From: Halomicronema sp. CCY15110
GTDB lineage: Bacteria > Cyanobacteriota > Cyanobacteriia > Phormidesmidales > Phormidesmidaceae
Assembly (NCBI RefSeq): GCF_016888165.1
Contig: NZ_JACSWC010000433.1
Location: forward strand, 1-64,000
Direction of reading: 5' to 3'
Length of the DNA stretch: 64,000 nt
Shown here: one piece after another, positions 1-64,000 of the stretch
How the letters are laid out: each line of letters opens with the position of its first letter
How positions within the stretch are numbered: position 1 is the stretch's first letter
Program-made: the position numbers and the translations under genes
Notes under the pieces: generated by a model
The model's database searches: none
What the model saw: the letters and a program-made list of their open reading frames with translations, nothing else
Told to the model about the DNA's origin: nothing

Positions 1-178
1 CACAGATGGCTCCCCTTCTCAATCTGAGAATCTAGCTACATCAATACTCTCAGGACTTTTCTGCACCACTAAGGTTGGTTCCTCAGACTCGATTTTTGCC
101 ACTAGTCTTGGAGAAGTCATCTATATTCCCTCTGATAGAAGGTGTCTTTGCTCAGAATGCCCGCGTGACTAACGTGCA

Positions 179-310
179 TCACGTACCTAACCTTATCCAA
201 GTCCGCAAATTCAGTTCTGCTTTTACCTCGTCTTGTTGGCAGGTGGCGAGGAATTGATAGAGTTCGGCTTTGGAGACAGCGGGAAAAATGGGGGAGCAAT
301 GCACACTTGA
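179..310 (-). pseudogene. Relic of a Uma2-family C-terminus
   Basis: Read on the minus strand, this stretch gives an open frame of about 43 codons bounded by stops, with SPIFPAVSKAELYQFLA followed by a helix ending LRTWIR. The pattern hydrophobic-FPA-leucine-rich helix-RxW is the usual tail of one Uma2 (DUF820) subfamily. No start codon or catalytic core accompanies it, and an intact Uma2 gene lies directly upstream on the same strand with its own stop. I read it as the left-over tail of a second, tandem Uma2 gene. The match is from memory of the family, so confidence is moderate. The rest of 1-312 shows nothing I can support. Confidence 0.4.
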
Positions 311-312
311 TT

Positions 313-897
313 TTATTCAGCCGTCAATACTTGCTCAACCGTGAGAGCGAGTTCTGGAAAAATCGCGGACTGAATCAAGTCATTGTTGGTGTAGCGGGTC
401 TCTTCGTAGAGTTCATCGACGGGCTGCAAAAGGGTGATGCAATGCTCGAGGGGATCGACGATCCAATATTCGGGGATATTGAGGACGTTGTACTCGACCC
501 GCTTGGCCCGGTAATCGACAGTCACTGTTGAGTCGCTGACCACTTCCACCACCAAGTAAGGCGGCGGATCGTTTAGACGAATGATCGCTTCCTGGTCTCG
601 CAGAATTCGCCACTGTTCTAGCGCCAGCACCATCACATCCGGAATACGGGCTGTGTCCCAGCGCCCTCCACGCGGCGACTGAAGCGCGATCGCCATTTGC
701 TTCGAAGTCCACTCCAGCCCTTGCCGCTTAATTTCTGCCCGAAAGGTGTCGTTGAGGAATTCCGCGATCGCCCCATGACGACCTTTAGGCTGCGCCATCG
801 CGATTAATTCCCCGTTAACCAGTTCATAGCGGGTGTCCGTGCCATCTTCATAGGTCAGGTAGTCATCAAGGCTGAGCCGTTGGGTGGTAATGGTCAT
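313..897 (-). CDS. Uma2 family (DUF820) PD-(D/E)xK-like protein
   Basis: This 194-residue protein has the full Uma2 layout: an N-terminal helix with YLTYEDG, the strand RYELVNGELIAM, a central RIPDVMVL motif (the PD acid), the strand YLVVEVVSDST, then K and the EYWIVDP strand. These acids and the lysine make a restriction-endonuclease-like PD-(D/E)xK core. The family is greatly expanded in cyanobacteria and its true substrate is unknown; nuclease activity is inferred from the fold. Length is typical (about 190). It stands alone, facing the left edge, with a degenerate Uma2 tail downstream. Two further Uma2 genes lie at the other end of the window. Confidence 0.9.
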   Translation of the reverse strand: MTITTQRLSLDDYLTYEDGTDTRYELVNGELIAMAQPKGRHGAIAEFLNDTFRAEIKRQGLEWTSKQMAIALQSPRGGRWDTARIPDVMVLALEQWRILRDQEAIIRLNDPPPYLVVEVVSDSTVTVDYRAKRVEYNVLNIPEYWIVDPLEHCITLLQPVDELYEETRYTNNDLIQSAIFPELALTVEQVLTAE

Positions 898-996
898 GAG
901 CGCCTCCCAATTAACGCGATCGCTGCTCCCTCAGCCAAGTTTATAGACTCAACTTGGTTCAGAGATACCTCTAAATCTAGCAAATTGGTTCAAAAG

Positions 997-1029
997 AGAC
1001 CTCCGGCTTCTCGAAGAAGCCGGAGGTCT
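997..1029 (-). terminator. 15-bp hairpin repeat downstream of the SRPBCC gene
   Basis: Perfect 15-bp inverted repeat (agacctccggcttct at 997-1011 and its complement at 1015-1029) with a 3-nt loop. It starts 11 bp beyond the stop of the minus-strand SRPBCC gene. A close relative of this element lies just beyond gltD at 1572-1600, and both are followed by tggggcgatc on the plus strand. It is a dispersed cyanobacterial repeat sitting where a terminator is expected; there is no long U-tract, so termination is inferred. Confidence 0.55.
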
Positions 1030-1039
1030 GGGGCGATCG

Positions 1040-1468
1040 CTAACTTTGATTGCCCTCGCATTTTTGCTTCAGCCCCGTTGCGTAGGCCTCAAACGAGTCA
1101 GTCAGGTCGGGAATCATGCGACCTAGGACGGGGGATAGCCAACCACTAAACACCTCGCGCATGCTGAATTCGGTAGTGCCGTCAGCTTGAGGCGTCAGGG
1201 TAAAAGTGCGATCGCCCCGAAACAGATTGAACGGTAACCCGCCGCTGAGGGTAAAGGTTTTTTGGGGTTCCAGATTACCCACCTGGAGCGTCATGGGCTG
1301 ATCCGGTTTAGACACCGTAAAGAGCTCTAATTGCTCTCCGCTGGCGATTTGACCGTCGAGCCGCTGGGTGCCAGTGGCCCACTCCGAGTAGCTGCTGGTA
1401 TCCATCAGCACCGCCCAAATCTCTTCTGGCGAACAGGCGATATTGATCTTGACAGAAAAGGATTTCAC
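1040..1468 (-). CDS. SRPBCC (START/Bet v1-like) domain protein
   Basis: A 142-residue protein starting MKSFSVKINIACSPEEIWAVLMD, the standard beta1-alpha1 opening of SRPBCC domains (polyketide cyclase/dehydrase type). It continues with antiparallel strands such as TFTLTPQADGTTEFSMREVFSG and ends in a long C-terminal helix that would close the hydrophobic cavity. Such domains bind lipids or other hydrophobic ligands; no ligand or reaction can be read from the sequence. It is a single-domain protein of normal length, with no signal peptide, monocistronic on the minus strand and followed by a hairpin. Confidence 0.85.
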   Translation of the reverse strand: MKSFSVKINIACSPEEIWAVLMDTSSYSEWATGTQRLDGQIASGEQLELFTVSKPDQPMTLQVGNLEPQKTFTLSGGLPFNLFRGDRTFTLTPQADGTTEFSMREVFSGWLSPVLGRMIPDLTDSFEAYATGLKQKCEGNQS

Positions 1469-1571
1469 AGCCGTTGATGCTCACAGGTCAGGGTTCTGGC
1501 AAGAATATCATTAACGTCTCTGGCTCAGACGCTATAGACTTCCCAGCTTATACAGTAACTTGCGAGCTAAG

Positions 1572-1600
1572 AACCCCGGATTCTTTGAGAAGCCGGGGTT
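1572..1600 (-). terminator. Hairpin repeat downstream of gltD
   Basis: Inverted repeat of 13 bp with one mismatch (1572-1584 and 1588-1600; arm aaccccggattct) placed 12 bp after the gltD stop. It belongs to the same dispersed aaccccggcttct family as the element at 997-1029. Position suggests a role as terminator of the gltBD transcript; no clear U-run follows. Confidence 0.5.
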
Positions 1601-1612
1601 TTGGGGCGATCT

Positions 1613-3097
<1,485 letters not shown>

Positions 3098-3192
3098 GAT
3101 TTTGCAAGTGGTTAAGGGTAAAAGGTTCTTGATTCTGAAGCGAAGAGTTATCGTGTAGCAGATTTCTGAGATTGAGCTTGGACATTCGGAAG

Positions 3193-3290
3193 AACCTCAC
3201 CTAGCCTCTCCTTACCAAGGAGAGGAACCGGAGACCGGAGTGTGGGTAAACCTCTCCTTAGCAAGGAGAGGTGCCGCAGGCGGTGAGGTT
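3193..3290. repeat. Nested palindromic repeat between gltB and gltD
   Basis: Outer 9-bp inverted arms (aacctcacc at 3193-3201, ggtgaggtt at 3282-3290) enclose two near-identical 21-bp self-complementary units (3205-3225 and 3251-3271, core cctctccttaccaaggagagg with one base different in the second). The element can fold into a three-way structure in either strand. Its architecture matches the element inserted within gltB at 6141-6226. It probably affects gltD message stability or level, which is inference. Confidence 0.8.
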
Positions 3291-3301
3291 CTCCACTGCC
3301 G

Positions 3302-6300
3302 TCAACTGCCGCTGATGCGGGCGATGTCGCGGGCGTTTTCTTCAAACGCTGCCGACAGGGCATCGTCGCCATCCAGCCCATCGGCCAGCGCTTTTTGAAT
3401 GTGTTGGAGCACCCGTTTGTAGTCGCGGGGCATCACCTTCACAAACTTGGGCACCATGTCGTTCCAGGCGGCGAGAACGCGATCGCCCTTCGCACTCCCG
3501 GTGTACTTCACATGGTTCTGAATCATGTCATGCAGTTCCAGAATTTCCTCCGGATCGGCCAACTGTTCCAGATCCACCATTTCGGTGTTGCAGCGGGTGG
3601 CGAAGTCCCCTGCCTCATCCAGCACATAGGCGACACCGCCGCTCATGCCCGCCGCGAAGTTGCGGCCAGTGGGGCCGATGATCACGGTTTTCCCACCCGT
3701 CATGTATTCGCAGGCGTGGTCGCCGACCCCTTCCACCACGGCCCGCACGCCGGAGTTGCGGACGCAGAAGCGCTCACCCGCCAGCCCGCGAATGTAGGCT
3801 TCGCCGCCCGTTGCACCGTAGAAGGCCACGTTGCCGGTGATGATGTTTTCCTCCGCGACAAAAGTGGAATTCTTCGGCGGATAGAGGATGATCTTGCCAC
3901 CGCTAAGCCCTTTGCCCAGGTAGTCGTTGGCGTCCCCTTCCAGCTCCATGGTCACGCCCTTGGGCACAAAGGCCGAGAAGCTTTGTCCGGCACTGCCCTG
4001 GAAGTGAAGCCGCACCGTGTCTTCCGGCAAGCCGTCCCAGTGGCGCTTGCTGATTTCGTTACCGAGAATGGTGCCGACCACCCGGTTCACGTTGGTAATG
4101 GGCAGGGTGGCGCTGACCTTTTCGCCCCGCTCGATCGCGGGTTGGCACAGATCTAACAGCGTGGTGATGTCCAGAGATTTCTCCAAACCGTGGTCTTGGG
4201 GAATCTGGCTGTAGCGCCCGACTTCCGGCCCGACTTCCGGCTGGTAGAGAATCTTCGAGACGTCAATGCCCTTGGCTTTCCAATGGTCGATCGCTTGCTT
4301 TGGCTCCAGCACATCGGTGCGGCCCACCATCTCATTAATGGTGCGGAAACCGAGTTCCGCCATGATTTCCCGCAGTTCCTGGGCAATAAAGGTCATGAAG
4401 TTGACCGTGTGCTGGGGATCGCCCGTGAAGTTCTTGCGTAACTCCGGGTTTTGGGTGGCGACGCCGACGGGGCAGGTGTTTTTGTGGCACACCCGCATCA
4501 TGATGCAGCCCAGGGAAACCAGCGGGGCGGTAGAGAAGCCGTATTCTTCGGCCCCGAGGAGAGTGGCGATCGCCACGTCCCGCCCGGTCTTCATCTGCCC
4601 GTCGGTTTCCACCGCAATGCGGCTCCGCAGGTTATTCAGCACCAGGGTTTGGTGGGTTTCCGCCAGCCCGAGTTCCCAGGGCAAGCCCGCGTGCTTGATG
4701 GAGGTTTGGGGCGATGCCCCCGTGCCGCCGTCGAACCCGGAGATCAGCACGACATCGGCGTGAGCCTTGGCGACCCCAGCGGCGACGGTGCCGACGCCGA
4801 CCTCAGACACTAGCTTGACGCTGACCCGCGCCTCGCGGTTGGCATTCTTCAGGTCGTGGATCAGTTGCGCTAGGTCTTCAATCGAGTAAATATCGTGGTG
4901 GGGCGGCGGCGAAATCAGACCCACACCGGGGGTCGAGTGGCGCACCTTGGCAATCCAGGGATACACCTTGAGGCCAGGCAGTTGACCGCCCTCGCCCGGT
5001 TTTGCGCCCTGGGCCATCTTGATTTGCAGTTCCCGCGCTTGGGACAAATAGAGGCTGGTGACGCCAAAGCGACCAGAGGCCACTTGTTTGATGGCGCTGT
5101 TCTTCGAGTCGCCCCGCTCATTCGTCCAGGTATAACGATCCGGGTCTTCGCCGCCCTCCCCGGTGTTGGACTTGCCGCCGATGCGATTCATCGCGATCGC
5201 CAGCGATTCGTGGGTTTCCTTCGAGATCGAGCCGTAGCTCATCGCCCCGGTTTTGAACCGCGACATAATCGCCTCCACGGGTTCCACTTCCTCTAGGGGA
5301 ATCGGATCGCGGGCTTTGAACTCCAGCAGGTCGCGGATTCTAAAGAACTGCTTGCCGTGGTCGTTGATTTGAGCGGAATATTTTTTGTACAGCGCGTAAT
5401 CCCCGTTGCGGGTTGCTTGCTGCAGGGTGTGAATGGTGGTCGGGCTGAAGAGGTGGGCTTCCCCATCCTTGCGCCACTGGTAGTCGCCCCCCGCATCCAG
5501 GGTTTGGTCTTTGCTGTCGCGATCAGGGAAGGCGTGACCATGACGCATCAGCGCTTCCTGGGTCAGCACCGCCAGATCGGCCCCCTCCAGCCGCGACGCC
5601 GTCCAGGAGAAGTAGGTATCAATCACGCTGGAATCCAGCCCGATCGCCTCAAAGATCTGCGCTCCGCGATAGCTCTGGATAGTCGAAATACCAATCTTTG
5701 AGCCGATTTTGATCACGCCCTTCGTCACCGCCTTGATGAAGTTCTTGCAGGCAGTGGCGTAGTCCACCCCATTCAGGACGCCCTCCTCGATCATGTTTTC
5801 AATGGTCTCGAAGGCGAGGTAGGGATTGATCGCGCCGCAGCCGTAGCCCAGCAGCACCGCAAAGTGATGCACCTCGCGGGGTTCGCCCGATTCCAGCACC
5901 AGACCCACGCGGGTACGGGTGCCGTTGCGGATCAGGTGGTGGTGCAGGCCAGCGACGGCCAACAGGGCGGGAATTGCCGCATGCTCCTTATCGATGTCGC
6001 GATCGCTCAAAATAATCAAATTGGTGCCAGCCGCGATCGCCGCATCGGCCTGCTGACAAATTTCCTCAATGGCAGCAGCCAACCCCTCCACCCCCGATTT
6101 GGGATCAAACAACATCGGCAGCGCGATCGACTGGAAGTGGCCCTCACCCCCAACCCCTCTCCCTGAAGGAGAGGGGCTTCCGGCTTCCCCTTCTCCCTGG
6201 GGAGAAGGGGATTGAGGGGATGAGGGCTGTAACGCCTTGAGCTTCGCCAACTCCGCGTTGCTAATCACCGGCGTATTGAGCTTGATCAGCCGACAGCTTT

Positions 6301-7975
6301 CCGGCTCCGGCTTGAGCAGATTGCGCTCGCTGCCAATCGTTGTAATCGGCGATGTGATGATCGCTTCCCGAATGGAGTCGATCGGCGGGTTCGTCACCTG
6401 GGCAAACAACTGCTGAAAGTAGTCGTAGAGCAGCTTCGGACGATTCGACAGCACCGCCAGCGGCGTATCGGTGCCCATCGCCCCGATCGCTTCCACCCCG
6501 TTTTGCGCCATCGGCGACAGCAGCAGGCGCAATTCCTCAAAGGTATAGCCAAAGGCCCGCTGGCGTTGAGTTAGCGGTGCATCGGGTAGGGGCGCACGGC
6601 CGTGCGCCCCTACAGGGATATCGGCCAGATTCACCAAATTTGCGTCCAACCAATCCTGGTAGGGCTGCTCGGTCGCAATGCCCTGCTTGATTTCCTCATC
6701 GGCGATGATGCGTCCCTGGCTCATATCTACCAAGAACATCCGGCCCGGTTCCAATCGCCCTTTCTTCACCACGTCTTCGGGAGCAATGGGGAGCACGCCC
6801 GCTTCTGACGCCATGATCACGCGATCGTCCGTCGTGACGTAGTAGCGCGAAGGCCGCAAGCCGTTGCGATCGAGCACTGCGCCCATGACGGTGCCGTCCG
6901 TGAACGCAATGGACGCGGGGCCATCCCACGGCTCCATCAGGCAAGAATGATATTCGTAGAACGCCTTTTTCTCCGGACTCATGGATTCGTGCCCGGCCCA
7001 GGGTTCTGGCACCATCATCATCATGGCGTGGGGTAGCGATCGCCCCGACAAGGTCAGCATTTCCAGCGTGTTGTCAAAAATCGTCGAGTCGCTGCCGTCC
7101 ACGTTGATAATCGGCTGCGCTTTCTTCAGGTCATCGCCAAACAGCGCCGACTCAAACATCGACTGGCGGGCGTGCATCCAGTTGATGTTGCCGCGCATCG
7201 TATTGATTTCGCCGTTGTGGGCGATGTAGCGGTAGGGGTGCGCCCGTTCCCAACTGGGAAACGTATTCGTACTAAAGCGCGAATGCACCAGGCCCAGCGC
7301 ACTTTCCATATCCGGGTCGCTGAGGTCGGGGTAATACTGCCCCACCTGCACCGGCATCAGTTGCCCTTTATAAACAATGGTGCGGCAGGAAATACTGGCC
7401 GGATACCAGCGCGTATTGATCCCCGGATGGCGGATCGCCATGTGCGACTGCTTGCGAATCACATACAGCTTGCGCTCAAAGGCCAGCTCATCCGCCAGAT
7501 CCGCACTGCGACCGATGAACACCTGCTCCATAAACGGTTCGCTGGCTTGCGCCGTCTTGCCCAAACTAGCGTTGTGTGTGGGTACATCGCGCCAGCCCAG
7601 CACCGTCTGCCCCGCGTCTTTTACTAAACCTTCAAAGATGCGACGGCTCTCCTGGCGAATCTGGGGATCGGGCGAGGAGTAGATCATGCCCACACCGTAT
7701 TGCCCCGGCCCCGGCAACTCCAGGCCCTCAGCCGCCGCCACCTTGTGCATAAATTTGTGGGGCAATTGCAGCAAAATGCCCGCCCCATCGCCCGTATTCG
7801 GCTCCGCGCCGACAGCTCCCCGGTGGTCAAGGTTAAGGAGTATGGTCAACGCTTGCTCAACAATGTCGTGAGACGCTTGCCCTTTCATCTGCACAACAAA
7901 CCCGACGCCGCAAGCATCATGCTCAAACTGCGGATCGTAAAGGCCTTGTTTGGAGGGCGAAGTTTGACGAATCAT
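3302..7975 (-). CDS. gltB: Glutamate synthase large (alpha) subunit
   Basis: The large GOGAT subunit converts glutamine plus 2-oxoglutarate to two glutamates. The class II amidotransferase domain opens with [14 protein letters not shown], whose cysteine is the nucleophile after propeptide removal. The central domain follows, then the FMN/3Fe-4S synthase domain ([30 protein letters not shown], and the cluster motif [17 protein letters not shown]) and a C-terminal GXGXG beta-helix. I start at the ATG giving [16 protein letters not shown], as homologues begin just before QGLYDP; an ATG 33 nt upstream is in frame. Two repeat elements are translated in frame: about 10 residues ([10 protein letters not shown]) near 455-465 and about 29 residues near 584-612. 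These lengthen loops without breaking the frame. It is first in a gltB-gltD operon. Confidence 0.97.
6141..6226. repeat. Repeat element inserted in frame inside gltB
   Basis: Outer arms ccctca/tgaggg enclose two hairpins: cccctctccc pairing approximately with ggagagggg, and ccccttctccc with ggggagaagggg. It encodes a Pro/Ser/Gly-rich stretch ([20 protein letters not shown]) in GltB. The same nested architecture is seen between gltB and gltD at 3193-3290. The reading frame continues on both sides, so the element has been accommodated as a linker. Confidence 0.8.
6586..6613. repeat. 28-bp perfect palindrome inside gltB
   Basis: gtaggggcgcacgg followed directly by its complement gives a perfect 28-bp palindrome. 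It is read as VGAHGRAPL in GltB, a peptide that is foreign to the family. The gtaggggcg arm is shared with the larger inverted repeats at 58737-58809 and 63484-63556, so it is a member of a dispersed family. Confidence 0.85.
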
Positions 7976-8601
7976 TATGGTATTGGCCTGAAAACAGCAC
8001 ATCGACAACCCACGAAACCGGCTCTGGCATTCGCAGACTGCATGGTTGGATGAAGAGCGATCGCTCTCGCGTGCTGATAATTATCTATCCAGAAAATTGA
8101 ATTTCTCACGACGCTTAAGAAAATCGTCAGATCTGGACGAGATTACTCGAATTATTTCTTATCAAACGCATGATTTGCTAACTCAAGGCGGGCCAGCAAG
8201 GCAAGAAAGCACATCCCAATCCTGCCGGTGCCACTTTCACCAGATTGGCCGGGGGAGGATTCACGCGATCCGGCCAAGGCAGCAAAGCAGTCCTGGCAAT
8301 GGGCTTTAACGCTTCAGACTATTACGAAAGTTTTGTAATACGACGCAAAGCGTCATGGCTTTTCTTGAAAACTGTAAACAAAAACCGCATTGGATGCACA
8401 ACCATAACAGTTCATCACTAAGGTCGGAACAGCGATCGCGCGGTTAGTGATAATTGTGACCAGACATCGGGCGTCGAATTTTCTACCAAGAGAGAGTGTG
8501 GCCGCTCACCGCCTATCGCCGCAGTCTAGAATATCGACACACTCATCCTCTTTCTCTGTTCCCTCGCTCGATACCGTTGCAAATATATGGAGGCCACCGT
8601 C
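7976..8601. other. Intergenic region between gltB and the small gene at 8602
   Basis: This divergent spacer of over 600 bp must hold the gltB promoter (minus) and the promoter of the small plus-strand gene. I see an AT-rich block at about 8080-8170 that could supply a gltB promoter, but no convincing NtcA site (GTA-N8-TAC) and no riboswitch fold. A 263-bp open frame at 8046-8309 has no protein-like character and I leave it out. Confidence 0.5.
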
Positions 8602-8820
8602 ATGCCACACACCCACCCGTCGCCAGAAAAGGTCTACGAAAATCTTGACAAGCTCGAAAATGCCGGGACCGCTCAAAGCGCAGAATACCGCCAGGATGCG
8701 GTTGAAGTGCTGGCGGATCTGGAGGTCGATGTCGAAGTGCGCCAAGAAATTGCCGATCGCCTCGACAACGCTAACCACCTCATGACCCTCAACAACGTCG
8801 ATGGTGAAGATAGTTATTAA
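8602..8820 (+). CDS. Small acidic conserved protein of unknown function
   Basis: A 72-residue, strongly acidic protein (MPHTHPSPEKVYENLDKLEN at the N-terminus, ending NNVDGEDSY) predicted to be almost all helix, without cysteines or membrane segments. An ATG 15 nt upstream is in frame, but the chosen ATG has a GGAGG ribosome-binding site (8589-8593) at ideal distance, which decides the start. A degenerate second copy of its last 50 codons lies at 11718-11877, showing that this is a real, once duplicated gene. A hairpin follows the stop. I do not recognise the family and assign no function. Confidence 0.75.
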   Translation: MPHTHPSPEKVYENLDKLENAGTAQSAEYRQDAVEVLADLEVDVEVRQEIADRLDNANHLMTLNNVDGEDSY

Positions 8821-8826
8821 AACCTG

Positions 8827-8854
8827 GGGGCGCTAGCCCAAAGGCCAGTGCCCC
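8827..8854 (+). terminator. Hairpin after the small acidic gene
   Basis: ggggcgctagcc (8827-8838) pairs with ggccagtgcccc (8843-8854) through G-C and two G-U pairs around a 4-nt loop, six bases after the stop codon. No U-tract follows, so it is a terminator or 3' stabiliser by position only. Confidence 0.5.
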
Positions 8855-8907
8855 CCACCTGTATGGCGCTAGAATGTGGGCCCCACGGTGCAAACGTGAG
8901 GAGTCAT

Positions 8908-9687
8908 CTACAGTGCTGTAAAAAGAATGGGGCTGGATACATGACGCTGGGGAGCATCCGCTGCTTCGACCGTCACGGCAATCGCCTTAATCCACTCGCG
9001 ATCGCGATAGACCGGGGGTAACGGAATCTGTACCGCAGGGCGACCCAGGTCATCGGCAGTTACCACCTCGGTCAAAATGGCATCTTTGTCGTCCGTGGTG
9101 AATGGTGCATTGGGTTGTAGCACCGTCCATAACGCATATACTTGGCCGACCTCTAAGGGGGGCAACTGCCCAATATCCAAGGTCGCTTGCAAACTCTCAG
9201 CGTTGATGGTGACGATCGCCGACGCGGAGGGGGTGTCGCTGGCTATGGGGGTCAGAGTCACGATAAGCGCATCCCCTGAGCCCAAAGGATTACGGGCCAT
9301 TTGCAGCGATCGCCACAGCACCACATTGCTCACCCCCAACCCGACAATGATCGCTGCGGCCACGGCCCCCCAGCCCCGCCACCGGCGGCGGGGCGACGAG
9401 CGGGGGGGCACCAACGGCACCACCGAGCCCGCCGTCGCCGGCTCAGCCACCGGCGACAATGCCTGATGCGCATTCAATACAGCCGCTCGCACTCGGTCAG
9501 GCGGCGGCACGGCTGCCGATGTATGGGCCGCCTCCAGTAGGGTTTGCAGACGTTCAATCGCTGGGGCGATCGTCGCATCTTGAGCCATCAACTGTTGCAG
9601 AGTCGCCGCCTCTTCGGGGCTTAAGTCATAAAGCACATAGCCCGCAATTAATTCTTGTAACGCTTCTGCTGATATTGACTCGGCCAT
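8908..9687 (-). CDS. RskA-like anti-sigma factor
   Basis: This 259-residue protein begins with a short anti-sigma helical domain (ELIAGYVLYDLSPEEAATLQQLM). A Pro/Arg-rich linker leads to a single membrane helix (GAVAAAIIVGLGVSNVVLW, about residues 108-127), and the C-terminal extracytoplasmic domain is of the RskA type (LPPLEVGQVYALWTVL, IKAIAVTVEAADAP). Such proteins hold an ECF sigma factor at the membrane until a signal leads to their proteolysis. It starts 18 bp after the stop of the sigma gene on the same strand, so the two are an operon and a cognate pair. The signal sensed is not evident. Confidence 0.9.
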   Translation of the reverse strand: MAESISAEALQELIAGYVLYDLSPEEAATLQQLMAQDATIAPAIERLQTLLEAAHTSAAVPPPDRVRAAVLNAHQALSPVAEPATAGSVVPLVPPRSSPRRRWRGWGAVAAAIIVGLGVSNVVLWRSLQMARNPLGSGDALIVTLTPIASDTPSASAIVTINAESLQATLDIGQLPPLEVGQVYALWTVLQPNAPFTTDDKDAILTEVVTADDLGRPAVQIPLPPVYRDREWIKAIAVTVEAADAPQRHVSSPILFTAL

Positions 9688-9705
9688 GTCCCCATCAACC
9701 CCACA

Positions 9706-10320
9706 TCATCTCTCTATGCGACCGTGTAATACTTGACGCAGCTTTAGCAAACCCCGACGTACTCTGGATTTTACAGTGCCTAACGGTAGCCCTAAGCTGC
9801 TCGAAATTGAGGCTTGCGTCAACCCCTCGTAATAAGCCATTTGCAATAGTTGCCGCTCTGGGTCTGACAACTCGGACAAGGCCGCTTGCACCACTTGATG
9901 TTGTTCCTCTTGTGACGTGATATCCACAGGCAATGCGGTGCTAGCCGCCGCTGGCTCCAGCCATGGTTCATAAATAACTTGCTGAGATTCTCGCTGGCGC
10001 GATCGCACTCGATCTAGTGCCCGCGATCGCGTCAAAATGGCTAAAAACGTTCTCAGAGAACCTCTTTGCGGATCATAAGACGAGCGATATGCCAACTTGA
10101 TGAAAATATCTTGGGTCAAGTCTTCCGCTTCTTGAGCATTGCCCAACACCTTGAGAGCAATGCCATACACTAACCCCGCATGGCGATCGTAAAGTTGGCC
10201 GAGCGCTGCCGTTTGCCCTTGCTTACTGGCTAACCACAGTTCTGCATCCGTTAGGGCAGTTCCCTCCGCCTCACTCACTCGCTCGGAATCCATCGCCCCT
10301 GGCAATACCGCAACCGTCAC
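9706..10320 (-). CDS. ECF-type sigma-70 family RNA polymerase sigma factor
   Basis: A 204-residue sigma factor with region 2 (LYDRHAGLVYGIALKVLGNAQEAEDLTQDIF, residues about 43-75) and region 4 with its helix-turn-helix (YYEGLTQASISSSLGLPLGTVKSRVRRGL), and no sigma 1 or sigma 3 domains. This is the ECF layout, which redirects RNA polymerase to a small regulon. The start is GTG (cac at 10318-10320). An in-frame ATG nine codons on (MDSERVSEAEG) is an equally possible start. The anti-sigma gene follows at once. The CHRD protein gene lies upstream on the same strand, behind two hairpins, and may be part of the regulon. Confidence 0.93.
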   Translation of the reverse strand: MTVAVLPGAMDSERVSEAEGTALTDAELWLASKQGQTAALGQLYDRHAGLVYGIALKVLGNAQEAEDLTQDIFIKLAYRSSYDPQRGSLRTFLAILTRSRALDRVRSRQRESQQVIYEPWLEPAAASTALPVDITSQEEQHQVVQAALSELSDPERQLLQMAYYEGLTQASISSSLGLPLGTVKSRVRRGLLKLRQVLHGRIER

Positions 10321-10548
10321 GATTTATCCTATCGCTTAGCGTTATCTTCATTCCGGTAGTTTGGGTACAGATTGAGAAGGCGCAATCCGCCGTGCAGTCC
10401 TCATTGATATCGATGCTGCGCAATAGCGCTACAGATTGAGGATCTGCCGCTGTCACCGCCCCCTTGCCATCAGGGGGCTTTGCCAAATCTGGATGTGTAG
10501 TCCAATCGTAGTCCAATCACCGAGAATTGGGATTACCCCTTGGGTAAC

Positions 10549-10605
10549 GATTACCGAGACAGGCGATCGATATCTCGGTAATCGCCCGGTCTGGTTGACA
10601 GACCG
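10549..10605 (-). terminator. Two consecutive hairpins between the CHRD gene and the sigma gene
   Basis: The first is a perfect 11-bp inverted repeat (gattaccgaga at 10549-10559 with tctcggtaatc at 10573-10583, 13-nt loop). The second is a perfect 7-bp repeat (10587-10593 with 10599-10605, 5-nt loop). Both lie within 75 bp after the CHRD stop codon and about 230 bp before the sigma-factor start. They could terminate or attenuate CHRD transcription, or be operators for the sigma-gene promoter. The loop of the first contains gcgatcg. Confidence 0.55.
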
Positions 10606-10623
10606 ACATCGCTACCAACGCCC

Positions 10624-11259
10624 TTAATAAGGCATCAAAATACCGCGCAACTCACCACCCCGATTCATCGTGGTATGGATATCTGAGTAGAGTTGGCCAC
10701 TCTCCAACGCGGTGATTTGCTCAGCAGTGAGGGTGTATTCGCCTTGGGCATCGCCCCGACCAGCCCCCGTCATGGCCACATCCAGCGCATATTGAAAGGG
10801 GCCATTGCCGGTCGAGTCGCCTTGGTGAATGTGGAAGGCTGACGTAATGTTGGCATTGGGCGGATTCACCGGATCGGTGGCGTAATCGCGCATCGGACTC
10901 GACAGGCTGCTAAAGCTCCCGCGCACGACCAAGCGATCGCCCACCAAGACTGCCCCGACAGCACCCCGAGCATTGGCGTCTGGAGCATTGGGCACGACAT
11001 TTTTAGCACTCAAGACAGCGCCATACATCACCATCGAGGGGCTGGAAATTCCTTGGGCCAGCAAATCAGACTCCAGGGCAGCAAGGTCCGCATCTAACAT
11101 GCTGCCTGACGAAAATTGGACATCGGTAGTCGCCTGCCGCCACTGCGCTGGCACCATGGTTGACAGGTAACTAAAGGCCGGTGCCGTTAAGGTCACCAGC
11201 AAAAAACAGGTCCAAGCTGCCAAGAGAAAATGGCGTACTCGTTTTTGAGAATTCATCAT
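10624..11259 (-). CDS. Exported CHRD domain protein
   Basis: The 211-residue product starts with a basic tip and a hydrophobic signal or anchor segment (FLLAAWTCFLLVTLTAPAFSYL, residues about 11-32). It continues with a CHRD domain from about residue 75 to the end: SAKNVVPNAPDANARGAV, LVVRGSFSSLSSPM, AFHIHQGDSTGNGPFQYALDV and the closing LYSDIHTTMNRGGELRGIL. CHRD domains are beta-rich and found in secreted bacterial proteins and in animal chordin; their bacterial role is unknown. The gene stands upstream of the ECF sigma / anti-sigma pair on the same strand. CHRD and fasciclin-type proteins often accompany RskA-regulated sigma factors, so it may be a target or signal partner (inference). Confidence 0.88.
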   Translation of the reverse strand: MMNSQKRVRHFLLAAWTCFLLVTLTAPAFSYLSTMVPAQWRQATTDVQFSSGSMLDADLAALESDLLAQGISSPSMVMYGAVLSAKNVVPNAPDANARGAVGAVLVGDRLVVRGSFSSLSSPMRDYATDPVNPPNANITSAFHIHQGDSTGNGPFQYALDVAMTGAGRGDAQGEYTLTAEQITALESGQLYSDIHTTMNRGGELRGILMPY

Positions 11260-11561
11260 GATTACGTCAATTAGGGAATAACAATGAGCAAGCTCATAGG
11301 AGCTTGTTCACTGTTAGTACGCGGGTCATCCCAATTTGGATGCAGACTAGGTGATGGATTGTCCCTGGCCAGGTCAGAATGCAGGCAGCACCAGTCTCCT
11401 ATGCCGTTGGTTTTGACTTCCGATCGCGAGGCCATGCTGGGGGGGCGAGTTGAGCGGCGGCGGCCTAGTGTGTCGCTTCTAGATCGTGGTCGCGGCGGTC
11501 ATCAGCCCGGCTCAGCTCAGATCGGGAGGGCGATCGCGGTAGTCAGAGTTGGGGATAAACC
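11260..11561. other. Spacer without a supported gene
   Basis: The promoter of the CHRD gene should lie at the left end. One 100-codon open frame on the plus strand (11284-11586) is rich in Arg and Gly, lacks a ribosome-binding site and resembles nothing I know, so it is left out. The right end passes into the copy of the dxr leader. Confidence 0.5.
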
Positions 11562-11713
11562 CCAGAAAATTGTCAATTGCGAATGACCTGCCCTCTGGTA
11601 ACACCGTGAAAGCGATTACTTTGCTCAGCTTCACTGGTTCCATTGGCACGCCAACTCTGAACATTTTGGAATCTCACCCCGAAGATTTTCGCCTAGTGGG
11701 GATCACCGCTGGC
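11562..11713 (+). pseudogene. Truncated second copy of the dxr leader and first 36 codons
   Basis: These 152 bp align without a gap to 15633-15784, the leader and start of the intact dxr gene, with about 25 differences by hand count (about 84% identity). The copy begins at a GTG (11606) and would encode [20 protein letters not shown] and on to GITAG before a TGA at 11714. Most differences within the codons are at third positions, so this looks like a diverged homologue and not a fresh duplication. Similarity ends abruptly at the stop, where a fragment of another gene begins. The remainder of dxr is missing, so the fragment cannot be functional. Confidence 0.88.
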
Positions 11714-11717
11714 TGAG

Positions 11718-11877
11718 ACCATTCACAATACCGAATATCGGCAAGATGCAGTGTGAGGGGCGAGCTGATTTGGGTGTAGATATTGAAACCCGGTAGGCGA
11801 TCGCCTCGACAACGCTAACCACCGCATGACCCTCAACAACGTCGATGGTGAAGATCGATGGTGAAGATAGCTATTAA
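11718..11877 (+). pseudogene. Degenerate copy of the 3' half of the small acidic gene (8602-8820)
   Basis: The first codons give TIHNTEYRQDAV against TAQSAEYRQDAV in the intact gene. After a decayed middle, 11800-11860 is almost identical to the end of that gene (the stretch encoding LDNANHLMTLNNVDGED, with H-R for H-L). The copy has an internal stop, and a 13-bp tandem duplication of cgatggtgaagat shifts the frame near the end. It is joined directly to the dxr fragment before it. It is a relic of a paralogue. Confidence 0.85.
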
Positions 11878-12009
11878 ACAATCCTTAAGCCTTAAGCGTG
11901 CTTGCGACTTTGCTCGTCATATGACGACAATCGGCATCAGCTTTAATCCATTTCAAAGTTGATCCCGATTGCGATCAAGGAAGGATTCCGGTGGCGCTAG
12001 TCCCCGGTC

Positions 12010-12309
12010 TTAGCGAGTTGCCGACAGTTGTGGTTTTGGGGGCTCTAGCTTGATGCTGATATCCTGCTCTGCCTGACTGAGGTCGTTTGCTCGTGCCAAC
12101 AAAGACGCTTCGGTCGGGAGTTGCAGCCGCGAGGCCCAAGATATTCGTTCTAGCATCTGAATAAACAGAAACGTCGGGTCAGGAAGATAAGCGACTGTGC
12201 CGTTCCGTAAGGTAATGCCGTGGCGACTGGAATGAGCGATCGCATGGTGTAGATTGTGCCAACCTTCGCCCAGGGTGAGCACTGCAACCCATCGCGACAG
12301 CGACAACAA
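12010..12309 (-). pseudogene. C-terminal remnant of a DesC-type acyl-lipid desaturase
   Basis: The open frame gives SRWVAVLTLGEGWHNLHHAIAHSSRHG near its start. GEGWHNxHH with a following RHG is the third histidine box of delta-9 (DesC-like) acyl-CoA/acyl-lipid desaturases. The first two histidine boxes and the membrane helices are absent, because a stop codon lies three codons upstream of the remnant's first TTG. About 95 C-terminal residues are left, the last 45 being tail. It points away from the intact desaturase at 14349 and belongs to a different subfamily. It is a broken gene inside the rearranged zone. Confidence 0.82.
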
Positions 12310-12338
12310 TGATTAGCGACCCGCGAGGATTTGGAAGG

Positions 12339-12396
12339 TCTAAATCGAAGCCTTACTCTCAGAAATACACCCCGACCTTTTCATCTCAAGCTCCTT
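12339..12396. repeat. 58-bp direct repeat, copy 1 (upstream of the methyltransferase)
   Basis: An ungapped 58-bp match to 14233-14290, about 74% identical by hand count and differing mostly by transitions. It lies 302 bp before the methyltransferase start, and copy 2 lies 58 bp before the desaturase start. Both strands can be translated without a stop for part of it (plus: TLRNTPR vs TLRNIPR; minus: ISES followed by a stop in both copies). It may be a shared regulatory element or two copies of a dead gene end; I cannot decide. Confidence 0.6.
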
Positions 12397-12697
12397 CGCA
12401 GATCAACATTGTCAGCATTCTTTTCTCGCCACAGGATAATTATTCGATTTGTAAACTTTAATAAATCTATGTTTTTTCAGCATTTTTTGGTAAATACAAA
12501 AAAATTATGGTCATAAGATTGAATGAAGCTTTGATGGGTTTCTCTATATGAGAGGGGCTCGTCTAGCTGATATTTAAAATTTAGTTTGAATCAAGACCTT
12601 TCGGAGTATTGAGCCTTCTGGGGAATGGTGGGGTTGCCATGTTCAAAATAATGACAGGTGTCTTGCTCTGGATTGAAATAAAATTTGGGAAAATAAG
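12397..12697. other. AT-rich leader region of the methyltransferase
   Basis: About 300 bp with no supported gene. It is much richer in A and T than the rest of the window (for example the stretch 12470-12520) and should contain the promoter. No strong Shine-Dalgarno sequence precedes the ATG at 12698. Open frames at 12331-12516 and 12609-12797 lack protein-like features. Confidence 0.5.
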
Positions 12698-13966
12698 ATG
12701 TCTCTATTCCTACAATATCCACAAGAGAGAAGTCTCCCGTCGATCAAGCCTGATTCAACTAGCCAATTATTGTTGGATCAAAACATTCATCTCCTGACAG
12801 AACAGGAGGCAGCAAGGGGGGCGCAACCTTGGGATATTATTTGCCAAACAGGTCAGGTACAACATGTCCTAAATCAATTTAAGCGATTTAAGACTCTTGG
12901 GCTAGGTAATACTTATGCTCAAGCGTTATGGCGCTGCGATCGTATTGATTTACTGTCTAAGCGCCTGTTTGCCCTTAACTTTGATAAACCAGCCAACTCA
13001 ATTTTATTTGAGATGCCTAATTCTTTCCAGTTGTTGCTAGAGCAGTTTTTATACAAGGTCTTCAATATTTCCTTGATCCGCCAAAGAGATGTTGCCAAAA
13101 ACCACTATGACCTGCCCACTGAGTTGTATGAGGGATTCCTAGGGGAAACCATGAAATACACCACTGGAGATTGGACTAGCCTGGAGCCAATCTCCGCAAA
13201 TCTTTCAGCAGCTCAGTTTCAAAATCTTGATTACTGGTTCAACGAACTGCAAATTAAAGATGGCGATGTGATTCTAGATTGTGGCTGTGGTTGGGGTACT
13301 CTACCTGATTATTTGAAGCATCGGGCTGATGTCACTTACATTGGCATCACGATTTCTGATGTGCAAATTGGCTATTGCCGCTCTAAGTTTAAAGGCTTAG
13401 ACAAATACTATTTCTATAATCATAGTTACCATGATCGCTACCCGGAATTGCTCTCTCAAGTGGGTGTCGACCAAATTACTAAGTGTATTTTCCTGGAAAC
13501 AATAGAACATGGCGGCGTTCGTAATTGGCCCCACATTCTCAAGCACGTTCGTGAGGTGCTCTCACCTCAAGGTCTGCTAGGCATTCAAACGATTGGCGCG
13601 GAACATCCCAACCTAGTTTGTGATCCTTACATTAACCGCTACATTTTTCAACATCTCTCGATCGGCTCACCGTCAGAGTTGGGTCAAGCGATTGAAAGAA
13701 ATCGCCAGTTTGTGAAGTTAAAAGAGCACAACATTGGTCATCATTACCCGGCTACTCTGCGTGCCTGGAATGACCTCTTCCAAAGAAATTGGACTAAGAT
13801 TCAACCCCACATTCAGCATATTTTAGATACGACTCCTTTTGATAATGTCGAAGCGTGGAAGCGTCATTGGGAATTTTATCTGCTTCTCTGCGTGGGAGCC
13901 TTTGAAGCTGGTACTTACCCCCAGGTTTATCAGCTCACGGCCAAACCCAACTTTTTCTTCAAGTAG
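12698..13966 (+). CDS. CFA-synthase-like SAM-dependent methyltransferase
   Basis: This 422-residue protein resembles cyclopropane-fatty-acyl-phospholipid synthases and mycolic-acid methyltransferases. Residues about 130-160 carry the NHYDLPTELYEGFLG and MKYTTGDW motif of that family. The SAM site is DCGCGWGTL near residue 194, followed by GITISDVQIGYC. A later IETIEHGG/LLGIQTIG segment and the typical C-terminal WEFYLLLCVGAFEAG complete the fold. Family members add a methylene or methyl group to the double bond of an acyl chain on a lipid. Downstream on the same strand, 382 bp on, is a fatty-acid desaturase, so the two may act on one lipid in turn (inference). The gene is AT-richer than its surroundings and free of HIP1 sites, suggesting transfer. 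Confidence 0.9.
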   Translation: MSLFLQYPQERSLPSIKPDSTSQLLLDQNIHLLTEQEAARGAQPWDIICQTGQVQHVLNQFKRFKTLGLGNTYAQALWRCDRIDLLSKRLFALNFDKPANSILFEMPNSFQLLLEQFLYKVFNISLIRQRDVAKNHYDLPTELYEGFLGETMKYTTGDWTSLEPISANLSAAQFQNLDYWFNELQIKDGDVILDCGCGWGTLPDYLKHRADVTYIGITISDVQIGYCRSKFKGLDKYYFYNHSYHDRYPELLSQVGVDQITKCIFLETIEHGGVRNWPHILKHVREVLSPQGLLGIQTIGAEHPNLVCDPYINRYIFQHLSIGSPSELGQAIERNRQFVKLKEHNIGHHYPATLRAWNDLFQRNWTKIQPHIQHILDTTPFDNVEAWKRHWEFYLLLCVGAFEAGTYPQVYQLTAKPNFFFK

Positions 13967-14348
13967 AGGCAGCAGACTAATACCGCAGATAACCTATGTC
14001 TGCCAATATGTCTGCCAATGTCTTAGAGTATGACAGAGTTTTTGCATGGCAATTGAAGTAAGTGCAATGGTCTCGACATCATCACCCTGAGCATTCATGT
14101 TCACCACCTTTGCACAATCCTTAACACGTTGTGGGATAGTCGTGGCTCGGTGTAACTCTCGTCAGGTGCGGTCTTTTCCTCAGGAGTGAGAACACATGCA
14201 ATCGCATTCCCATCAGTTGCCCTCGCTGCCGATCTAAATCAAAGTTGTACTCTCCGAAATATACCTCGACTTTCTTACCCCAAACCACTTGGCATATGTT
14301 TTTCGGTCAGAATCCAGGCTATATTATTTCTACCTATTTTTGTGACCA
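13967..14348. other. Spacer between methyltransferase and desaturase
   Basis: The 382-bp gap holds two tandem copies of the 12-mer atgtctgccaat (13996-14019) just after the methyltransferase, and copy 2 of the 58-bp repeat near its right end. No gene is supported; the 79-codon frame at 14186-14425 overlaps the desaturase start and looks spurious. The size of the gap implies that the desaturase has its own promoter. Confidence 0.5.
14233..14290. repeat. 58-bp direct repeat, copy 2 (upstream of the desaturase)
   Basis: Partner of 12339-12396, about 74% identical over 58 positions without gaps, both copies starting tctaaatc. It ends 58 bp before the desaturase ATG, at a promoter-like distance. 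Confidence 0.6.
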
Positions 14349-15491
14349 ATGAATTTAAAAAGTCAAATCGACTATATCTCACAGCCAGAGTATGCCAAAA
14401 AACTTCGGCCTCTGATGCCACCTGAGGCTTTCCAGCCCAACTCGAACAACGTGCTTATTTTATTGATCAACGGTCTGATCTTGATCTGTGGATGGGGCAT
14501 CGCGAGTCGCCTTGACCAATGGGATTGGCGCTTGTGGTGGCTGTTTTTGCCGTTCTCATTAATTATGGGAAACAGCATTGTTGTTTCTTTGTTTTGTACC
14601 CATGATATCCTGCACAGCAAAGTCATTAGAAATGCTAGATTACGGCAACTCCTTGGCCTTCTAGGACTAACTATGCTGTGGACGCCGCCGACTTTTTGGA
14701 AGGCTGTCCATAACCGCGAGCATCATAACAAAAGTAATTCTCTACATGATCCTGATAGAAACTATCTATCCAGCCATCCTCAGAATTGGGGTAAGCGCAT
14801 CCAGGATCTTTTCGTCCCTTCCAACGAAGTAAATCCTTTGTGGCTCATCATTGGGATGGCCAATGCTTGGGGTGTTCACACCTTTCGCAATCTCAGTTCA
14901 GTCCTCTTGTTTAACAACGGTGAAGCCCAATATCCGGTGGTATCTTTCCGCGTGAGCGCCAAAGAGCGGCGAGCCATCGCACTTGAGTTGGCGATGATGG
15001 CGTTGCTGCATGTCGGCATTTTATCCTACTTGGGATGGCATCCGATAAAATTGATTTTGAGCTATTTTTTGCCGATTTGGATTGGATATTCGGGTGCTTT
15101 GTTTTACATATATACAAATCACATGGCCTGCCGCATGACCCCGGTCAACGATCCCCTAATCAATAGCATTTCCCTGCGTGTACCCAAAATATTTGATGTG
15201 CTTCATCTGAATTTTTCTTATCATACAGAGCACCACATTTTTCCAGGAATGAATTCAGACTACTATCCTGTTTTGCAGCAGCTTTTATTAACTCATTATC
15301 CTGAGCGATTTAATTTACTGTCGGCGCAGGAGGCGTGGAAGATACTGTTAACCACACCTCGGCATTATCTGGATGAAAATACGTTCACCACTTGGTCTGA
15401 AGAATATTCAGTAACGTGCCCGTTGTCCTCACGGGCACCGTCGGTTAGCAACGGCGACATCGAGACTAGTCCTCAGACTTTAACACTTTAG
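14349..15491 (+). CDS. Membrane fatty-acid desaturase family protein
   Basis: A 380-residue di-iron desaturase (FA_desaturase superfamily). Its three histidine boxes are HDILH (about residues 84-88), HNREHH (121-126) and HTEHH followed by IFP (about 291-295). Hydrophobic segments include LILLINGLILICGWGIA near 35 and LWWLFLPFSLIMGNSIVVSLF just before box 1. Enzymes of this class bind two irons and put a double bond or hydroxyl on an acyl or related chain, taking electrons from ferredoxin in cyanobacteria. It is not close to the standard DesA/B/C/D types as far as I can judge, so the substrate is open. It shares low GC and a 58-bp upstream repeat with the methyltransferase before it. Confidence 0.9.
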   Translation: MNLKSQIDYISQPEYAKKLRPLMPPEAFQPNSNNVLILLINGLILICGWGIASRLDQWDWRLWWLFLPFSLIMGNSIVVSLFCTHDILHSKVIRNARLRQLLGLLGLTMLWTPPTFWKAVHNREHHNKSNSLHDPDRNYLSSHPQNWGKRIQDLFVPSNEVNPLWLIIGMANAWGVHTFRNLSSVLLFNNGEAQYPVVSFRVSAKERRAIALELAMMALLHVGILSYLGWHPIKLILSYFLPIWIGYSGALFYIYTNHMACRMTPVNDPLINSISLRVPKIFDVLHLNFSYHTEHHIFPGMNSDYYPVLQQLLLTHYPERFNLLSAQEAWKILLTTPRHYLDENTFTTWSEEYSVTCPLSSRAPSVSNGDIETSPQTLTL

Positions 15492-15632
15492 GAAATCGTG
15501 AGATTGCTTGCAGTTTTCTGGGGCAAGTCACGCACCATTTTTATTAGTCAGGCTAGGCAAAAAGTTGGTTGCACTCCGAATAAATCGCCTGCTCGAGTTT
15601 CGAGTAGCCGATCTAAAAGTTCGGTTCAGAGT

Positions 15633-15784
15633 CCAGGAAATTGTAAATTGGAGATGACCTGCACTCTGGTAACACTGTGAAAGCGATTACTCTGCTCGGC
15701 TCCACCGGCTCCATTGGCACGCAAACCCTAGATATTTTGGAATCACATCCTGAAGACTTTCGCTTAGTGGGGATTGCGGCTGGC
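15633..15784 (+). repeat. Right copy of the 152-bp direct repeat (start of intact dxr)
   Basis: The leader and first 36 codons of dxr, matched without gaps by 11562-11713. The two copies bracket the low-GC lipid island about 3.9 kb apart. Because the upstream 44 non-coding bases are as well conserved as the coding part, the duplicated unit included the dxr promoter or leader. Confidence 0.85.
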
Positions 15785-16861
15785 AACAATGTGGAGCTGC
15801 TAGTCCAGCAGGTGCGCCAGTTCAAACCTGAGATAGTCGCCATCTGCAACGAAAGCAAGCTGGATGACCTCAAAACAGCGATCGCTGATCTCGATCCTCA
15901 GCCGATTATTCTGGCTGGGGATGACGGCGTGGTGGAGGTGGCGCGGTACGGGGACGCAGAAGCTGTGATCACGGGAATTGTCGGCTGTGCCGGATTGCTG
16001 CCGACGCTGGCGGCGATCGAGGCGGGAAAAGACATCGCCCTGGCGAATAAAGAAACCTTGATTGCTGGCGGCCCTGTCGTGCTCCCCCTGGTGGAAAAGC
16101 ATGGTGTCAAGCTGTTGCCTGCGGACTCGGAACATTCCGCCATCTTCCAGTGTTTGCAGGGGGTGCCCGATCGCGGTCTGCGACGCATTATCCTGACTGC
16201 TTCGGGCGGCGCGTTCCGGGATTGGCCGGTGGAAAAGCTGCCCCAAGTCACCGTGTCCGATGCGCTGAAACATCCCAACTGGAGCATGGGCCGCAAGATT
16301 ACCGTGGACTCTGCCACGTTGATGAATAAAGGGCTGGAGGTGATCGAAGCGCACTATCTCTTCGGCCAAGACTATAACGACATCGACATCGTCATCCATC
16401 CCCAGAGCATCATTCATTCTCTGATCGAATTGCAAGACACCTCGGTGCTGGCCCAATTGGGTTGGCCGGATATGCGGCTGCCGCTGCTGTACGCCATTTC
16501 CTGGCCCGATCGCGTTTACACCGATTGGGAACCGCTGGATTTGGTCAAAGCGGGCACTCTCACCTTCCGGGAACCCGACCACACTAAGTATCCCTGTATG
16601 GATTTGGCTTACGCGGCGGGACGCGCGGGCGGCACCATGACCGCAGTGCTCAACGCGGCCAACGAACAGGCGGTGGAGCTGTTCTTGGATGAACAGATTG
16701 GCTATTTGGACATTGCCAAGGTGATTGAGCGGGTGTGCGATCGCCATCGCGATGATCTGGTGGCCCAGCCCGTTTTGTCAGATATTTTGACCGTCGATCA
16801 GTGGGCGCGTCGCGAAGCTGTGGCCGCCAGCAAAAATCTCACGTCTCCCGTGATGGCCTGA
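15677..16861 (+). CDS. dxr: 1-deoxy-D-xylulose 5-phosphate reductoisomerase
   Basis: DXR converts DXP to 2-C-methyl-D-erythritol 4-phosphate with NADPH, the first committed step of the MEP isoprenoid pathway. The 394-residue protein starts at GTG with [21 protein letters not shown], the NADPH-binding motif. It then has [12 protein letters not shown], the substrate and metal-site segments [17 protein letters not shown] and LTASGGAF, and [29 protein letters not shown] in the catalytic domain. A small membrane-protein gene follows after 15 bp. A truncated copy of its leader and first codons lies 4 kb upstream, which marks this gene's 5' end as an integration or rearrangement point. Confidence 0.97.
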
Positions 16862-16876
16862 ATTTAGGATTACTCG

Positions 16877-17083
16877 ATGGAAATCGCGATCGTTATCGGC
16901 ATCTTAATCATTCTGTTTCTCGTGACGACTTGGGTGCTTAAAGTCGTGCGGGCGACGCTGAGGCTCGCAATTCTAATCGCGATCGGGTTGCTGGCACTGT
17001 TGATCGTGGGCATTGGCCCCCAAACCATCTGGGAGCAGTTGCAAAACTGGCTGCCGGGTTTCGAGCCCGCCAATCCGCCGTGA
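16877..17083 (+). CDS. Small membrane protein of unknown function
   Basis: A 68-residue protein made of two hydrophobic helices: IAIVIGILIILFLVTTWVL, then a short basic turn KVVRATLR, then LAILIAIGLLALLIVGIG. A polar tail ends NWLPGFEPANPP. It lies 15 bp after dxr on the same strand and is probably cotranscribed. I recognise no family; small two-helix proteins of this kind are common in cyanobacteria. HIP1-like sequence within the gene agrees with it being native. Confidence 0.65.
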   Translation: MEIAIVIGILIILFLVTTWVLKVVRATLRLAILIAIGLLALLIVGIGPQTIWEQLQNWLPGFEPANPP

Positions 17084-17176
17084 AGGTTTGACCAAGACTC
17101 GGGACGCACTCGACATCAAGTTATCGGTTTCTGTTCGCCACTGACTCAGCCACCCACCCGATAACTCAGCCACTGG

Positions 17177-17210
17177 CTACAAGTAGGAGCTTAATTTACC
17201 CGTCAAGCTC

Positions 17211-17220
<10 letters not shown>
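17177..17220 (-). terminator. Inverted repeat at the end of sdhA
   Basis: Arms of 16 bp with one mismatch (ctacaagtaggagctt at 17177-17192, 17205-17220) and a 12-nt loop. The right arm contains the sdhA stop codon. No U-run follows, so it is a terminator or mRNA 3' protector by position. Confidence 0.55.
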
Positions 17221-19121
<1,901 letters not shown>

Positions 19122-19354
19122 GGTGCTAGCAAACTTCTACAATGACTTGGCAAGGCTAGGTGAAGGCGGCCCAGACGCCCCGCGATCGCCCACCTCATTA
19201 CTATAAATCTTGGGCTGGGGAGCGGCTGGAGAGTAATCGACTGAAGGCCGCGATCGCCCTGGCCTCAGTAACAAAACAACGCAAACCATGGCGGCTGCCG
19301 GTCATGCTGAGCCAGCCAGTCGCTGGATTTTTCCAGGCCGCTGGTCAACCGACT

Positions 19355-20761
19355 TTAAGGCTGTGAAGAGATACTGGCTTCAATCACCGCACCGTCATCG
19401 GCATCGCCATGGTGAGTTTTGACCCATTTCAATCGTTTGGGTCGAATCGCCATGCGGCACGTCACCGTTGCCACCACCACCAACCAATGGGTCATATAAA
19501 TCATGCCCCGCACGGTTTGCACCAGTAATGAAAAGAGGGAAGCGCTTTGACTGCGCCGCAGGCCCTGGGCCATGCCCACCGTGGCAAAGATGGCCGCCGC
19601 ACTGGATAAAGGCACGAGCATGGGGGGCCGCTGGCGCGCGATCGCTAACATTAGATCGGGCAGCGCCGCCGTCGGCAACCCGTACTGAATCATCCAAAAA
19701 ATCGCTAAGTCCAAGGTCTTGCCCCAGCCCAAACGACGCGGCGTCAGTAGCCGCCAGTAGTCCAAATAGCGCTGGTAGCCTCCTTCGGCCCAACGGTTGC
19801 GCTGGTGCCAGAGCGAAATTGCCTGCGTGACGCCCTCTTCTCGCACCGCTGGCGACATCACCAGCGGCACATCCCAGCCGTTGACGTGTAGTTTCAGCGT
19901 CAAATCCAAATCATCCGTGATGGTCTCTTCATTCCAGCCACCACATTGTTCCAGGGCGGTTCGACGCACAAACTGGCCGTTGCCCCGCAATTCACCGATG
20001 CCCCCCAGGGCATTCCGTTTGAATTGGCAGTAGGCGTCAAACGCCATTTCCGCCACTTGGCCCCGCGTCCAAAAGTTTTGGGTGCCGTTGGCGATCGCCT
20101 TCCGCAATTGCACTGCCCCCACCAGCTCTTGCTGAAAGAGAGGCACCACTCGCCGCACACTATCCGGCGGAATTTGCGCATCCGCATCAAACACCAGCAA
20201 AATTGAGCCCGGCGTCATCGGCCACACCTGATTTAACGCGCCTGACTTACCCCCAGTGGCGGTTTCGCCCCGATGGATGACGTGCAGATTGTTATGGGCT
20301 TGGGCCAGCTGGTCCATCAGTGGCCCCGTCCCGTCAGTGCTGTTGTCGTCAATCAGCCAAATATCCAAGCGGGTGGAGGGATAATCGATCGCGGTCAACG
20401 AATTAACTAACCGCTGAATCACTCGCACTTCATTTTTAGCCGCCACCAAAATCGACACCGTTGGCCACTGGCTGAGATGGCTGGCGGTGCGCTCACTGGG
20501 GGGAGTATCTTGCCAACTCGGCAACGCGGCGGGCGCGGCGGGCGGCACCCGCAGCAACACGCGCACCAAATGCACCCCAATCAGCAGCGCAAAACCGTAG
20601 ACCAACCACTGGCCCCAAACCACCAGATGCAACATCGCGGTGAACGCCCAAACGGTTACTAACGCGATCGCCGCCTTGAGTCGCCGCCGCTCATAGCGAT
20701 CAAAATCATCGGCTGCCAACGGAGGTAAATTCACCGAATTGCCCTTAAACCCATTCAACAT
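19355..20761 (-). CDS. Membrane-bound family 2 glycosyltransferase
   Basis: A 468-residue processive-type GT2 enzyme. Two N-terminal helices (residues about 28-70) precede the GT-A domain (SILVAAKNEVRVIQRLVNSL, IWLIDDNSTDGT). The metal-binding DAD is in ILLVFDADAQIP. The acceptor-site region is GNGQFVRR...ITDDLDL, and the QxxRW-type motif is WHQRNRWAEGG. Three or more C-terminal helices follow. The QxxRW motif marks beta-polysaccharide synthases of the BcsA/NodC type or their non-processive relatives, so a role in an exported glycan or glycolipid is likely; the sugar is unknown. It is monocistronic on the minus strand. Confidence 0.9.
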   Translation of the reverse strand: MLNGFKGNSVNLPPLAADDFDRYERRRLKAAIALVTVWAFTAMLHLVVWGQWLVYGFALLIGVHLVRVLLRVPPAAPAALPSWQDTPPSERTASHLSQWPTVSILVAAKNEVRVIQRLVNSLTAIDYPSTRLDIWLIDDNSTDGTGPLMDQLAQAHNNLHVIHRGETATGGKSGALNQVWPMTPGSILLVFDADAQIPPDSVRRVVPLFQQELVGAVQLRKAIANGTQNFWTRGQVAEMAFDAYCQFKRNALGGIGELRGNGQFVRRTALEQCGGWNEETITDDLDLTLKLHVNGWDVPLVMSPAVREEGVTQAISLWHQRNRWAEGGYQRYLDYWRLLTPRRLGWGKTLDLAIFWMIQYGLPTAALPDLMLAIARQRPPMLVPLSSAAAIFATVGMAQGLRRSQSASLFSLLVQTVRGMIYMTHWLVVVATVTCRMAIRPKRLKWVKTHHGDADDGAVIEASISSQP

Positions 20762-21152
20762 AAGTGCTGATCGTGCTCTCCGCTGACGACTAAGAAAGTG
20801 AATCCCCGACCCTGGCCCTCACATCATGAATGCTCGCTGCTGGGGCCGCTCAGATAGCTCGCCACAGCTTCACTCAAGATCGCAGGCAAGGAGCAGGATG
20901 AGCGGCTTCAGGATCAGGCATCGCTGGAGTCGCTGCCGGATGACTCTGACAATAGCGACCCCTTAACCGGAAGCCTGCTCTCATCCTAGCGGCTTAAGGG
21001 TTCTTAACGATAAATGTTATGCCTGTAAAGACGGTTGTTGTGCTATCACTGAGGTCACCAAGCCCAACTTCGGGAACCCTAGAGCTGGAGCACTGAGGTT
21101 ATTACCCGTAACCTCACCTGAGTCATCGGTCACACCAATTTCTAAAGCCACT
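20762..21152. other. Divergent intergenic region
   Basis: The 391-bp spacer separates the glycosyltransferase (minus) from the 126-codon gene (plus) and should contain both promoters. No RNA gene, repeat or operator stands out. Confidence 0.45.
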
Positions 21153-21533
21153 ATGTCACTGACATTTGAAGAGATTAAACCCGCTCAAAAAGCCGAAATT
21201 GGCGTTTACTTACCCTACTACCAGGGCAACAAACGCAATGCGCTGCCCTATGCCATTGGCTTATATAAACAGGGCAATTTAGAGGGCGAGCGAGCGATTG
21301 AAGAGGGCGATAGCATTCCCTTTGTCGCTACGTGGAATGTTTCCACGCTGCCAGCCGATTTGACCCGCTGTCGGCTGCAATTTGATGACGACGCCGACTT
21401 GAGTTACGAGATCACTATGGCGACATTTGAGTACGTTGATTTTCTCTTTGATGTGGTGGTTGCCCTGCGCCACAAGCGCCCCGCCGACTTTTCTAAGTCT
21501 TTCTATCGTAAGCTTTTACGGTTAGACGATTAG
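21153..21533 (+). CDS. Conserved hypothetical protein
   Basis: A 126-residue soluble protein with an alternating strand/turn pattern (IGVYLPYYQGNKRNALPYAIGLY, SIPFVATWNVSTLPADLTRCRLQFDDDADLSYEITMATFEYV) and a C-terminal helix rich in basic residues. There is no signal peptide, membrane segment or known catalytic motif. It ends 81 bp before the DRTGG-domain gene and could share its transcript. Composition and HIP1-free but GC-balanced codon use match native neighbours. I believe it is a cyanobacteria-specific family but cannot name it. Confidence 0.7.
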   Translation: MSLTFEEIKPAQKAEIGVYLPYYQGNKRNALPYAIGLYKQGNLEGERAIEEGDSIPFVATWNVSTLPADLTRCRLQFDDDADLSYEITMATFEYVDFLFDVVVALRHKRPADFSKSFYRKLLRLDD

Positions 21534-21614
21534 GGTTGCACCGCCGGACTCTGCAAAGAGTGGCAAAATTGAAAGGGCAGTCCCACAGATCAGCATTAGT
21601 AAGGAGCGAGAGGA

Positions 21615-22715
21615 GTGCCCAACACCGCCAAGCATCTAATTATTGGCTCAACAGCGCCCTATAGTGGCAAGTCAACCCTGGCGATCGCCATTGGTAGTCA
21701 GTTGCAAGCAATGGGGGTGCCAATGAGTTGGGGGAAGCCTCTAGCGTCGGTGGATGCATTTGGTTACGGTCTGGATGTCACGGACGGTGATTTAACGTTT
21801 GTGCCCACCATCCTGGGGTTAGAGGCGACTCAACAATCGGCCAACTTGCTGTCGCTCAATCGGCAGTCTTGGATGGCCCAGATCCAGCAGCCCAATACCG
21901 CTGGCTTGGGGAAAACGCTCGACCATTACTGGCGGGATGTTAAAGGAGATATTGCCCTGTTAGAAGGGCCATCCAACTTAGATGAAGGCGCACTGTTCAA
22001 TTTGTCTTTGCCGGAGATGGCGATCGCCTTAGACGCGCAAGTGATTTTAGTCATGCATTCCAACACGTTGGGCATGATTGATCAGCTCGTGGCCGCCCAA
22101 AAGCGTCTCGGTTCCGCTTTGCTCGGCGTCGTCTTGAATGAGGTGAGCGAGCAAGATCGTGAGTTGACCCACGCAACGATCGCGCCCTATCTAGAGCAGC
22201 TGGGCATCCCAGTGTTGGGGGTGCTGCCAGAGTTGCCCTTTCTCCAAGGCATTCGCGTGTCGGAATTGGTGCGCTACCTCGACGCGGAAGTGCTGTGCGG
22301 TCAAGACCACCTCGATTTGGTCGTGGAGAGTTTGAAAATTGGCGCGATGAATGTGAACTCGGCCCTGCGCTTTTTTGGTCAGGGCACCCACCAAGCGGTG
22401 GTGACTGGGGGCGATCGCCGCGATTTGCAAATTGCGGCTTTAGAGACTTCTACTCACTGCCTCATCCTCACGGGGCAAATTGCGCCGAGTAAAGACGTAC
22501 TGGCTTTTGCGAAAGAAAAGGAAGTGCCCGTGCTCTCCGTCGCGACTGACACCCTGAGCACGGTTGAGCGCATTGACATGCTGTTTGGCCGCTTGCCCCT
22601 TAGCAACCCTGACAAGGTGCCCCTCATCAAGGCGCATTTGGCGAGTCAGGTGGATATGAAACGGTTATTGACCTTAATTGGCTTAGATTTGCCCGCGATC
22701 GCACCCCATAGCTGA
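21615..22715 (+). CDS. Phosphotransacetylase-like P-loop/DRTGG domain protein
   Basis: This 366-residue protein starts at GTG after a GGAG-like site (aaggagcgagagg). The N-terminal half is a BioD/CobQ-type P-loop domain with Walker A GSTAPYSGKSTLAIAIG at residues 11-27, the LLEGPSNLDEG segment and VILVMHSNTLGMIDQL. From about residue 215 to 330 it has a DRTGG domain (MNVNSALRFFGQGTHQAVVTGGDRRDLQIAALE). The pair of domains equals the N-terminal part of long bacterial phosphate acetyltransferases but lacks the catalytic PTA domain. Cyanobacteria carry this stand-alone form; it may sense nucleotides or regulate carbon metabolism. No experimental role is known to me. Confidence 0.88.
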   Translation: MPNTAKHLIIGSTAPYSGKSTLAIAIGSQLQAMGVPMSWGKPLASVDAFGYGLDVTDGDLTFVPTILGLEATQQSANLLSLNRQSWMAQIQQPNTAGLGKTLDHYWRDVKGDIALLEGPSNLDEGALFNLSLPEMAIALDAQVILVMHSNTLGMIDQLVAAQKRLGSALLGVVLNEVSEQDRELTHATIAPYLEQLGIPVLGVLPELPFLQGIRVSELVRYLDAEVLCGQDHLDLVVESLKIGAMNVNSALRFFGQGTHQAVVTGGDRRDLQIAALETSTHCLILTGQIAPSKDVLAFAKEKEVPVLSVATDTLSTVERIDMLFGRLPLSNPDKVPLIKAHLASQVDMKRLLTLIGLDLPAIAPHS

Positions 22716-22769
22716 CATTTTCCACTGGGCTGATACAATAGGCGCGTCCATTCATTTCGTGTATCTCCG

Positions 22770-23285
22770 TTGAGTCAGTCCATTGATGCCCCCTTGGAGT
22801 CCTCCAAGGTTGATGTATTTCTTCAAGAATTGGCTGCCATCCAGCAGTCCGGCTCCAAGCGTATTGCGATTTTGGGCTCGCGGCACGTGCCGATTACCCA
22901 CCAGCAGCTGATTGAGCTGATGACCTACGCTTTGGCGGTGGGAGGCAATCAGATTATGACCTCCGGTGCCACTGGTACGAACTCTGCTGCCATTCGCGGG
23001 GCGTTGAAGGGTGATCCCAACCTGCTAACGGTAATTTTGCCTCAAAGTCTAGATCGGCAACCCCGAGAGTCGCGCGATCAGCTTGATCAGGTGATGCACT
23101 TGGTCGAAAACAGCAGTAATGATTCGCTGTCTTTGGCCGAAGCGAGTGCCATCTGTAACCAAGAAATTATTTCTCGCTGCCAGCAACTCATTTGTTTTGC
23201 GTTTCATGACAGCCATACGCTGTTGCGCACCTGTGAAGATGCGGAAGATCAGCGCAAAATTGTCACCCTGTTCTATTTCGATTAA
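22770..23285 (+). CDS. DprA/LOG-like Rossmann-fold protein
   Basis: A 171-residue protein starting at TTG (MSQSIDAPLESSKVDVFLQE). Its core, SKRIAILGSRHVPITHQQLIELMTYALAVGGNQIMTSGATGTNSAAIRGAL, is the nucleotide-binding pattern of SMF/DprA and LOG-type proteins, with GSR and the GATG turn. It is shorter than DprA and lacks the C-terminal winged helix, so a full role in transformation cannot be claimed. It lies 54 bp after the DRTGG gene and 21 bp before the MAPEG gene, all on the plus strand, suggesting one operon. Confidence 0.78.
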   Translation: MSQSIDAPLESSKVDVFLQELAAIQQSGSKRIAILGSRHVPITHQQLIELMTYALAVGGNQIMTSGATGTNSAAIRGALKGDPNLLTVILPQSLDRQPRESRDQLDQVMHLVENSSNDSLSLAEASAICNQEIISRCQQLICFAFHDSHTLLRTCEDAEDQRKIVTLFYFD

Positions 23286-23306
23286 TCGCCATCGCTAAGG
23301 GCTGCT

Positions 23307-23735
23307 ATGACGCTTTTGACCCAACTGCCCATGCCCGCCACGCTGCTGGTGAGCATTGTGATTGCCGCTGTGCTCGTGTACGCACCGTTTATCTTGGTAG
23401 GCGCTGCGCGTTTGCAAATGGGCTACGATATGTCGGCCCCGCGCACTATGACTGACAAGATGCCTTCCTATGCCCAGCGGGCCAACTGGGCGCACCAAAA
23501 TGCTTTTGAATCCCTAGCGTTATTTGCCCCGGCGGCCCTAATGGCCTACGTGACAGGGCAAGATTCGACGATCGCCCTGGGCGCGGTGATGGCCTACCTC
23601 ATCGCCCGCAGCCTCTACAGCGTTTTTTATATTCTAGATATTCCCTTGCTGCGATCGGCCATGTTTGCCACTGGCAGCTTGGCGATTTACACCTTATTTT
23701 TCCTCAGCTGTCGGACGGCCCTAGCCATCGGCTGA
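23307..23735 (+). CDS. MAPEG family membrane protein
   Basis: A 142-residue, four-helix membrane protein with the MAPEG pattern: first helix PATLLVSIVIAAVLVYAPFIL, then the polar segment RANWAHQNAFESLALFAPAAL. The RAxxAHxNxxE motif contributes to glutathione binding in the family. The last helices include SLYSVFYILDIPLLRSAMFATGSLAIYTLFFL. MAPEG proteins are trimeric enzymes such as glutathione transferases or peroxidases of lipids. Bacterial members of this short type are mostly uncharacterised, so the family is sure and the activity is not. Confidence 0.88.
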   Translation: MTLLTQLPMPATLLVSIVIAAVLVYAPFILVGAARLQMGYDMSAPRTMTDKMPSYAQRANWAHQNAFESLALFAPAALMAYVTGQDSTIALGAVMAYLIARSLYSVFYILDIPLLRSAMFATGSLAIYTLFFLSCRTALAIG

Positions 23736-23832
23736 TGCCTACAAGGGATTAGGCGACCTGCAAGGGGAGTTCGCCCCCTCCTGAGGGAATTTGTCTAGAA
23801 CCATCTGCAATCCTCACCGCTCCGCACCACGC

Positions 23833-25683
23833 TTAACCGCTAGGTTCGAGGGTGAATTCATCAAATTTGACCACCTCCGAGTTGGGCTGACGGGTGTCGA
23901 AATAGTAGCTGGTGATGTTGCCGCCCCCCGTTTCAAAAATACTGAACGCGGTGATATCGTCGCTGGCAATGTAAGGCAAGAAACTCCCCGTGTCATCTTG
24001 TAGCGGGGCCAGGGTGGGCATCACTGGCGCGAGGCCATTCGGATCGCCCTGAGCCACGTAATAATCTTGCTGATAACCATTAAACTCCACCTGATCGGCG
24101 GCGGGTGGTGTCTGTCGCTGCGAGGTTTGCCAAAACGCGCCGTAGGTATTGCCCACGTTTGAGGTTTCCAAAAAGTGCGTCCCCGATGCGCTGACAAAGC
24201 GGTTCCACAGATGGGAATGCCCGTACAGCACTAGATCGACGCCAGCGCTCTCTAACAGGGGCACCAGGTCGCGAATAATGTAATCGTCGCGTTTGGGATA
24301 CTCGTAGCGGACGGCGCGCAGTGTGCCGTCGGGGTAGCGATCGTACAGCGGCACCGGGTCGGTAAAGGGCGGCACAATGTTATCGCCCAGGCTGTGGGGC
24401 GGGTGGTGCAGCATCACGATTTTGTAGCGCGCCTGCTGAAATGCATCACTGGCCAGTTCGGCTTGGAGCCATTGATATTGCGGACTGCCTGCGTGAATCG
24501 GCTCAAAGATATGTTGTCCGTGTCCCCAGGCGATGGGATTGCCCAGATCCGCCAGGCGTTCTTGAAAGCGGCCTTGAACATCAATTTCCACGGTTGGACG
24601 CCGCCAAATATTCGTCACGAAAAGCGATATTAGGCGCACATCGCCGAAGGTGGTCGCATAAAACTGGCTGGTGGGGCGATCGCGTCCGGGCACCTCCGTT
24701 GTCGGGAGCGAGAACAATTCCTCATAGGTCTCGGTATTGAATGAGTGATTGACAATCCACTGTTGGCGCAGGGCCGGGTCATTTTGAGCGTTGAACAGCT
24801 CGGGTTGGGCATCGTACACAGCGGCAGCGGCGGCTCGGGGCACCGGATCATTGAACTGCTCATTCAACGGCGTGAACGGCGAAACCCGGCCCATCACTTC
24901 ATGATTGCCGATCGCTGAAAACAACGGCGCGGATTGAATCAAGGCACCGCCGCGATAGCGCTGATTACCCAACTGATAGTTCGCTCGCCCTTGTAAAGCG
25001 GGAAAAAAAGCGGCTCCGGCGGCATCGTCAAACCACTCCGAGGCGCGATCGGGTACATTCACCAAGTCGCCTGCTACCAGCACCGCGTCCACCGCCCCTA
25101 CGGTTTCCTCCACTTTTTGCAAGTTGGCCGCAGTCATGGGTTTGGACTGGTGGTCAGACGTTAGCAAAATTTTGAGGGGAGTGCCTGCCGCTGGAGCCGC
25201 TGCGAGAGCAAAGACTTCACTGCTCAAAACCTCCCCGGCGTCGGTCACACTTTCGACCTGATAGGGTAAATGTTGACCTGGTTGAAGCCCAGTAATTTCT
25301 GCTTCGTGTCGCCAAATGAGCCGAGGGGTCGGCGCTGACAGCGTTTCACCACTGGGTAAGTTCGACGCCTGATCTTCTTGCAAGCGGGTCAGCATCCGCG
25401 TTGTGGCTGACACCGTCAACGCATTATTGCCCAAACTTTCACCGGGTTGCGAGCTGTAGTAAACCGTGTGGGCCTGCCCCGGAAATTCTGTAAACCAAAC
25501 TACTCGGACTGAATTAGCTGTGGGTAGTTGCAAGAATGGATCGGTCAGCAAGCGGCTCATGGTCGGGCTGCCTGACGGCAGCGTCGGAAAAGAAACCTGT
25601 GATTCCAAAGTGATCACGAGTAAGGCGACGACTGTCAACAAGACAGCGGAAATGAGTAACGTCAGATGTTCGCGCCGGGTCAT
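23833..25683 (-). CDS. Membrane-anchored calcineurin-like metallophosphoesterase
   Basis: The 616-residue protein has an N-terminal signal-anchor helix (LTLLISAVLLTVVALLVITL). A fibronectin-like purple-acid-phosphatase N-domain follows (PFLQLPTANSVRVVWFTEFPGQAHTV). The metallophosphoesterase core starts near residue 170 with the metal-site motifs LLTSDHQ, VLVAGDLVN, IGNHEV, VMLHHPPHS and YGHSHLW. The usual first DxH is replaced by DHQ. These enzymes act outside the cytoplasmic membrane on phosphate esters and often respond to phosphate shortage. No pho box could be recognised with confidence. It is followed by the DUF192 lipoprotein gene in the other direction of reading (upstream, same strand). 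Confidence 0.88.
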   Translation of the reverse strand: MTRREHLTLLISAVLLTVVALLVITLESQVSFPTLPSGSPTMSRLLTDPFLQLPTANSVRVVWFTEFPGQAHTVYYSSQPGESLGNNALTVSATTRMLTRLQEDQASNLPSGETLSAPTPRLIWRHEAEITGLQPGQHLPYQVESVTDAGEVLSSEVFALAAAPAAGTPLKILLTSDHQSKPMTAANLQKVEETVGAVDAVLVAGDLVNVPDRASEWFDDAAGAAFFPALQGRANYQLGNQRYRGGALIQSAPLFSAIGNHEVMGRVSPFTPLNEQFNDPVPRAAAAAVYDAQPELFNAQNDPALRQQWIVNHSFNTETYEELFSLPTTEVPGRDRPTSQFYATTFGDVRLISLFVTNIWRRPTVEIDVQGRFQERLADLGNPIAWGHGQHIFEPIHAGSPQYQWLQAELASDAFQQARYKIVMLHHPPHSLGDNIVPPFTDPVPLYDRYPDGTLRAVRYEYPKRDDYIIRDLVPLLESAGVDLVLYGHSHLWNRFVSASGTHFLETSNVGNTYGAFWQTSQRQTPPAADQVEFNGYQQDYYVAQGDPNGLAPVMPTLAPLQDDTGSFLPYIASDDITAFSIFETGGGNITSYYFDTRQPNSEVVKFDEFTLEPSG

Positions 25684-25746
25684 CGAGTTGATCCTGATCT
25701 AGCAACGGGTGGCGTAACTAATTTCCAGTCAAGTCTCTGCGAGTCG

Positions 25747-26397
25747 CTAAGAGTCTGGCGATGCTTCGGGGGTGGTTTCGGTGTCTTCGAGCCAGGTGAA
25801 GGCGATCGCATCTCCGGTTTGCAGGCCCAGTTCAGTGGCCCGTCCTCCCCGCAGCTCCAGCACATAGTCAACGGGTTGCCGACTAGGCCCATAGGTAGGG
25901 CAGGGATTGCTTTCACAGGGAGGGACATCGCTAGCGATGTCCACAATTTCGCCCTCATGGATGAAGACCATATCCAGAGGAATCAGGACATTCTTCATCC
26001 AGAAGTTCACCGGGCGGGCCGGTTCAAAGGGAAAGAGCATGCCGCGATCGTCCGGTAGCGATTCCCGTGCCATCAAGCCCACCGCCTGCTGCTGCGGCGT
26101 TGCTGCCACTTCCAGGCCCAGCGTCTGATCATCAATCTCGACTTCAGCGGTCACTGGCAAAATTTGCCCTTGTGCCAGTAGCTGTTGGTTCAGCAGCTCT
26201 TGGTCGGGATCTAATTGGTTGGGGGGCAGTGTTTCCGGAACGGGTGATTCGGTCGATGACGGTGCGGCTGGGGGCGGAGCCGCCGGGGCGTTGCTCTCAG
26301 ATACCGCCGCATGACAGCCCACCAGGCCTACTACTGATAGCAATGACAACAGCGTGGAATGCACTAGGCCAACCCGCCATCTGGCAAAAAGCTTCAC
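25747..26397 (-). CDS. DUF192 domain lipoprotein
   Basis: A 216-residue protein with a lipoprotein signal (LLSLLSVVGLVGC, the cysteine at about residue 28 being the lipid site). A Pro/Ser/Glu-rich linker of some 50 residues leads to a C-terminal DUF192 domain. The domain includes LGLEVAATPQQQAVGLMARESLPDDRGMLF, the WMKNVLIPLDMVFI motif and VDYVLELRGGRATELGLQTGD. DUF192 is a compact beta-rich fold of unknown function found at the cell surface of many bacteria. The gene reads toward the phosphoesterase 63 bp away and could precede it in a transcript. Confidence 0.9.
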   Translation of the reverse strand: MKLFARWRVGLVHSTLLSLLSVVGLVGCHAAVSESNAPAAPPPAAPSSTESPVPETLPPNQLDPDQELLNQQLLAQGQILPVTAEVEIDDQTLGLEVAATPQQQAVGLMARESLPDDRGMLFPFEPARPVNFWMKNVLIPLDMVFIHEGEIVDIASDVPPCESNPCPTYGPSRQPVDYVLELRGGRATELGLQTGDAIAFTWLEDTETTPEASPDS

Positions 26398-26618
26398 TCA
26401 CTCAACTCCTGACTGACAGATTCAGTCTCTCAGTAAGTAATCTCAACGATAGTAGCGTTATAGCGCTTATGACCCGTTAGTTTCGCTGTCATAGCATACC
26501 GAAAAAGTCGGCGTGTTGTGTGTAGTGGCTCGACCCGCTATCCCTCCGTCCCCTAACCGCCCCCACCCCATCAAAACGATTCGCAGCTGGCCGACCCCGG
26601 CCCTTACACAACATACAC

Positions 26619-29015
26619 TCACAGTCTTGCTGGGTGGCTCGACAAAGGGGCCGGGTTGCCGACCAGCACAAAGGCGGCCCAATTGATCGGGTCGGGATAT
26701 TGGGCGCGGGTCTGCAACATCGCTTGTCGCAAGGCTTGGGCCTTGTTGGCACCTTGCCAGAGCTCAGTGTAAAAGGCTTTCATTAAGTCGGCGGTGGGTT
26801 CATCCGGCACTGACCAGAGAGACACCACTGTACTCTGTGCGCCTGCGGACAGCAGCGATCGCGATAATCCCACCACGCCATCACCCGTGACTTCGCCCAA
26901 GCCCGTGTCGCAGGCGCTGAGCACGACGAGTTGAGCCGACAGGGACAGGTTAGCGATTTCACGCGCCGTCAATAAGCCATCGTCTTCATCGGAAGGGGCC
27001 AGGGCGATCGCGCCCAGAATGGGAATGCGATCGGTGGTATCGACATAATCCAGCAGACCATGGGTGGCGAGGTGCACCACATTGGCTGCGGGCATTGCCG
27101 CTGCAACCTGGGATTCTGTTGCGTCGCCCCCGAGAATCGCCTTCGTTTGAAAGAGTTCAGCAATTTCCGTCGCCTCGGCCTCGGCACCGGGCAAGGGTTG
27201 CAACTCAGCATCGAAACTGGGCACCGAAGGCATCGTGGGATTGCCCACTACCAAGGGTGCGCCACCCTCCGCTGGCGTAGCCTCTAGGGTCAGCGCTAAC
27301 AGTTGAATGGCCGGCGTTGTGAGCAACGTGTGCTGGTCGATGAGATAGTTGCCCGCATCATCTTGCAGGGCGGCAAACGGCAGGTAGAACAAGGATTCGT
27401 GGGGCACCAACACCACCAGATCATCGGGGTCATCGGGCAGCGCGGCGGCGATCGGCGCGATCAGCCGGTTATACAGATCGTTCAGATCAGTGGCGGGTTC
27501 AATACTCTCGTTTTGCACGACCCCAATCCCCCGGGTGCGGCCCAAAGCGCCAATAGCTGAGCGGCTTTGCTGCACCTGCTCATTTAAGCTGAGAGTCACC
27601 CCAGCGAGGGAGATTTCGGCAAAGGTGACGGTGCCGTCGGGAGCCACTACCCACACAAAGACGCGCCCCGCTTCGCCCCGCTGGCGGCCCTGTACGGTGA
27701 AGTCGTCTTCGGGCACGATCGCATATTCCACCAACGTCGCATCTAGCTGCCGGGCGACCTGGCGTAGTTCGTCAATCGTGGGAGCCGCGAGCTGGGTTGC
27801 GTCCGTGGCAAAGGATTCCACAAAGGCCCGCGCCCGCCCCGCTTCCGAAGTTTCCAGGGCGGCGACGTAATCCCCTTGGGCCACCTGCACCTGCATCAGC
27901 AGGTTGTAGGTATAGATTTGCGTGTCGAAGACGTTGACTTTATCGGCGTCGGCCAACCCCTGACGCAGCGCTGATAATAGCTGCACCGATTCTTGCAGTG
28001 CCATTTCAGCCTGATCGAAGTTGCCGGTGACGAGTTGGGTGTGGGCCAGGTTGTTCAGGGCGTCGGCCAACAAGCGCGGGGTTTCGAGGTCGCGGGCGAT
28101 CGCCACGCTGGCTTGGTGGCTCCGCAGCGCCCGGTCGAAGTCGTCTGCATCTTCAAACGCCACGCCCAAGTTGGTCAGCACGGTGGCTTGCAACTGGCGA
28201 TTGCCCGTTTCTACCGCCAGGACGAGGCTGCGCTCAAACTGAGCGATCGCTGCTGCCTGGTCTCCCAGTTTTTGATAAGTGCCGCCCAAATTGTTGAGAC
28301 CATAGGCCGCTGAGCCGAGGAAGCCGGTTTCCGTCGCCAGGGCAATGCCGCGCTCATACCAGGCGATCGCCCGGTCGTAGTCCGCCTCTAGGCTATACAG
28401 ACCTCCCAAATTCATTTGCGCGGTGGCTTCCAGGGAAGGGGCGTTGAGGTTAGCCGCCAGGGTCATGCTGGTTGATTGGGCCGCGATCGCCGAATCGTAA
28501 TCACCCAGGGCTTCGTAGGCGTTGCCCAGTAGGCCGTAGAGTTGGGCGATCGCGGCAGATTCGGGCTGATCTTGCAGACGATTGAGGGCTTGCTCATAGG
28601 TTGCCACTGCCTGGGCAAACTGCCCCGAAGCTTGATAGGCAATACCCAAATTGCCCAAAGCTTGGGCCACCAAGTCGGAACGATCCAAGGTTTCGGCGAT
28701 CGCGGCACTTTCACTGGCGTAGGCGATCGCCTCACCATGGCGACTGAGTGACAGCGTGGCGGCGGCCAACGCATTTAGCGTTAGGGCGACTTGGGTGGAA
28801 TTGTCCGCTGCTTGAAACCCGGTCAAAGCCGATTCCCAGGCGGCGATCGCCCCTTCGTAATCGTTGGCCTGAAATGCCGTTAAGCCAGCTTGAAAGGCCG
28901 CAGTCGGATCGGGTACCAGCTGACTTTGGCTAATCGTGACCGCTGCCGTCGGTAGTAATGCAAGTGGCTGGATGTCAGCGCTCAGCAGCATCGCCGCCCA
29001 TAGGGTCGATAGCAT
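26619..29015 (-). CDS. CHAT-domain protease-like protein with TPR repeats
   Basis: The 798-residue protein opens with a hydrophobic leader. About ten tetratricopeptide repeats follow (residues about 40-400, e.g. AIAQLYGLLGNAYEALGDYDSAIAA). A CHAT domain fills the C-terminal part from about 520. The caspase-like dyad is intact: H652 in LATHG and C702 in LSACDTG, followed by VGLSRSLLSAGAQSTVVSLW. CHAT proteins are caspase-clan peptidases; TPR-CHAT proteins serve as effectors in several prokaryotic immune and cell-death systems, including Craspase. Here it lies 46 bp after a two-partner-secretion exoprotein gene, a frequent pairing in cyanobacteria, and no CRISPR genes are near. A target in the envelope is suggested by the leader and the neighbour. 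Confidence 0.93.
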   Translation of the reverse strand: MLSTLWAAMLLSADIQPLALLPTAAVTISQSQLVPDPTAAFQAGLTAFQANDYEGAIAAWESALTGFQAADNSTQVALTLNALAAATLSLSRHGEAIAYASESAAIAETLDRSDLVAQALGNLGIAYQASGQFAQAVATYEQALNRLQDQPESAAIAQLYGLLGNAYEALGDYDSAIAAQSTSMTLAANLNAPSLEATAQMNLGGLYSLEADYDRAIAWYERGIALATETGFLGSAAYGLNNLGGTYQKLGDQAAAIAQFERSLVLAVETGNRQLQATVLTNLGVAFEDADDFDRALRSHQASVAIARDLETPRLLADALNNLAHTQLVTGNFDQAEMALQESVQLLSALRQGLADADKVNVFDTQIYTYNLLMQVQVAQGDYVAALETSEAGRARAFVESFATDATQLAAPTIDELRQVARQLDATLVEYAIVPEDDFTVQGRQRGEAGRVFVWVVAPDGTVTFAEISLAGVTLSLNEQVQQSRSAIGALGRTRGIGVVQNESIEPATDLNDLYNRLIAPIAAALPDDPDDLVVLVPHESLFYLPFAALQDDAGNYLIDQHTLLTTPAIQLLALTLEATPAEGGAPLVVGNPTMPSVPSFDAELQPLPGAEAEATEIAELFQTKAILGGDATESQVAAAMPAANVVHLATHGLLDYVDTTDRIPILGAIALAPSDEDDGLLTAREIANLSLSAQLVVLSACDTGLGEVTGDGVVGLSRSLLSAGAQSTVVSLWSVPDEPTADLMKAFYTELWQGANKAQALRQAMLQTRAQYPDPINWAAFVLVGNPAPLSSHPARL

Positions 29016-29061
29016 GAGATTCTCTCCCCTCAGCGCTCAATACGCTCAATAATGCGGTGCC

Positions 29062-31605
29062 TTACTCTTCACACTCAGCGTCGGGATCTTCATTATCGTC
29101 GTTACAAATTTCTAGAATGGGCTCTTCAGTCTCGATTTGCCCGCGCAGGGTGACCTCATTATCATCTTCGTCGGCGAGATCATCCAGCCCGGTAGTATCT
29201 GCAACTTCGCTCGTCGGTTCAAATAGCTGACTCTCTAAAAAGGTGACGATGGTGCGATCAGGTTCCGCAAAGAGCAGGCCCGCCAGGGTGCCATTTTCGC
29301 CCGGTGGGGGGGCGACGCCGCCATCGCCCGCGATCGCCGGTCCCACAAAAAAGTCGCGTTCTTCAAAACGACGAGTATTCAGCGTGTCAAAAGCGATCTC
29401 GATTTCGCCACGGGTGCTGGGGGCAATTTTCACCCCGCGAAAAAAGTATTGCTGGTCGGCAGCCGGGGGAATGGGATTATCCGCCGCATCACGGGGCAGG
29501 GGAATCGCCACAAAAATGCTCAGGTCGTAGGTGTCAGAAGCGATCGCGTTGCCATCCGCATCCCGCTGCGACACCGCCTCCACCCGAAAGAAGTCCTCCA
29601 CCCGGAAAGTATCGGCAGCATTAACCACGAGGCCGCCCGCCCCGGACAAAATGCTATCCACCGTGATGTCGCCCGCCGTCGATTCTAAATACACGCGACT
29701 CCCGTTGCCGCCGCCCAGACCCACAGCGCCCGAAATCAGCGGCACCCCATCGGCATCGATAATCTGCCGCTGGAGCGCATTCAAATCCCCTGCTTGAATG
29801 GTGGCCCCAATCACGGTCAAGTTGCCGTCCGTTTCTACCGAGGGGGCGATATTAGCGTTATCGTTGCCGTCGCGCCAGGTGCGAATGTCGCCCAGGGTGA
29901 CCGCGCCGCCCGCTGTGATGAACACATCTCGACCCGGAGCAGAAATCGTATCGCCCTGATTCATGGCGAAGGTACCGCCGGACTCAAACCGAATCGGCGC
30001 GGGATCCGGCGGCACCTCGCTAGGGATGAGGGATTCGGTAATCGGCACACCGTTGACCAGGATGGGCGATCGCTCGGCAAAAGTGAGTTCGTTATCGGCC
30101 AAATCTTCGATGGTAATGCTGTTGCTCGCTTGCAAGGTAACGGCGGTATCACCGCTCAGCCCTTCCAACTCGGACTCATACAAAATGGTGGGTAAGGCTG
30201 CGGTGAAGGGAATGGTGGGCTCGCTCAACAGGGTCGCCAGCAAGTCCGAGTCGTCGCCGTCGGCGGTGCCGTTGCGAATGATGATATCCGTCGGGTCGAT
30301 GAGCAGTTCACCGTCGGTGCCCAGCGGTGCGGTCGTGTTCACCGTGCCGTCAAAGATCAGCGATCGCGCCCCCGACACTTCCACAAACCCGCCATCGCCG
30401 CCCAATGGCCCGCCCTGGGCGGAAATATCCCCCGCAAAGGCGGTCGTGTCGTCAGACCAGAGAATGACGGTGCCGCCATCGCCGTCCACCAGGGCATTGG
30501 CCGCGATCGCACTCTCCGCATCCATCGTCGTCAGGCTGGAGCCCGGTAGAGTCAATTGCCCCATGAGGTCGCCACCAATGCGTACCGTCCCGCCCCCTTG
30601 ATCGCCGGAAGCGTTGACCGTGGCGCTGAGTACGTGAACGCGATCGCCCACCACCGTCACGTCACCGCCCGTCGGGCCAGACGTATCGAGGGTGCCTGAT
30701 GCGATCGCCATCCCCGTCACATCGGCCACGGCGGTGTTCACCAGGGCGATCGTCCCATCCGGATTCGTCGTAATGCCCGTCGCCGTGGCAATTTCGCTAC
30801 CTGTCAACAACTCGGGCAAGGCCAACGGCTCGAACAGCAAGGAGGATGGGGTGCCGACGGGCAAGGCTTCGAGTTCCAGGCTCAGGGCCATGTCGGTCTG
30901 GCTAATGCGGACGAGATTGCTGTCGGGAATGGCGGCGATCGTGATGTCACCCCCCGGTGCGGTCAGCGTCCCGGTCGAAATCACCTGTCCCCCCACGAGG
31001 GTAATGGACTCCCCCGGCAGCACCGCCAAATCAGCCGCATTGACGATCGCCCCCCCCTCGCCTGTGAACGCAAATCCGGTCGGCGCGCCTGTCAACTGGC
31101 TGTAGTCGTTGGGACCCAACACGTTGAACAACGCCTCATCAAACAGCACCCCGCTGGCCGTGGTGGCCGCAAACGAGCCCGCTAAGTCGAGTTGCGCATT
31201 GGGGCCAAACAAAATCCCGGCGGGATTGACGAGATAGAGATTGGCGGCGCTGCCCGCTACTTGCAAGCGCCCATCAATGTAAGAGGCTTGACCACCCGTA
31301 ATCGCGCCCAGAATTGATCGCACGTTGGGCTGGGCCAAAAATGCCGCCGTTTGTTGTGCCGTCAGCCCAAACTCGGTAAACGCCTGGAACAGCGTCTGCT
31401 GGTCAGCCGACAGATTGCCCCCAGTAATGTTGAAGCGATCCCCCGCCGCCTCGACCTGAGTTGCCCCTGTGGGATCCGGGGTGATCGGTGTGGCGACCCC
31501 CGGCAGGGCAGAGCCCAGTAGCGCACTACCAAACACCAAAGCCGTAACTGACGAATTCAGGGCAATATTCATGAACTCAGGGGAATGAGGGATAACAGGT
31601 GGCAA
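29062..31605 (-). CDS. Filamentous-haemagglutinin N-domain (TpsA-like) exoprotein
   Basis: An 847-residue exoprotein with a Sec signal and the two-partner-secretion domain near residues 45-170. The domain includes GDRFNITGGNLSADQQ, FLAQPNVRSILGAITGG and the hallmark LYLVNPAGILFGPNAQLDL. The rest is repetitive beta-helix (GGDVTVVGDRVHV, GGDGGFVEVSGARSL) ending in a very acidic tail with two cysteines (ICNDDNEDPDAECEE). TpsA proteins are exported across the outer membrane by a TpsB pore of the FhaC/ShlB type; none is encoded nearby. It precedes the CHAT-TPR gene on the same strand, probably as one operon. The protein is short for an adhesin. Confidence 0.92.
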   Translation of the reverse strand: MPPVIPHSPEFMNIALNSSVTALVFGSALLGSALPGVATPITPDPTGATQVEAAGDRFNITGGNLSADQQTLFQAFTEFGLTAQQTAAFLAQPNVRSILGAITGGQASYIDGRLQVAGSAANLYLVNPAGILFGPNAQLDLAGSFAATTASGVLFDEALFNVLGPNDYSQLTGAPTGFAFTGEGGAIVNAADLAVLPGESITLVGGQVISTGTLTAPGGDITIAAIPDSNLVRISQTDMALSLELEALPVGTPSSLLFEPLALPELLTGSEIATATGITTNPDGTIALVNTAVADVTGMAIASGTLDTSGPTGGDVTVVGDRVHVLSATVNASGDQGGGTVRIGGDLMGQLTLPGSSLTTMDAESAIAANALVDGDGGTVILWSDDTTAFAGDISAQGGPLGGDGGFVEVSGARSLIFDGTVNTTAPLGTDGELLIDPTDIIIRNGTADGDDSDLLATLLSEPTIPFTAALPTILYESELEGLSGDTAVTLQASNSITIEDLADNELTFAERSPILVNGVPITESLIPSEVPPDPAPIRFESGGTFAMNQGDTISAPGRDVFITAGGAVTLGDIRTWRDGNDNANIAPSVETDGNLTVIGATIQAGDLNALQRQIIDADGVPLISGAVGLGGGNGSRVYLESTAGDITVDSILSGAGGLVVNAADTFRVEDFFRVEAVSQRDADGNAIASDTYDLSIFVAIPLPRDAADNPIPPAADQQYFFRGVKIAPSTRGEIEIAFDTLNTRRFEERDFFVGPAIAGDGGVAPPPGENGTLAGLLFAEPDRTIVTFLESQLFEPTSEVADTTGLDDLADEDDNEVTLRGQIETEEPILEICNDDNEDPDAECEE

Positions 31606-31992
31606 GTTGCCAGCTCAGTTGTCGTTGGTGAGCCGACCCGCGATCTCGCTATCCGCGACTGTGGCCGCTCAGTCGCGCCTGCCAGTGGCGAAAAATTGGG
31701 AGAGTCCGTAAATCTTCGGAGACTGCACTTAGCTTACTGGATAAAGGTGGCGAGCTAATGGCCACGGCAGCCGCCAGAGCGTCTGGTTTGTAATGGTTTT
31801 CGGCAATTTGCCCAGGATGATATCAATGACAAAAATTGATGTTTTCAATAAGTCGGCGGGGCGCAATGGTCGGGAGAGCGGCGATCCATCGATCCCACCG
31901 CGTCATGCCCGGATAGCCCCCCGACAGCCACCATGCAGCAGCAGACCAAGGAGTAAAACGTTACAGTATGTAACGATGAATGGTGATCCGGG
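31606..31992. other. Divergent region between the TpsA-like gene and nei
   Basis: The 387-bp spacer should hold promoters for both genes. Apart from the 17-bp palindrome near nei, nothing stands out. A 106-codon frame at 31793-32113 overlaps nei out of frame and is not supported. Confidence 0.5.
31959..31975. promoter_or_regulatory. 17-bp palindrome upstream of nei, possible operator
   Basis: cgttaca-gta-tgtaacg is a perfect 7-bp inverted repeat with a 3-bp centre, 17 bp before the nei start codon. Its position over the expected leader or core promoter suggests an operator. The regulator is unknown. The GTTACA half resembles half of the cyanobacterial HLR1 element, but HLR1 is a direct repeat, so the match is weak. 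Confidence 0.5.
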
Positions 31993-32817
31993 ATGCCAGA
32001 GGGGCCAGAGATTCGGAAAGCGGCGGACAAGTTGGAGAAGGCGATCGCCCACCAACCCACCGCTGAAGTCTTCTTTGCCTTTAAGCATTTGCAGCCCTAC
32101 GCAGCAAAGTTGACCGGGCGCACCGTCACCCACCTCGCCACCTACGGCAAAGCCCTCGTCACCCATTTTGATAATGATTTCTGCGTTTACAGCCACAACC
32201 AGCTCTACGGCAAATGGATGGTGCGCCAGGCTTACAACTTTCCTAACACGAATCGGCAACTGCGGTTTGCCATCCACACCGATCGCAAATCCGCCCTCCT
32301 TTACAGCGCTTCCGACATTGAAGTCCTGACCGCCGACGCGGTCCCCCACCATCCCTTCATCCAAAAGCTCGGGCCAGATATTTTAGACCCGCAAGTGACC
32401 CGCGAGCAGATCTTTGAGTGGGTACAGGAAAAGGCGTTTTATCGGCGGCGATTCACCACGCTGCTGCTCGATCAAGGCTTTCTCTGCGGGGTGGGCAACT
32501 ATCTGCGCAGTGAGATTTTGTTCGTCAGCGGCATTCACCCCACCCGACGACCGACGGACTGCGATCGCGAGCGACTCGCCCGCTTCGCCGATGCGGCCCT
32601 GGCGATTCCCCAGCAGTCCTATCACCACAACGGCATTACCAACGACCTCGACATCGCCCAAGATCTGAAACAGCGGGGCTGGCCCCGACGGCAATATCGC
32701 CATTGGGTGTTTGGCCGCGATGGTCAAGGCTGCTATGCCTGCGGCACCCCCATTGTGAAGGAGCGATCGGGCGGGCGACGCTACTACTATTGCCCCACCT
32801 GTCAGCCTGCTGACTAA
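31993..32817 (+). CDS. nei: Endonuclease VIII / Fpg-family DNA glycosylase
   Basis: A 274-residue base-excision repair enzyme that removes oxidised bases and cuts the abasic site. It begins MPEGPEIRKAADKLEKA, where the mature N-terminal proline is the nucleophile and the glutamate a catalytic partner. The helix-two-turn-helix has LLDQGFLCGVGNYLRSEILF with the conserved lesion-binding segment, and the C-terminal zinc finger is CYACGTPIVKERSGGRRYYYCPTC. The start helix EIRKAADKLEK and the protein length fit Nei better than Fpg. A 17-bp palindrome lies directly upstream. It is convergent with the MscS gene. Confidence 0.93.
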   Translation: MPEGPEIRKAADKLEKAIAHQPTAEVFFAFKHLQPYAAKLTGRTVTHLATYGKALVTHFDNDFCVYSHNQLYGKWMVRQAYNFPNTNRQLRFAIHTDRKSALLYSASDIEVLTADAVPHHPFIQKLGPDILDPQVTREQIFEWVQEKAFYRRRFTTLLLDQGFLCGVGNYLRSEILFVSGIHPTRRPTDCDRERLARFADAALAIPQQSYHHNGITNDLDIAQDLKQRGWPRRQYRHWVFGRDGQGCYACGTPIVKERSGGRRYYYCPTCQPAD

Positions 32818-33072
32818 ACCGTCTGCCGAGACAGACCCAGGTACAGACTCAGGTTTGGCCCTCTGATCTGAGGGATTGGCGGGAAAATAACATTCCGGTG
32901 AGGGGAGTGCTAGGGTAGCTGGGTAGCTGGGGCAGTGCCGTGTCCAGGGTCGGTACTTTAATGGCCCGCGCATCCCTAACCTCACCGCTGGGGATCGCTA
33001 GGAATTCAATGTTTTTGAATTTTGCTGGACATGATTTGATCGCCGGTGCCTGAGGGCGATCGCCATGAATCG

Positions 33073-33945
33073 CTATTCGCCGGATGCCCCCACAGCTTCT
33101 GCCGCCGCTGCCCCGCCCATCTGGGGATAGGGCACATGGTGCCGCGCACAGGCTTGTTTCACCCGCAGCACCAAATCAGTCTGGTACAAAAACTCATCCC
33201 GGGCATCCATTGGGTAAGCCTTGAGCTTCAGCTGAGTCGCCCAAGCTTTTTCTTGAATGACGACAACCACAGGGAGTTTGAGCTGGGTGTAACGGCTGCT
33301 GTAGGCCGCTTGATACAACAGCTCTGACACCAGCTCCAGGTCGGCCTCGTGGGCCACGTAAAAATCGGTGACCACCTGGGCTTCCAGTTGCCCGCTGTTG
33401 GCATTGGCGATGGGTTCGTTCCACAGCGTGTTATGGGGAATCGTAACGGTGTCATCGTTGGGGGTGCGTAGTCGCACTTCTCGCAGTCCGTAGTTCACGA
33501 CTTCGCCGTAATGGTCGCCAATGCGCACCCGATCGCCCATGCGGAAGGAGCCCTCAAACAAGGTGACAATGCCCGCAATGATCGAGCTGATGTAGTCCTT
33601 AAAGGCAAAGCCGAGGGCGACGGCAATGGTGCCCGTGAGGGCCAACAGATTAGACCCCGTGGGATTGACAAACAGGTGCAGTAAGCGGACGATCGCCACC
33701 AGTAGCACCAGCGCTTTGAGAAACGGTACAGACTGTTTGATGATTAGGCGAAACCGGCGGGGCACTTTTTCGGAAATGGCGGTGGTGAAACTTTGAATCG
33801 CCGTCAGGAGTCCGTAAGCGATCGCCACCGTCAGCCCCGCATGGGCCAGCGATCGCCACGTCAATTCCTTAAACAGCGCATCCAGATTTTCCGCCGTGGG
33901 GACGGTATCTTGCGCCAGCAGCCAAAGGTGTGGGAAAACGGTCAT
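33073..33945 (-). CDS. MscS-family mechanosensitive ion channel
   Basis: About 290 residues from the chosen ATG (MTVFPHLWLLAQD). Three to four helices include SLAHAGLTVAIAYGLLTAI and LKALVLLVAIVRLLHLFV. The pore helix and beta domain, GTIAVALGFAFKDYISSIIAGIVTLFEG and MGDRVRIGDHYGEVVNYGLREVRLRTPNDDTVTIPHNTLW, are standard MscS. The channel opens on membrane tension and releases solutes on osmotic downshock. An in-frame GTG/ATG further upstream would overlap the preceding gene by 82 bases; the ATG at 33945 starts five bases after its stop, so I prefer it. The upstream winged-helix protein is almost certainly cotranscribed. Confidence 0.92.
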   Translation of the reverse strand: MTVFPHLWLLAQDTVPTAENLDALFKELTWRSLAHAGLTVAIAYGLLTAIQSFTTAISEKVPRRFRLIIKQSVPFLKALVLLVAIVRLLHLFVNPTGSNLLALTGTIAVALGFAFKDYISSIIAGIVTLFEGSFRMGDRVRIGDHYGEVVNYGLREVRLRTPNDDTVTIPHNTLWNEPIANANSGQLEAQVVTDFYVAHEADLELVSELLYQAAYSSRYTQLKLPVVVVIQEKAWATQLKLKAYPMDARDEFLYQTDLVLRVKQACARHHVPYPQMGGAAAAEAVGASGE

Positions 33946-33950
33946 CACGG

Positions 33951-35147
33951 TTATGCCTGCCCGATCAGAAAGTTGTTGTTGCCCAACTCGGTGTAGAGCT
34001 TGGGATAGTGGGCTGGATGCACGGTCAGCCACCGTCCCGTCTGGCGAATCAGCCCTTCGCGTCGCAATACCTGCACCCGCGAGCGAATCATCCGCTCGTC
34101 TTCGCCCATGCTTAGGGCCAGGTGCGATCGCGTGATCTCGCCATGCAAGAGCAGCGCATGCAGCAAATAGCGATCCAGCGCTTCGAGACTCATCAGGCTC
34201 GGCAACTTCGGTTTGCGAGGCGTGATTTCGAGGCAGCTGATATCCGGCGGCAAGGTGCCATCGGGTGCCAGCTGTGCCGCCTCAATTCGCAAAGTTTGCA
34301 ACCAGAGGTAGGCCGCCGTGGTCGCGTTGCCTGCCGATACACTCGCCAACGCCTCCCAATAGGTGGCGTCATCCTGCGCAATTTTCAGCGTGAGCGCCGC
34401 GTCAGACTCGCGGGGCAACACCACCTCCGCCATGGGGCGGAGCCAGTCCGCCAGGTCATCCCCCGATAACTGCGGCAAGGCCAAGGTCCGTTCTAAGTAG
34501 GCTCCGACTTGACACACCTTGTCCAAAAACGTCCACGCCCAGTGGTTGCAACCCACGACCCAAAAGCACGAGTCATCCTGAGTGACGAAATTTTGCAAAT
34601 ACTCAATGCCCTGCCAGCCCTGAATGCAGCGCAAAAAACAGGGCTCTAGGCTCGGAATGATGTTGACCTGGGGCCGCGAGTCATGGAGGTCGGTTTGGGT
34701 CACGGGCATCGCGGGTTTCGTGCCCTCACTGGGCTGCTCCGGGGCGAGCTCGCGCTGCAAATGTCCGGTGACGGCCAGCGCATTGGGGGGACGATGGTAG
34801 CCGCCGAAAAAGAAGCGCACCTCATAATCGAGTAAGTAGTCTTGCAACCCCGCTTTAAGGACGAGGTCGATCGCGTCCACCGGACTGGCTAATACCACTA
34901 AACAATTGCTCACCGTTTCTGGGTTGGCCTGCCACGCCTGCAGCGCCTCTCGCGTCGCCACCTGAATCGCCGTCGTGTGGGGCACGGGCGGGGGCAATGC
35001 CTGGAGCTGTTGGGTCAGCGCTTGGGTGATGCCTGCGGGCAAGGCCGCCCACTGCTCTTCACTTTCCGTGACTGTCGGGGCCACCGCCCACTGCTGGGTC
35101 AGCCACTGGGACAGCGATCGCCATAAGCCGGACAGCTGTTTTGTCAC
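33951..35147 (-). CDS. Unknown protein with C-terminal winged helix, paired with MscS
   Basis: A 398-residue protein without a known catalytic motif. Residues about 80-130 read VVLASPVDAIDLVLKAGLQDYLL and VRFFFGGYHRPPNAL. The middle has the conspicuous NIIPSLEPCFLRCIQGWQGIEYLQNFV and FWVVGCNHWAWTFLDKVCQ. The C-terminal 80 residues (LMSLEALDRYLLHALLLHGEITRSHLALSMGEDERMIRSRVQVLRREGLI) form a winged-helix DNA-binding domain. The middle looks like an NTPase fold that has lost its Walker A loop. The stop lies five bases from the MscS start, implying translational coupling. I recall similar proteins next to MscS genes in proteobacteria, but that is memory. It may be a regulator or a cytoplasmic partner of the channel. 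Confidence 0.7.
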   Translation of the reverse strand: MTKQLSGLWRSLSQWLTQQWAVAPTVTESEEQWAALPAGITQALTQQLQALPPPVPHTTAIQVATREALQAWQANPETVSNCLVVLASPVDAIDLVLKAGLQDYLLDYEVRFFFGGYHRPPNALAVTGHLQRELAPEQPSEGTKPAMPVTQTDLHDSRPQVNIIPSLEPCFLRCIQGWQGIEYLQNFVTQDDSCFWVVGCNHWAWTFLDKVCQVGAYLERTLALPQLSGDDLADWLRPMAEVVLPRESDAALTLKIAQDDATYWEALASVSAGNATTAAYLWLQTLRIEAAQLAPDGTLPPDISCLEITPRKPKLPSLMSLEALDRYLLHALLLHGEITRSHLALSMGEDERMIRSRVQVLRREGLIRQTGRWLTVHPAHYPKLYTELGNNNFLIGQA

Positions 35148-35577
35148 CCCATCACCTCAAGCCTGCTGGTTTCCATCCTATGATTCTGAATCAACGCCGC
35201 CAGCGGCCCCGTCACAATCTTTGCAAATTTGCCCCAGCGCCCCCATCTCTACAGCCGTGCTCATGTTGAAAAACGGGCCGTTTGCCCTGCGCTCGTTCAA
35301 GGGTGAATAGGCTTTCTGCCGGTGGGAGACGCGGCGCGAACGACAGACCCAATGCGGGATGCCTGAGGTGACGAAGCCATCCTGAGAATTGCGACGGCTC
35401 CAGACAAGAGCCAATTGAGATTTGTCCCCTGCGAGAGTATATTAAGAAATACAAAGGCACTTCTCCGCAGCCGCTGGAGAAGGTTCCTCATAGTGATGAT
35501 TGCCAGGATACGTCTTTCGAGAATTCGTTGACATGTCCTGGCTTTTTTGTCGTCAATCCCATTTACCGAGAGTCCCC
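35148..35577. other. Spacer upstream of the winged-helix gene and the 45-aa gene
   Basis: A region of about 430 bp carrying divergent promoters. Several overlapping open frames on the minus strand (35178-35491) share no protein-like features. The AT-rich stretch near 35435-35455 is a possible promoter for the small gene. Confidence 0.45.
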
Positions 35578-35715
35578 ATGGCTAGTAAAGAACAAATTAA
35601 AAAGCACTTGTCCCTCAGCGCCAACATTAAGCTCGGCCCCACCGTGCCGGACGAGCGGGCTGAACAAGCTCGCAAGATCCGCATTATGGAGCACATCAAC
35701 CGCAGCAAGGGCTAA
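35578..35715 (+). CDS. Small basic protein of unknown function
   Basis: A 45-residue protein (MASKEQIKKHLSLSANIKLG... ending IMEHINRSKG), rich in Lys and Arg, with no membrane segment. A longer frame begins at 35500, but the internal ATG gives a clean hydrophilic protein and the upstream residues look untranslated (Cys/Trp-rich). Its stop codon overlaps the stop of the convergent M23 gene by four bases (35712-35715). Such short helical proteins with a conserved GPTVPDERAEQARKIR-type segment occur in cyanobacteria; I cannot name it. Confidence 0.55.
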   Translation: MASKEQIKKHLSLSANIKLGPTVPDERAEQARKIRIMEHINRSKG

Positions 35716-36914
35716 AGGTACGCCATCGGATTGATCGGCGCACCGTTTTGCCGCACCTCGAAATGTAGGTGCGGGCCGGTCGATAGGCCTGTAGACCCCA
35801 CTGCCGCGATCGCTTGCCCCTGGGTTACCGCTTGCCCCACGCTGACAAACAACCGACTGCTGTGGGCATACAGCGTGGTAATGCCGCCGCCGTGATCAAC
35901 GATGACGGTGTTGCCATAGCCGCCATACCAACCCGAAAAAATCACTCGTCCGGAGTCCGCCGCATAGATCGTTGTGCCCGTCGGAGCGCCAAAATCGACT
36001 CCGGCATGCAAGCGCGAAGACCCCAGAATGGGGTGACGGCGATAGCCAAAGCCACTGGTGATCCGGCCATTCACCGGAAACACAAACACCCCAGTGCCGC
36101 GAATTACCCCAGTTGACGCCGCGACCTTTTGGCGGATGAGGGCGGCAATTTCTTCCGAATCTCGGGCCAATTGTGCCTGGGCCGCTTCTAAGGCGGCTCG
36201 ATCCGTTTGCAAACGGCCAATCAGCAGTTCTTGCTGTGAGGCTTCCGCTTCATACCGCTGCTGTTTCGCCAGCAGTTCTTGTCGCAGCAAAAAGACGCGG
36301 GTCTTTTGCGACTCGACCACCGCCCGTTGCTGCTTGATTGCATCCGCTTTGGCCTTCAAGTCCACCAGCACGTTGCGATCGGCGGCATACACTCGTCTCA
36401 ACTGGTAGCGGCGATCCAGAAATTCATTGAAATTCTCGCTTTGGAGCAGGACAGCCCAGCCTTCGCCCCCCCGCTGCCGCTGCAAAAACTGCAAGCGCCC
36501 CACCGCCGCTCGCCGCACGTCTTCATAGGCGGTTTCGGCGACTTGTAAGTCTTGTTCTAACGCCTGTAGTTCCGCTTCGGCCTTGGCTAGACGAAATTCG
36601 GTGTCGGCAATTTGCTCGGCGGTGGCGGCGATGGTGTTTTGTAGTAAATCTAAGTTTTGCTCAGCTTGGTTGGTTTGTCGCTCTAGCTGCTGGGTCTGCT
36701 GTTCCAGGTTTTCGCGCTTTTGGTCAATGGTCTCTTTTTGCTCCCGCAGGTTTTCGATGGACTGGCTAGTCAGGAAGGAACGCTCCATGGCCTGTACGGG
36801 CGTATGCAAAATCAAGCTGTGGCACAGGGCGATCGCGATCGCCAACACCACTGTGCTCACCCACCAACGCCGCCGTCGGATTGTGGCCGTTTGTCGCATG
36901 CCATTTGCGGTCAT
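35712..36914 (-). CDS. EnvC/NlpD-like M23 murein hydrolase or activator
   Basis: About 400 residues: a basic N-terminus with a signal-anchor helix (WWVSTVVLAIAIALCHSLIL), then a long coiled coil (residues about 50-260, e.g. IENLREQKETIDQKRENLEQQTQQLERQTNQ). The C-terminal LytM/M23 domain has RLHAGVDFGAP, TLYAHSSRL and GPHLHFEVRQNG, so the H-xxx-D and HxH zinc ligands are present and the enzyme may be an active endopeptidase. Coiled-coil M23 proteins control septal or envelope peptidoglycan cutting. The start is the ATG preceded by AGGTGG; another ATG lies five codons on and a longer frame reaches 36983. Confidence 0.92.
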   Translation of the reverse strand: MTANGMRQTATIRRRRWWVSTVVLAIAIALCHSLILHTPVQAMERSFLTSQSIENLREQKETIDQKRENLEQQTQQLERQTNQAEQNLDLLQNTIAATAEQIADTEFRLAKAEAELQALEQDLQVAETAYEDVRRAAVGRLQFLQRQRGGEGWAVLLQSENFNEFLDRRYQLRRVYAADRNVLVDLKAKADAIKQQRAVVESQKTRVFLLRQELLAKQQRYEAEASQQELLIGRLQTDRAALEAAQAQLARDSEEIAALIRQKVAASTGVIRGTGVFVFPVNGRITSGFGYRRHPILGSSRLHAGVDFGAPTGTTIYAADSGRVIFSGWYGGYGNTVIVDHGGGITTLYAHSSRLFVSVGQAVTQGQAIAAVGSTGLSTGPHLHFEVRQNGAPINPMAYL

Positions 36915-36983
36915 CTTCTCACCACCTGCTGTCAACGCCTGCGGACTCGTGTCATGGCCATCCATCACCCTGAGCGCTCCCAA

Positions 36984-37523
36984 GAATCACCGCATTTTAG
37001 CGGCAAAGTAGCCTGAACACACCCGACACTCGCAAAAATCGCCGATTTTTTGTCGCCTTAGCGCTGCGGTTGAAAGTTGTCCGGCGCTCAACGCTAGATG
37101 CAGCGTATTGCCCATCAAATTTACCCCAGATAGAGTAGCTTGCCCACCATTGATACATAACTGCATGGCAATGAGGATCGCGGCGACAGGCTTGCCCATG
37201 CCACAGTCCCCAGGGCTGCAAGATATAATTTATTGGTTGAATAATTAAATAGTAAATATCGGTGGTGGGTGCATCGGGATTGAGACTGATGCCGCCGAGC
37301 ACTCGTGCCGCTGGTCACAGCGTCAGGTCGTCGCGGAAAGTTGTGCTCTGATCGATATTCGGCGTGAGCATCTGCTGACATCGTCGGGGCGGAATTGCTC
37401 TCACTCGCCAACGCCCCTGGCAACAACTTTTACAATGGATAGAGAAAACTATCGCGACTCAACATCTGGCATCGTGCGATCCCGGGTGAAAGTCACCGCT
37501 ATGGGAATCAAGGAGGTAAATGA
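36984..37523. other. Divergent region upstream of gor and the M23 gene
   Basis: The stretch carries no supported gene; three overlapping minus-strand frames (36987-37426) conflict with each other and have no family features. A small hairpin (aaaaatc-gcc-gattttt) lies near 37033-37050. An AT-rich block at 37220-37260 may be a promoter. The gor ribosome-binding site is AAGGAGGT at 37510-37517. Confidence 0.5.
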
Positions 37524-38876
37524 ATGAGCTACGATTTCGACTTATTTGTAATTGGTGGGGGGTCTGGGGGCATTTCTTCGGCCCGCAGAGCCGCTCAGTA
37601 CGGCGCAAAAGTTGGCGTTGCAGAATCTTGGACCATTGGCGGCACCTGCGTCAATCGCGGCTGCGTCCCCAAAAAGTTGATGATGTATGCGTCCCGGTTT
37701 CCCGAGCAATTTCAGGCGGCAACCGGGTACGGCTGGAGTCAGAGTGACAGCAAATTTGACTGGCCGACCCTGATTAACGCGGTGGAAAACGAGCTCAAAC
37801 GGCTGAACGGCATCTATGACGGCATGTTGGAACGCTCTAATGTCCAGGTGTTGCCGCATTATGCCCGCTTCATTGATGCCCATACCTTAGACGTGGGTGG
37901 CGAAAAAGTGACCGCTGAGAAGATTTTGATCGCGGTGGGCGGCAAGCCCGTGCTGCCTCCCATTCCCGGGATTGAACACGCCATCACCTCGGACGATATT
38001 TTCCATTTGCCGACCCAACCGCATAAGGCCGTCATTTTGGGTGGTGGCTACATCGGCTGTGAATTTGCCTGCATTTTGAACGGGTTGGGCACTGAAGTTA
38101 CCCAGGTCATTCGGGGCGATAAGATTTTGCGGGGCTTTGATGAAGATATCCGCGATGAAATTCAAGCCAAGATGATCGCCGACGGCATCCACATCATGAC
38201 GCAAACGGACATCAAGCACGTGGCAAAAACGGATGCGGGCGTGGATGTCTGTGTGTTGCTTAACGGTCACGAGGAGCACATTTTGGCGGATGTGGTGAGC
38301 TTGGCTGCCTTGGGCCGAAAGCCGAACATCGAGAAGTTGGGGTTGGAAAATACCCAGGTGGAACTGGCTGCTGGAGCGATCGCGGTGGACAAATACAGCA
38401 CCACCGCAGAACCCCACATTTTCGCCGTGGGGGACGTGACGGATAAGGTCAACCTGACTCCGGTCGCCATTTCGGAAGGACGCGCCTTTGCCGATACGCA
38501 GTTTGGCGGCCAGTCGCGCACCATGAGCTACGACAACATTCCCACTGCGGTCTTCACTTCGCCGGAGGCGGCGACGGTGGGGCTGACGGAAGCGGAAGCG
38601 ATCGCCCAATATGGCGCAGACAACATCAAGGTCTATCGCTCAAAGTTCCGGCCCATGTTCTACACCATGCCGGACATTCAAACCAAGACCCTGATGAAAA
38701 TGATCGTCCACGCGGAGAGCGATCTCGTCATCGGCGCTCACATGGTCGGTGACGATGCGGCGGAGATTATTCAAGGAGTCGCGATCGCCCTCAAATCCGG
38801 CGCAACCAAAGCCAACTTTGACGCGACGGTGGGCATTCACCCCAGTGCGGCTGAAGAGTTCGTCACCATGCGTTAG
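37524..38876 (+). CDS. gor: Glutathione-disulfide reductase
   Basis: The 450-residue flavoenzyme reduces oxidised glutathione with NADPH. FAD binding is by DLFVIGGGSGGISSARRAAQYG, and the redox disulfide is GGTCVNRGCVPKKLM. The NADPH domain has AVILGGGYIGCEFACIL, and the C-terminal interface domain ends with the catalytic pair in VGIHPSAAEEFVTMR (His and Glu). The first ATG of two overlapping ones (37520 and 37524) opens a different frame; the second follows AAGGAGGT at six bases and is the true start. A textbook terminator follows. The dinucleotide-site residues were not enough for me to settle NADPH versus NADH preference. Confidence 0.96.
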   Translation: MSYDFDLFVIGGGSGGISSARRAAQYGAKVGVAESWTIGGTCVNRGCVPKKLMMYASRFPEQFQAATGYGWSQSDSKFDWPTLINAVENELKRLNGIYDGMLERSNVQVLPHYARFIDAHTLDVGGEKVTAEKILIAVGGKPVLPPIPGIEHAITSDDIFHLPTQPHKAVILGGGYIGCEFACILNGLGTEVTQVIRGDKILRGFDEDIRDEIQAKMIADGIHIMTQTDIKHVAKTDAGVDVCVLLNGHEEHILADVVSLAALGRKPNIEKLGLENTQVELAAGAIAVDKYSTTAEPHIFAVGDVTDKVNLTPVAISEGRAFADTQFGGQSRTMSYDNIPTAVFTSPEAATVGLTEAEAIAQYGADNIKVYRSKFRPMFYTMPDIQTKTLMKMIVHAESDLVIGAHMVGDDAAEIIQGVAIALKSGATKANFDATVGIHPSAAEEFVTMR

Positions 38877-38903
38877 CGTCGCCGCAAGCTAACGGCAACC
38901 GAT

Positions 38904-38937
38904 AAAAAGCCCCCCGAAGATAATCGGGGGGCTTTTT
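38904..38937 (+). terminator. Strong Rho-independent terminator of gor
   Basis: A perfect 13-bp stem (aaaaagccccccg at 38904-38916 with its complement at 38925-38937) around an 8-nt loop, ending in five Ts. It is the clearest intrinsic terminator in the window, and because the A-run and T-run flank the stem it can work on both strands. Confidence 0.93.
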
Positions 38938-39050
38938 GCTGTGAAGACTGACATCACCCCAACCTGTGAGCAAAAACACATATTCCGTCCGGGAGCGACG
39001 TCAGATGGGGCTGTTTTCATAGACAACCCAACGTAAGGAGCGTGCCCCCC

Positions 39051-39161
39051 ATGACCCTCGAACAAATACAAGGTCTGTGGATTTGCCTGATGATCAGCCT
39101 TTCCACGGTGATTATTTGCCCCGCCGTTTTATGGGTTTTGCCCGATCGTTCTGCTGCTTAG
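39051..39161 (+). CDS. 36-residue single-helix membrane protein
   Basis: A very small gene with an excellent ribosome-binding site (taaggag at 39035-39041, nine bases before the ATG). The product begins MTLEQIQGLW and has one hydrophobic helix (about residues 9-30, ICLMISLSTVIICPAVLWVL), followed by PDRSAA. It lies 113 bp after the gor terminator, so it needs its own promoter. Its size and make-up recall the one-helix subunits of photosynthetic complexes, but I recognise none of the Psb, Psa or Pet subunits. The combination of SD, start, helix and short basic/polar tail supports a real gene. Confidence 0.6.
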   Translation: MTLEQIQGLWICLMISLSTVIICPAVLWVLPDRSAA

Positions 39162-39296
39162 AAATCGAGATTTAATGAAGTTGGCACCGCCGTCTCGGCT
39201 GTTCCCTGCTAGGTTCTAGGCGGATTTCGTCAGCATGAGATTTGAGATCATCCTCAGCGCTGAGAGATTGTCCGCCATTACCTGGCTTTGGTCGCT

Positions 39297-40664
39297 CTAG
39301 GCATCCGTTTGTTGTGCGAGCCAGGTCAACGCTTCTGCCGAAGTCGTGATGTGGCCCTCGGCATGGGCAATTTCGGCAGCAGCCAGCAGTCGACCAATGT
39401 GCGGCCCCGGACGCAGCCCCAATTGCTGAATCAAATCGCGCCCCGTCACCAAAGCATGGGGATGGGCCACCGGATCTGCCGGATTCATAAAGCGATTGAT
39501 GAGTCCGGTCAGGACAGTCAACGGTACCCCTTCGGCCAAGCCCACTAAGACTAAAGCGATAAAGCTGTTCCCCGCCGTTTTGAATAGCTGATATTGCTGC
39601 CGAGCTGAATCATCGCCCTGAGCGATCGCCTGCAAGACGGGCCAACTGCGCAAAATTGCCAGCACGGCTTGTTGCTCGGCGCGACTGTATTTGAAATGGG
39701 TCAGTTCCGTTTCGGCAATGGCGACATCGGGCGACAAGATGCGACTCAGCTTCGCCGCCTTAAACCAGCTCCGGTGAAAGCCGGGGGGCGTTTGTTCTTT
39801 GATCCACCCGTTGAGCAACTTGGCAAATCCTGGACAATGTTCTCGCAACTGCACTGCCGCCGCGTCCACCGCCGCCAACTGCCGAATCTGCACCGCCGAC
39901 AGGTTGGGCAGCCAGGTACAGAGCACGTCATCGTCCCAGGCCAGCTTCATCAGCGGCGTGCCCTCCGGCTTGCTCAGCAGGCTATCCAGCTCGCCGCGCA
40001 CCCGCTCCGCTGCCACTTTGCCCAGCAGGGGAGCCAGTTCGTGAATGGTGGAGCGGGTCGGTTCATCCAGGGTGAAATCGAGTTGGGCCGCCTGACGATA
40101 GGCCCGCAGCAGTCGTAGGGGATCATCCGCTAGGTTATCCGCTGCGATCATCCGCAGCACCCGCCGCTCTAAATCAGCGCAGCCCCCCAGCGGGTCAAAG
40201 ACCTGTTCGGTATGGGGATGGTAAGCGATCGCATTCACCGTAAAATCGCGGCGATGCAAATCGGATTCCAGGCTATCGCCGACCTGCTGGGCAAAGTCTA
40301 CGGTGGCTTGGGCAAATACCACCCGCGCAATCTGATTCTGTGGATCGAGCACCACAAACCCGGCGTCATAGTGACGGGCGATCGCTCGGGCCGTTTCCAC
40401 CGCCGCACCGGGCACCACAAAATCCAAATCGAGATAGTCGGCCTTGCGGCCCAGCAGGGCATCGCGCACACTGCCCCCCACCAAGTGCGCCGATTCCGGC
40501 AGGAGGGACAGCTCAAAGGGCCAAGTCTGAGGCGATAATACAGAGCTCACGGACAGCGCGGCGGCAGCGAAGGGGGATTGTTCGAGGGAAACAGCTTGCA
40601 ATGCAGGACGACGGGTAGACAACAAAACCTTCGGGTACGAGAGGGTACCCACCAACGAAGGCAC
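39297..40664 (-). CDS. cca: tRNA nucleotidyltransferase / poly(A) polymerase family
   Basis: Adds or repairs the 3' CCA end of tRNA. The head domain has HLVGGSVRDALLGRKADYLDLDFVV, the GG and DxD motifs of class II nucleotidyltransferases. Then come ARVVFAQATVDFAQ, the RRDFTVNAIAYH motif with LGGCADLERRVLRMI, and the ADDPLRLLRAYRQAAQLDF motif. The tail is an HD-free helical domain. The open frame starts at a GTG giving 455 residues, but its first 38 codons lie in a structured stretch and look unlike the family. A GTG at 40550 (giving 417 residues) is a good alternative. In cyanobacteria CCA addition may be split between two related enzymes, so an A-adding-only role is possible. Confidence 0.9.
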   Translation of the reverse strand: MPSLVGTLSYPKVLLSTRRPALQAVSLEQSPFAAAALSVSSVLSPQTWPFELSLLPESAHLVGGSVRDALLGRKADYLDLDFVVPGAAVETARAIARHYDAGFVVLDPQNQIARVVFAQATVDFAQQVGDSLESDLHRRDFTVNAIAYHPHTEQVFDPLGGCADLERRVLRMIAADNLADDPLRLLRAYRQAAQLDFTLDEPTRSTIHELAPLLGKVAAERVRGELDSLLSKPEGTPLMKLAWDDDVLCTWLPNLSAVQIRQLAAVDAAAVQLREHCPGFAKLLNGWIKEQTPPGFHRSWFKAAKLSRILSPDVAIAETELTHFKYSRAEQQAVLAILRSWPVLQAIAQGDDSARQQYQLFKTAGNSFIALVLVGLAEGVPLTVLTGLINRFMNPADPVAHPHALVTGRDLIQQLGLRPGPHIGRLLAAAEIAHAEGHITTSAEALTWLAQQTDA

Positions 40665-40786
40665 AGCTTTTCATTTTGCAACATTGCTCCCCACTCTGAA
40701 AGCAGCTCAACCGCAAGTTGCGCTAGATTAGCAAAAACTTAGCACTCTCTTGTTCCACAGTAGGCCGTTTCTTCGGAAAAGATCCA

Positions 40787-41035
40787 ATGTGCATTTGTGT
40801 GAATTGCCACTACGTCGATCGCTGCACCACTTACAACGCGGTCGAAACCCAACACCAGCAACCCCATCTGACGGAATCGCCGACCTTTGAGGCGACCAAC
40901 CCCACCATCAATGTCAATATTCGCCAAGACGGCGAAATTATCGAGATGGAGTGGGATGTCGTCGGCTGCGACAGCTTTGCTGAAGAAATGGGCAAGTGGT
41001 CGAAGCTGCGCCCCGGCGAACTGGTGCCCACGTAG
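40787..41035 (+). CDS. ycf34: Ycf34 family iron-sulfur protein
   Basis: An 82-residue protein beginning MCICVNCHYVDRCTTYNAVETQHQQPHL, with cysteines at positions 2, 4, 7 and 13, and the conserved acidic block INVNIRQDGEIIEMEWDVVGCDSFAEEMGKW. This is the Ycf34 signature, found in cyanobacteria and red-algal plastids. The family is reported to bind an iron-sulfur cluster and to affect photosynthetic electron transport. Length is normal. It diverges from cca and is closed by a long palindromic terminator. Confidence 0.93.
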   Translation: MCICVNCHYVDRCTTYNAVETQHQQPHLTESPTFEATNPTINVNIRQDGEIIEMEWDVVGCDSFAEEMGKWSKLRPGELVPT

Positions 41036-41045
41036 CGATCTCGAT

Positions 41046-41080
41046 CAGGGGACGCTCCCTTTCAAAGGGAGCGTCCCCTG
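41046..41080 (+). terminator. Long palindrome after ycf34
   Basis: Perfect 17-bp arms (caggggacgctcccttt at 41046-41062 and its complement at 41064-41080) with essentially no loop, 10 bp after the ycf34 stop. It is also shared with the end of the convergent small gene at 41125. The Ts next to the loop are not a U-tail, so it acts as a strong stem without a classical U-run. Confidence 0.7.
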
Positions 41081-41124
41081 GGCAGTTGTCTGATTTCGCT
41101 GGGGGGAGGGCGTCGGCCATTGTC

Positions 41125-41253
41125 TCAGTCGGCCATTTTCTCAATAGTTTCATTGCTGATCTCATAACGGCCCTCAATTCCCTCCAGGCCCAATAATTCG
41201 GCAGCGGCGACTTCGGCTACCGTTCCCGCGATCGCCATCTGGATGGCGGTCAT
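41125..41253 (-). CDS. 42-residue protein of unknown function
   Basis: This short minus-strand gene starts at an ATG preceded by TAGGAG at an 8-base distance (41262-41267). It encodes MTAIQMAIAGTVAEVAAAEL, then LLGLEGIEGRYEISNETIEKMAD. The first part is an alanine-rich amphipathic helix, the last part acidic. No membrane span or cysteine is present. It converges with ycf34 over the shared palindrome. The good ribosome-binding site and protein-like composition argue for a real gene; no family is recognised. Confidence 0.5.
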   Translation of the reverse strand: MTAIQMAIAGTVAEVAAAELLGLEGIEGRYEISNETIEKMAD

Positions 41254-41348
41254 AACATTACTCCTACCGGTTCACCAGTCGGTGAGTTGGGCCTCGACCT
41301 ACTGGCGAAACTGCCTGGACGCATTTCGTTGCTCCACGCAAAGAAATA

Positions 41349-41374
41349 GGCCGTTCCTTACCAAAGAAACGGCC
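41349..41374. terminator. Hairpin upstream of the 42-codon gene
   Basis: ggccgtt (41349-41355) pairs with aacggcc (41368-41374) around a 12-nt loop that partly pairs further. It is flanked by A/T-rich sequence (aaata/ctatt). It may terminate the minus-strand frame at 41413, or lie in the leader of the 42-codon gene. Confidence 0.45.
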
Positions 41375-41412
41375 CTATTGATGTAAACCACGATGCTAGT
41401 AGCCTTGGGCTA

Positions 41413-41748
41413 CTAGCCCGCCACACTGGCGACTATTAGCCGCAGCGTCGTGAAGAACAGCGGCCATTCGGTGTAATCAGGCAGCATCGCCACCAAGCGA
41501 TCGGCCAAAGCGGGCAGGCTGTAGCTGCCGCCAGTCACTAAACCACCTAGCACAATGGTGAAGATACTGAGTTGATCGATAGGTAAATTAAATTGACCTA
41601 TCAGCCGATTTTCGGCCTTTGATGTGCGATTTGAGTATTGAGAGTCAATCGAATCGCGATCGCTAGGCGAGAAAATATTGAATTGAAAAGGCCTTGCCGA
41701 GAGAGGTCGAAGGAAACGGACACTAGAGGAAACGCTAAGAGTATTCAA
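41413..41748 (-). CDS. Possible small membrane protein (weak)
   Basis: A 111-codon frame starting at TTG without a Shine-Dalgarno sequence. The first half is Ser/Arg-rich and not protein-like. The second half (LSIFTIVLGGLVTGGSYSLPALADRLVAMLPDYTEWPLFFTTLRLIVASVAG) is plausible as one or two membrane segments. It may be a real short gene starting further in, or the end of a decayed one. I know no relative. The DNA upstream is AT-rich. Confidence 0.3.
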   Translation of the reverse strand: MNTLSVSSSVRFLRPLSARPFQFNIFSPSDRDSIDSQYSNRTSKAENRLIGQFNLPIDQLSIFTIVLGGLVTGGSYSLPALADRLVAMLPDYTEWPLFFTTLRLIVASVAG

Positions 41749-41882
41749 TTTAGTTGAGAGGAGGATTTTTCAGTTGTATTATTAGTATATTTTATAACTC
41801 AGGGCAATGTCACCCCCTTTCGAGGGATTTTTTCGGTAAAAATGCACTTCTGAGGTATAAAATCTTCTCGGTTTTTCGGTGA

Positions 41883-41932
41883 GTCGAATCGGCACTGAGC
41901 GCATTCACGAATAAACTCAGTGCCGATTCGAC
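41883..41932 (-). terminator. Terminator-like inverted repeat after glsA
   Basis: Perfect 17-bp arms (gtcgaatcggcactgag at 41883-41899 and 41916-41932) with a 16-nt loop, 17 bp beyond the glsA stop. Stem stability is high; no U-run follows. Confidence 0.7.
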
Positions 41933-41948
41933 AATTGGGTGCTGCCCG

Positions 41949-43004
41949 CTAACTCGGGTTCGCCAGGTCGGGGTGTGGCGGGCAAGGGGCGGACTCCACC
42001 GAGTCAGTGGTTAAGCTTTGGCGAAAGCGACAGTGCCCCATCGAGAGATCAAACATGTGGAAGCCATATTCCTGCGACAGGGCTTCAAACACCTTGAGAC
42101 CGCGCACGCTGTTGCCATGTTCGTCCAACGGTGGTGAGAACACGGCAATACCGGCTTGATTGGGCACCACGGCAATCAGGCCGCCAGAAACGCCACTCTT
42201 GGCCGGAATGCCCACCCGAAAGGCCCATTCCCCCGCGAAGTTATACATGCCGCAGGTGTACATGACGCTGAGCAAATCGCGCACGTACTCAGGCTGTAAG
42301 ACTCGCTTTCCCGTGATGGGATGTTGCCCCTGGTTTGCCAGCGCCGCCGCCATGGTGGCCAAGTCTTGGCAGGTCACGAGCAAGGCGCATTGCTGAAAGT
42401 ACAGATCGAGGGCTTCTTCGATGTCACCGTGCAACATGCCGAAATTGAGCATGAGGTGGGCCATGGCGCGGTTGCGGTGCCCCGTGGCCCGCTCGGATAG
42501 GAAGGTGGAAATATCGACGTAGACATCTCTGCCGACGTAACGCTCAAACATGGCCAACAGGCGATTGAGCCGCTCAGTAGGGGTGTCGCCTTTGATCAAA
42601 CTGGTGGTGGCGATCGCCCCGGCATTGATCATGGGATTGTCCGGTCGATGGGAGGTTTCGTCCAGGCGGATGTGGGAGTTGAAGGGATCGCCGGTGGGTT
42701 CCACTCCGACTTTTTCTAGCAGGCGATCGCGACCCCAATCTTCCATGGCCATGCCGTAAACGAACACTTTGGAAATGGATTGAATCGTGAACTCTTGCTG
42801 AAAGTCGCCCACTTGAAACATGCGACCATCCAGCGTGACTACACTGATGGCAAATTTGTTGGCATCCGCTTTAGCTAGTTCGGGAATGTAGCTCGCCACC
42901 TGGCCATCGTTGAGATCCCGATATTCTTGGTACAGCGTTTCCAAAAAAGACTGAATGGGGGGCACCACGTGATTTTCACCTTTGCGCAATGAAGTTGCCT
43001 GCAA
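41949..43004 (-). CDS. glsA: Glutaminase (class A beta-lactamase-like)
   Basis: Hydrolyses glutamine to glutamate and ammonia. The 351-residue protein has the serine-dependent glutaminase core: [12 protein letters not shown], the catalytic [13 protein letters not shown] (the SxxK motif), the [14 protein letters not shown] segment, and the C-terminal [11 protein letters not shown]-type strand (here [41 protein letters not shown]). About 30 extra C-terminal residues follow the usual end ([19 protein letters not shown]). Length is slightly above the common 305-330 range. It stands alone on the minus strand with its own terminator hairpin. Confidence 0.95.
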
Positions 43005-43319
43005 AATCTTTCACTGCTGTCACCATATCAGGCTGATTTGCTAGCGACGAGCCAGATTGATCAGCTATGCAGACCATCCCCTCAGTCAACAAATTACGGT
43101 GACCCGCTCGATCTAAAAATGACTCTTCACGGTCGCGCGCGGTGCGCTGCAACCAGATATAAACTCTACTAGGCTGAGAAACGCTATGAAGCAATAAAAA
43201 AGGGCAAGCTAACCAGCTTACCCTCAGAACCTCTGACTGGGAGGCAATGCCTCCTAGTGATTTAGAGTCAAAACTTTACCAAGACCAAAAAGCTCAGACT
43301 CCAGAGAAAATTGTAAAAA
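43005..43319. other. Region between glsA and the hli gene, with the hli terminator
   Basis: A hairpin at 43201-43224 (agggcaagct with agcttaccct, one mismatch) is followed on the minus strand by TTTTTTATT, a proper intrinsic terminator for the hli transcript. A second small hairpin (ggaggc-aat-gcctcc, 43240-43254) lies just before it. The 43005-43190 part should hold the glsA promoter; the 72-codon frame there is not supported. Confidence 0.75.
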
Positions 43320-43463
43320 CTACATCAGACCCAGCTGAGACAGAATGCCTTGGCCAGTGATTACTTCAGTGGCAATGCCAATTACGAATCCGAGCATTGC
43401 CAAACGGCCATTCCAGTTTTCTGCAAACTCGGTGAAACCAAACTTACCTTGCTCTTCAGCCAT
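43320..43463 (-). CDS. hli: High-light-inducible one-helix chlorophyll-binding protein
   Basis: A 47-residue Hli (SCP) protein, [20 protein letters not shown] followed by [21 protein letters not shown]. The membrane helix carries ExxNGRxAM, the chlorophyll-binding motif of the LHC superfamily (here ENWNGRLAM). Hlips bind chlorophyll and carotenoid, quench excess energy and protect photosystem II assembly or chlorophyll synthesis. The ATG preceded by GAGG is chosen; a longer frame (15 extra codons) lacks family likeness. Upstream lies an inverted pair of HLR1-like half sites, fitting light-stress control, and downstream a clear terminator. Confidence 0.95.
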
Positions 43464-43513
43464 GTTACAAACCTCTGTTGCTTCAAGGAGACGGGAGACT
43501 TGAATCATCTCTT

Positions 43514-43528
43514 GTTTACAAATGTAAC
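43514..43528 (-). promoter_or_regulatory. HLR1-like half-sites upstream of the hli gene
   Basis: GTTTACAAATGTAAC gives, on the two strands, TTTACAAA and GTTACATT, both fitting the HLR1 half-site (G/T)TTACA(T/A)(T/A) recognised by the response regulator RpaB. The halves are inverted and overlap, whereas a classical HLR1 is a direct repeat. A third match, GTTACAAA, lies at 43464-43471 next to the start codon. The gene type is a known RpaB target, which makes the element credible. Confidence 0.5.
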
Positions 43529-43589
43529 TATTCTCTGGAGAATTTGCAACATTTCTTCAATATTTATCTCGATGGGTCTAAGAAGCCTG

Positions 43590-45401
43590 TTAAGGCAGGG
43601 CTAGGGCGCTGCCACCGCCCCGGCGGACGGGTTCGGCCACGGCGATCGCAATCCCGTCTGGCTTGACAAAGATTCCGGTGGCGGCCCCAATTTCGTCGGT
43701 GGGCGTCAATTGATGACCTTGGGCTAATAGAGCCTGGCCAACCGCTGTGCGCTCCAACCCCTGATCAACGAGGGTGACGCCGCTGTTGCGTTGCGACAAC
43801 CGGGGGGCCGCGATCGCCTCCTCCAGAATCAAACCAAAGTCCATCACATTCACTGCGATATTCAAGACGGTGGTGATGATCGTGGAGCCGCCTGGCGACC
43901 CAAAGGCCAATAGCCCCCCATCTGGGGTCAGCGCGATCGTCGGGGCCATGCTGCTGCGGGGTCGCTTACCGGGTTCGGGCACGTTGGGGTGTGGGGCCTC
44001 GGGGTCAAAGTCGGTCAATTCGTTATTCAAAATAAAGCCGTAACCGGGCACCACCATGCCAGAGCCGCCCGTCGATTCCAAAGTGAGCGTGTAGGAAACG
44101 GCCATGCCGTTGCGGTCAACCACGGTGAGATGGGTGGTCGAGAGTCCCTCATTAGCCTGGGTAAGAGAGACGGGGGGCTGGGTGGTAAGACTTGGGCTTG
44201 GATCACGCTGGTAGGGCAAAGGGTTGCCTGCGATCGCCCGATAGTTGGCTTCATCAGCGGGTGCGGTTGAAGGCAGTTCGCCCCGGCGCTGCGCGAGATA
44301 GGCGTCGTCGAGCAGTCCCGCCAGGGGCACATCGACATATTCTGGATCGCCCAGGTAGGCATTGCGATCGCTAAAGGCAAGGCGCTCCGCTTCGATGAGC
44401 CAGTGCAGCGCCTCGGCTTGTTCCATTGCCCCTAAGTCAAAGCCTTCCAGTAGTTTTAGGGTTTGGGCGACGGTGATGCCGCCGCTGCTGGGTAAGCCCA
44501 TGCCATAGAGCCGATAGCCGCGATAGGTGCTGGTCACTGGGGGGCGCACCCGGACTTCGTAACGATCCAGGTCGGCCTCGGTTAAGGTGCCCGGCCAAAC
44601 TTTAAACGGAGGATTGTCGGTCACGGGAGGCGCTTGTACGGTGTGGGCGATCGCCTGGGCAAGGTCGCCTCGGTAAAAATCGTTAACGCCTTCAGTTGCC
44701 AGGCGGCGATAAGTGGCCGCCAGATCCGGGTTGCGAAAGCGGCTGCCGATGGCGGGCAGTTCATCCCCTGGCAAGTACAAGTCGCGGGTGCTGGTGAAAG
44801 CGGCGAAGCGATCGCGGTTCCGTTCGACCTGTTCGGCAAAGGTCGCATCGACGGTAAAGCCTGACTCAGCCAGGGCGATCGCCGGTTGCAGACTTGCTGC
44901 CAGCGATCGCGTGCCGTATCGTGCCAATGCGGTGGCCCAATTCAGCGGTGTGCCCGGTACGCCAACGGCGAGACCACTGGAAATGCGGTTGGGAAAAAAC
45001 GGCAAATTTTCGCCGGTTGCGCTGTCGGGGTCGCGAAACAACTCGGGGGTGACGGCGGCGGGGGCCGCTTCGCGACCATCGAGGGTGATCACGGTGTCGC
45101 GATCGGGCTGGTAAATCAACATAAAGCCCCCGCCGCCAATGCCCGCCGAAAAGGGCTCGGTGACGCCCAAAGCCGCTGCTGTCGTCACTGCGGCATCCAC
45201 GGCATTGCCGCCCGACCTCAAGACTTCCAGACCAATTTGGGTGGCGCGCTGATCAACACTCGCCACCGCGCCCCCAGTGCCGATCGCGACATGAGCAGAG
45301 GGCTGCGATCGCCCGGCGCTGGGCCACCACAGCCCGATCACCAGAACACTGAGCAACCCCACCGCCACCGTCCAACAGCGCTGCCAACTTTGTCTCGCCA
45401 C
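43590..45401 (-). CDS. ggt: Gamma-glutamyltransferase (exported)
   Basis: A 603-residue precursor with a Sec signal (TVAVGLLSVLVIGLWWPSAGRS). The enzyme splits glutathione and other gamma-glutamyl compounds outside the cytoplasm. Family motifs include AHVAIGTGGAVASVDQRATQIGLEVLRSGGNAVDAAV and SAGIGGGGFMLIY in the large subunit. The autoprocessing site is TTHLTVVDRNGMAVSYTLTLE, whose first Thr becomes the nucleophile of the small subunit. The small subunit has GSGMVVPGYGFILNNELTDF, RPRSSMAPTI and FGSPGGSTII. It lies 87 bp after chlM on the same strand but a shared function is unlikely. Confidence 0.95.
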   Translation of the reverse strand: MARQSWQRCWTVAVGLLSVLVIGLWWPSAGRSQPSAHVAIGTGGAVASVDQRATQIGLEVLRSGGNAVDAAVTTAAALGVTEPFSAGIGGGGFMLIYQPDRDTVITLDGREAAPAAVTPELFRDPDSATGENLPFFPNRISSGLAVGVPGTPLNWATALARYGTRSLAASLQPAIALAESGFTVDATFAEQVERNRDRFAAFTSTRDLYLPGDELPAIGSRFRNPDLAATYRRLATEGVNDFYRGDLAQAIAHTVQAPPVTDNPPFKVWPGTLTEADLDRYEVRVRPPVTSTYRGYRLYGMGLPSSGGITVAQTLKLLEGFDLGAMEQAEALHWLIEAERLAFSDRNAYLGDPEYVDVPLAGLLDDAYLAQRRGELPSTAPADEANYRAIAGNPLPYQRDPSPSLTTQPPVSLTQANEGLSTTHLTVVDRNGMAVSYTLTLESTGGSGMVVPGYGFILNNELTDFDPEAPHPNVPEPGKRPRSSMAPTIALTPDGGLLAFGSPGGSTIITTVLNIAVNVMDFGLILEEAIAAPRLSQRNSGVTLVDQGLERTAVGQALLAQGHQLTPTDEIGAATGIFVKPDGIAIAVAEPVRRGGGSALALP

Positions 45402-45488
45402 TTCCTCACCTCACCATGCCGTCTGTCCAAACGGTACAGCACGGCATGGCTTCAGTCAGCGATCGGGGTTCTCGAAGCCGCTATCGGG

Positions 45489-46175
45489 CTACCGCACGGC
45501 CTCAATGAGCCGAGAAAAGTAAAACTGAGTCTTGTTCATGGCTTTGCGCTCAATCTTCCACCCTAGAGACTCCAGCACCTGAACGACATCTTTTTCGGCA
45601 TGGAGATAGGCGCGGGTGGTTTTGCTCGGGCCGGGAAAAAAGCTGCCCACCTTTTTCAAAGCAGTGTAAAAAGCGGTTTTGGGCGCAAAGCTGAGAATGA
45701 CCCGCGACTCGGCCAGGGAGCTCAAATGTTCAATCATGGCCGCCGCTTTGTCTTGGGGATAGTGAATCAGCACATCCAGACAGATGACGGTGTGATACTT
45801 ACCCGTGAGGGATTCTAAATCGGACGCTTGAAACGACGGCACCGGCCCCGCTAGCAGGGTAGCGATCGCCCGTTCATGGGCCTCGCCCACCATTTTTTGA
45901 GAAATATCACTGGCCGTCACGACGGCACCCGCCTGCGCCAGGGGAATGCTCAAACTCCCAACCCCGCACCCCGCATCACAAATTGATAATCCCTTTAAAT
46001 TGCCGTCGGCTTCTAACCAAGCCATCACCGTGTCGATCGTTTGCTGGTGGCCTTTACGAATGTCGCGCTGGACTTTATTGACTTTCCCATCGCCATAGAT
46101 GCGCCGCCACCGATCAAAACCAGTGGCGTTGAAATATTCACGAACGACGGATTTATCGTCTACAGCATTGGTCAT
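45489..46175 (-). CDS. chlM: Magnesium-protoporphyrin IX O-methyltransferase
   Basis: ChlM transfers a methyl group from SAM to the 13-propionate of Mg-protoporphyrin IX, a step of chlorophyll synthesis. The 228-residue protein has the characteristic N-terminus VREYFNATGFDRWRRIYGDG. The SAM-binding CDAGCGVGSLSIPLAQAGAVV follows, then DLESLTGKYHTVICLDVLIHYPQD and the C-terminal ILSFAPKTAFYTALKKVGSFFPGPSKTTRAY. It ends QFYFSRLIEAVR as expected for cyanobacterial ChlM. Length is normal. It is a firm sign that the organism is a chlorophyll-making phototroph. Confidence 0.96.
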   Translation of the reverse strand: MTNAVDDKSVVREYFNATGFDRWRRIYGDGKVNKVQRDIRKGHQQTIDTVMAWLEADGNLKGLSICDAGCGVGSLSIPLAQAGAVVTASDISQKMVGEAHERAIATLLAGPVPSFQASDLESLTGKYHTVICLDVLIHYPQDKAAAMIEHLSSLAESRVILSFAPKTAFYTALKKVGSFFPGPSKTTRAYLHAEKDVVQVLESLGWKIERKAMNKTQFYFSRLIEAVR

Positions 46176-46478
46176 GATCGTTAAAAGCAGTTTCTAATTC
46201 TTGTAGGGCGTTACGGAGGATTCCTGACATCCATATTACGTCCAAAAAGGAAAAGGCTAGAAGCTGATTTCATGGGGCCATGACCCCTCTTTTCCAACGA
46301 GCCCAGGCTTACTTTCCTAGCCTGACTAACGATCCGATACATGGCACAGGGGTATATACGCATCGACTAGCATGGACGATCCCGCTGCATAACATCAGCC
46401 ACACCCATGCAGCGACCGGGGGCTCCGATGGGGGTCGCGCGATCGCCCCGATCCCTCGCCCAATGATGAGACCTGGCG
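46176..46478. other. Spacer between chlM and recA
   Basis: About 300 bp with the chlM promoter on the left and the recA 3' region on the right. The 109-codon plus-strand frame starting at 46280 runs into recA antisense and is not supported. No terminator hairpin for recA is obvious. Confidence 0.45.
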
Positions 46479-47537
46479 CTAATCGTCATCTGGCATGTCG
46501 TCAAGATTTTCCTTGGTGGCAGCTTCCGCAAACTCGCCAATCTCTAGTGTTTGCTTCACCTTGTTTTCGATTTCTAGCGCGAGTTCAGGCTGTTCTTTCA
46601 AGAGTTTGATGGCATTGTCACGGCCCTGGCTAATGTTCTCGCCTTTGTAGCTATACCAAGCGCCTTTGCGGACGATAATGTCGTGCTTCTCGGCCAGGTC
46701 GACGATGCAGCCGAGACTCGAAATCCCTTCCCCAAAAATGACGTCGAACTCGGCGATGCGGAACGGCGGCGCTACCTTATTTTTGGCGACTTTTACCTTG
46801 GCGCGGATGCCGTACTCCTCTGTACCTTTTTTGAGGGTTTGAATACGACGAATATCGAGCCGAACCGAGGCATAGAACTTCAGAGCATTACCGCCCGTCG
46901 TGGTTTCCGGGTTGCCGTAGACGACGCCGATTTTGAGCCGGAGCTGGTTGAGAAAGACGACTGTACAGCCAGATTTGCCAATGTTACCGGTGATTTTTCG
47001 CAGGGCTTGGCTCATCAAGCGCGCCTGCAAACCGACGTGGGCATCGCCCATTTCCCCTTCGATTTCTGCCCGAGGCACCAAGGCCGCGACGGAGTCTATC
47101 ACCACAATATCGATCGCCGACGATCGCACCAGTTGATCCACAATTTCGAGGGCGGCCTCTCCGGTGTCCGGCTGCGAGACCAGCAGCTCGTCAATATCGA
47201 CCCCCAGAGCGCGGGCATAAACCGGATCAAGGGCATGTTCGGCGTCGACAAAAGCGGCAGTGCCCCCTTGTTTTTGCACCTCGGCGAGCGCGTGCAGCGC
47301 CAGGGTTGTTTTACCGGAACTTTCCGGGCCATAAATTTCGACTACGCGCCCCTTGGGCAGACCGCCCCCCAGCGCCATATCTAGCGTCAACGCACCGGTG
47401 GGCACCGTCGCCACTCGCATCCGGCTAGCGTCGCCCAGCTTCATGATGGAGCCTTTACCAAAATTGCGCTCAATCTGGTTGAGCACCATACTTAGGGCTT
47501 TATCTTTCTCGGAATTGCCAGTGGTAGTCTTAGCCAT
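46479..47537 (-). CDS. recA: Recombinase RecA
   Basis: The 352-residue RecA forms filaments on single-stranded DNA, drives strand exchange and activates LexA cleavage. Seen are the N-terminal [20 protein letters not shown], Walker [26 protein letters not shown], Walker [22 protein letters not shown], and loop L2 with INQLR-type sequence ([22 protein letters not shown]). The C-terminus is acidic (NLDDMPDDD) as usual. The protein is full length. It diverges from xseA, and a partial LexA-box match lies between them. Confidence 0.98.
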
Positions 47538-47619
47538 ACAGTCCCTTAGGTCGCAGAGTGCTGAGCAAAGTTAACGCTAGTCTAGCGACAAACCTGAATT
47601 TTTTATCCTTCCTATCATA

Positions 47620-47633
47620 CATACGCATGTACT
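47620..47633 (-). promoter_or_regulatory. Candidate LexA box between recA and xseA
   Basis: On the minus strand the sequence AGTACATGCGTATG fits 12 of 14 positions of the cyanobacterial LexA consensus RGTACNNNDGTWCB: the first half site is perfect and the second has one mismatch, with a further one at the D position. It lies 83 bp upstream of recA and 64 bp upstream of the xseA start, so it could control either gene. Confidence 0.4.
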
Positions 47634-47696
47634 AAGATGCTAGCGTTATGCTGATTGCCTGATCCTGCCGACTACCCGCGCCGACCCTTTTGCGAA

Positions 47697-48923
47697 ATGT
47701 CACGAATTCCTGTTGCTGTTCCTGATACTGCCCTCAGCGTGGCGGGCGTTACCGACTACATTCAAGCGCTGCTGGAGCAAGACCCTCAACTCAGCCGCGT
47801 TTGGGTCATGGGTGAGGTGTCGAGCGCGAGCGATCGCGGGGGGCACATCTTTTTTACCCTGCAAGATCCTGAGGCGACTGCTGCGATCCAAGCGGTGGTG
47901 TGGCGATCGCAACGCCAAAAACTGACAACCCTGCCCGCCGCCGGCGAACAGGTAATATTGCTGGGCCAAATTCGCGTTTATCCGGCTCGCGGTCAGTATC
48001 AGCTCAGTACGCTGCAACTGTTGCCTGCGGGGGCTGGCTTGCAAGCGCTGAAACGCCGCCAGCTCTATGAGCGACTCGCCGCCGAAGGGGTATTTGATGA
48101 AGCGCTGAAACGGCCCTTGCCGACTTATCCCCAGCGCCTTGCCGTTGTGACTTCGGCCCAAGCCGCCGCCTGGGGCGATATTCAGCGCACCTTGCAGCAG
48201 CGGCAACCGGGGCTGTCGGTGGTGTTGTCGCCTGCGATTGTGCAGGGGGTTCAAGCGCCCCGGTCGATTGCGCAAGCCATCGAACGAGTGTGCCAAGCGA
48301 CCCAGGCGGAGCTGCTGATTGTGGCGCGGGGCGGGGGCGCGCGGGAAGATTTGGATGCCTTTGATGATGAACAGGTGGTGCGGGCGATCGCTACCTGTCC
48401 CCTGCCGGTCGTGACGGGCATCGGCCATGAGCGCGACGAAACCCTGGCGGATCTGGCCGCCGATGTGTGTGCCCATACCCCAACCGCCGCCGCCGAATGT
48501 GCCGTACCGCACATCACGAGCCTGTGGGCCGACCACGCAGCGCGACGACAAGCCGTGAGCAGTGCTCTGCAATCAGCGGTGCAAATGCATTATGAAGACG
48601 TTGCCGACTGGCGGCGGCGGTTAGAGCAGCTCCACCTTGATCGGCAATTGGCCCAGGAACGTCAACGCCTGACCTGGCAAAAGCAGCAGCTCCGGCAACT
48701 GATTCAGCATCGGCTGCAAGCGGCCCAGCAACATTGCCAATATTTGGCGCAGACGGTGCAAACCCTTGATCCCGACTCGGTACTCAAGCGGGGGTATGCT
48801 GTCGTCCGGGCAGAGGGCGATCGCGTGATCGGCCAGGCCGATCAAGTCACGGTGGGTCAGCAATTACAGGTGCAATTGGGCCAGGGTTCACTCACCGTCG
48901 AAGTCAAACAGCGATCGCCCTAG
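47697..48923 (+). CDS. xseA: Exodeoxyribonuclease VII large subunit
   Basis: About 408 residues from the ATG at MSRIPVAVPDTALSVAGVTDYIQALLEQD; an in-frame upstream TTG would add 14 unlikely residues. Exo VII digests single-stranded DNA from both ends. The OB-fold domain has VWVMGEVSSAS and GHIFFTLQDPEA. The catalytic domain has VVTSAQAAAWGDI, LIVARGGGAREDLDAFDDEQVVRAI, GIGHERDETLADLAADVCAHTPTAAAECAVP. A long coiled-coil follows, then the closing SVLKRGYAVVR. The first glycine of the usual TSxxGAA is replaced by Q in TSAQAAA. xseB follows. Confidence 0.96.
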   Translation: MSRIPVAVPDTALSVAGVTDYIQALLEQDPQLSRVWVMGEVSSASDRGGHIFFTLQDPEATAAIQAVVWRSQRQKLTTLPAAGEQVILLGQIRVYPARGQYQLSTLQLLPAGAGLQALKRRQLYERLAAEGVFDEALKRPLPTYPQRLAVVTSAQAAAWGDIQRTLQQRQPGLSVVLSPAIVQGVQAPRSIAQAIERVCQATQAELLIVARGGGAREDLDAFDDEQVVRAIATCPLPVVTGIGHERDETLADLAADVCAHTPTAAAECAVPHITSLWADHAARRQAVSSALQSAVQMHYEDVADWRRRLEQLHLDRQLAQERQRLTWQKQQLRQLIQHRLQAAQQHCQYLAQTVQTLDPDSVLKRGYAVVRAEGDRVIGQADQVTVGQQLQVQLGQGSLTVEVKQRSP

Positions 48924-49032
48924 GGGCCAGTCATTTGAATGATCATCTGGTGGGACTGAGGCGGCACCGTTGCGGTTCAACTGCCTCGCCCTGGCCCGCC
49001 CATCCACATCACCCTGCAATGCCATCAACACC

Positions 49033-49254
49033 ATGACAAAATCCGTCAAATTGCCCAAAAACTGGTCTTATGAAGAGACCGTCGCCAAAATTGAAGCCAC
49101 TGTGACCCGTCTCGAACAAGGCGAATTGCCCCTGGCCGCGGTCTTCGAAGAATTTGAGCTGGCCGTGCAGCAGCTGCACCAGTGCGAAAACTTTTTGCAG
49201 GCCAAACAAGAACAAGTTGATCTCCTGATTGAAACCCTGGATGAAGGCGTCTGA
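49033..49254 (+). CDS. xseB: Exodeoxyribonuclease VII small subunit
   Basis: 73 residues from the ATG (MTKSVKLPKNWSYEETVAKIEA), with the conserved two-helix hairpin VTRLEQGELPLAAVFEEFELAVQQLHQCENFLQAKQEQVDLL. XseB binds the coiled-coil of XseA and is needed for the complex to be active and safe. It lies 109 bp after xseA on the same strand. A longer frame starting 21 codons earlier has no family likeness and is rejected. Confidence 0.95.
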   Translation: MTKSVKLPKNWSYEETVAKIEATVTRLEQGELPLAAVFEEFELAVQQLHQCENFLQAKQEQVDLLIETLDEGV

Positions 49255-49393
49255 GGGTGAGGGGTGGGGGAGGTTAGCCAGGTAGAAATCTGGCCCTGCG
49301 CCCCGGCGAAATTCCTGAGGGAGCATTCTGCGAGTCCCTGGCAAACATCCTCTATGCTGGTAAAGGTTTATTTGAAACGTTAGTGCGATCGCT

Positions 49394-50485
49394 ATGCTCA
49401 GAGCCGGAATTGTCGGGCTGCCCAATGTCGGAAAATCGACCCTGTTCAATGCAGTGGTCGCCAATGCCAAAGCCCAAGCGGCGAATTTTCCGTTTTGCAC
49501 GATTGAGCCGAACGTCGGCGTCGTCGCGGTGCCTGATCCCCGGTTGGATGTGCTGGCAAAAATTTCCGAATCGGCAGAGATTATTCCGGCTCGCGTGGAG
49601 TTTGTGGACATTGCCGGTCTGGTGGCAGGGGCCAGCAAAGGTGAGGGTCTGGGCAATCAATTTTTAGCCAATATTCGCGAGGTGGATGCGATCGTCCACG
49701 TGGTTCGCTGCTTTCAAAACGACGACATTATTCACGTCTCCGGTTCGATTGATCCCGCCCGCGATGCCGAGATCATTAATCTAGAACTGACGCTGTCTGA
49801 TTTGAGTCAGGTCGAAAAGCGGTTAGACCGCGCCCGCAAACAAGCCAAAAAAGACAAAGACATTCAGGCCGAAGTCGATGTGCTCGACCGGCTGCTGCCC
49901 GTGTTGAACGAGGGTAAAACCGCCCGCACCGTTGACTTAACCGCTGAAGAAGAGCTCATCATCAAACCGCTGGGCCTGCTGACCCGCAAGCCGGTCATTT
50001 ATGCCACCAATGTGAATGAAGATGACTTGGCGACGGGCAATGACTACGTCGAACAGGTGAAAGTGATCGCCGCTGATGAAGGGGCGGAAGTGGTCGTCAT
50101 TTCTGCCCAAGTGGAATCCGAGCTGGTCGAACTGCCGCCAGAAGACCGCGCGGATTTTCTAGAATCTCTTGGCGTGGAAGAAGGCGGGCTGCAATCCCTG
50201 ATCCGGGCGACGTATGAACTTCTCGGTCTACAAACCTACTTCACCACTGGCCCCAAGGAAACGCGGGCATGGACAATTCTCGGGGGGATGTCGGCACCGC
50301 AAGCTGCGGGCGTGATTCATACCGACTTTGAGCGTGGGTTCATCCGGGCGGAAACGGTTTCCTATCAAGATTTAGTGGATGCCGGTTCGATGAATGGGGT
50401 CAAAGAAAAGGGCCAACTGCGTAGTGAAGGCAAAGACTACGTTGTGCAAGAAGGGGACGTGATGCTGTTCCGTTTCAACGTGTAA
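49394..50485 (+). CDS. ychF: Redox-regulated ATPase YchF (Obg-like)
   Basis: A 363-residue OLA1/YchF P-loop protein. Motifs are G1 GIVGLPNVGKSTLFNAV at residues 4-20, FCTIEPNVGVVAVPDPRLD (switch region), G3 DIAGLVAGASKGEGLGNQFL, and the NVNE motif in place of NKxD (YATNVNED), which explains ATP preference. A coiled-coil and a C-terminal TGS domain (FFTTGPKETRAWTILGGMSAPQAAGVIHTDFERGFIRAE) complete it, ending DVMLFRFNV. It associates with ribosomes and is linked to stress and translation control. It follows xseB by 139 bp. Confidence 0.97.
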   Translation: MLRAGIVGLPNVGKSTLFNAVVANAKAQAANFPFCTIEPNVGVVAVPDPRLDVLAKISESAEIIPARVEFVDIAGLVAGASKGEGLGNQFLANIREVDAIVHVVRCFQNDDIIHVSGSIDPARDAEIINLELTLSDLSQVEKRLDRARKQAKKDKDIQAEVDVLDRLLPVLNEGKTARTVDLTAEEELIIKPLGLLTRKPVIYATNVNEDDLATGNDYVEQVKVIAADEGAEVVVISAQVESELVELPPEDRADFLESLGVEEGGLQSLIRATYELLGLQTYFTTGPKETRAWTILGGMSAPQAAGVIHTDFERGFIRAETVSYQDLVDAGSMNGVKEKGQLRSEGKDYVVQEGDVMLFRFNV

Positions 50486-50593
50486 ATGGGATGACCCGGT
50501 GGCCAGCCGAAAATCTGAGGAATTGTTGGTGAATACAGCACAGTCGGGAATGGGCTTGATACAATTTGACCCATTCTCCACGACGCCGTGTTC

Positions 50594-51442
50594 ATGAAAG
50601 TGCTGGAAAGACTAGAAAAAGCTCCCTATTGGGCGCTGCTCTCGCTGGCGATGAACTGCCTGCTCTTGATGGCCGTGTCACTGACTTGGGAAGGCGATCG
50701 CACTGCCAAAGTGCCCACGCCAAAATCTTCTGTGCTGCCCCAGGCGAATGCCTCAGTGGCGACCGAAGCGGCCCCAGAGGCCACGAACGGATTGGTCACT
50801 GCGGTGGGCGATCGCGAATATTTCACCTATCAACAATGGGTTGATCTGGTGCGTCAGGAAGCCCAAGCCCATGCTGATGCCTCTCGCTTAACGGTGTTGC
50901 TGGGGGATTCGATTTCTCTCTGGTTTCCCCAAGAGCTGCTGCCGGGTCGTCGCACCTGGCTTAATCAGGGCATTTCGGGCGAAAAATCGGACATGTTGTT
51001 GCGTCGCTTGGATGCCCTCGATGGCACCCAACCAGACACGATTTTTGTCATGGTGGGCATTAATGATTTGATCGCCCAGGTGCCGGAAAAATCAGTCGCG
51101 CAAAATTTGGAACAGTCGGTGCAGTATCTGAAGCAGCAGCACCCAGAGGCCCGCATTATTGTGCAATCAATCTTGCCCCACGGGGCGGAGCGAGCGACTT
51201 GGGAGGGTCGTGATCAGCTCTTACAGTTACCGAACGATCGCATTCAAGCCGTCAACACGGCGATCGCCAACATGGCTGACGCTGAAGGGGTTGAATATCT
51301 CAATCTTTACCCACTGTTTGCCGACGGTGAGGGAGCGCTGCGGCCCGACTTGACCACTGACGGTCTGCATTTAAGCGATCGCGGATATCTCGTCTGGCGC
51401 ACGGCGATCGCCCTGATGTTGAACGATGAGCGCGATCGCTAA
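50594..51442 (+). CDS. SGNH/GDSL-family lipase or esterase, membrane anchored
   Basis: About 282 residues with an N-terminal signal-anchor helix (YWALLSLAMNCLLLMAVSLTW). The SGNH hydrolase domain has block I VLLGDSISLWFP with the catalytic Ser, block II with NQGISGEKSDMLLRRL, block III with VMVGINDL, and block V TDGLHLSDRGYLVW with the Asp and His. Such enzymes deacetylate or cleave esters of polysaccharides and lipids in the envelope. A GTG two codons upstream is an alternative start. The similarity is to bacterial GDSL esterases of the isoamyl-acetate esterase class. The substrate is not known. Confidence 0.9.
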   Translation: MKVLERLEKAPYWALLSLAMNCLLLMAVSLTWEGDRTAKVPTPKSSVLPQANASVATEAAPEATNGLVTAVGDREYFTYQQWVDLVRQEAQAHADASRLTVLLGDSISLWFPQELLPGRRTWLNQGISGEKSDMLLRRLDALDGTQPDTIFVMVGINDLIAQVPEKSVAQNLEQSVQYLKQQHPEARIIVQSILPHGAERATWEGRDQLLQLPNDRIQAVNTAIANMADAEGVEYLNLYPLFADGEGALRPDLTTDGLHLSDRGYLVWRTAIALMLNDERDR

Positions 51443-51553
51443 TGCGGCTGGCTAGCGCGCGCGATCGCGCCCAGGACGCAGCTACTGATAATTGCCACCA
51501 GCCCAGGCCATCACCGCTATACTGCGACTACCCGTAGACCCCGGAGGGCAGCA

Positions 51554-51952
51554 ATGAGTCCCAACACCAATATGGTTTGTGGATTTTTGGGCGGCACGAT
51601 TTTGTCGGTTGAGGGTGGCTATCGCGTCTTGCAGCACCCCCGTCCCGAGCGCGTGTTCGATCGCTTCGCCGATGCCCGCTGGTTTCTCGCCGTCAGCTTT
51701 TGTGACCATTGCCCCACCCCCGCTGGCATTCTCAACCACGAAGGTCGCCTTTCCTTTCAAAATGAAGCGGCTCTCAGCTTGGGCGAAACGAATTTTCTGC
51801 CCCTGGAACACCGCAAAGCGATGTTTGACACTTGTCTCACCCTCAGTCCGGGCGAATCGGCAGCATATGCCCTCGGCTCCAGCCAACTCAATATTTGGGG
51901 AATTGAGATTGATTCCCGCTACGGACGAGTCGCGATCGTGCAATCCCAATAG
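51554..51952 (+). CDS. Conserved hypothetical protein
   Basis: A 132-residue protein preceded by ggagg (51541-51545) at a suitable distance from ATG. It begins MSPNTNMVCGFLGGTILSVEG and has a compact mix of strands and helices (VFDRFADARWFLAVSFCDHC, GRLSFQNEAALSLGETNFLP). Two cysteines (FCDHCPTP) do not form a known metal site. There is no membrane segment. It is plausible as a cyanobacterial gene by composition and ribosome-binding site; the family is not recognised. Confidence 0.6.
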   Translation: MSPNTNMVCGFLGGTILSVEGGYRVLQHPRPERVFDRFADARWFLAVSFCDHCPTPAGILNHEGRLSFQNEAALSLGETNFLPLEHRKAMFDTCLTLSPGESAAYALGSSQLNIWGIEIDSRYGRVAIVQSQ

Positions 51953-52014
51953 TTCGCGCATAGACCCCGAAAAGTTAGGGAGCCGTAGCTAAATAGAGTA
52001 CCCGTTTAATCCGG

Positions 52015-52063
52015 TTTCGACTGCGCTCACCCTGCCAGTATCGAGAGTTGAGCGGAGTCGAAA
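52015..52063. repeat. Dispersed inverted repeat (tttcgactgcgctca type)
   Basis: Arms of 15 bp with one mismatch (52015-52029 and 52049-52063, 19-nt spacer). The right arm tgagcggagtcgaaa is the same sequence found in the element at 53176-53266, so both belong to a common dispersed family. Confidence 0.75.
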
Positions 52064-52161
52064 CGCGGTTTATGGGGATCTCTTTTGCGCACAAGCCTCT
52101 TAGCGGGGGGATCAGGATGACATAAAATCCCGAAGCGGCGCAGGCTGTTTGCGCAGGCTGT

Positions 52162-53136
52162 TTAAGTCAGGACATGGGAGGCTAAGAACTGATTGACTGC
52201 CTCGGGGGTGGGTTGGGCCGCGATCGCTCCTGGTTGCAGTGTCGTCAGCGCTCCGACTGCACTGGCGTACCGCAGGATGGCCTCAATCTGGTCAGGTGTT
52301 TGCCAGCTGCTCCACCCTTGCTGACAAAGCTGATGTAAGCAGCCCGCCAAAAAGGCATCGCCAGCCCCGGTCGTATCGACGTTGGCCACCGCAAAGGCCG
52401 GTAGCGAAACCTGATGCTGGTGGGTGGCGCAGGTGCTGCCGTTGCCGCCATCGGTGAGCAGCACCGCTTGCAGGTTAGGGAACTGCTGGCATATGGCAGC
52501 GGCAGAGTCGGTATCGAGCAGCCACTGAGCTTCTTCCAGGGAGAGCTTGAGCAAGTCAGCGGTCGGCAAAACCGCGCGGATGGTTTCAGCGGCGATCGCG
52601 GTGTCGGGCCAGAACACCGGACGCCAGTTCACATCAATCACGATTTTGGCCCCGGCCTGTTGGGCATGATGCCGCGCTCGTTCCATGGCTCTGGCCGTGG
52701 TGGGATAAGCCAGCCCCAGCGTGCCCATTACCAGATAATTCACCCCGGTAAACTTGATGGTGTCAATCCATTCAGCCGTGAGGTAGGCATCGGCGAAGGC
52801 GGCGGGATCTGGATGGCTGAAGCCCACGAAGCGGCGATCGCCGGTTTCATCCCGCTCGACTAAGACGATCCGAGTCGGAGCCGTGGCGACGCGCTGTATC
52901 TGGCAGTGAACGCCTTGGGCTGCCACCCCCTGAACTAGCCAGTCTCCGAGGTCGTCTTGCCCTAAGCTGCTCACCAGCCGGGTCGGAGTGCCGAGTTTCG
53001 CGATCGCACTGGCGACGTTAGCGGGTGCCCCACCGGGATAATCCGTCCACTGGTCATGAGCATTGTGGGAATTTTGGCCCATCTCAAAGAGGCGATCGAC
53101 CAGGCATTCTCCCAGGCAAATGATGGTTTCTGGCAT
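52162..53136 (-). CDS. PfkB-family carbohydrate kinase (fructokinase-like)
   Basis: A 324-residue ribokinase-fold enzyme that phosphorylates a sugar with ATP. It starts MPETIICLGECLVDRLFEMG, has the substrate-binding PGGAPANVASAIAKLGTPTRLVSSLGQDDLGDW, and the catalytic motif VDTTGAGDAFLAGCL, whose last Asp is the base. YLVMGTLGLA and the KIVIDVNWRPVFW segment are typical of fructokinases. The protein is the normal size. It faces the MFS transporter across a 364-bp spacer with a palindromic repeat; any functional link is speculation. Confidence 0.9.
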   Translation of the reverse strand: MPETIICLGECLVDRLFEMGQNSHNAHDQWTDYPGGAPANVASAIAKLGTPTRLVSSLGQDDLGDWLVQGVAAQGVHCQIQRVATAPTRIVLVERDETGDRRFVGFSHPDPAAFADAYLTAEWIDTIKFTGVNYLVMGTLGLAYPTTARAMERARHHAQQAGAKIVIDVNWRPVFWPDTAIAAETIRAVLPTADLLKLSLEEAQWLLDTDSAAAICQQFPNLQAVLLTDGGNGSTCATHQHQVSLPAFAVANVDTTGAGDAFLAGCLHQLCQQGWSSWQTPDQIEAILRYASAVGALTTLQPGAIAAQPTPEAVNQFLASHVLT

Positions 53137-53500
53137 GGTTGACTCCTCAACTTTGGCATGTAACTTTGATCGCGGGTAACCGTCCCCTGAGCGGAGTCGA
53201 AGGGGACATTCTGGTTAGGTTTTGGCTTCGACTTCGCTCAGCCAGCATAGTCTCTGGGACGGTTACGATCGCGGTTTGCAGGTTGGTCAAGCACTGTAAC
53301 CACCCTGGGTAAACCAGTGGCGCACATACTGTACCGGAATCAAACTGAGTCCAGGCGCGATCGCTCCCTCATGGCCCCCCGACCGAGTCCGGCGATCGCT
53401 GGGGTGCTCGTCAGTCGGAAAAAAGCGTGTCAGACTTTCACCAGCGTCTTTTTGCCTGGAAGGAAAAAGGCGATCGCCGTTCGCCCATTGAGAAGCCATC
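53137..53500. other. Spacer between the kinase and the MFS gene
   Basis: The spacer contains the inverted repeat at 53176-53266 next to the kinase start, plus a HIP1-rich stretch to the right. A 221-codon frame at 53317-53982 overlaps the MFS gene in another frame and is spurious. Confidence 0.5.
53176..53266. repeat. Nested inverted repeat upstream of the kinase
   Basis: The outer arms gtaaccgtccc (53176-53186) and gggacggttac (53256-53266) are perfect. Inner arms ctgagcggagtcgaag (53187-53202) and 53226-53241 are complementary with one mismatch. The element is related to 52015-52063. It is about 40 bp before the kinase start codon and could be in its leader. Confidence 0.8.
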
Positions 53501-54928
53501 TTGCCGACCCTACCGTTTACAAAACCGCTGGCGGAGTCACTGCACCGTCTGAACCACACCCGTTGGTTGACCCCGGACTTTCCGTTTGCCCCGAAGCGAA
53601 TGCCGGTGTTTTACGGCTGGGTGATTTTAGGCGCGGCGACCGTTGGCATTCTCATGAGCATTCCCGGTCAGACGGCGGGGGTGAGCGTCTTTACCGATTA
53701 TCTGCTGGCGGCGACGGGGCTGTCGCGGTTGGCCCTGAGCAACGCTTATTTGATCGGCACCCTGACGAGTGGGCTGCTGTTGCCCTTTGGCGGGGTGTTT
53801 ATCGATCGCTTTGGGGCGCGACTGGTGGTGGTTGCCGCATCTCTATGGCTGGCGTTGACGCTGGTGTTTTTGAGTGTGAGCGATCGCCTCGCGCAAACCC
53901 TCAGCACGTTCTTCTCCCTGGACTCTTCGCAGCCGTTAGCGTTTGGGCTGCTGTGCCTGGGCTTTGTGAGTCTGCGGTTTAGCGGTCAGGGGATGTTGAC
54001 GATGGTCAGCCGCACCACCTTGGGCAAGTGGTTTGATCGGCGGCGGGGCATGGCGTCAGGAACTTCGGGGATTTTTGTGGCCTTTGGCTTTTCCACTGCG
54101 CCGCTGCTGCTGAGCTTTTTTATTGATGGGTTTGGCTGGCGGGGGGCATGGTTAACGTTGGCGGCGCTTGTGGGGGTGGGCATGGGGGCGATCGGCTGGC
54201 TGCTGTTTCGCGACAACCCTGAGGAGTGCGGTCTGGTGATGGATGGTGACGCTGTGCCGCCAGTGCCGATGGCGCGATCGCGCCGCTCTACCGATGAGCC
54301 ACTCGCCGCCGGTGCTCCGCTCCCGGTTCAACGTCACTATGTCACCCCCCGCGATTTTACCCGCCGGGAAGCGCTCCGCACCCTGGCCTTTTGGTCGGTG
54401 ACGCTGGCGCTGGCGACTCAAGCCCTGACGATTACGGGCATTACCTTTCACATTGTCGATATTGGGGCGGCGGCGGGACTATCGCAAAAGCAGACGGTGG
54501 CGCTGTTTTTGCCCATCGGTATTCTCTCTACCGCGACGGGTTATCTTGTCGGCATCCTGTCCGATCGCCTGCGTTTGAAATATCTGTTTATCGCCATGAT
54601 GGTATGCGAAGCGCTGGGGTTGCTGGGCATGGCTCACCTCGACAGTTTGCCGTGGCGGGTGCTAGCGATCGCGGGCCTGGGCTTCACGGGGGGCTGTTTT
54701 GGCACGTTGTCCACCGTGACCATGCCGCGTTATTTTGGGCGACGACATCTGGGGGCGATCGCGGGGGTCAACATGATGACGTTGGTGATTGCCAGCGCGA
54801 TCGGGCCATCCTTTCTCGCCCTATGCAACGACATTTTTGGCAGCTATCGTCTCGGTCTCTATCTCTGTGCCCTGTTGCCGCTGCTGGTGGTTGGTCTGCT
54901 GCTGCCGTCACGTAATCCGCAAATGTGA
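53501..54928 (+). CDS. Major facilitator superfamily transporter
   Basis: A 475-residue MFS protein with 12 predicted helices. A cytoplasmic N-terminus leads to MPVFYGWVILGAATVGILMSI. The loop 2-3 signature is GVFIDRFGARLVVVAASLW, and helix 5 is reached through TTLGKWFDRRRGMASGTSGIFVAFGFSTAPLL. The central loop is polar, and the second half begins with EALRTLAFWSVTLALATQAL. This domain pattern resembles the oxalate/formate and monocarboxylate-type subgroup, but the substrate cannot be deduced. It converges with the pentapeptide gene and has no associated enzyme gene. Confidence 0.92.
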   Translation: MPTLPFTKPLAESLHRLNHTRWLTPDFPFAPKRMPVFYGWVILGAATVGILMSIPGQTAGVSVFTDYLLAATGLSRLALSNAYLIGTLTSGLLLPFGGVFIDRFGARLVVVAASLWLALTLVFLSVSDRLAQTLSTFFSLDSSQPLAFGLLCLGFVSLRFSGQGMLTMVSRTTLGKWFDRRRGMASGTSGIFVAFGFSTAPLLLSFFIDGFGWRGAWLTLAALVGVGMGAIGWLLFRDNPEECGLVMDGDAVPPVPMARSRRSTDEPLAAGAPLPVQRHYVTPRDFTRREALRTLAFWSVTLALATQALTITGITFHIVDIGAAAGLSQKQTVALFLPIGILSTATGYLVGILSDRLRLKYLFIAMMVCEALGLLGMAHLDSLPWRVLAIAGLGFTGGCFGTLSTVTMPRYFGRRHLGAIAGVNMMTLVIASAIGPSFLALCNDIFGSYRLGLYLCALLPLLVVGLLLPSRNPQM

Positions 54929-54982
54929 TATCACAACCATCAAGAACGCCGACTTGTTTCTGAACCATCCGCACAGAATTAA

Positions 54983-56377
54983 TTACTCAAACGGCTGCCA
55001 CTCAAACTCCGGATGGATCTCCTTGAGCTGCTGAAGCTGAGGCTGCAAGGCGTCAGTCGGAACAGCGAGCTTGTCCGCCAGTTCGAGGACGTTGTTAGCA
55101 AAGTCGGTGGCAGTGGCAATGTGGGTGCCGAGGGCGATCGCAACCCCTAATAAACCTGCCAATCGAGTTTTTGACCGTGCAGTACTGGGTTTCTGGAACT
55201 GCTGAAGATCCTGTCCCAAACCTTCCACGTGTACTTGGACGGCTTCCTTTTCCTCCTCTGGAAATGACTTCGCATACTCACGCAAAGCTTCCAGTTTTTG
55301 GAGAATCGTGTCGGCGTCTTGACCATAGTGGTTGTGAATCGTCGCCGTCATGTTGCCGTGATTGACATCGGCTAGATTTCCTAATTGTTCAATTCTGTAT
55401 TTAGGAGACATGATTGCTTCCTTCAGTAAGTTTTCAAGCGAATCTTTTGAATCTCTCAGTTCTTTGATTTGACCCCGCGCTTCTGCAAGCTGCAACTTCA
55501 ACTGGGACTCAACATCAGCATTTAATTGTTGTCGAGCATCGCCTGTATATTCACTTGCAACTCCAAAGCGAACGACAAAAACACCGTTACGCTCCTCGAC
55601 CGATCTCATTGCGATATGGGCTTCTGGATGTCGTTGTCGAACTCTTTGCAGTGAATGAAAGAATTCCTGCCAGTTGATGCCATCGGTGAAAGTGATGTCA
55701 ATGGTATCGAGCGCTCCTTTCCTCACCTCTATCCATTTCTCAAATTCACCAGGAGCAAAGCTGCTACTAGGATCAACCGGTAGTCGTCCAGTCAATTCCT
55801 TTCCCTGAGTATCATAGGTTCGATAAATGTAGTCACACTCAACTCCTTCAAAAATCGTAGAACTGCCAAGTTGCCAATCTCCAATACAAGTTTCAGTAAG
55901 GATAGTGTGTTTAAAGTCAGTCCTTAGAATTTGAGCTCCAGCCATATTTGCATTACTGAGATTAGCGTTACTAAGTTTGGCGTCACTTAAATTCGCGTAG
56001 CTGAGATTAGCATTGCTTAAGTCAGTACCACTGAGTCGAGCACCACTAAGATTTGCATAACTGAGATCGGCTTGAGTAAGGTCTGTATTTCTTAGATCTG
56101 CTAAGCAGAGATTAGTGTTACTCAAATTGGCACCAATAAGACTGGCACCATTGAGATTGGCACCACCAATATCGGAAAAAATTAGATTAGCTTGGTTGAG
56201 ATTAGCAAAATTGAGTTTAACTAAGTTTAAGTAAGAAAAGCTAAGATTTGCATTGCTAAGATTTGCATAGGCAAAATTTGCTGCACTTAGAATAACTTGG
56301 GTAGGACTTTTGTCCCTCCAATCGTTCCAAACTCGACTGCCTTGTTTCAGCAATGCGACCTGTTCCTCATTTGCCAT
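54983..56377 (-). CDS. Pentapeptide-repeat protein with coiled-coil and C-terminal membrane helix
   Basis: This 464-residue protein joins several parts. Residues about 25-150 are some 23 pentapeptide repeats (A-N-L-S-x type; NLNQANLIFSDIGGANLNGA), which form a beta-helix. Residues about 200-290 form a compact domain (LDTIDITFTDGINWQEFFHSLQRVRQ, VFVVRFGVASEYTG). A coiled coil spans 290-330, and a segment with GNMTATIHNHYGQDADTI follows. One membrane helix (LLGVAIALGTHIATATDF, about 415-432) precedes the tail. The middle domain with HNHYGQ recurs in cyanobacterial multi-domain signalling proteins. The job is unknown; a membrane-tethered scaffold is a reasonable guess. It is at the edge of an accessory region. 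Confidence 0.75.
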   Translation of the reverse strand: MANEEQVALLKQGSRVWNDWRDKSPTQVILSAANFAYANLSNANLSFSYLNLVKLNFANLNQANLIFSDIGGANLNGASLIGANLSNTNLCLADLRNTDLTQADLSYANLSGARLSGTDLSNANLSYANLSDAKLSNANLSNANMAGAQILRTDFKHTILTETCIGDWQLGSSTIFEGVECDYIYRTYDTQGKELTGRLPVDPSSSFAPGEFEKWIEVRKGALDTIDITFTDGINWQEFFHSLQRVRQRHPEAHIAMRSVEERNGVFVVRFGVASEYTGDARQQLNADVESQLKLQLAEARGQIKELRDSKDSLENLLKEAIMSPKYRIEQLGNLADVNHGNMTATIHNHYGQDADTILQKLEALREYAKSFPEEEKEAVQVHVEGLGQDLQQFQKPSTARSKTRLAGLLGVAIALGTHIATATDFANNVLELADKLAVPTDALQPQLQQLKEIHPEFEWQPFE

Positions 56378-56450
56378 TGCTGTAAAGCCTGTCTGCTTAT
56401 CTCACAACAAACCATTCGTCTAATAAATTAGCCCGATATTCAGCTTGATG

Positions 56451-56753
56451 CTACTGTTGCCGACGGTTGAGCCATGTTTGCAAAGACTGTTGGCTTTCTC
56501 CGGAGGGTTGACCTAACAGAATGTTTTTGAGGCTGATGTCTTCATCCAAATCGGGCCAGTGGATTCCTTCTTGACCCGCGATGAGTCGCCAATGATTGCG
56601 TTCAGCGATCGTGCCCTGCATTAATCGGGGGTACCACGCTACAGGCACTGAGATGATGCGCCCATCGGAAAGCGTGACGGTGAGAAATTCCTCTGAAACC
56701 GTAACTTCTAAAATTTGAGGAATGTTTAGCACCTCAACCGTTGAAGAAGTCAT
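56451..56753 (-). CDS. DUF2442 domain protein (putative antitoxin-like partner)
   Basis: 100 residues from the ATG giving MTSSTVEVLNIPQILEVTVSEEFLTVTLSDGRIISVPVAWYPRLMQ. The family pattern, strand-strand-DGR-x-x-x-VPxxWYPRL, identifies DUF2442, a NE0471-like fold. The gene overlaps the end of the DUF4160 gene before it by 20 bases, so the two are translated together. In many bacteria DUF4160 and DUF2442 genes are found side by side and have been listed as a predicted toxin-antitoxin-like pair. A longer frame reaches back 24 codons but that part reads the other gene's region. Confidence 0.88.
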   Translation of the reverse strand: MTSSTVEVLNIPQILEVTVSEEFLTVTLSDGRIISVPVAWYPRLMQGTIAERNHWRLIAGQEGIHWPDLDEDISLKNILLGQPSGESQQSLQTWLNRRQQ

Positions 56754-56970
56754 CCCAAGCCTCCAATAGTTGCTGTTGATGGTCTGCAATGAGTTTTTGA
56801 ATGCGGTTGATTTCGATCGCAGCAAAGCCTTTGTTGGATTGTAAGCGAATCGGATTCAGCCAAAACTTTGCTAATCCATTGTCGCGTTCAACGTGAACAT
56901 GAGGAGGTTCATCGCGATCGCCCGCATAACAAAAGAATCGGTAGGGGCCAACCCTGAGCAAAGTCGGCAT
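56734..56970 (-). CDS. DUF4160 domain protein
   Basis: 78 residues from the ATG (MPTLLRVGPYRFFCYAGDRDEPPHVHVERDNGLAKFWL). The invariant EPPHVHV motif, with two histidines, and the following AKFWLNPIRL are the DUF4160 signature. The C-terminal helix ends LLEAWDDFFNG. A frame extending 14 codons upstream (MDRPKFWLLKGLIT) is possible but the shorter form has the family's usual start. It overlaps the DUF2442 gene and lies 51 bp after the 5-oxoprolinase stop on the same strand. It is the suspected toxin or small-molecule binding half of the pair. Confidence 0.9.
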   Translation of the reverse strand: MPTLLRVGPYRFFCYAGDRDEPPHVHVERDNGLAKFWLNPIRLQSNKGFAAIEINRIQKLIADHQQQLLEAWDDFFNG

Positions 56971-57021
56971 GGTGATCAAGCCTTTTAATAACCAGAACTT
57001 TGGCCTATCCAACCTTAACTG

Positions 57022-60000
57022 TCAAGCTAACCCGTAGCCGCCGCCACCAGGGGTTTCGATGATGAGGCAGTCTCCACTGACAACCTCGACCTGATCTTGT
57101 CCGGCGAGCAGTATTTCGGAGCCGTCAGCTTTGACCAGGCGATTGCACCCGACTGTGCCCGGTTCACCACCGGCCAGACCGAAGGGGGCGACGGTGCGGT
57201 GACTGGAAAGAATGGATGCAGTCATCGGTTCCCGGAATTGCAGACTGCGGCGAATACCGTGACCGCCTCGGTGCTGACCAGTGCCGCCGCTGCCCTGGCG
57301 AATCTCGAAGCGATCGACCAGCACGGGATAGCGCCACTCCAGCACTTCGGGATCGGTCAGGCGAGAGTTGGTCATGTGGGTATGCACGGCGTCGGTGCCA
57401 TCGAAGTCGGGGCCAGCCCCCGAACCGCCGCAGATGGTTTCGTAATACTGGTAGCGGGCATTGCCAAAGGTCAGATTATTCATCGTGCCCTGGGAACCGG
57501 CCATGACGCCCAGTGCGCCATACAGCGCATCGACGATCGCCTGCGACACCTCCACATTGCCCGCTACCACCGCCGCTGGGGGCTGCGGGTTCAGCAAAGA
57601 GCCGTCAGGAATAATGATGTGGAGCGGTTTCAGACAGCCTGCATTCAGCGGAATGTCGTCGTCTACCAGTGTGCGAAAGACGTACAGTACCGCCGCTTTG
57701 CCCACCGCTGCTGGCGCGTTGAAGTTGCTCGATCGCTGTTCTGAAGTGCCCGTGAAATCAATGGTGGCGCTACGGTTTGCCGCATCGATGGTGATCTTGA
57801 CTTGAATCTGGCTGCCATCATCCAGCGGATAGGTGAATGAACCGGGGGAGAGGCGATCGATCACCCGCCGTACACAGTCTTCGGCGTTGTTCTGCACATG
57901 GCCCATGTAGGCTTGCACGGTGTCGAGTCCCTGGTGTTCGGTCATGCGGCGCAGTTCCTCGACTCCTTTCACGTTGGCGGCGATTTGGGCCTGTAAATCC
58001 GCGATGTTTTGATCCACATTGCGGGCTGGATAGGGCGCATGGGTGAGCAGCGATCGCACTTCAGACTCTCGAAATTCGCCGCGATCGACGAGCAGAAAGT
58101 TGTCGATGAGCACGCCTTCTTCTGCCAGGGTGCGGCTTTGGGGGGGCATGGAGCCGGGGGTGATGCCGCCGATGTCGGCGTGGTGGCCGCGCGAGGCGAC
58201 GTAGAAGTGGGGAGTGGGAGGGTGGGGGAGTGGCTGGGTGGCTGGGGGATGGGGTGATGGGGTAGATGAGGAGGGTGGGGTGGGTGAAGTGGATGGGGTC
58301 GGTGGGATGGGTGAGGGGTCTTCTGCCTTCTGCCTTCTGCCTTCTGCCTTGAGAAAGACGGGGGTGATGACGGTGACGTCGGGCAAATGGGTGCCGCCGT
58401 TGTAGGGGTTATTGAGGGCGTAGACATCGCCGGGGCGGAGGGTATGGCCTTGGGCGCGGATGAGGCTCTGGACGCTTTCTCCCATGGAACCCAGATGAAC
58501 GGGAATGTGGGGGGCGTTGGCGACGAGCTGGCCGTCGGCGTCAAAGATGGCGCAGGAGAAATCTAGCCGTTCTTTGATGTTGACGGAGGTGCTGGTGTTT
58601 TGCAGGGTGACGCCCATTTCTTCGGCGATCGCGCGGAAGAGGTTGTTGAAGATTTCGAGACGGACGGGGTCGGGGGTGGGGGAGTGTGAGGGTGGTTGGG
58701 TGGTTGGGTGGCTGGGTGGCTGGGTGGATGGGTCTTGTAGGGGCGAGGCATTCGGGAGATCACGAGATGGTTTTTCCGATATATTTTGGCCCGAATGCCT
58801 CGCCCCTACGTCGGGATTCACAGGAGGACGATGCCGCAAAACCAGTGCGCCCAGGTCGGTGAGGGTGGCGTGCCAGTGGGGGGCGATCGCGTTGGTGCCG
58901 GTGGCTTCGATGATGAGGGCGGGGCCGGGCAGGGTGTCGCCGGGGCAGAGGTCGTCGCGGTGGTAGATGGGGGTGTCGTGCCAGCGATCGCCCAGGTAAA
59001 CCGGCACGGTCGCTTTGGGTAGGAGCGGGGTTGCTCGCTGACGGGTGAGGCGGGGTTCGGCGGGTACGTCGGTTTGGCCCACGACCTCGACGGAAACGCT
59101 GTCCACAATCAGGGCTTTGTCGGGCTGGGCGAAGCCGTAGCGCTGGCGGTGCAGGTCGGCAAAGGCGGTCGCCATTTTGGGCTGGGTGCCGTAGGGGACG
59201 ATCAGCGGCGCATCGGTGCCCACATATTTCAGATGAACGCGGGGCAATACTTCCACACCATCCTGGGCAGCGAGGGGGGCGGCGTCACCATCGACGGGGA
59301 TGCCTTGCTGCGCCAGTTCTTCCAATCCCGACCGGGCGAGTTCGGTGAGGACGGTTTCGAGTTCGGTGAGGGTGGCGGGCTGGAGGGGGAGTTCCAGCGA
59401 TCGCTCTCGCAGGGCGCGAATGTCCGCTAGTCCCATGCCGTAGGCCGACAGCACCCCGGCGTAAGGATGGATGAAAATTTCGCTCATGCCCAGGGCGGCG
59501 GCGATTTGGCAAGCGTGTTGCCCCCCCGCGCCGCCGAAGCAGCAGAGGGTGTACTCCGCCACGTCGTAGCCCCGCTGCACCGAGATTTTCTTGATAGCGT
59601 TGGCCATTTTTTCGACGGCGATCGCGAGAAATCCGGCGGCGACGGCGGCGGCCGATCGCTTGTCCCCGGTGGCCTGGTGAATGCGATCGGCCAGTGCCGT
59701 GAACTGCGCTTTCACCCCCTCGGCATCCAGGGGTAAATCCCCATTCGGCCCAAACACCTGGGGAAAAAAGTCCGGTTGCAGCTTACCCAGCATCACGTTG
59801 CAGTCGGTCACTGCCAGCGGTCCGCCGTTGCGGTAGCAGGCTGGCCCCGGATACGCCCCAGCGGAATCTGGCCCCACCCGATAGCGACTGCCGTCAAAGT
59901 GCAGCACCGAACCGCCCCCTGCCGCGACGGTGTGAATTGCCATCATTGGCGATCGCAGCCGCACCCCGGCGACTTCGGTTTCAAAGGTGCGCTCGTACTC

Positions 60001-61017
60001 GCCGTTGAAGTGGGAGACATCGGTGGACGTGCCGCCCATATCGAAGCCGATGATGTTGTGAAATCCCGCTCGCAGGCTGGTTTGCACTGCGCCAACAATG
60101 CCCCCCGCCGGCCCGGAGAGAATGCTGTCCTTGCCCTGGAACAGCGCCGCGTCGGTGAGGCCGCCGTTGGACTGCATGAACATGAGGCGGGTGGGGGAGT
60201 GGGGGAGTGATGGGGTGGGTGGGGTGGGTGAGGTTGGTGGAGTGGAGGAGTGGTGGGGTGGTGGGGTAGTTGGGTGGCTGGGTGAAGGAGAGTTTTGAGT
60301 TTTGAGTTTTGAGTTTTGAGTTAACGCACTGGCGATGCGATCGACGTAGCGGCGCAGGATGGGGGAGAGGTAAGCATCGACGACGGTGGTGTCGCCTCGG
60401 CTGATGAGTTTCATCAGGGGGCTGACGGTGTGGGAGACGGAGATTTGGGGGAAGCCGACTTGGCGGGCGAGTTCAGCCACACGCTGTTCGTGGGTGGGGT
60501 AGCGGTAGCCGTGCATGAGGACGATCGCGCAGGCGCGGATGCCGTCGTCGTAGGCTTGTTGAAGTTGCTGGGTGAGGACTGGTTCGGCTTGGGGGGTGAG
60601 GGGTTGCAGAATTTCGCCGTGGGCATCGATGCGTTCGGGGACGCCGATGACGCGCTCGTAGAGCATTTCGGGCAGTTCGATGTGGCGGGCGAAGATGTCG
60701 GGGCGGTTTTGGTAGCCAATGCGGAGGGCATCTTGAAAGCCGTCGGTGATGACGAGGAGGGTGCGATCGCCTTTGCGTTCCAACAGGGCATTGGTGGCGA
60801 CGGTGGTGCCCATTTTCAGCGCGGCAATGTCTTCAGCGGGAATGGGATCGTCCGTCGCCAGGCCCATCAGGTCGCGGATGCCCTGGAGGGGGGCGTCGGG
60901 GTAGCGATCGGGGTTCTCTGACAGCAGCTTGTGGACGACGAGTTGCCTATCCGGTCGCCGCGCCACGATATCGGTAAAGGTGCCACCGCGATCGACCCAA
61001 AATTGCCACCGTGCCAT
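57022..61017 (-). CDS. 5-oxoprolinase (HyuA-HyuB fusion) with three repeat-derived inserts
   Basis: An ATP-dependent 5-oxoprolinase that opens 5-oxoproline to glutamate, with both hydantoinase A and B domains in one chain. The N-terminal motif WVDRGGTFTDIVAR, LLEAxK-type DTTVVDAYLSPIL, GFDMGGTSTDVS, and GGGSVLHFD belong to HyuA. HyuB begins at about 785 (RLEIFNNLFRAIAEEMGVTLQNTS) and contains YNGGTHLPDVTVITPV and ASRGHHADIGGITPGSMPP. Three low-complexity Pro/Ser/Thr inserts of about 46-48 residues stand at roughly 231-276, 734-780 and 889-936. Without them the chain is about 1190 residues. They coincide with DNA repeats, all in frame. Activity despite inserts is plausible, as they lie in loops or the domain junction, but untested. 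Confidence 0.93.
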   Translation of the reverse strand: MARWQFWVDRGGTFTDIVARRPDRQLVVHKLLSENPDRYPDAPLQGIRDLMGLATDDPIPAEDIAALKMGTTVATNALLERKGDRTLLVITDGFQDALRIGYQNRPDIFARHIELPEMLYERVIGVPERIDAHGEILQPLTPQAEPVLTQQLQQAYDDGIRACAIVLMHGYRYPTHEQRVAELARQVGFPQISVSHTVSPLMKLISRGDTTVVDAYLSPILRRYVDRIASALTQNSKLKTQNSPSPSHPTTPPPHHSSTPPTSPTPPTPSLPHSPTRLMFMQSNGGLTDAALFQGKDSILSGPAGGIVGAVQTSLRAGFHNIIGFDMGGTSTDVSHFNGEYERTFETEVAGVRLRSPMMAIHTVAAGGGSVLHFDGSRYRVGPDSAGAYPGPACYRNGGPLAVTDCNVMLGKLQPDFFPQVFGPNGDLPLDAEGVKAQFTALADRIHQATGDKRSAAAVAAGFLAIAVEKMANAIKKISVQRGYDVAEYTLCCFGGAGGQHACQIAAALGMSEIFIHPYAGVLSAYGMGLADIRALRERSLELPLQPATLTELETVLTELARSGLEELAQQGIPVDGDAAPLAAQDGVEVLPRVHLKYVGTDAPLIVPYGTQPKMATAFADLHRQRYGFAQPDKALIVDSVSVEVVGQTDVPAEPRLTRQRATPLLPKATVPVYLGDRWHDTPIYHRDDLCPGDTLPGPALIIEATGTNAIAPHWHATLTDLGALVLRHRPPVNPDVGARHSGQNISEKPSRDLPNASPLQDPSTQPPSHPTTQPPSHSPTPDPVRLEIFNNLFRAIAEEMGVTLQNTSTSVNIKERLDFSCAIFDADGQLVANAPHIPVHLGSMGESVQSLIRAQGHTLRPGDVYALNNPYNGGTHLPDVTVITPVFLKAEGRRQKAEDPSPIPPTPSTSPTPPSSSTPSPHPPATQPLPHPPTPHFYVASRGHHADIGGITPGSMPPQSRTLAEEGVLIDNFLLVDRGEFRESEVRSLLTHAPYPARNVDQNIADLQAQIAANVKGVEELRRMTEHQGLDTVQAYMGHVQNNAEDCVRRVIDRLSPGSFTYPLDDGSQIQVKITIDAANRSATIDFTGTSEQRSSNFNAPAAVGKAAVLYVFRTLVDDDIPLNAGCLKPLHIIIPDGSLLNPQPPAAVVAGNVEVSQAIVDALYGALGVMAGSQGTMNNLTFGNARYQYYETICGGSGAGPDFDGTDAVHTHMTNSRLTDPEVLEWRYPVLVDRFEIRQGSGGTGQHRGGHGIRRSLQFREPMTASILSSHRTVAPFGLAGGEPGTVGCNRLVKADGSEILLAGQDQVEVVSGDCLIIETPGGGGYGLA
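58209..58352. repeat. In-frame insert 3 of the 5-oxoprolinase: TTCTGCC heptamers and GGGTG-rich DNA
   Basis: Four exact tandem copies of the heptamer TTCTGCC (58321-58348), read as AEGRRQKAE on the coding strand, adjoin over 100 bp of GTGG/GGGT-rich DNA. The latter is translated as Pro/Ser/Thr. The insert splits a conserved HyuB strand (TVITPVF ... FYVASRGHHAD). Confidence 0.88.
58678..58818. repeat. In-frame insert 2 at the HyuA/HyuB junction, with 20-bp inverted repeat
   Basis: 58737-58756 and 58790-58809 are perfect 20-bp inverted arms beginning gtaggggcgaggcattc, with a 33-bp spacer. To the left lie about 50 bp of ggttgggtgg-type repeats. The arms and size match 63484-63556. It reads as NPDVGARHSGQNISEKPSRD and a Pro-rich tail. 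Confidence 0.9.
60188..60325. repeat. In-frame insert 1 in the HyuA domain: AGTTTTG heptamers and GTGGGG-rich DNA
   Basis: Four exact copies of AGTTTTG (60291-60318) encode NSKLKTQNS on the coding strand. They adjoin gtgggggagt-type repeats encoding a Pro/Ser/Thr stretch. The insert sits before the conserved MFMQSNGGL strand. Confidence 0.88.
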
Positions 61018-61159
61018 ATCTCCGAACCCCAGAATCCAATACCGTCAGTGTGATCATTATTGGTCAATTTCCGGGAAGCCGGGGCGAATTATAATTTAGC
61101 GAAGGGAGAACAAGCGTAATTAGCGTGTACTGTGGTGAGCGAATTACTAATTGCTGTCT

Positions 61160-62296
61160 ATGAAGAAAAACCCCAACAAGCTAAAGATTATGTTTAGGGA
61201 TATCCACAAGTCATGGGGTAATTTTAAGCGATGGCAAAAACTCCTGATAGGAGTTGGTTTAGGTTTAGTCATAGCTACAGCCATCAGCATTCCTTTTTCA
61301 GAAGGCGTACGACAATGTCTGTTTTCTACAGACATTGATCAATGTGTATTCTGGAATAAGTCTGCCTGGGAATGGTTAGAACTTCTAGGGGTTCCCTTGT
61401 CATTGCTTGGCTTAGGTACATACCTACAGTGGTGGCAGCAACAAAAAGCGAAAGAAGATACAGCTATTCGGCAAAGGAAAGAGGATGCTGAAGCAAGAGA
61501 AGAAGCTCTTCAGGTTTATATTGACCGAATCTCGAAGTTGCTTTTGGAAGCGAATATCTTTCACTTAGCTTTTATTGCCAATGATCCTCAAGGCGAGGAA
61601 ATGCTTACCGAAGCTGACAGGGTTACTTTGTATACAAGCATTGATGTCATCAAAGCTAGAACGCTTTCCATTTTGCGACAATTTAGCAATGACCCTGCCC
61701 GGCAGAATGCAGTTTTTAGATTTCTACTTGATGTAGAGCTTCTTAAAAGAACAAAACTTCCATTACGAGAATTTGATTTCAGTCAAATCGATTTATCCAA
61801 TACCATTAGTTTGACAGGTATAAATTTGTCTTTCACTAATCTCAAAGGAAAAACGATCAGAGATTCATGGCTATGCGACACAGATTTTATTTGGGCAGAT
61901 TTAAGTGATGCCAAATTGATATATTGCAAGCTTAATAGAGCTAACTTTCAAGGTGCAGTTCTCCGGAAATCTTATTTCTTTGGAACTGAAATGAATCAGA
62001 CAAACTTAGAAGGTGCAATTCTTAGTCAAGCTGTTATAAAGTGCTGCGGCTTCACTAATGCATGTCTGAGAAATGCTTTTTTGAACGGCGCGGACTTAAC
62101 TGGCAGCTACTTTACGAAAGCTGACCTGACAATGGCGAATTTGAGTCAAAGTGACTTGACTGATGCTGACTTTAGAGGCTCAATTCTGAGAGGTGCCAAC
62201 TTAAGAGAAGCCAATCTGTTATATGCAAAGCTCGATGATGCAGACTTGACAGACGCAGACCTTTCAAATGCAATATTGCCTGAAGATTTTTCATAG
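61160..62296 (+). CDS. Membrane-anchored pentapeptide-repeat protein
   Basis: About 378 residues. Two N-terminal membrane helices (WQKLLIGVGLGLVIATAISIPF and LELLGVPLSLLGLGTYLQWW) are separated by a short periplasmic loop with cysteines. A charged linker and helical region of about 120 residues follow. Residues about 205-375 are pentapeptide repeats (FSQIDLSNTISLTGINLSFTNLKG, GADLTGSYFTKADLTMANLSQSD). I use the second ATG as start (MKKNPNKLKIMFRD). The gene diverges from the 5-oxoprolinase and is AT-rich in comparison. Its stop overlaps a longer version of the next Uma2 frame. Function is unknown; the layout matches a two-TM plus cytoplasmic beta-helix effector or scaffold. Confidence 0.8.
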   Translation: MKKNPNKLKIMFRDIHKSWGNFKRWQKLLIGVGLGLVIATAISIPFSEGVRQCLFSTDIDQCVFWNKSAWEWLELLGVPLSLLGLGTYLQWWQQQKAKEDTAIRQRKEDAEAREEALQVYIDRISKLLLEANIFHLAFIANDPQGEEMLTEADRVTLYTSIDVIKARTLSILRQFSNDPARQNAVFRFLLDVELLKRTKLPLREFDFSQIDLSNTISLTGINLSFTNLKGKTIRDSWLCDTDFIWADLSDAKLIYCKLNRANFQGAVLRKSYFFGTEMNQTNLEGAILSQAVIKCCGFTNACLRNAFLNGADLTGSYFTKADLTMANLSQSDLTDADFRGSILRGANLREANLLYAKLDDADLTDADLSNAILPEDFS

Positions 62297-62318
62297 AAGA
62301 TTGTTGAAGCTAGAGTCC

Positions 62319-62870
62319 ATGGCCGTTGAAGCTTACTTGGGGTGGGAGCCACGCCAGGAACTGCGGTATGAATTGGTGAATGGCAGCGTCTACGCGATGA
62401 CTGGGGGCACGGTGCCCCACAACGACATTGCAATTAACCTGCTCACAGCACTGCGGCCTCATGTTCGCGCTCAAGGATGCCGCGTCAATATCGCCGATGT
62501 CAAAGTCCAGGTGACGCCCTCGAAGTATCGCTATCCCGATCTGGTGGTGAGCTGTGACGATCGCGGCCAAACTGCCGTCAAAGCGATTCAGTTTCCCAAG
62601 CTGGTTGTGGAAGTGTTGTCGGCGGGGACAGAAGCCCGCGATCGCGGCGAGAAGTTCCAGGAATATCGCACCATGCCGAGCTTAGAAGAATATGTGCTGA
62701 TCAGTTCCACCCAAGTCAATGTTGAGATTTATCGTCGAGGGGAGGGGCGATTATGGCTTTATACCGCTTACCAAAGCTCCGATATGCTCCCGTTAGAGAG
62801 TCTCAGTTTTGAGTTGCCGATCGCCCTCGTCTACGAAGGCGTGGTCTTTGACAACGAAGATTCAGTTTAG
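62319..62870 (+). CDS. Uma2 family (DUF820) PD-(D/E)xK-like protein
   Basis: A 183-residue Uma2 protein from the ATG at MAVEAYLGWEPRQELRYELVNGSVYAMTGGT. Motifs are RYELVNGSVY, INLLTALRPHVRAQGC, PSKYRYPDLVVSC (PD) and PKLVVEVLSAGTEARDRGEKFQEYRTM (E and K). An upstream in-frame ATG at 62268 overlaps the pentapeptide gene. The next Uma2 gene begins 17 bp after its stop, so they are probably cotranscribed. Enzymatic role is inferred from the fold, as for the other Uma2 genes. Confidence 0.88.
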   Translation: MAVEAYLGWEPRQELRYELVNGSVYAMTGGTVPHNDIAINLLTALRPHVRAQGCRVNIADVKVQVTPSKYRYPDLVVSCDDRGQTAVKAIQFPKLVVEVLSAGTEARDRGEKFQEYRTMPSLEEYVLISSTQVNVEIYRRGEGRLWLYTAYQSSDMLPLESLSFELPIALVYEGVVFDNEDSV

Positions 62871-62887
62871 CGGAGTTCCTGAGCCTA

Positions 62888-63487
62888 ATGTATTCCTCCG
62901 TAGTCAATCAATCGCCGGAAGCGGGCACCGAACAACGGGTGCTGCTGCATGGTGTTGAGTGGACACAGTACACGGCACTGCTAGAAACGCTGGGGAACAA
63001 CTTTCCAACCCTGCGCCTGAGCTACCTGGAGGGGACACTCGAAATTATGACCAACTCTCCAGAACACGAAGATCTGAAAAAGATGATCGGGATGTTGGTC
63101 GAAGCCTATCTGCAAGAAACGCGAACTCGCTTCCATGCGGGCGGTTCCACGACGTTTCGCCAGGCGGCCAAACAGCGGGGCTTGGAGCCGGATGAGTGCT
63201 ACTGTTTGGGCGCGAAAAAAGAGTTTCCTGATCTCGCGATCGAGGTCGTCATTACCAGTGGATTGTTAAACAAACTGGAGATCTACCGAGGCTTAGGCGT
63301 TGCTGAAGTCTGGCAGTGGCAAGCTGGTGAGTTCTCGATTTATCGCCTCAGCTCCGAGGGTTACGAGCCAGTGGAAACCACCGAACTGTTGCCCGATTTA
63401 GATTTGGCCCTGCTCGCAACTTATGTACAACCAGACAACCAATTTGATGCGGTGATGAATTTTCGGGATGCCATTCGACGATCGTAG
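62888..63487 (+). CDS. Uma2 family (DUF820) protein, second of a tandem pair
   Basis: A 199-residue Uma2 relative of a different subfamily. It opens with QRVLLHGVEWTQYTALLETLG and then LRLSYLEGTLEIMTNSPEHE, the strand of the DUF820 core. Further on it has AGGSTTFRQAAKQRGLEPDECYCLG and KEFPDLAIEVVITSGLLNKLEIYRGLGVAEVWQW with D, E and K in the usual order. It ends HyFRDAIRRS-like (MNFRDAIRRS). The start is the ATG after ggagttcctg. An inverted repeat begins at the stop codon. Confidence 0.88.
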   Translation: MYSSVVNQSPEAGTEQRVLLHGVEWTQYTALLETLGNNFPTLRLSYLEGTLEIMTNSPEHEDLKKMIGMLVEAYLQETRTRFHAGGSTTFRQAAKQRGLEPDECYCLGAKKEFPDLAIEVVITSGLLNKLEIYRGLGVAEVWQWQAGEFSIYRLSSEGYEPVETTELLPDLDLALLATYVQPDNQFDAVMNFRDAIRRS

Positions 63488-63556
63488 GGGCGAGGCATTC
63501 TCGAATTAACGTTTCACATAATCCAGGCGACTACTACGAGAATGCCTCGCCCCTGC
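63484..63556. repeat. Inverted repeat of the gtaggggcgaggcattc family after Uma2
   Basis: Left arm 63484-63503 and right arm 63537-63556 are 20 bp with one mismatch, spacer 33 bp. Arms and spacer length equal those of the element within the 5-oxoprolinase (58737-58809), but the spacers have different sequence. This is the intergenic form of the same family. Confidence 0.88.
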
Positions 63557-63677
63557 CGGAGGTGGACATGGGTACCGAATGTAGAACTGCCCCGATCGCT
63601 CCTGCCACCCAAGCAACGGTCAGCCCCAACTCTGAGTCAATTCGCTGTCAGGCGCAGATTCCGTCAGCTCCGAGTCT

Positions 63678-64000
63678 CTATAGTCCGACTCGGTCAAGCT
63701 CTTGTTGCAGAGCGGAGAGACGCTTATGGTGCGATCGCAGGTGTTCCACATACTCGCCAAAGCCGTCTTGACGATCAACGGCGGCAAAGAGGGGCCGCGC
63801 CGCCAAGAGATACTTAGCGGCTCGCTGGTAATTGTCCCGGCCCCGGCGCTCAATCGCCGCTGAGATCAATTCTTGGTAAAGGGCGATCGCGGTGCCTGGT
63901 CGCGCCGGGCCGACGGCTTGCGCCACCCGTTCTATATGGGGCGAACGATGCCAGCCGGTAAGCTGTTGCAGATTATATAAGGCCATCTCCCAATCTTCTT
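63678..64000 (-). CDS. Partial protein, C-terminal part (edge of window)
   Basis: A minus-strand frame open through the right edge; the codons beyond the ATG at 63986 read EDWE before MALYNLQQLTGWHRSPHIERVAQAVG, so the gene probably continues upstream. The sequence (AIALYQELISAAIERRGRDNYQRAAKYLLAARPLF and HHKRLSALQQELDRVGL) is a row of amphipathic helices. It resembles the C-terminal helical region of SWIM zinc-finger proteins, but the zinc-finger part lies outside the window. Only about 107 residues are seen and the identification is tentative. Confidence 0.55.
   Translation of the reverse strand, partial: EDWEMALYNLQQLTGWHRSPHIERVAQAVGPARPGTAIALYQELISAAIERRGRDNYQRAAKYLLAARPLFAAVDRQDGFGEYVEHLRSHHKRLSALQQELDRVGL

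Follow-up and report, generated by a model that had tools for sequence, protein, structure and literature searches.

Organisation of the locus

The window examined is a 64,000-nucleotide stretch of DNA from the cyanobacterium Halomicronema sp. CCY15110 (contig NZ_JACSWC010000433.1). Within it lie two intact open reading frames, referred to here as MT1 and DES. Both are on the plus strand, 382 bp apart, and each is present once in the genome. Coordinates of these genes, and of the features around them, are given in Table 1. A preliminary description of this DNA had placed the two genes at the same positions and on the same strand, and our check of the open reading frames agrees. The enzyme classes proposed there were confirmed by Pfam: MT1 belongs to the CMAS family (139.5 bits, cut-off 27; E = 1.7e-40) and DES to the FA_desaturase family (PF00487; 84 bits, cut-off 29.7; E = 1.7e-23). 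The low GC content remarked upon previously is also evident; values are 44-47% across 12 to 16 kb versus mostly 51-63% in the window. Scans for promoters and terminators gave a result no better than chance.

Table 1. Features of the MT1-DES region (positions refer to the window).
Feature	Position	Strand	Description
Decayed dxr duplicate	11547..11713	+	Duplicate of dxr 5' end
C12 relic	12034..12292	-	C-terminal relic of C12 (DesC-like desaturase); intact beside dxr in G001
Low-GC segment	12290..15617	.	Carries MT1 and DES; replaces 5' half of C12; ends approximate
65-bp repeat, copy 1	12339..12403	+	Upstream of MT1
MT1	12698..13966	+	CFA-synthase-family (CMAS) SAM-dependent methyltransferase, 422 aa
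65-bp repeat, copy 2	14233..14297	+	Upstream of DES
DES	14349..15491	+	Membrane acyl desaturase, 380 aa, three histidine boxes
dxr	15677..16861	+	Intact; right border of the probably acquired segment

The 5' end of dxr is duplicated, together with the 60 bp upstream, so that copies occur at 11547-11713 and 15618-15784. The left copy has decayed; it contains a premature stop and an altered NADPH motif. In a relative from the same genus (G001) an intact C12 gene is found directly upstream of dxr, and neither MT1 nor DES was detected in that genome at the thresholds used. The low-GC segment was probably acquired horizontally, by insertion into the C12-dxr interval, breaking the native C12. Given the arrangement in G001, we rejected the idea that C12 arrived in the window together with MT1.

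The preliminary description also reported a 58-bp repeat upstream of both genes and counted it among the signs that the two enzymes may act on one lipid. A repeat does precede each gene, but its measured length is 65 bp. The two copies are identical at 48 of 65 positions, with an alignment score of 31 versus 15 or less in 200 shuffles. Their distances to the start of the following gene are 295 bp (MT1) and 52 bp (DES). There is no third copy in the genome, and we therefore rejected a genome-wide element. Comparison with the fetched loci by tblastx, which would detect conserved coding sequence, gave no match. Because the spacing is unequal and no other copy exists, we draw no functional conclusion from the repeat, and it is not supported as evidence of co-regulation. 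A distinct and near-perfect 58-bp intergenic repeat (57/58 identical) occurs outside the pair, at 8754-8811 and 11798-11855; the preliminary description may have referred to either one. A sequence resembling this 58-bp repeat adjoins C12 in G001 (locus L144, about 7316-7512).

Sequence features of MT1 and DES

The best match to MT1 in the PDB is the E. coli cyclopropane fatty acid (CFA) synthase 6bqc (E = 5.5e-40). The alignment begins inside the N-terminal lipid-binding domain. Against the NCBIfam equivalog model for CFA synthase MT1 scores 215.8 bits, which is below the cut-off of 400. The SAM-binding motif, DCGCGWGT, is invariant across MT1. A plasmid search with MT1 returned only ordinary cfa genes, of less than 60% identity. 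An AlphaFold model of MT1, built from nine sequences, had a pLDDT of 48, too low for it to be of use.

In the CFA synthase reaction the olefin attacks the methyl group of SAM, and bicarbonate then takes a proton, closing the ring (PMC11387697). The bicarbonate is held by Glu239, His266 and Tyr317 (PMC11387697). Glu239 and Tyr317 are retained in MT1, as is Ile268, and His266 is replaced by Gln in all nine sequences. The position of Cys139 is occupied by Thr or Ser, also in 9/9. In the window MT1 the two altered positions are T156 and Q297. The second family of CFA-like enzymes described below, MT2, has Met at position 139, and part of the family carries Cys at 239. We infer that deprotonation is altered in MT1, judging from these residues, and the product need not be a plain cyclopropane. 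With the H266 ligand missing, and the nearby C139 changed, a methyl- or methylene-branched chain would be somewhat likelier than a ring. Loss of a bicarbonate ligand is not a known signature of methylene-forming enzymes, since those of the BfaB type were selected for a conserved bicarbonate site (PMC7791843).

The histidine boxes of DES are HDILH (H85/H89), HNREHH (H121/H125/H126) and HTEHH (H292/H295/H296). None of these eight histidines varies among 42 relatives. Of the NCBIfam models, DES matches that of the Bacillus Delta10 desaturase DesB (NF052549) best, at 177 bits for a cut-off of 500. Searching PDB sequences with DES produced no match.

DES recurs beside CFA-like methyltransferase genes

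Relatives of MT1 occur in a few cyanobacteria and share 64-73% identity. Within the order, 8 of 65 genomes have one, and a sample of 385 other cyanobacterial genomes lacks MT1 altogether. Of 386 genomes sampled for DES, 36 members of the class carry it, as do six genomes from further afield. The genes are also neighbours in an uncultured Leptolyngbya (L038), where DES is downstream of MT1 and both order and strand are as in the window. This exact pair is seen in two genomes only, one of which is represented by a 3.9-kb contig of a metagenome-assembled genome (MAG). Gene calls in all fetched loci are plain open reading frame calls. At two further MT1 loci (L156 and L157, from G424 and G425) the contig stops within about 250 bp of the MT1 end.

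MT2 proteins are 27-32% identical to MT1. At five loci (L050, L057, L063, L066 and L067) MT2 adjoins DES or lies within about 2.5 kb of it. These neighbourhoods occur in three clades other than those with MT1-DES, and in the DES tree the methyltransferase-adjacent proteins, with those of L038 and the window included, are spread over five separate positions. DES was found in 16 of 26 genomes with MT2 versus 26 of 360 without (386 genomes; Fisher p = 5e-11, with kinship ignored). The 16 genomes carrying both families span seven genera, and the probability of observing five adjacencies among them by chance is near 3e-11 in a simple distance model, or near 2e-7 when counted by clade. The preliminary description had suggested a search for co-occurrence across genomes, and held that a lack of conserved adjacency elsewhere would count against a shared pathway. 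Co-occurrence is seen for DES and MT2, and adjacency is seen both in L038 and at the MT2-DES loci. In the majority of MT1 carriers, however, DES is not close by, and the majority of DES genes lack a methyltransferase gene next to them.

The desaturase C12 also accompanies both methyltransferase families. It adjoins MT1 in L033 and L034, adjoins MT2 in L120, L122 and L124, and is about 4 kb from MT2 in L127. Furthermore, L040 and L132 represent one locus, marked by genes for a P-type ATPase (71-73% identical) and a membrane protein (72%). This locus contains MT1 in L040 and MT2 in L132. The two families may thus be interchangeable, as far as this shared position indicates. In L132 (6776-8923) a FAD protein of the geranylgeranyl-reductase (GG-reductase) family is encoded 19 bp downstream of MT2, an arrangement seen beside MT2 in L132 only. 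This protein could act as the reductase of a methylene intermediate.

Two other gene arrangements were observed. Two species of the genus g58 share a MerA-like FAD oxidoreductase (87% identical), whose gene adjoins DES in one species (L049) and MT2 in the other (L126). A Streptomyces virginiae plasmid (L153; NZ_CP108150.1, 3395-6092) carries a desaturase gene, a gene for an F420H2-quinone-reductase-family protein and cfa, with open reading frames that overlap by 4 bp; the run is an apparent operon. The desaturase is a distant relative of DES, and the Cfa protein retains every bicarbonate ligand.

In some genomes MT1 or DES occurs near genes for hydrocarbon synthesis

According to the literature, no cyanobacterial genome holds both hydrocarbon pathways (PMC3903477, PMC6361979). 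An olefin-synthase match was found in six of the nine MT1 genomes versus 17 of the 142 strains that Coates et al. surveyed (PMC3903477; p = 4e-4). Leptolyngbya sp. PCC 6406 (L036) is one carrier of both MT1 and an olefin synthase, and the survey text reports no hydrocarbon profile for it. The remaining three MT1 genomes, that of the window among them, carry ADO next to an AAR-like gene. In the window's genome the ADO match (2.1e-122) is on contig G000:C278 and the AAR-like gene is beside it.

Direct linkage is evident at several loci. MT1 is one gene away from the olefin synthase in L040. In L116 (G396 contig C98, MAG CRU_2_2) genes for ADO, FAAL, ACP, olefin synthase, MT1 and DUF6208 are co-directional, and the olefin synthase has the domain order KS-AT-KR-ACP-ST-TE. 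In L055 DES lies in the interval from ado to aar; in L052 it is one gene away from ado. The ADO of L116, which is clustered with the olefin synthase and MT1 (4622-17760), is 47% identical to that of the window's genome and scores above the TIGR04059 cut-off. No AAR gene was seen adjoining ADO in L116, which derives from a MAG.

For 7- and 8-methylheptadecane, the methyl group comes from SAM and the likely precursor is vaccenic acid (Coates et al., PMC3903477). The same survey, published in 2014, stated that the methyltransferase was yet to be identified (PMC3903477), and we found no later identification in the literature searched. A search combining olefin synthase, cyclopropane and desaturase also returned no paper. 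We considered MT1 as the general methylheptadecane enzyme and rejected this; a gene so rare, and missing from the 385 other sampled genomes, cannot have that role.

Discussion

The recurrent adjacency of DES and CFA-like methyltransferase genes leads us to conclude that MT1 and DES probably serve the same acyl pathway. The preliminary description had proposed that both enzymes may act on one lipid. Adjacency with two methyltransferase families favours that proposal; the shared repeat, on which it also drew, is not supported as evidence of co-regulation. We propose that DES would introduce a cis double bond into an acyl chain. MT1 would then transfer the methyl carbon of SAM to a double bond in the same chain, by the cation mechanism of CFA synthase. 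The product would be a methyl- or methylene-branched (or cyclopropyl) chain, and a separate reductase may be needed. Such a chain would be open to the AAR and ADO enzymes of the window's genome, which would yield a methyl-branched alkane similar to 7- or 8-methylheptadecane. Order of action, product and fate are all inferred for MT1-DES.

Our main reading is of an MT1-DES module whose product goes at least partly to hydrocarbons, and we give it a probability of roughly 0.45. Whether the module feeds hydrocarbons is close to evenly balanced, tilting slightly towards the negative. A role of this type is plausible, and makes MT1 and DES candidates rather than a demonstration. Strains with an olefin synthase, where measured, produce alkenes only, and branched alkanes are confined to FAAR/ADO strains (PMC3903477). 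The strains measured by Coates et al. comprise 7 producers of branched alkanes and 25 others. The alkene-only profile speaks against methylated hydrocarbons in those MT1 carriers that have an olefin synthase, unless other strains differ.

The pair might instead tune membrane lipids only, altering glycolipid or phospholipid chains to cyclopropane or methyl-branched forms, with no link to hydrocarbons. E. coli-type CFA synthases have an N-terminal lipid-binding domain and use membrane phospholipids as substrate (PMC11387697), the MT1 match begins inside that domain, and most loci with DES or MT2 have no hydrocarbon gene nearby. The olefin-synthase and ado/aar neighbourhoods speak against this explanation, as do the changes, in 9/9 MT1 sequences, of two residues usual in cyclopropane-forming active sites. 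On balance we consider membrane tuning a serious but unlikely alternative. MT1 and DES could also modify a chain on a FAAL/PKS line, as for cyclopropyl or branched lipopeptides and polyketides. FAAL and PKS genes adjoin MT1 in L116 and L040, and in L128 a FAAL gene lies some 5 kb away from MT2. However, the adjoining PKSs show the complete domain series of an olefin synthase, ST and TE included, the window has no FAAL/PKS line of this sort, and none was matched in its genome. Tailoring of a specialised metabolite is accordingly the least probable of the explanations that we weighed.

A last alternative is that MT1 and DES are unrelated and were joined by chance in an acquired, rearranged segment. 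The site is rearranged, with a C12 pseudogene and a dxr duplicate, the intergenic gap is 382 bp, and the exact pair has been seen in two genomes only. Against this, DES has partners from two dissimilar CFA-like families, in clades that are separate, and the five adjacencies in 16 genomes with DES and MT2 would rarely arise by chance. We set chance adjacency aside as the best reading because the pairing is repeated, and regard it as improbable.

A broader version of the hydrocarbon reading would make MT1 and MT2 the SAM methyltransferases of cyanobacterial mid-chain-branched hydrocarbons, with the double bond supplied by a dedicated desaturase, either DES or C12. This is a tentative proposal that we think will more probably fail than hold. 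If true, MT1 carriers with an olefin synthase would make a methyl-branched terminal alkene, a product so far unreported. Among the lipid signatures of cyanobacteria, mid-chain methyl-branched alkanes rank with the more specific ones, and they have been reported from sediments as old as the Middle Proterozoic (PMC5642901). A candidate at the level of genes would make the question of the methyltransferase directly testable. It would also allow producers to be predicted from genomes and provide a tool for branched fuels.

The closest known system to MT1 is bacterial cyclopropane fatty acid synthase (Cfa/CFAS; E. coli 6bqc and Aquifex 7qos). MT1 differs in having Gln at H266 and Thr or Ser at C139 (9/9), and in its equivalog score of 216 bits versus 400. 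The BfaB/BfaA and TmpB/TmpA systems, which make 10-methyl fatty acids in actinobacteria and other organisms (PMC7791843, PMC5660069), similarly combine a CFA-like methyltransferase with a redox partner, as in the pairing of MT2 with a GG-reductase-family FAD protein in L132. Conversely, MT1 of the window is partnered by a membrane desaturase and has no adjoining FAD gene in the manner of a BfaAB operon, and its bicarbonate site is changed. DES resembles Bacillus DesB in being a membrane desaturase with three histidine boxes, but falls far under the equivalog cut-off and forms a patchy cyanobacterial family of its own. Finally, whereas the descriptions consulted of the AAR/ADO and olefin-synthase pathways (PMC3903477) name no methyltransferase or dedicated desaturase, MT1 or DES adjoins genes of these pathways in L116, L040, L052 and L055.
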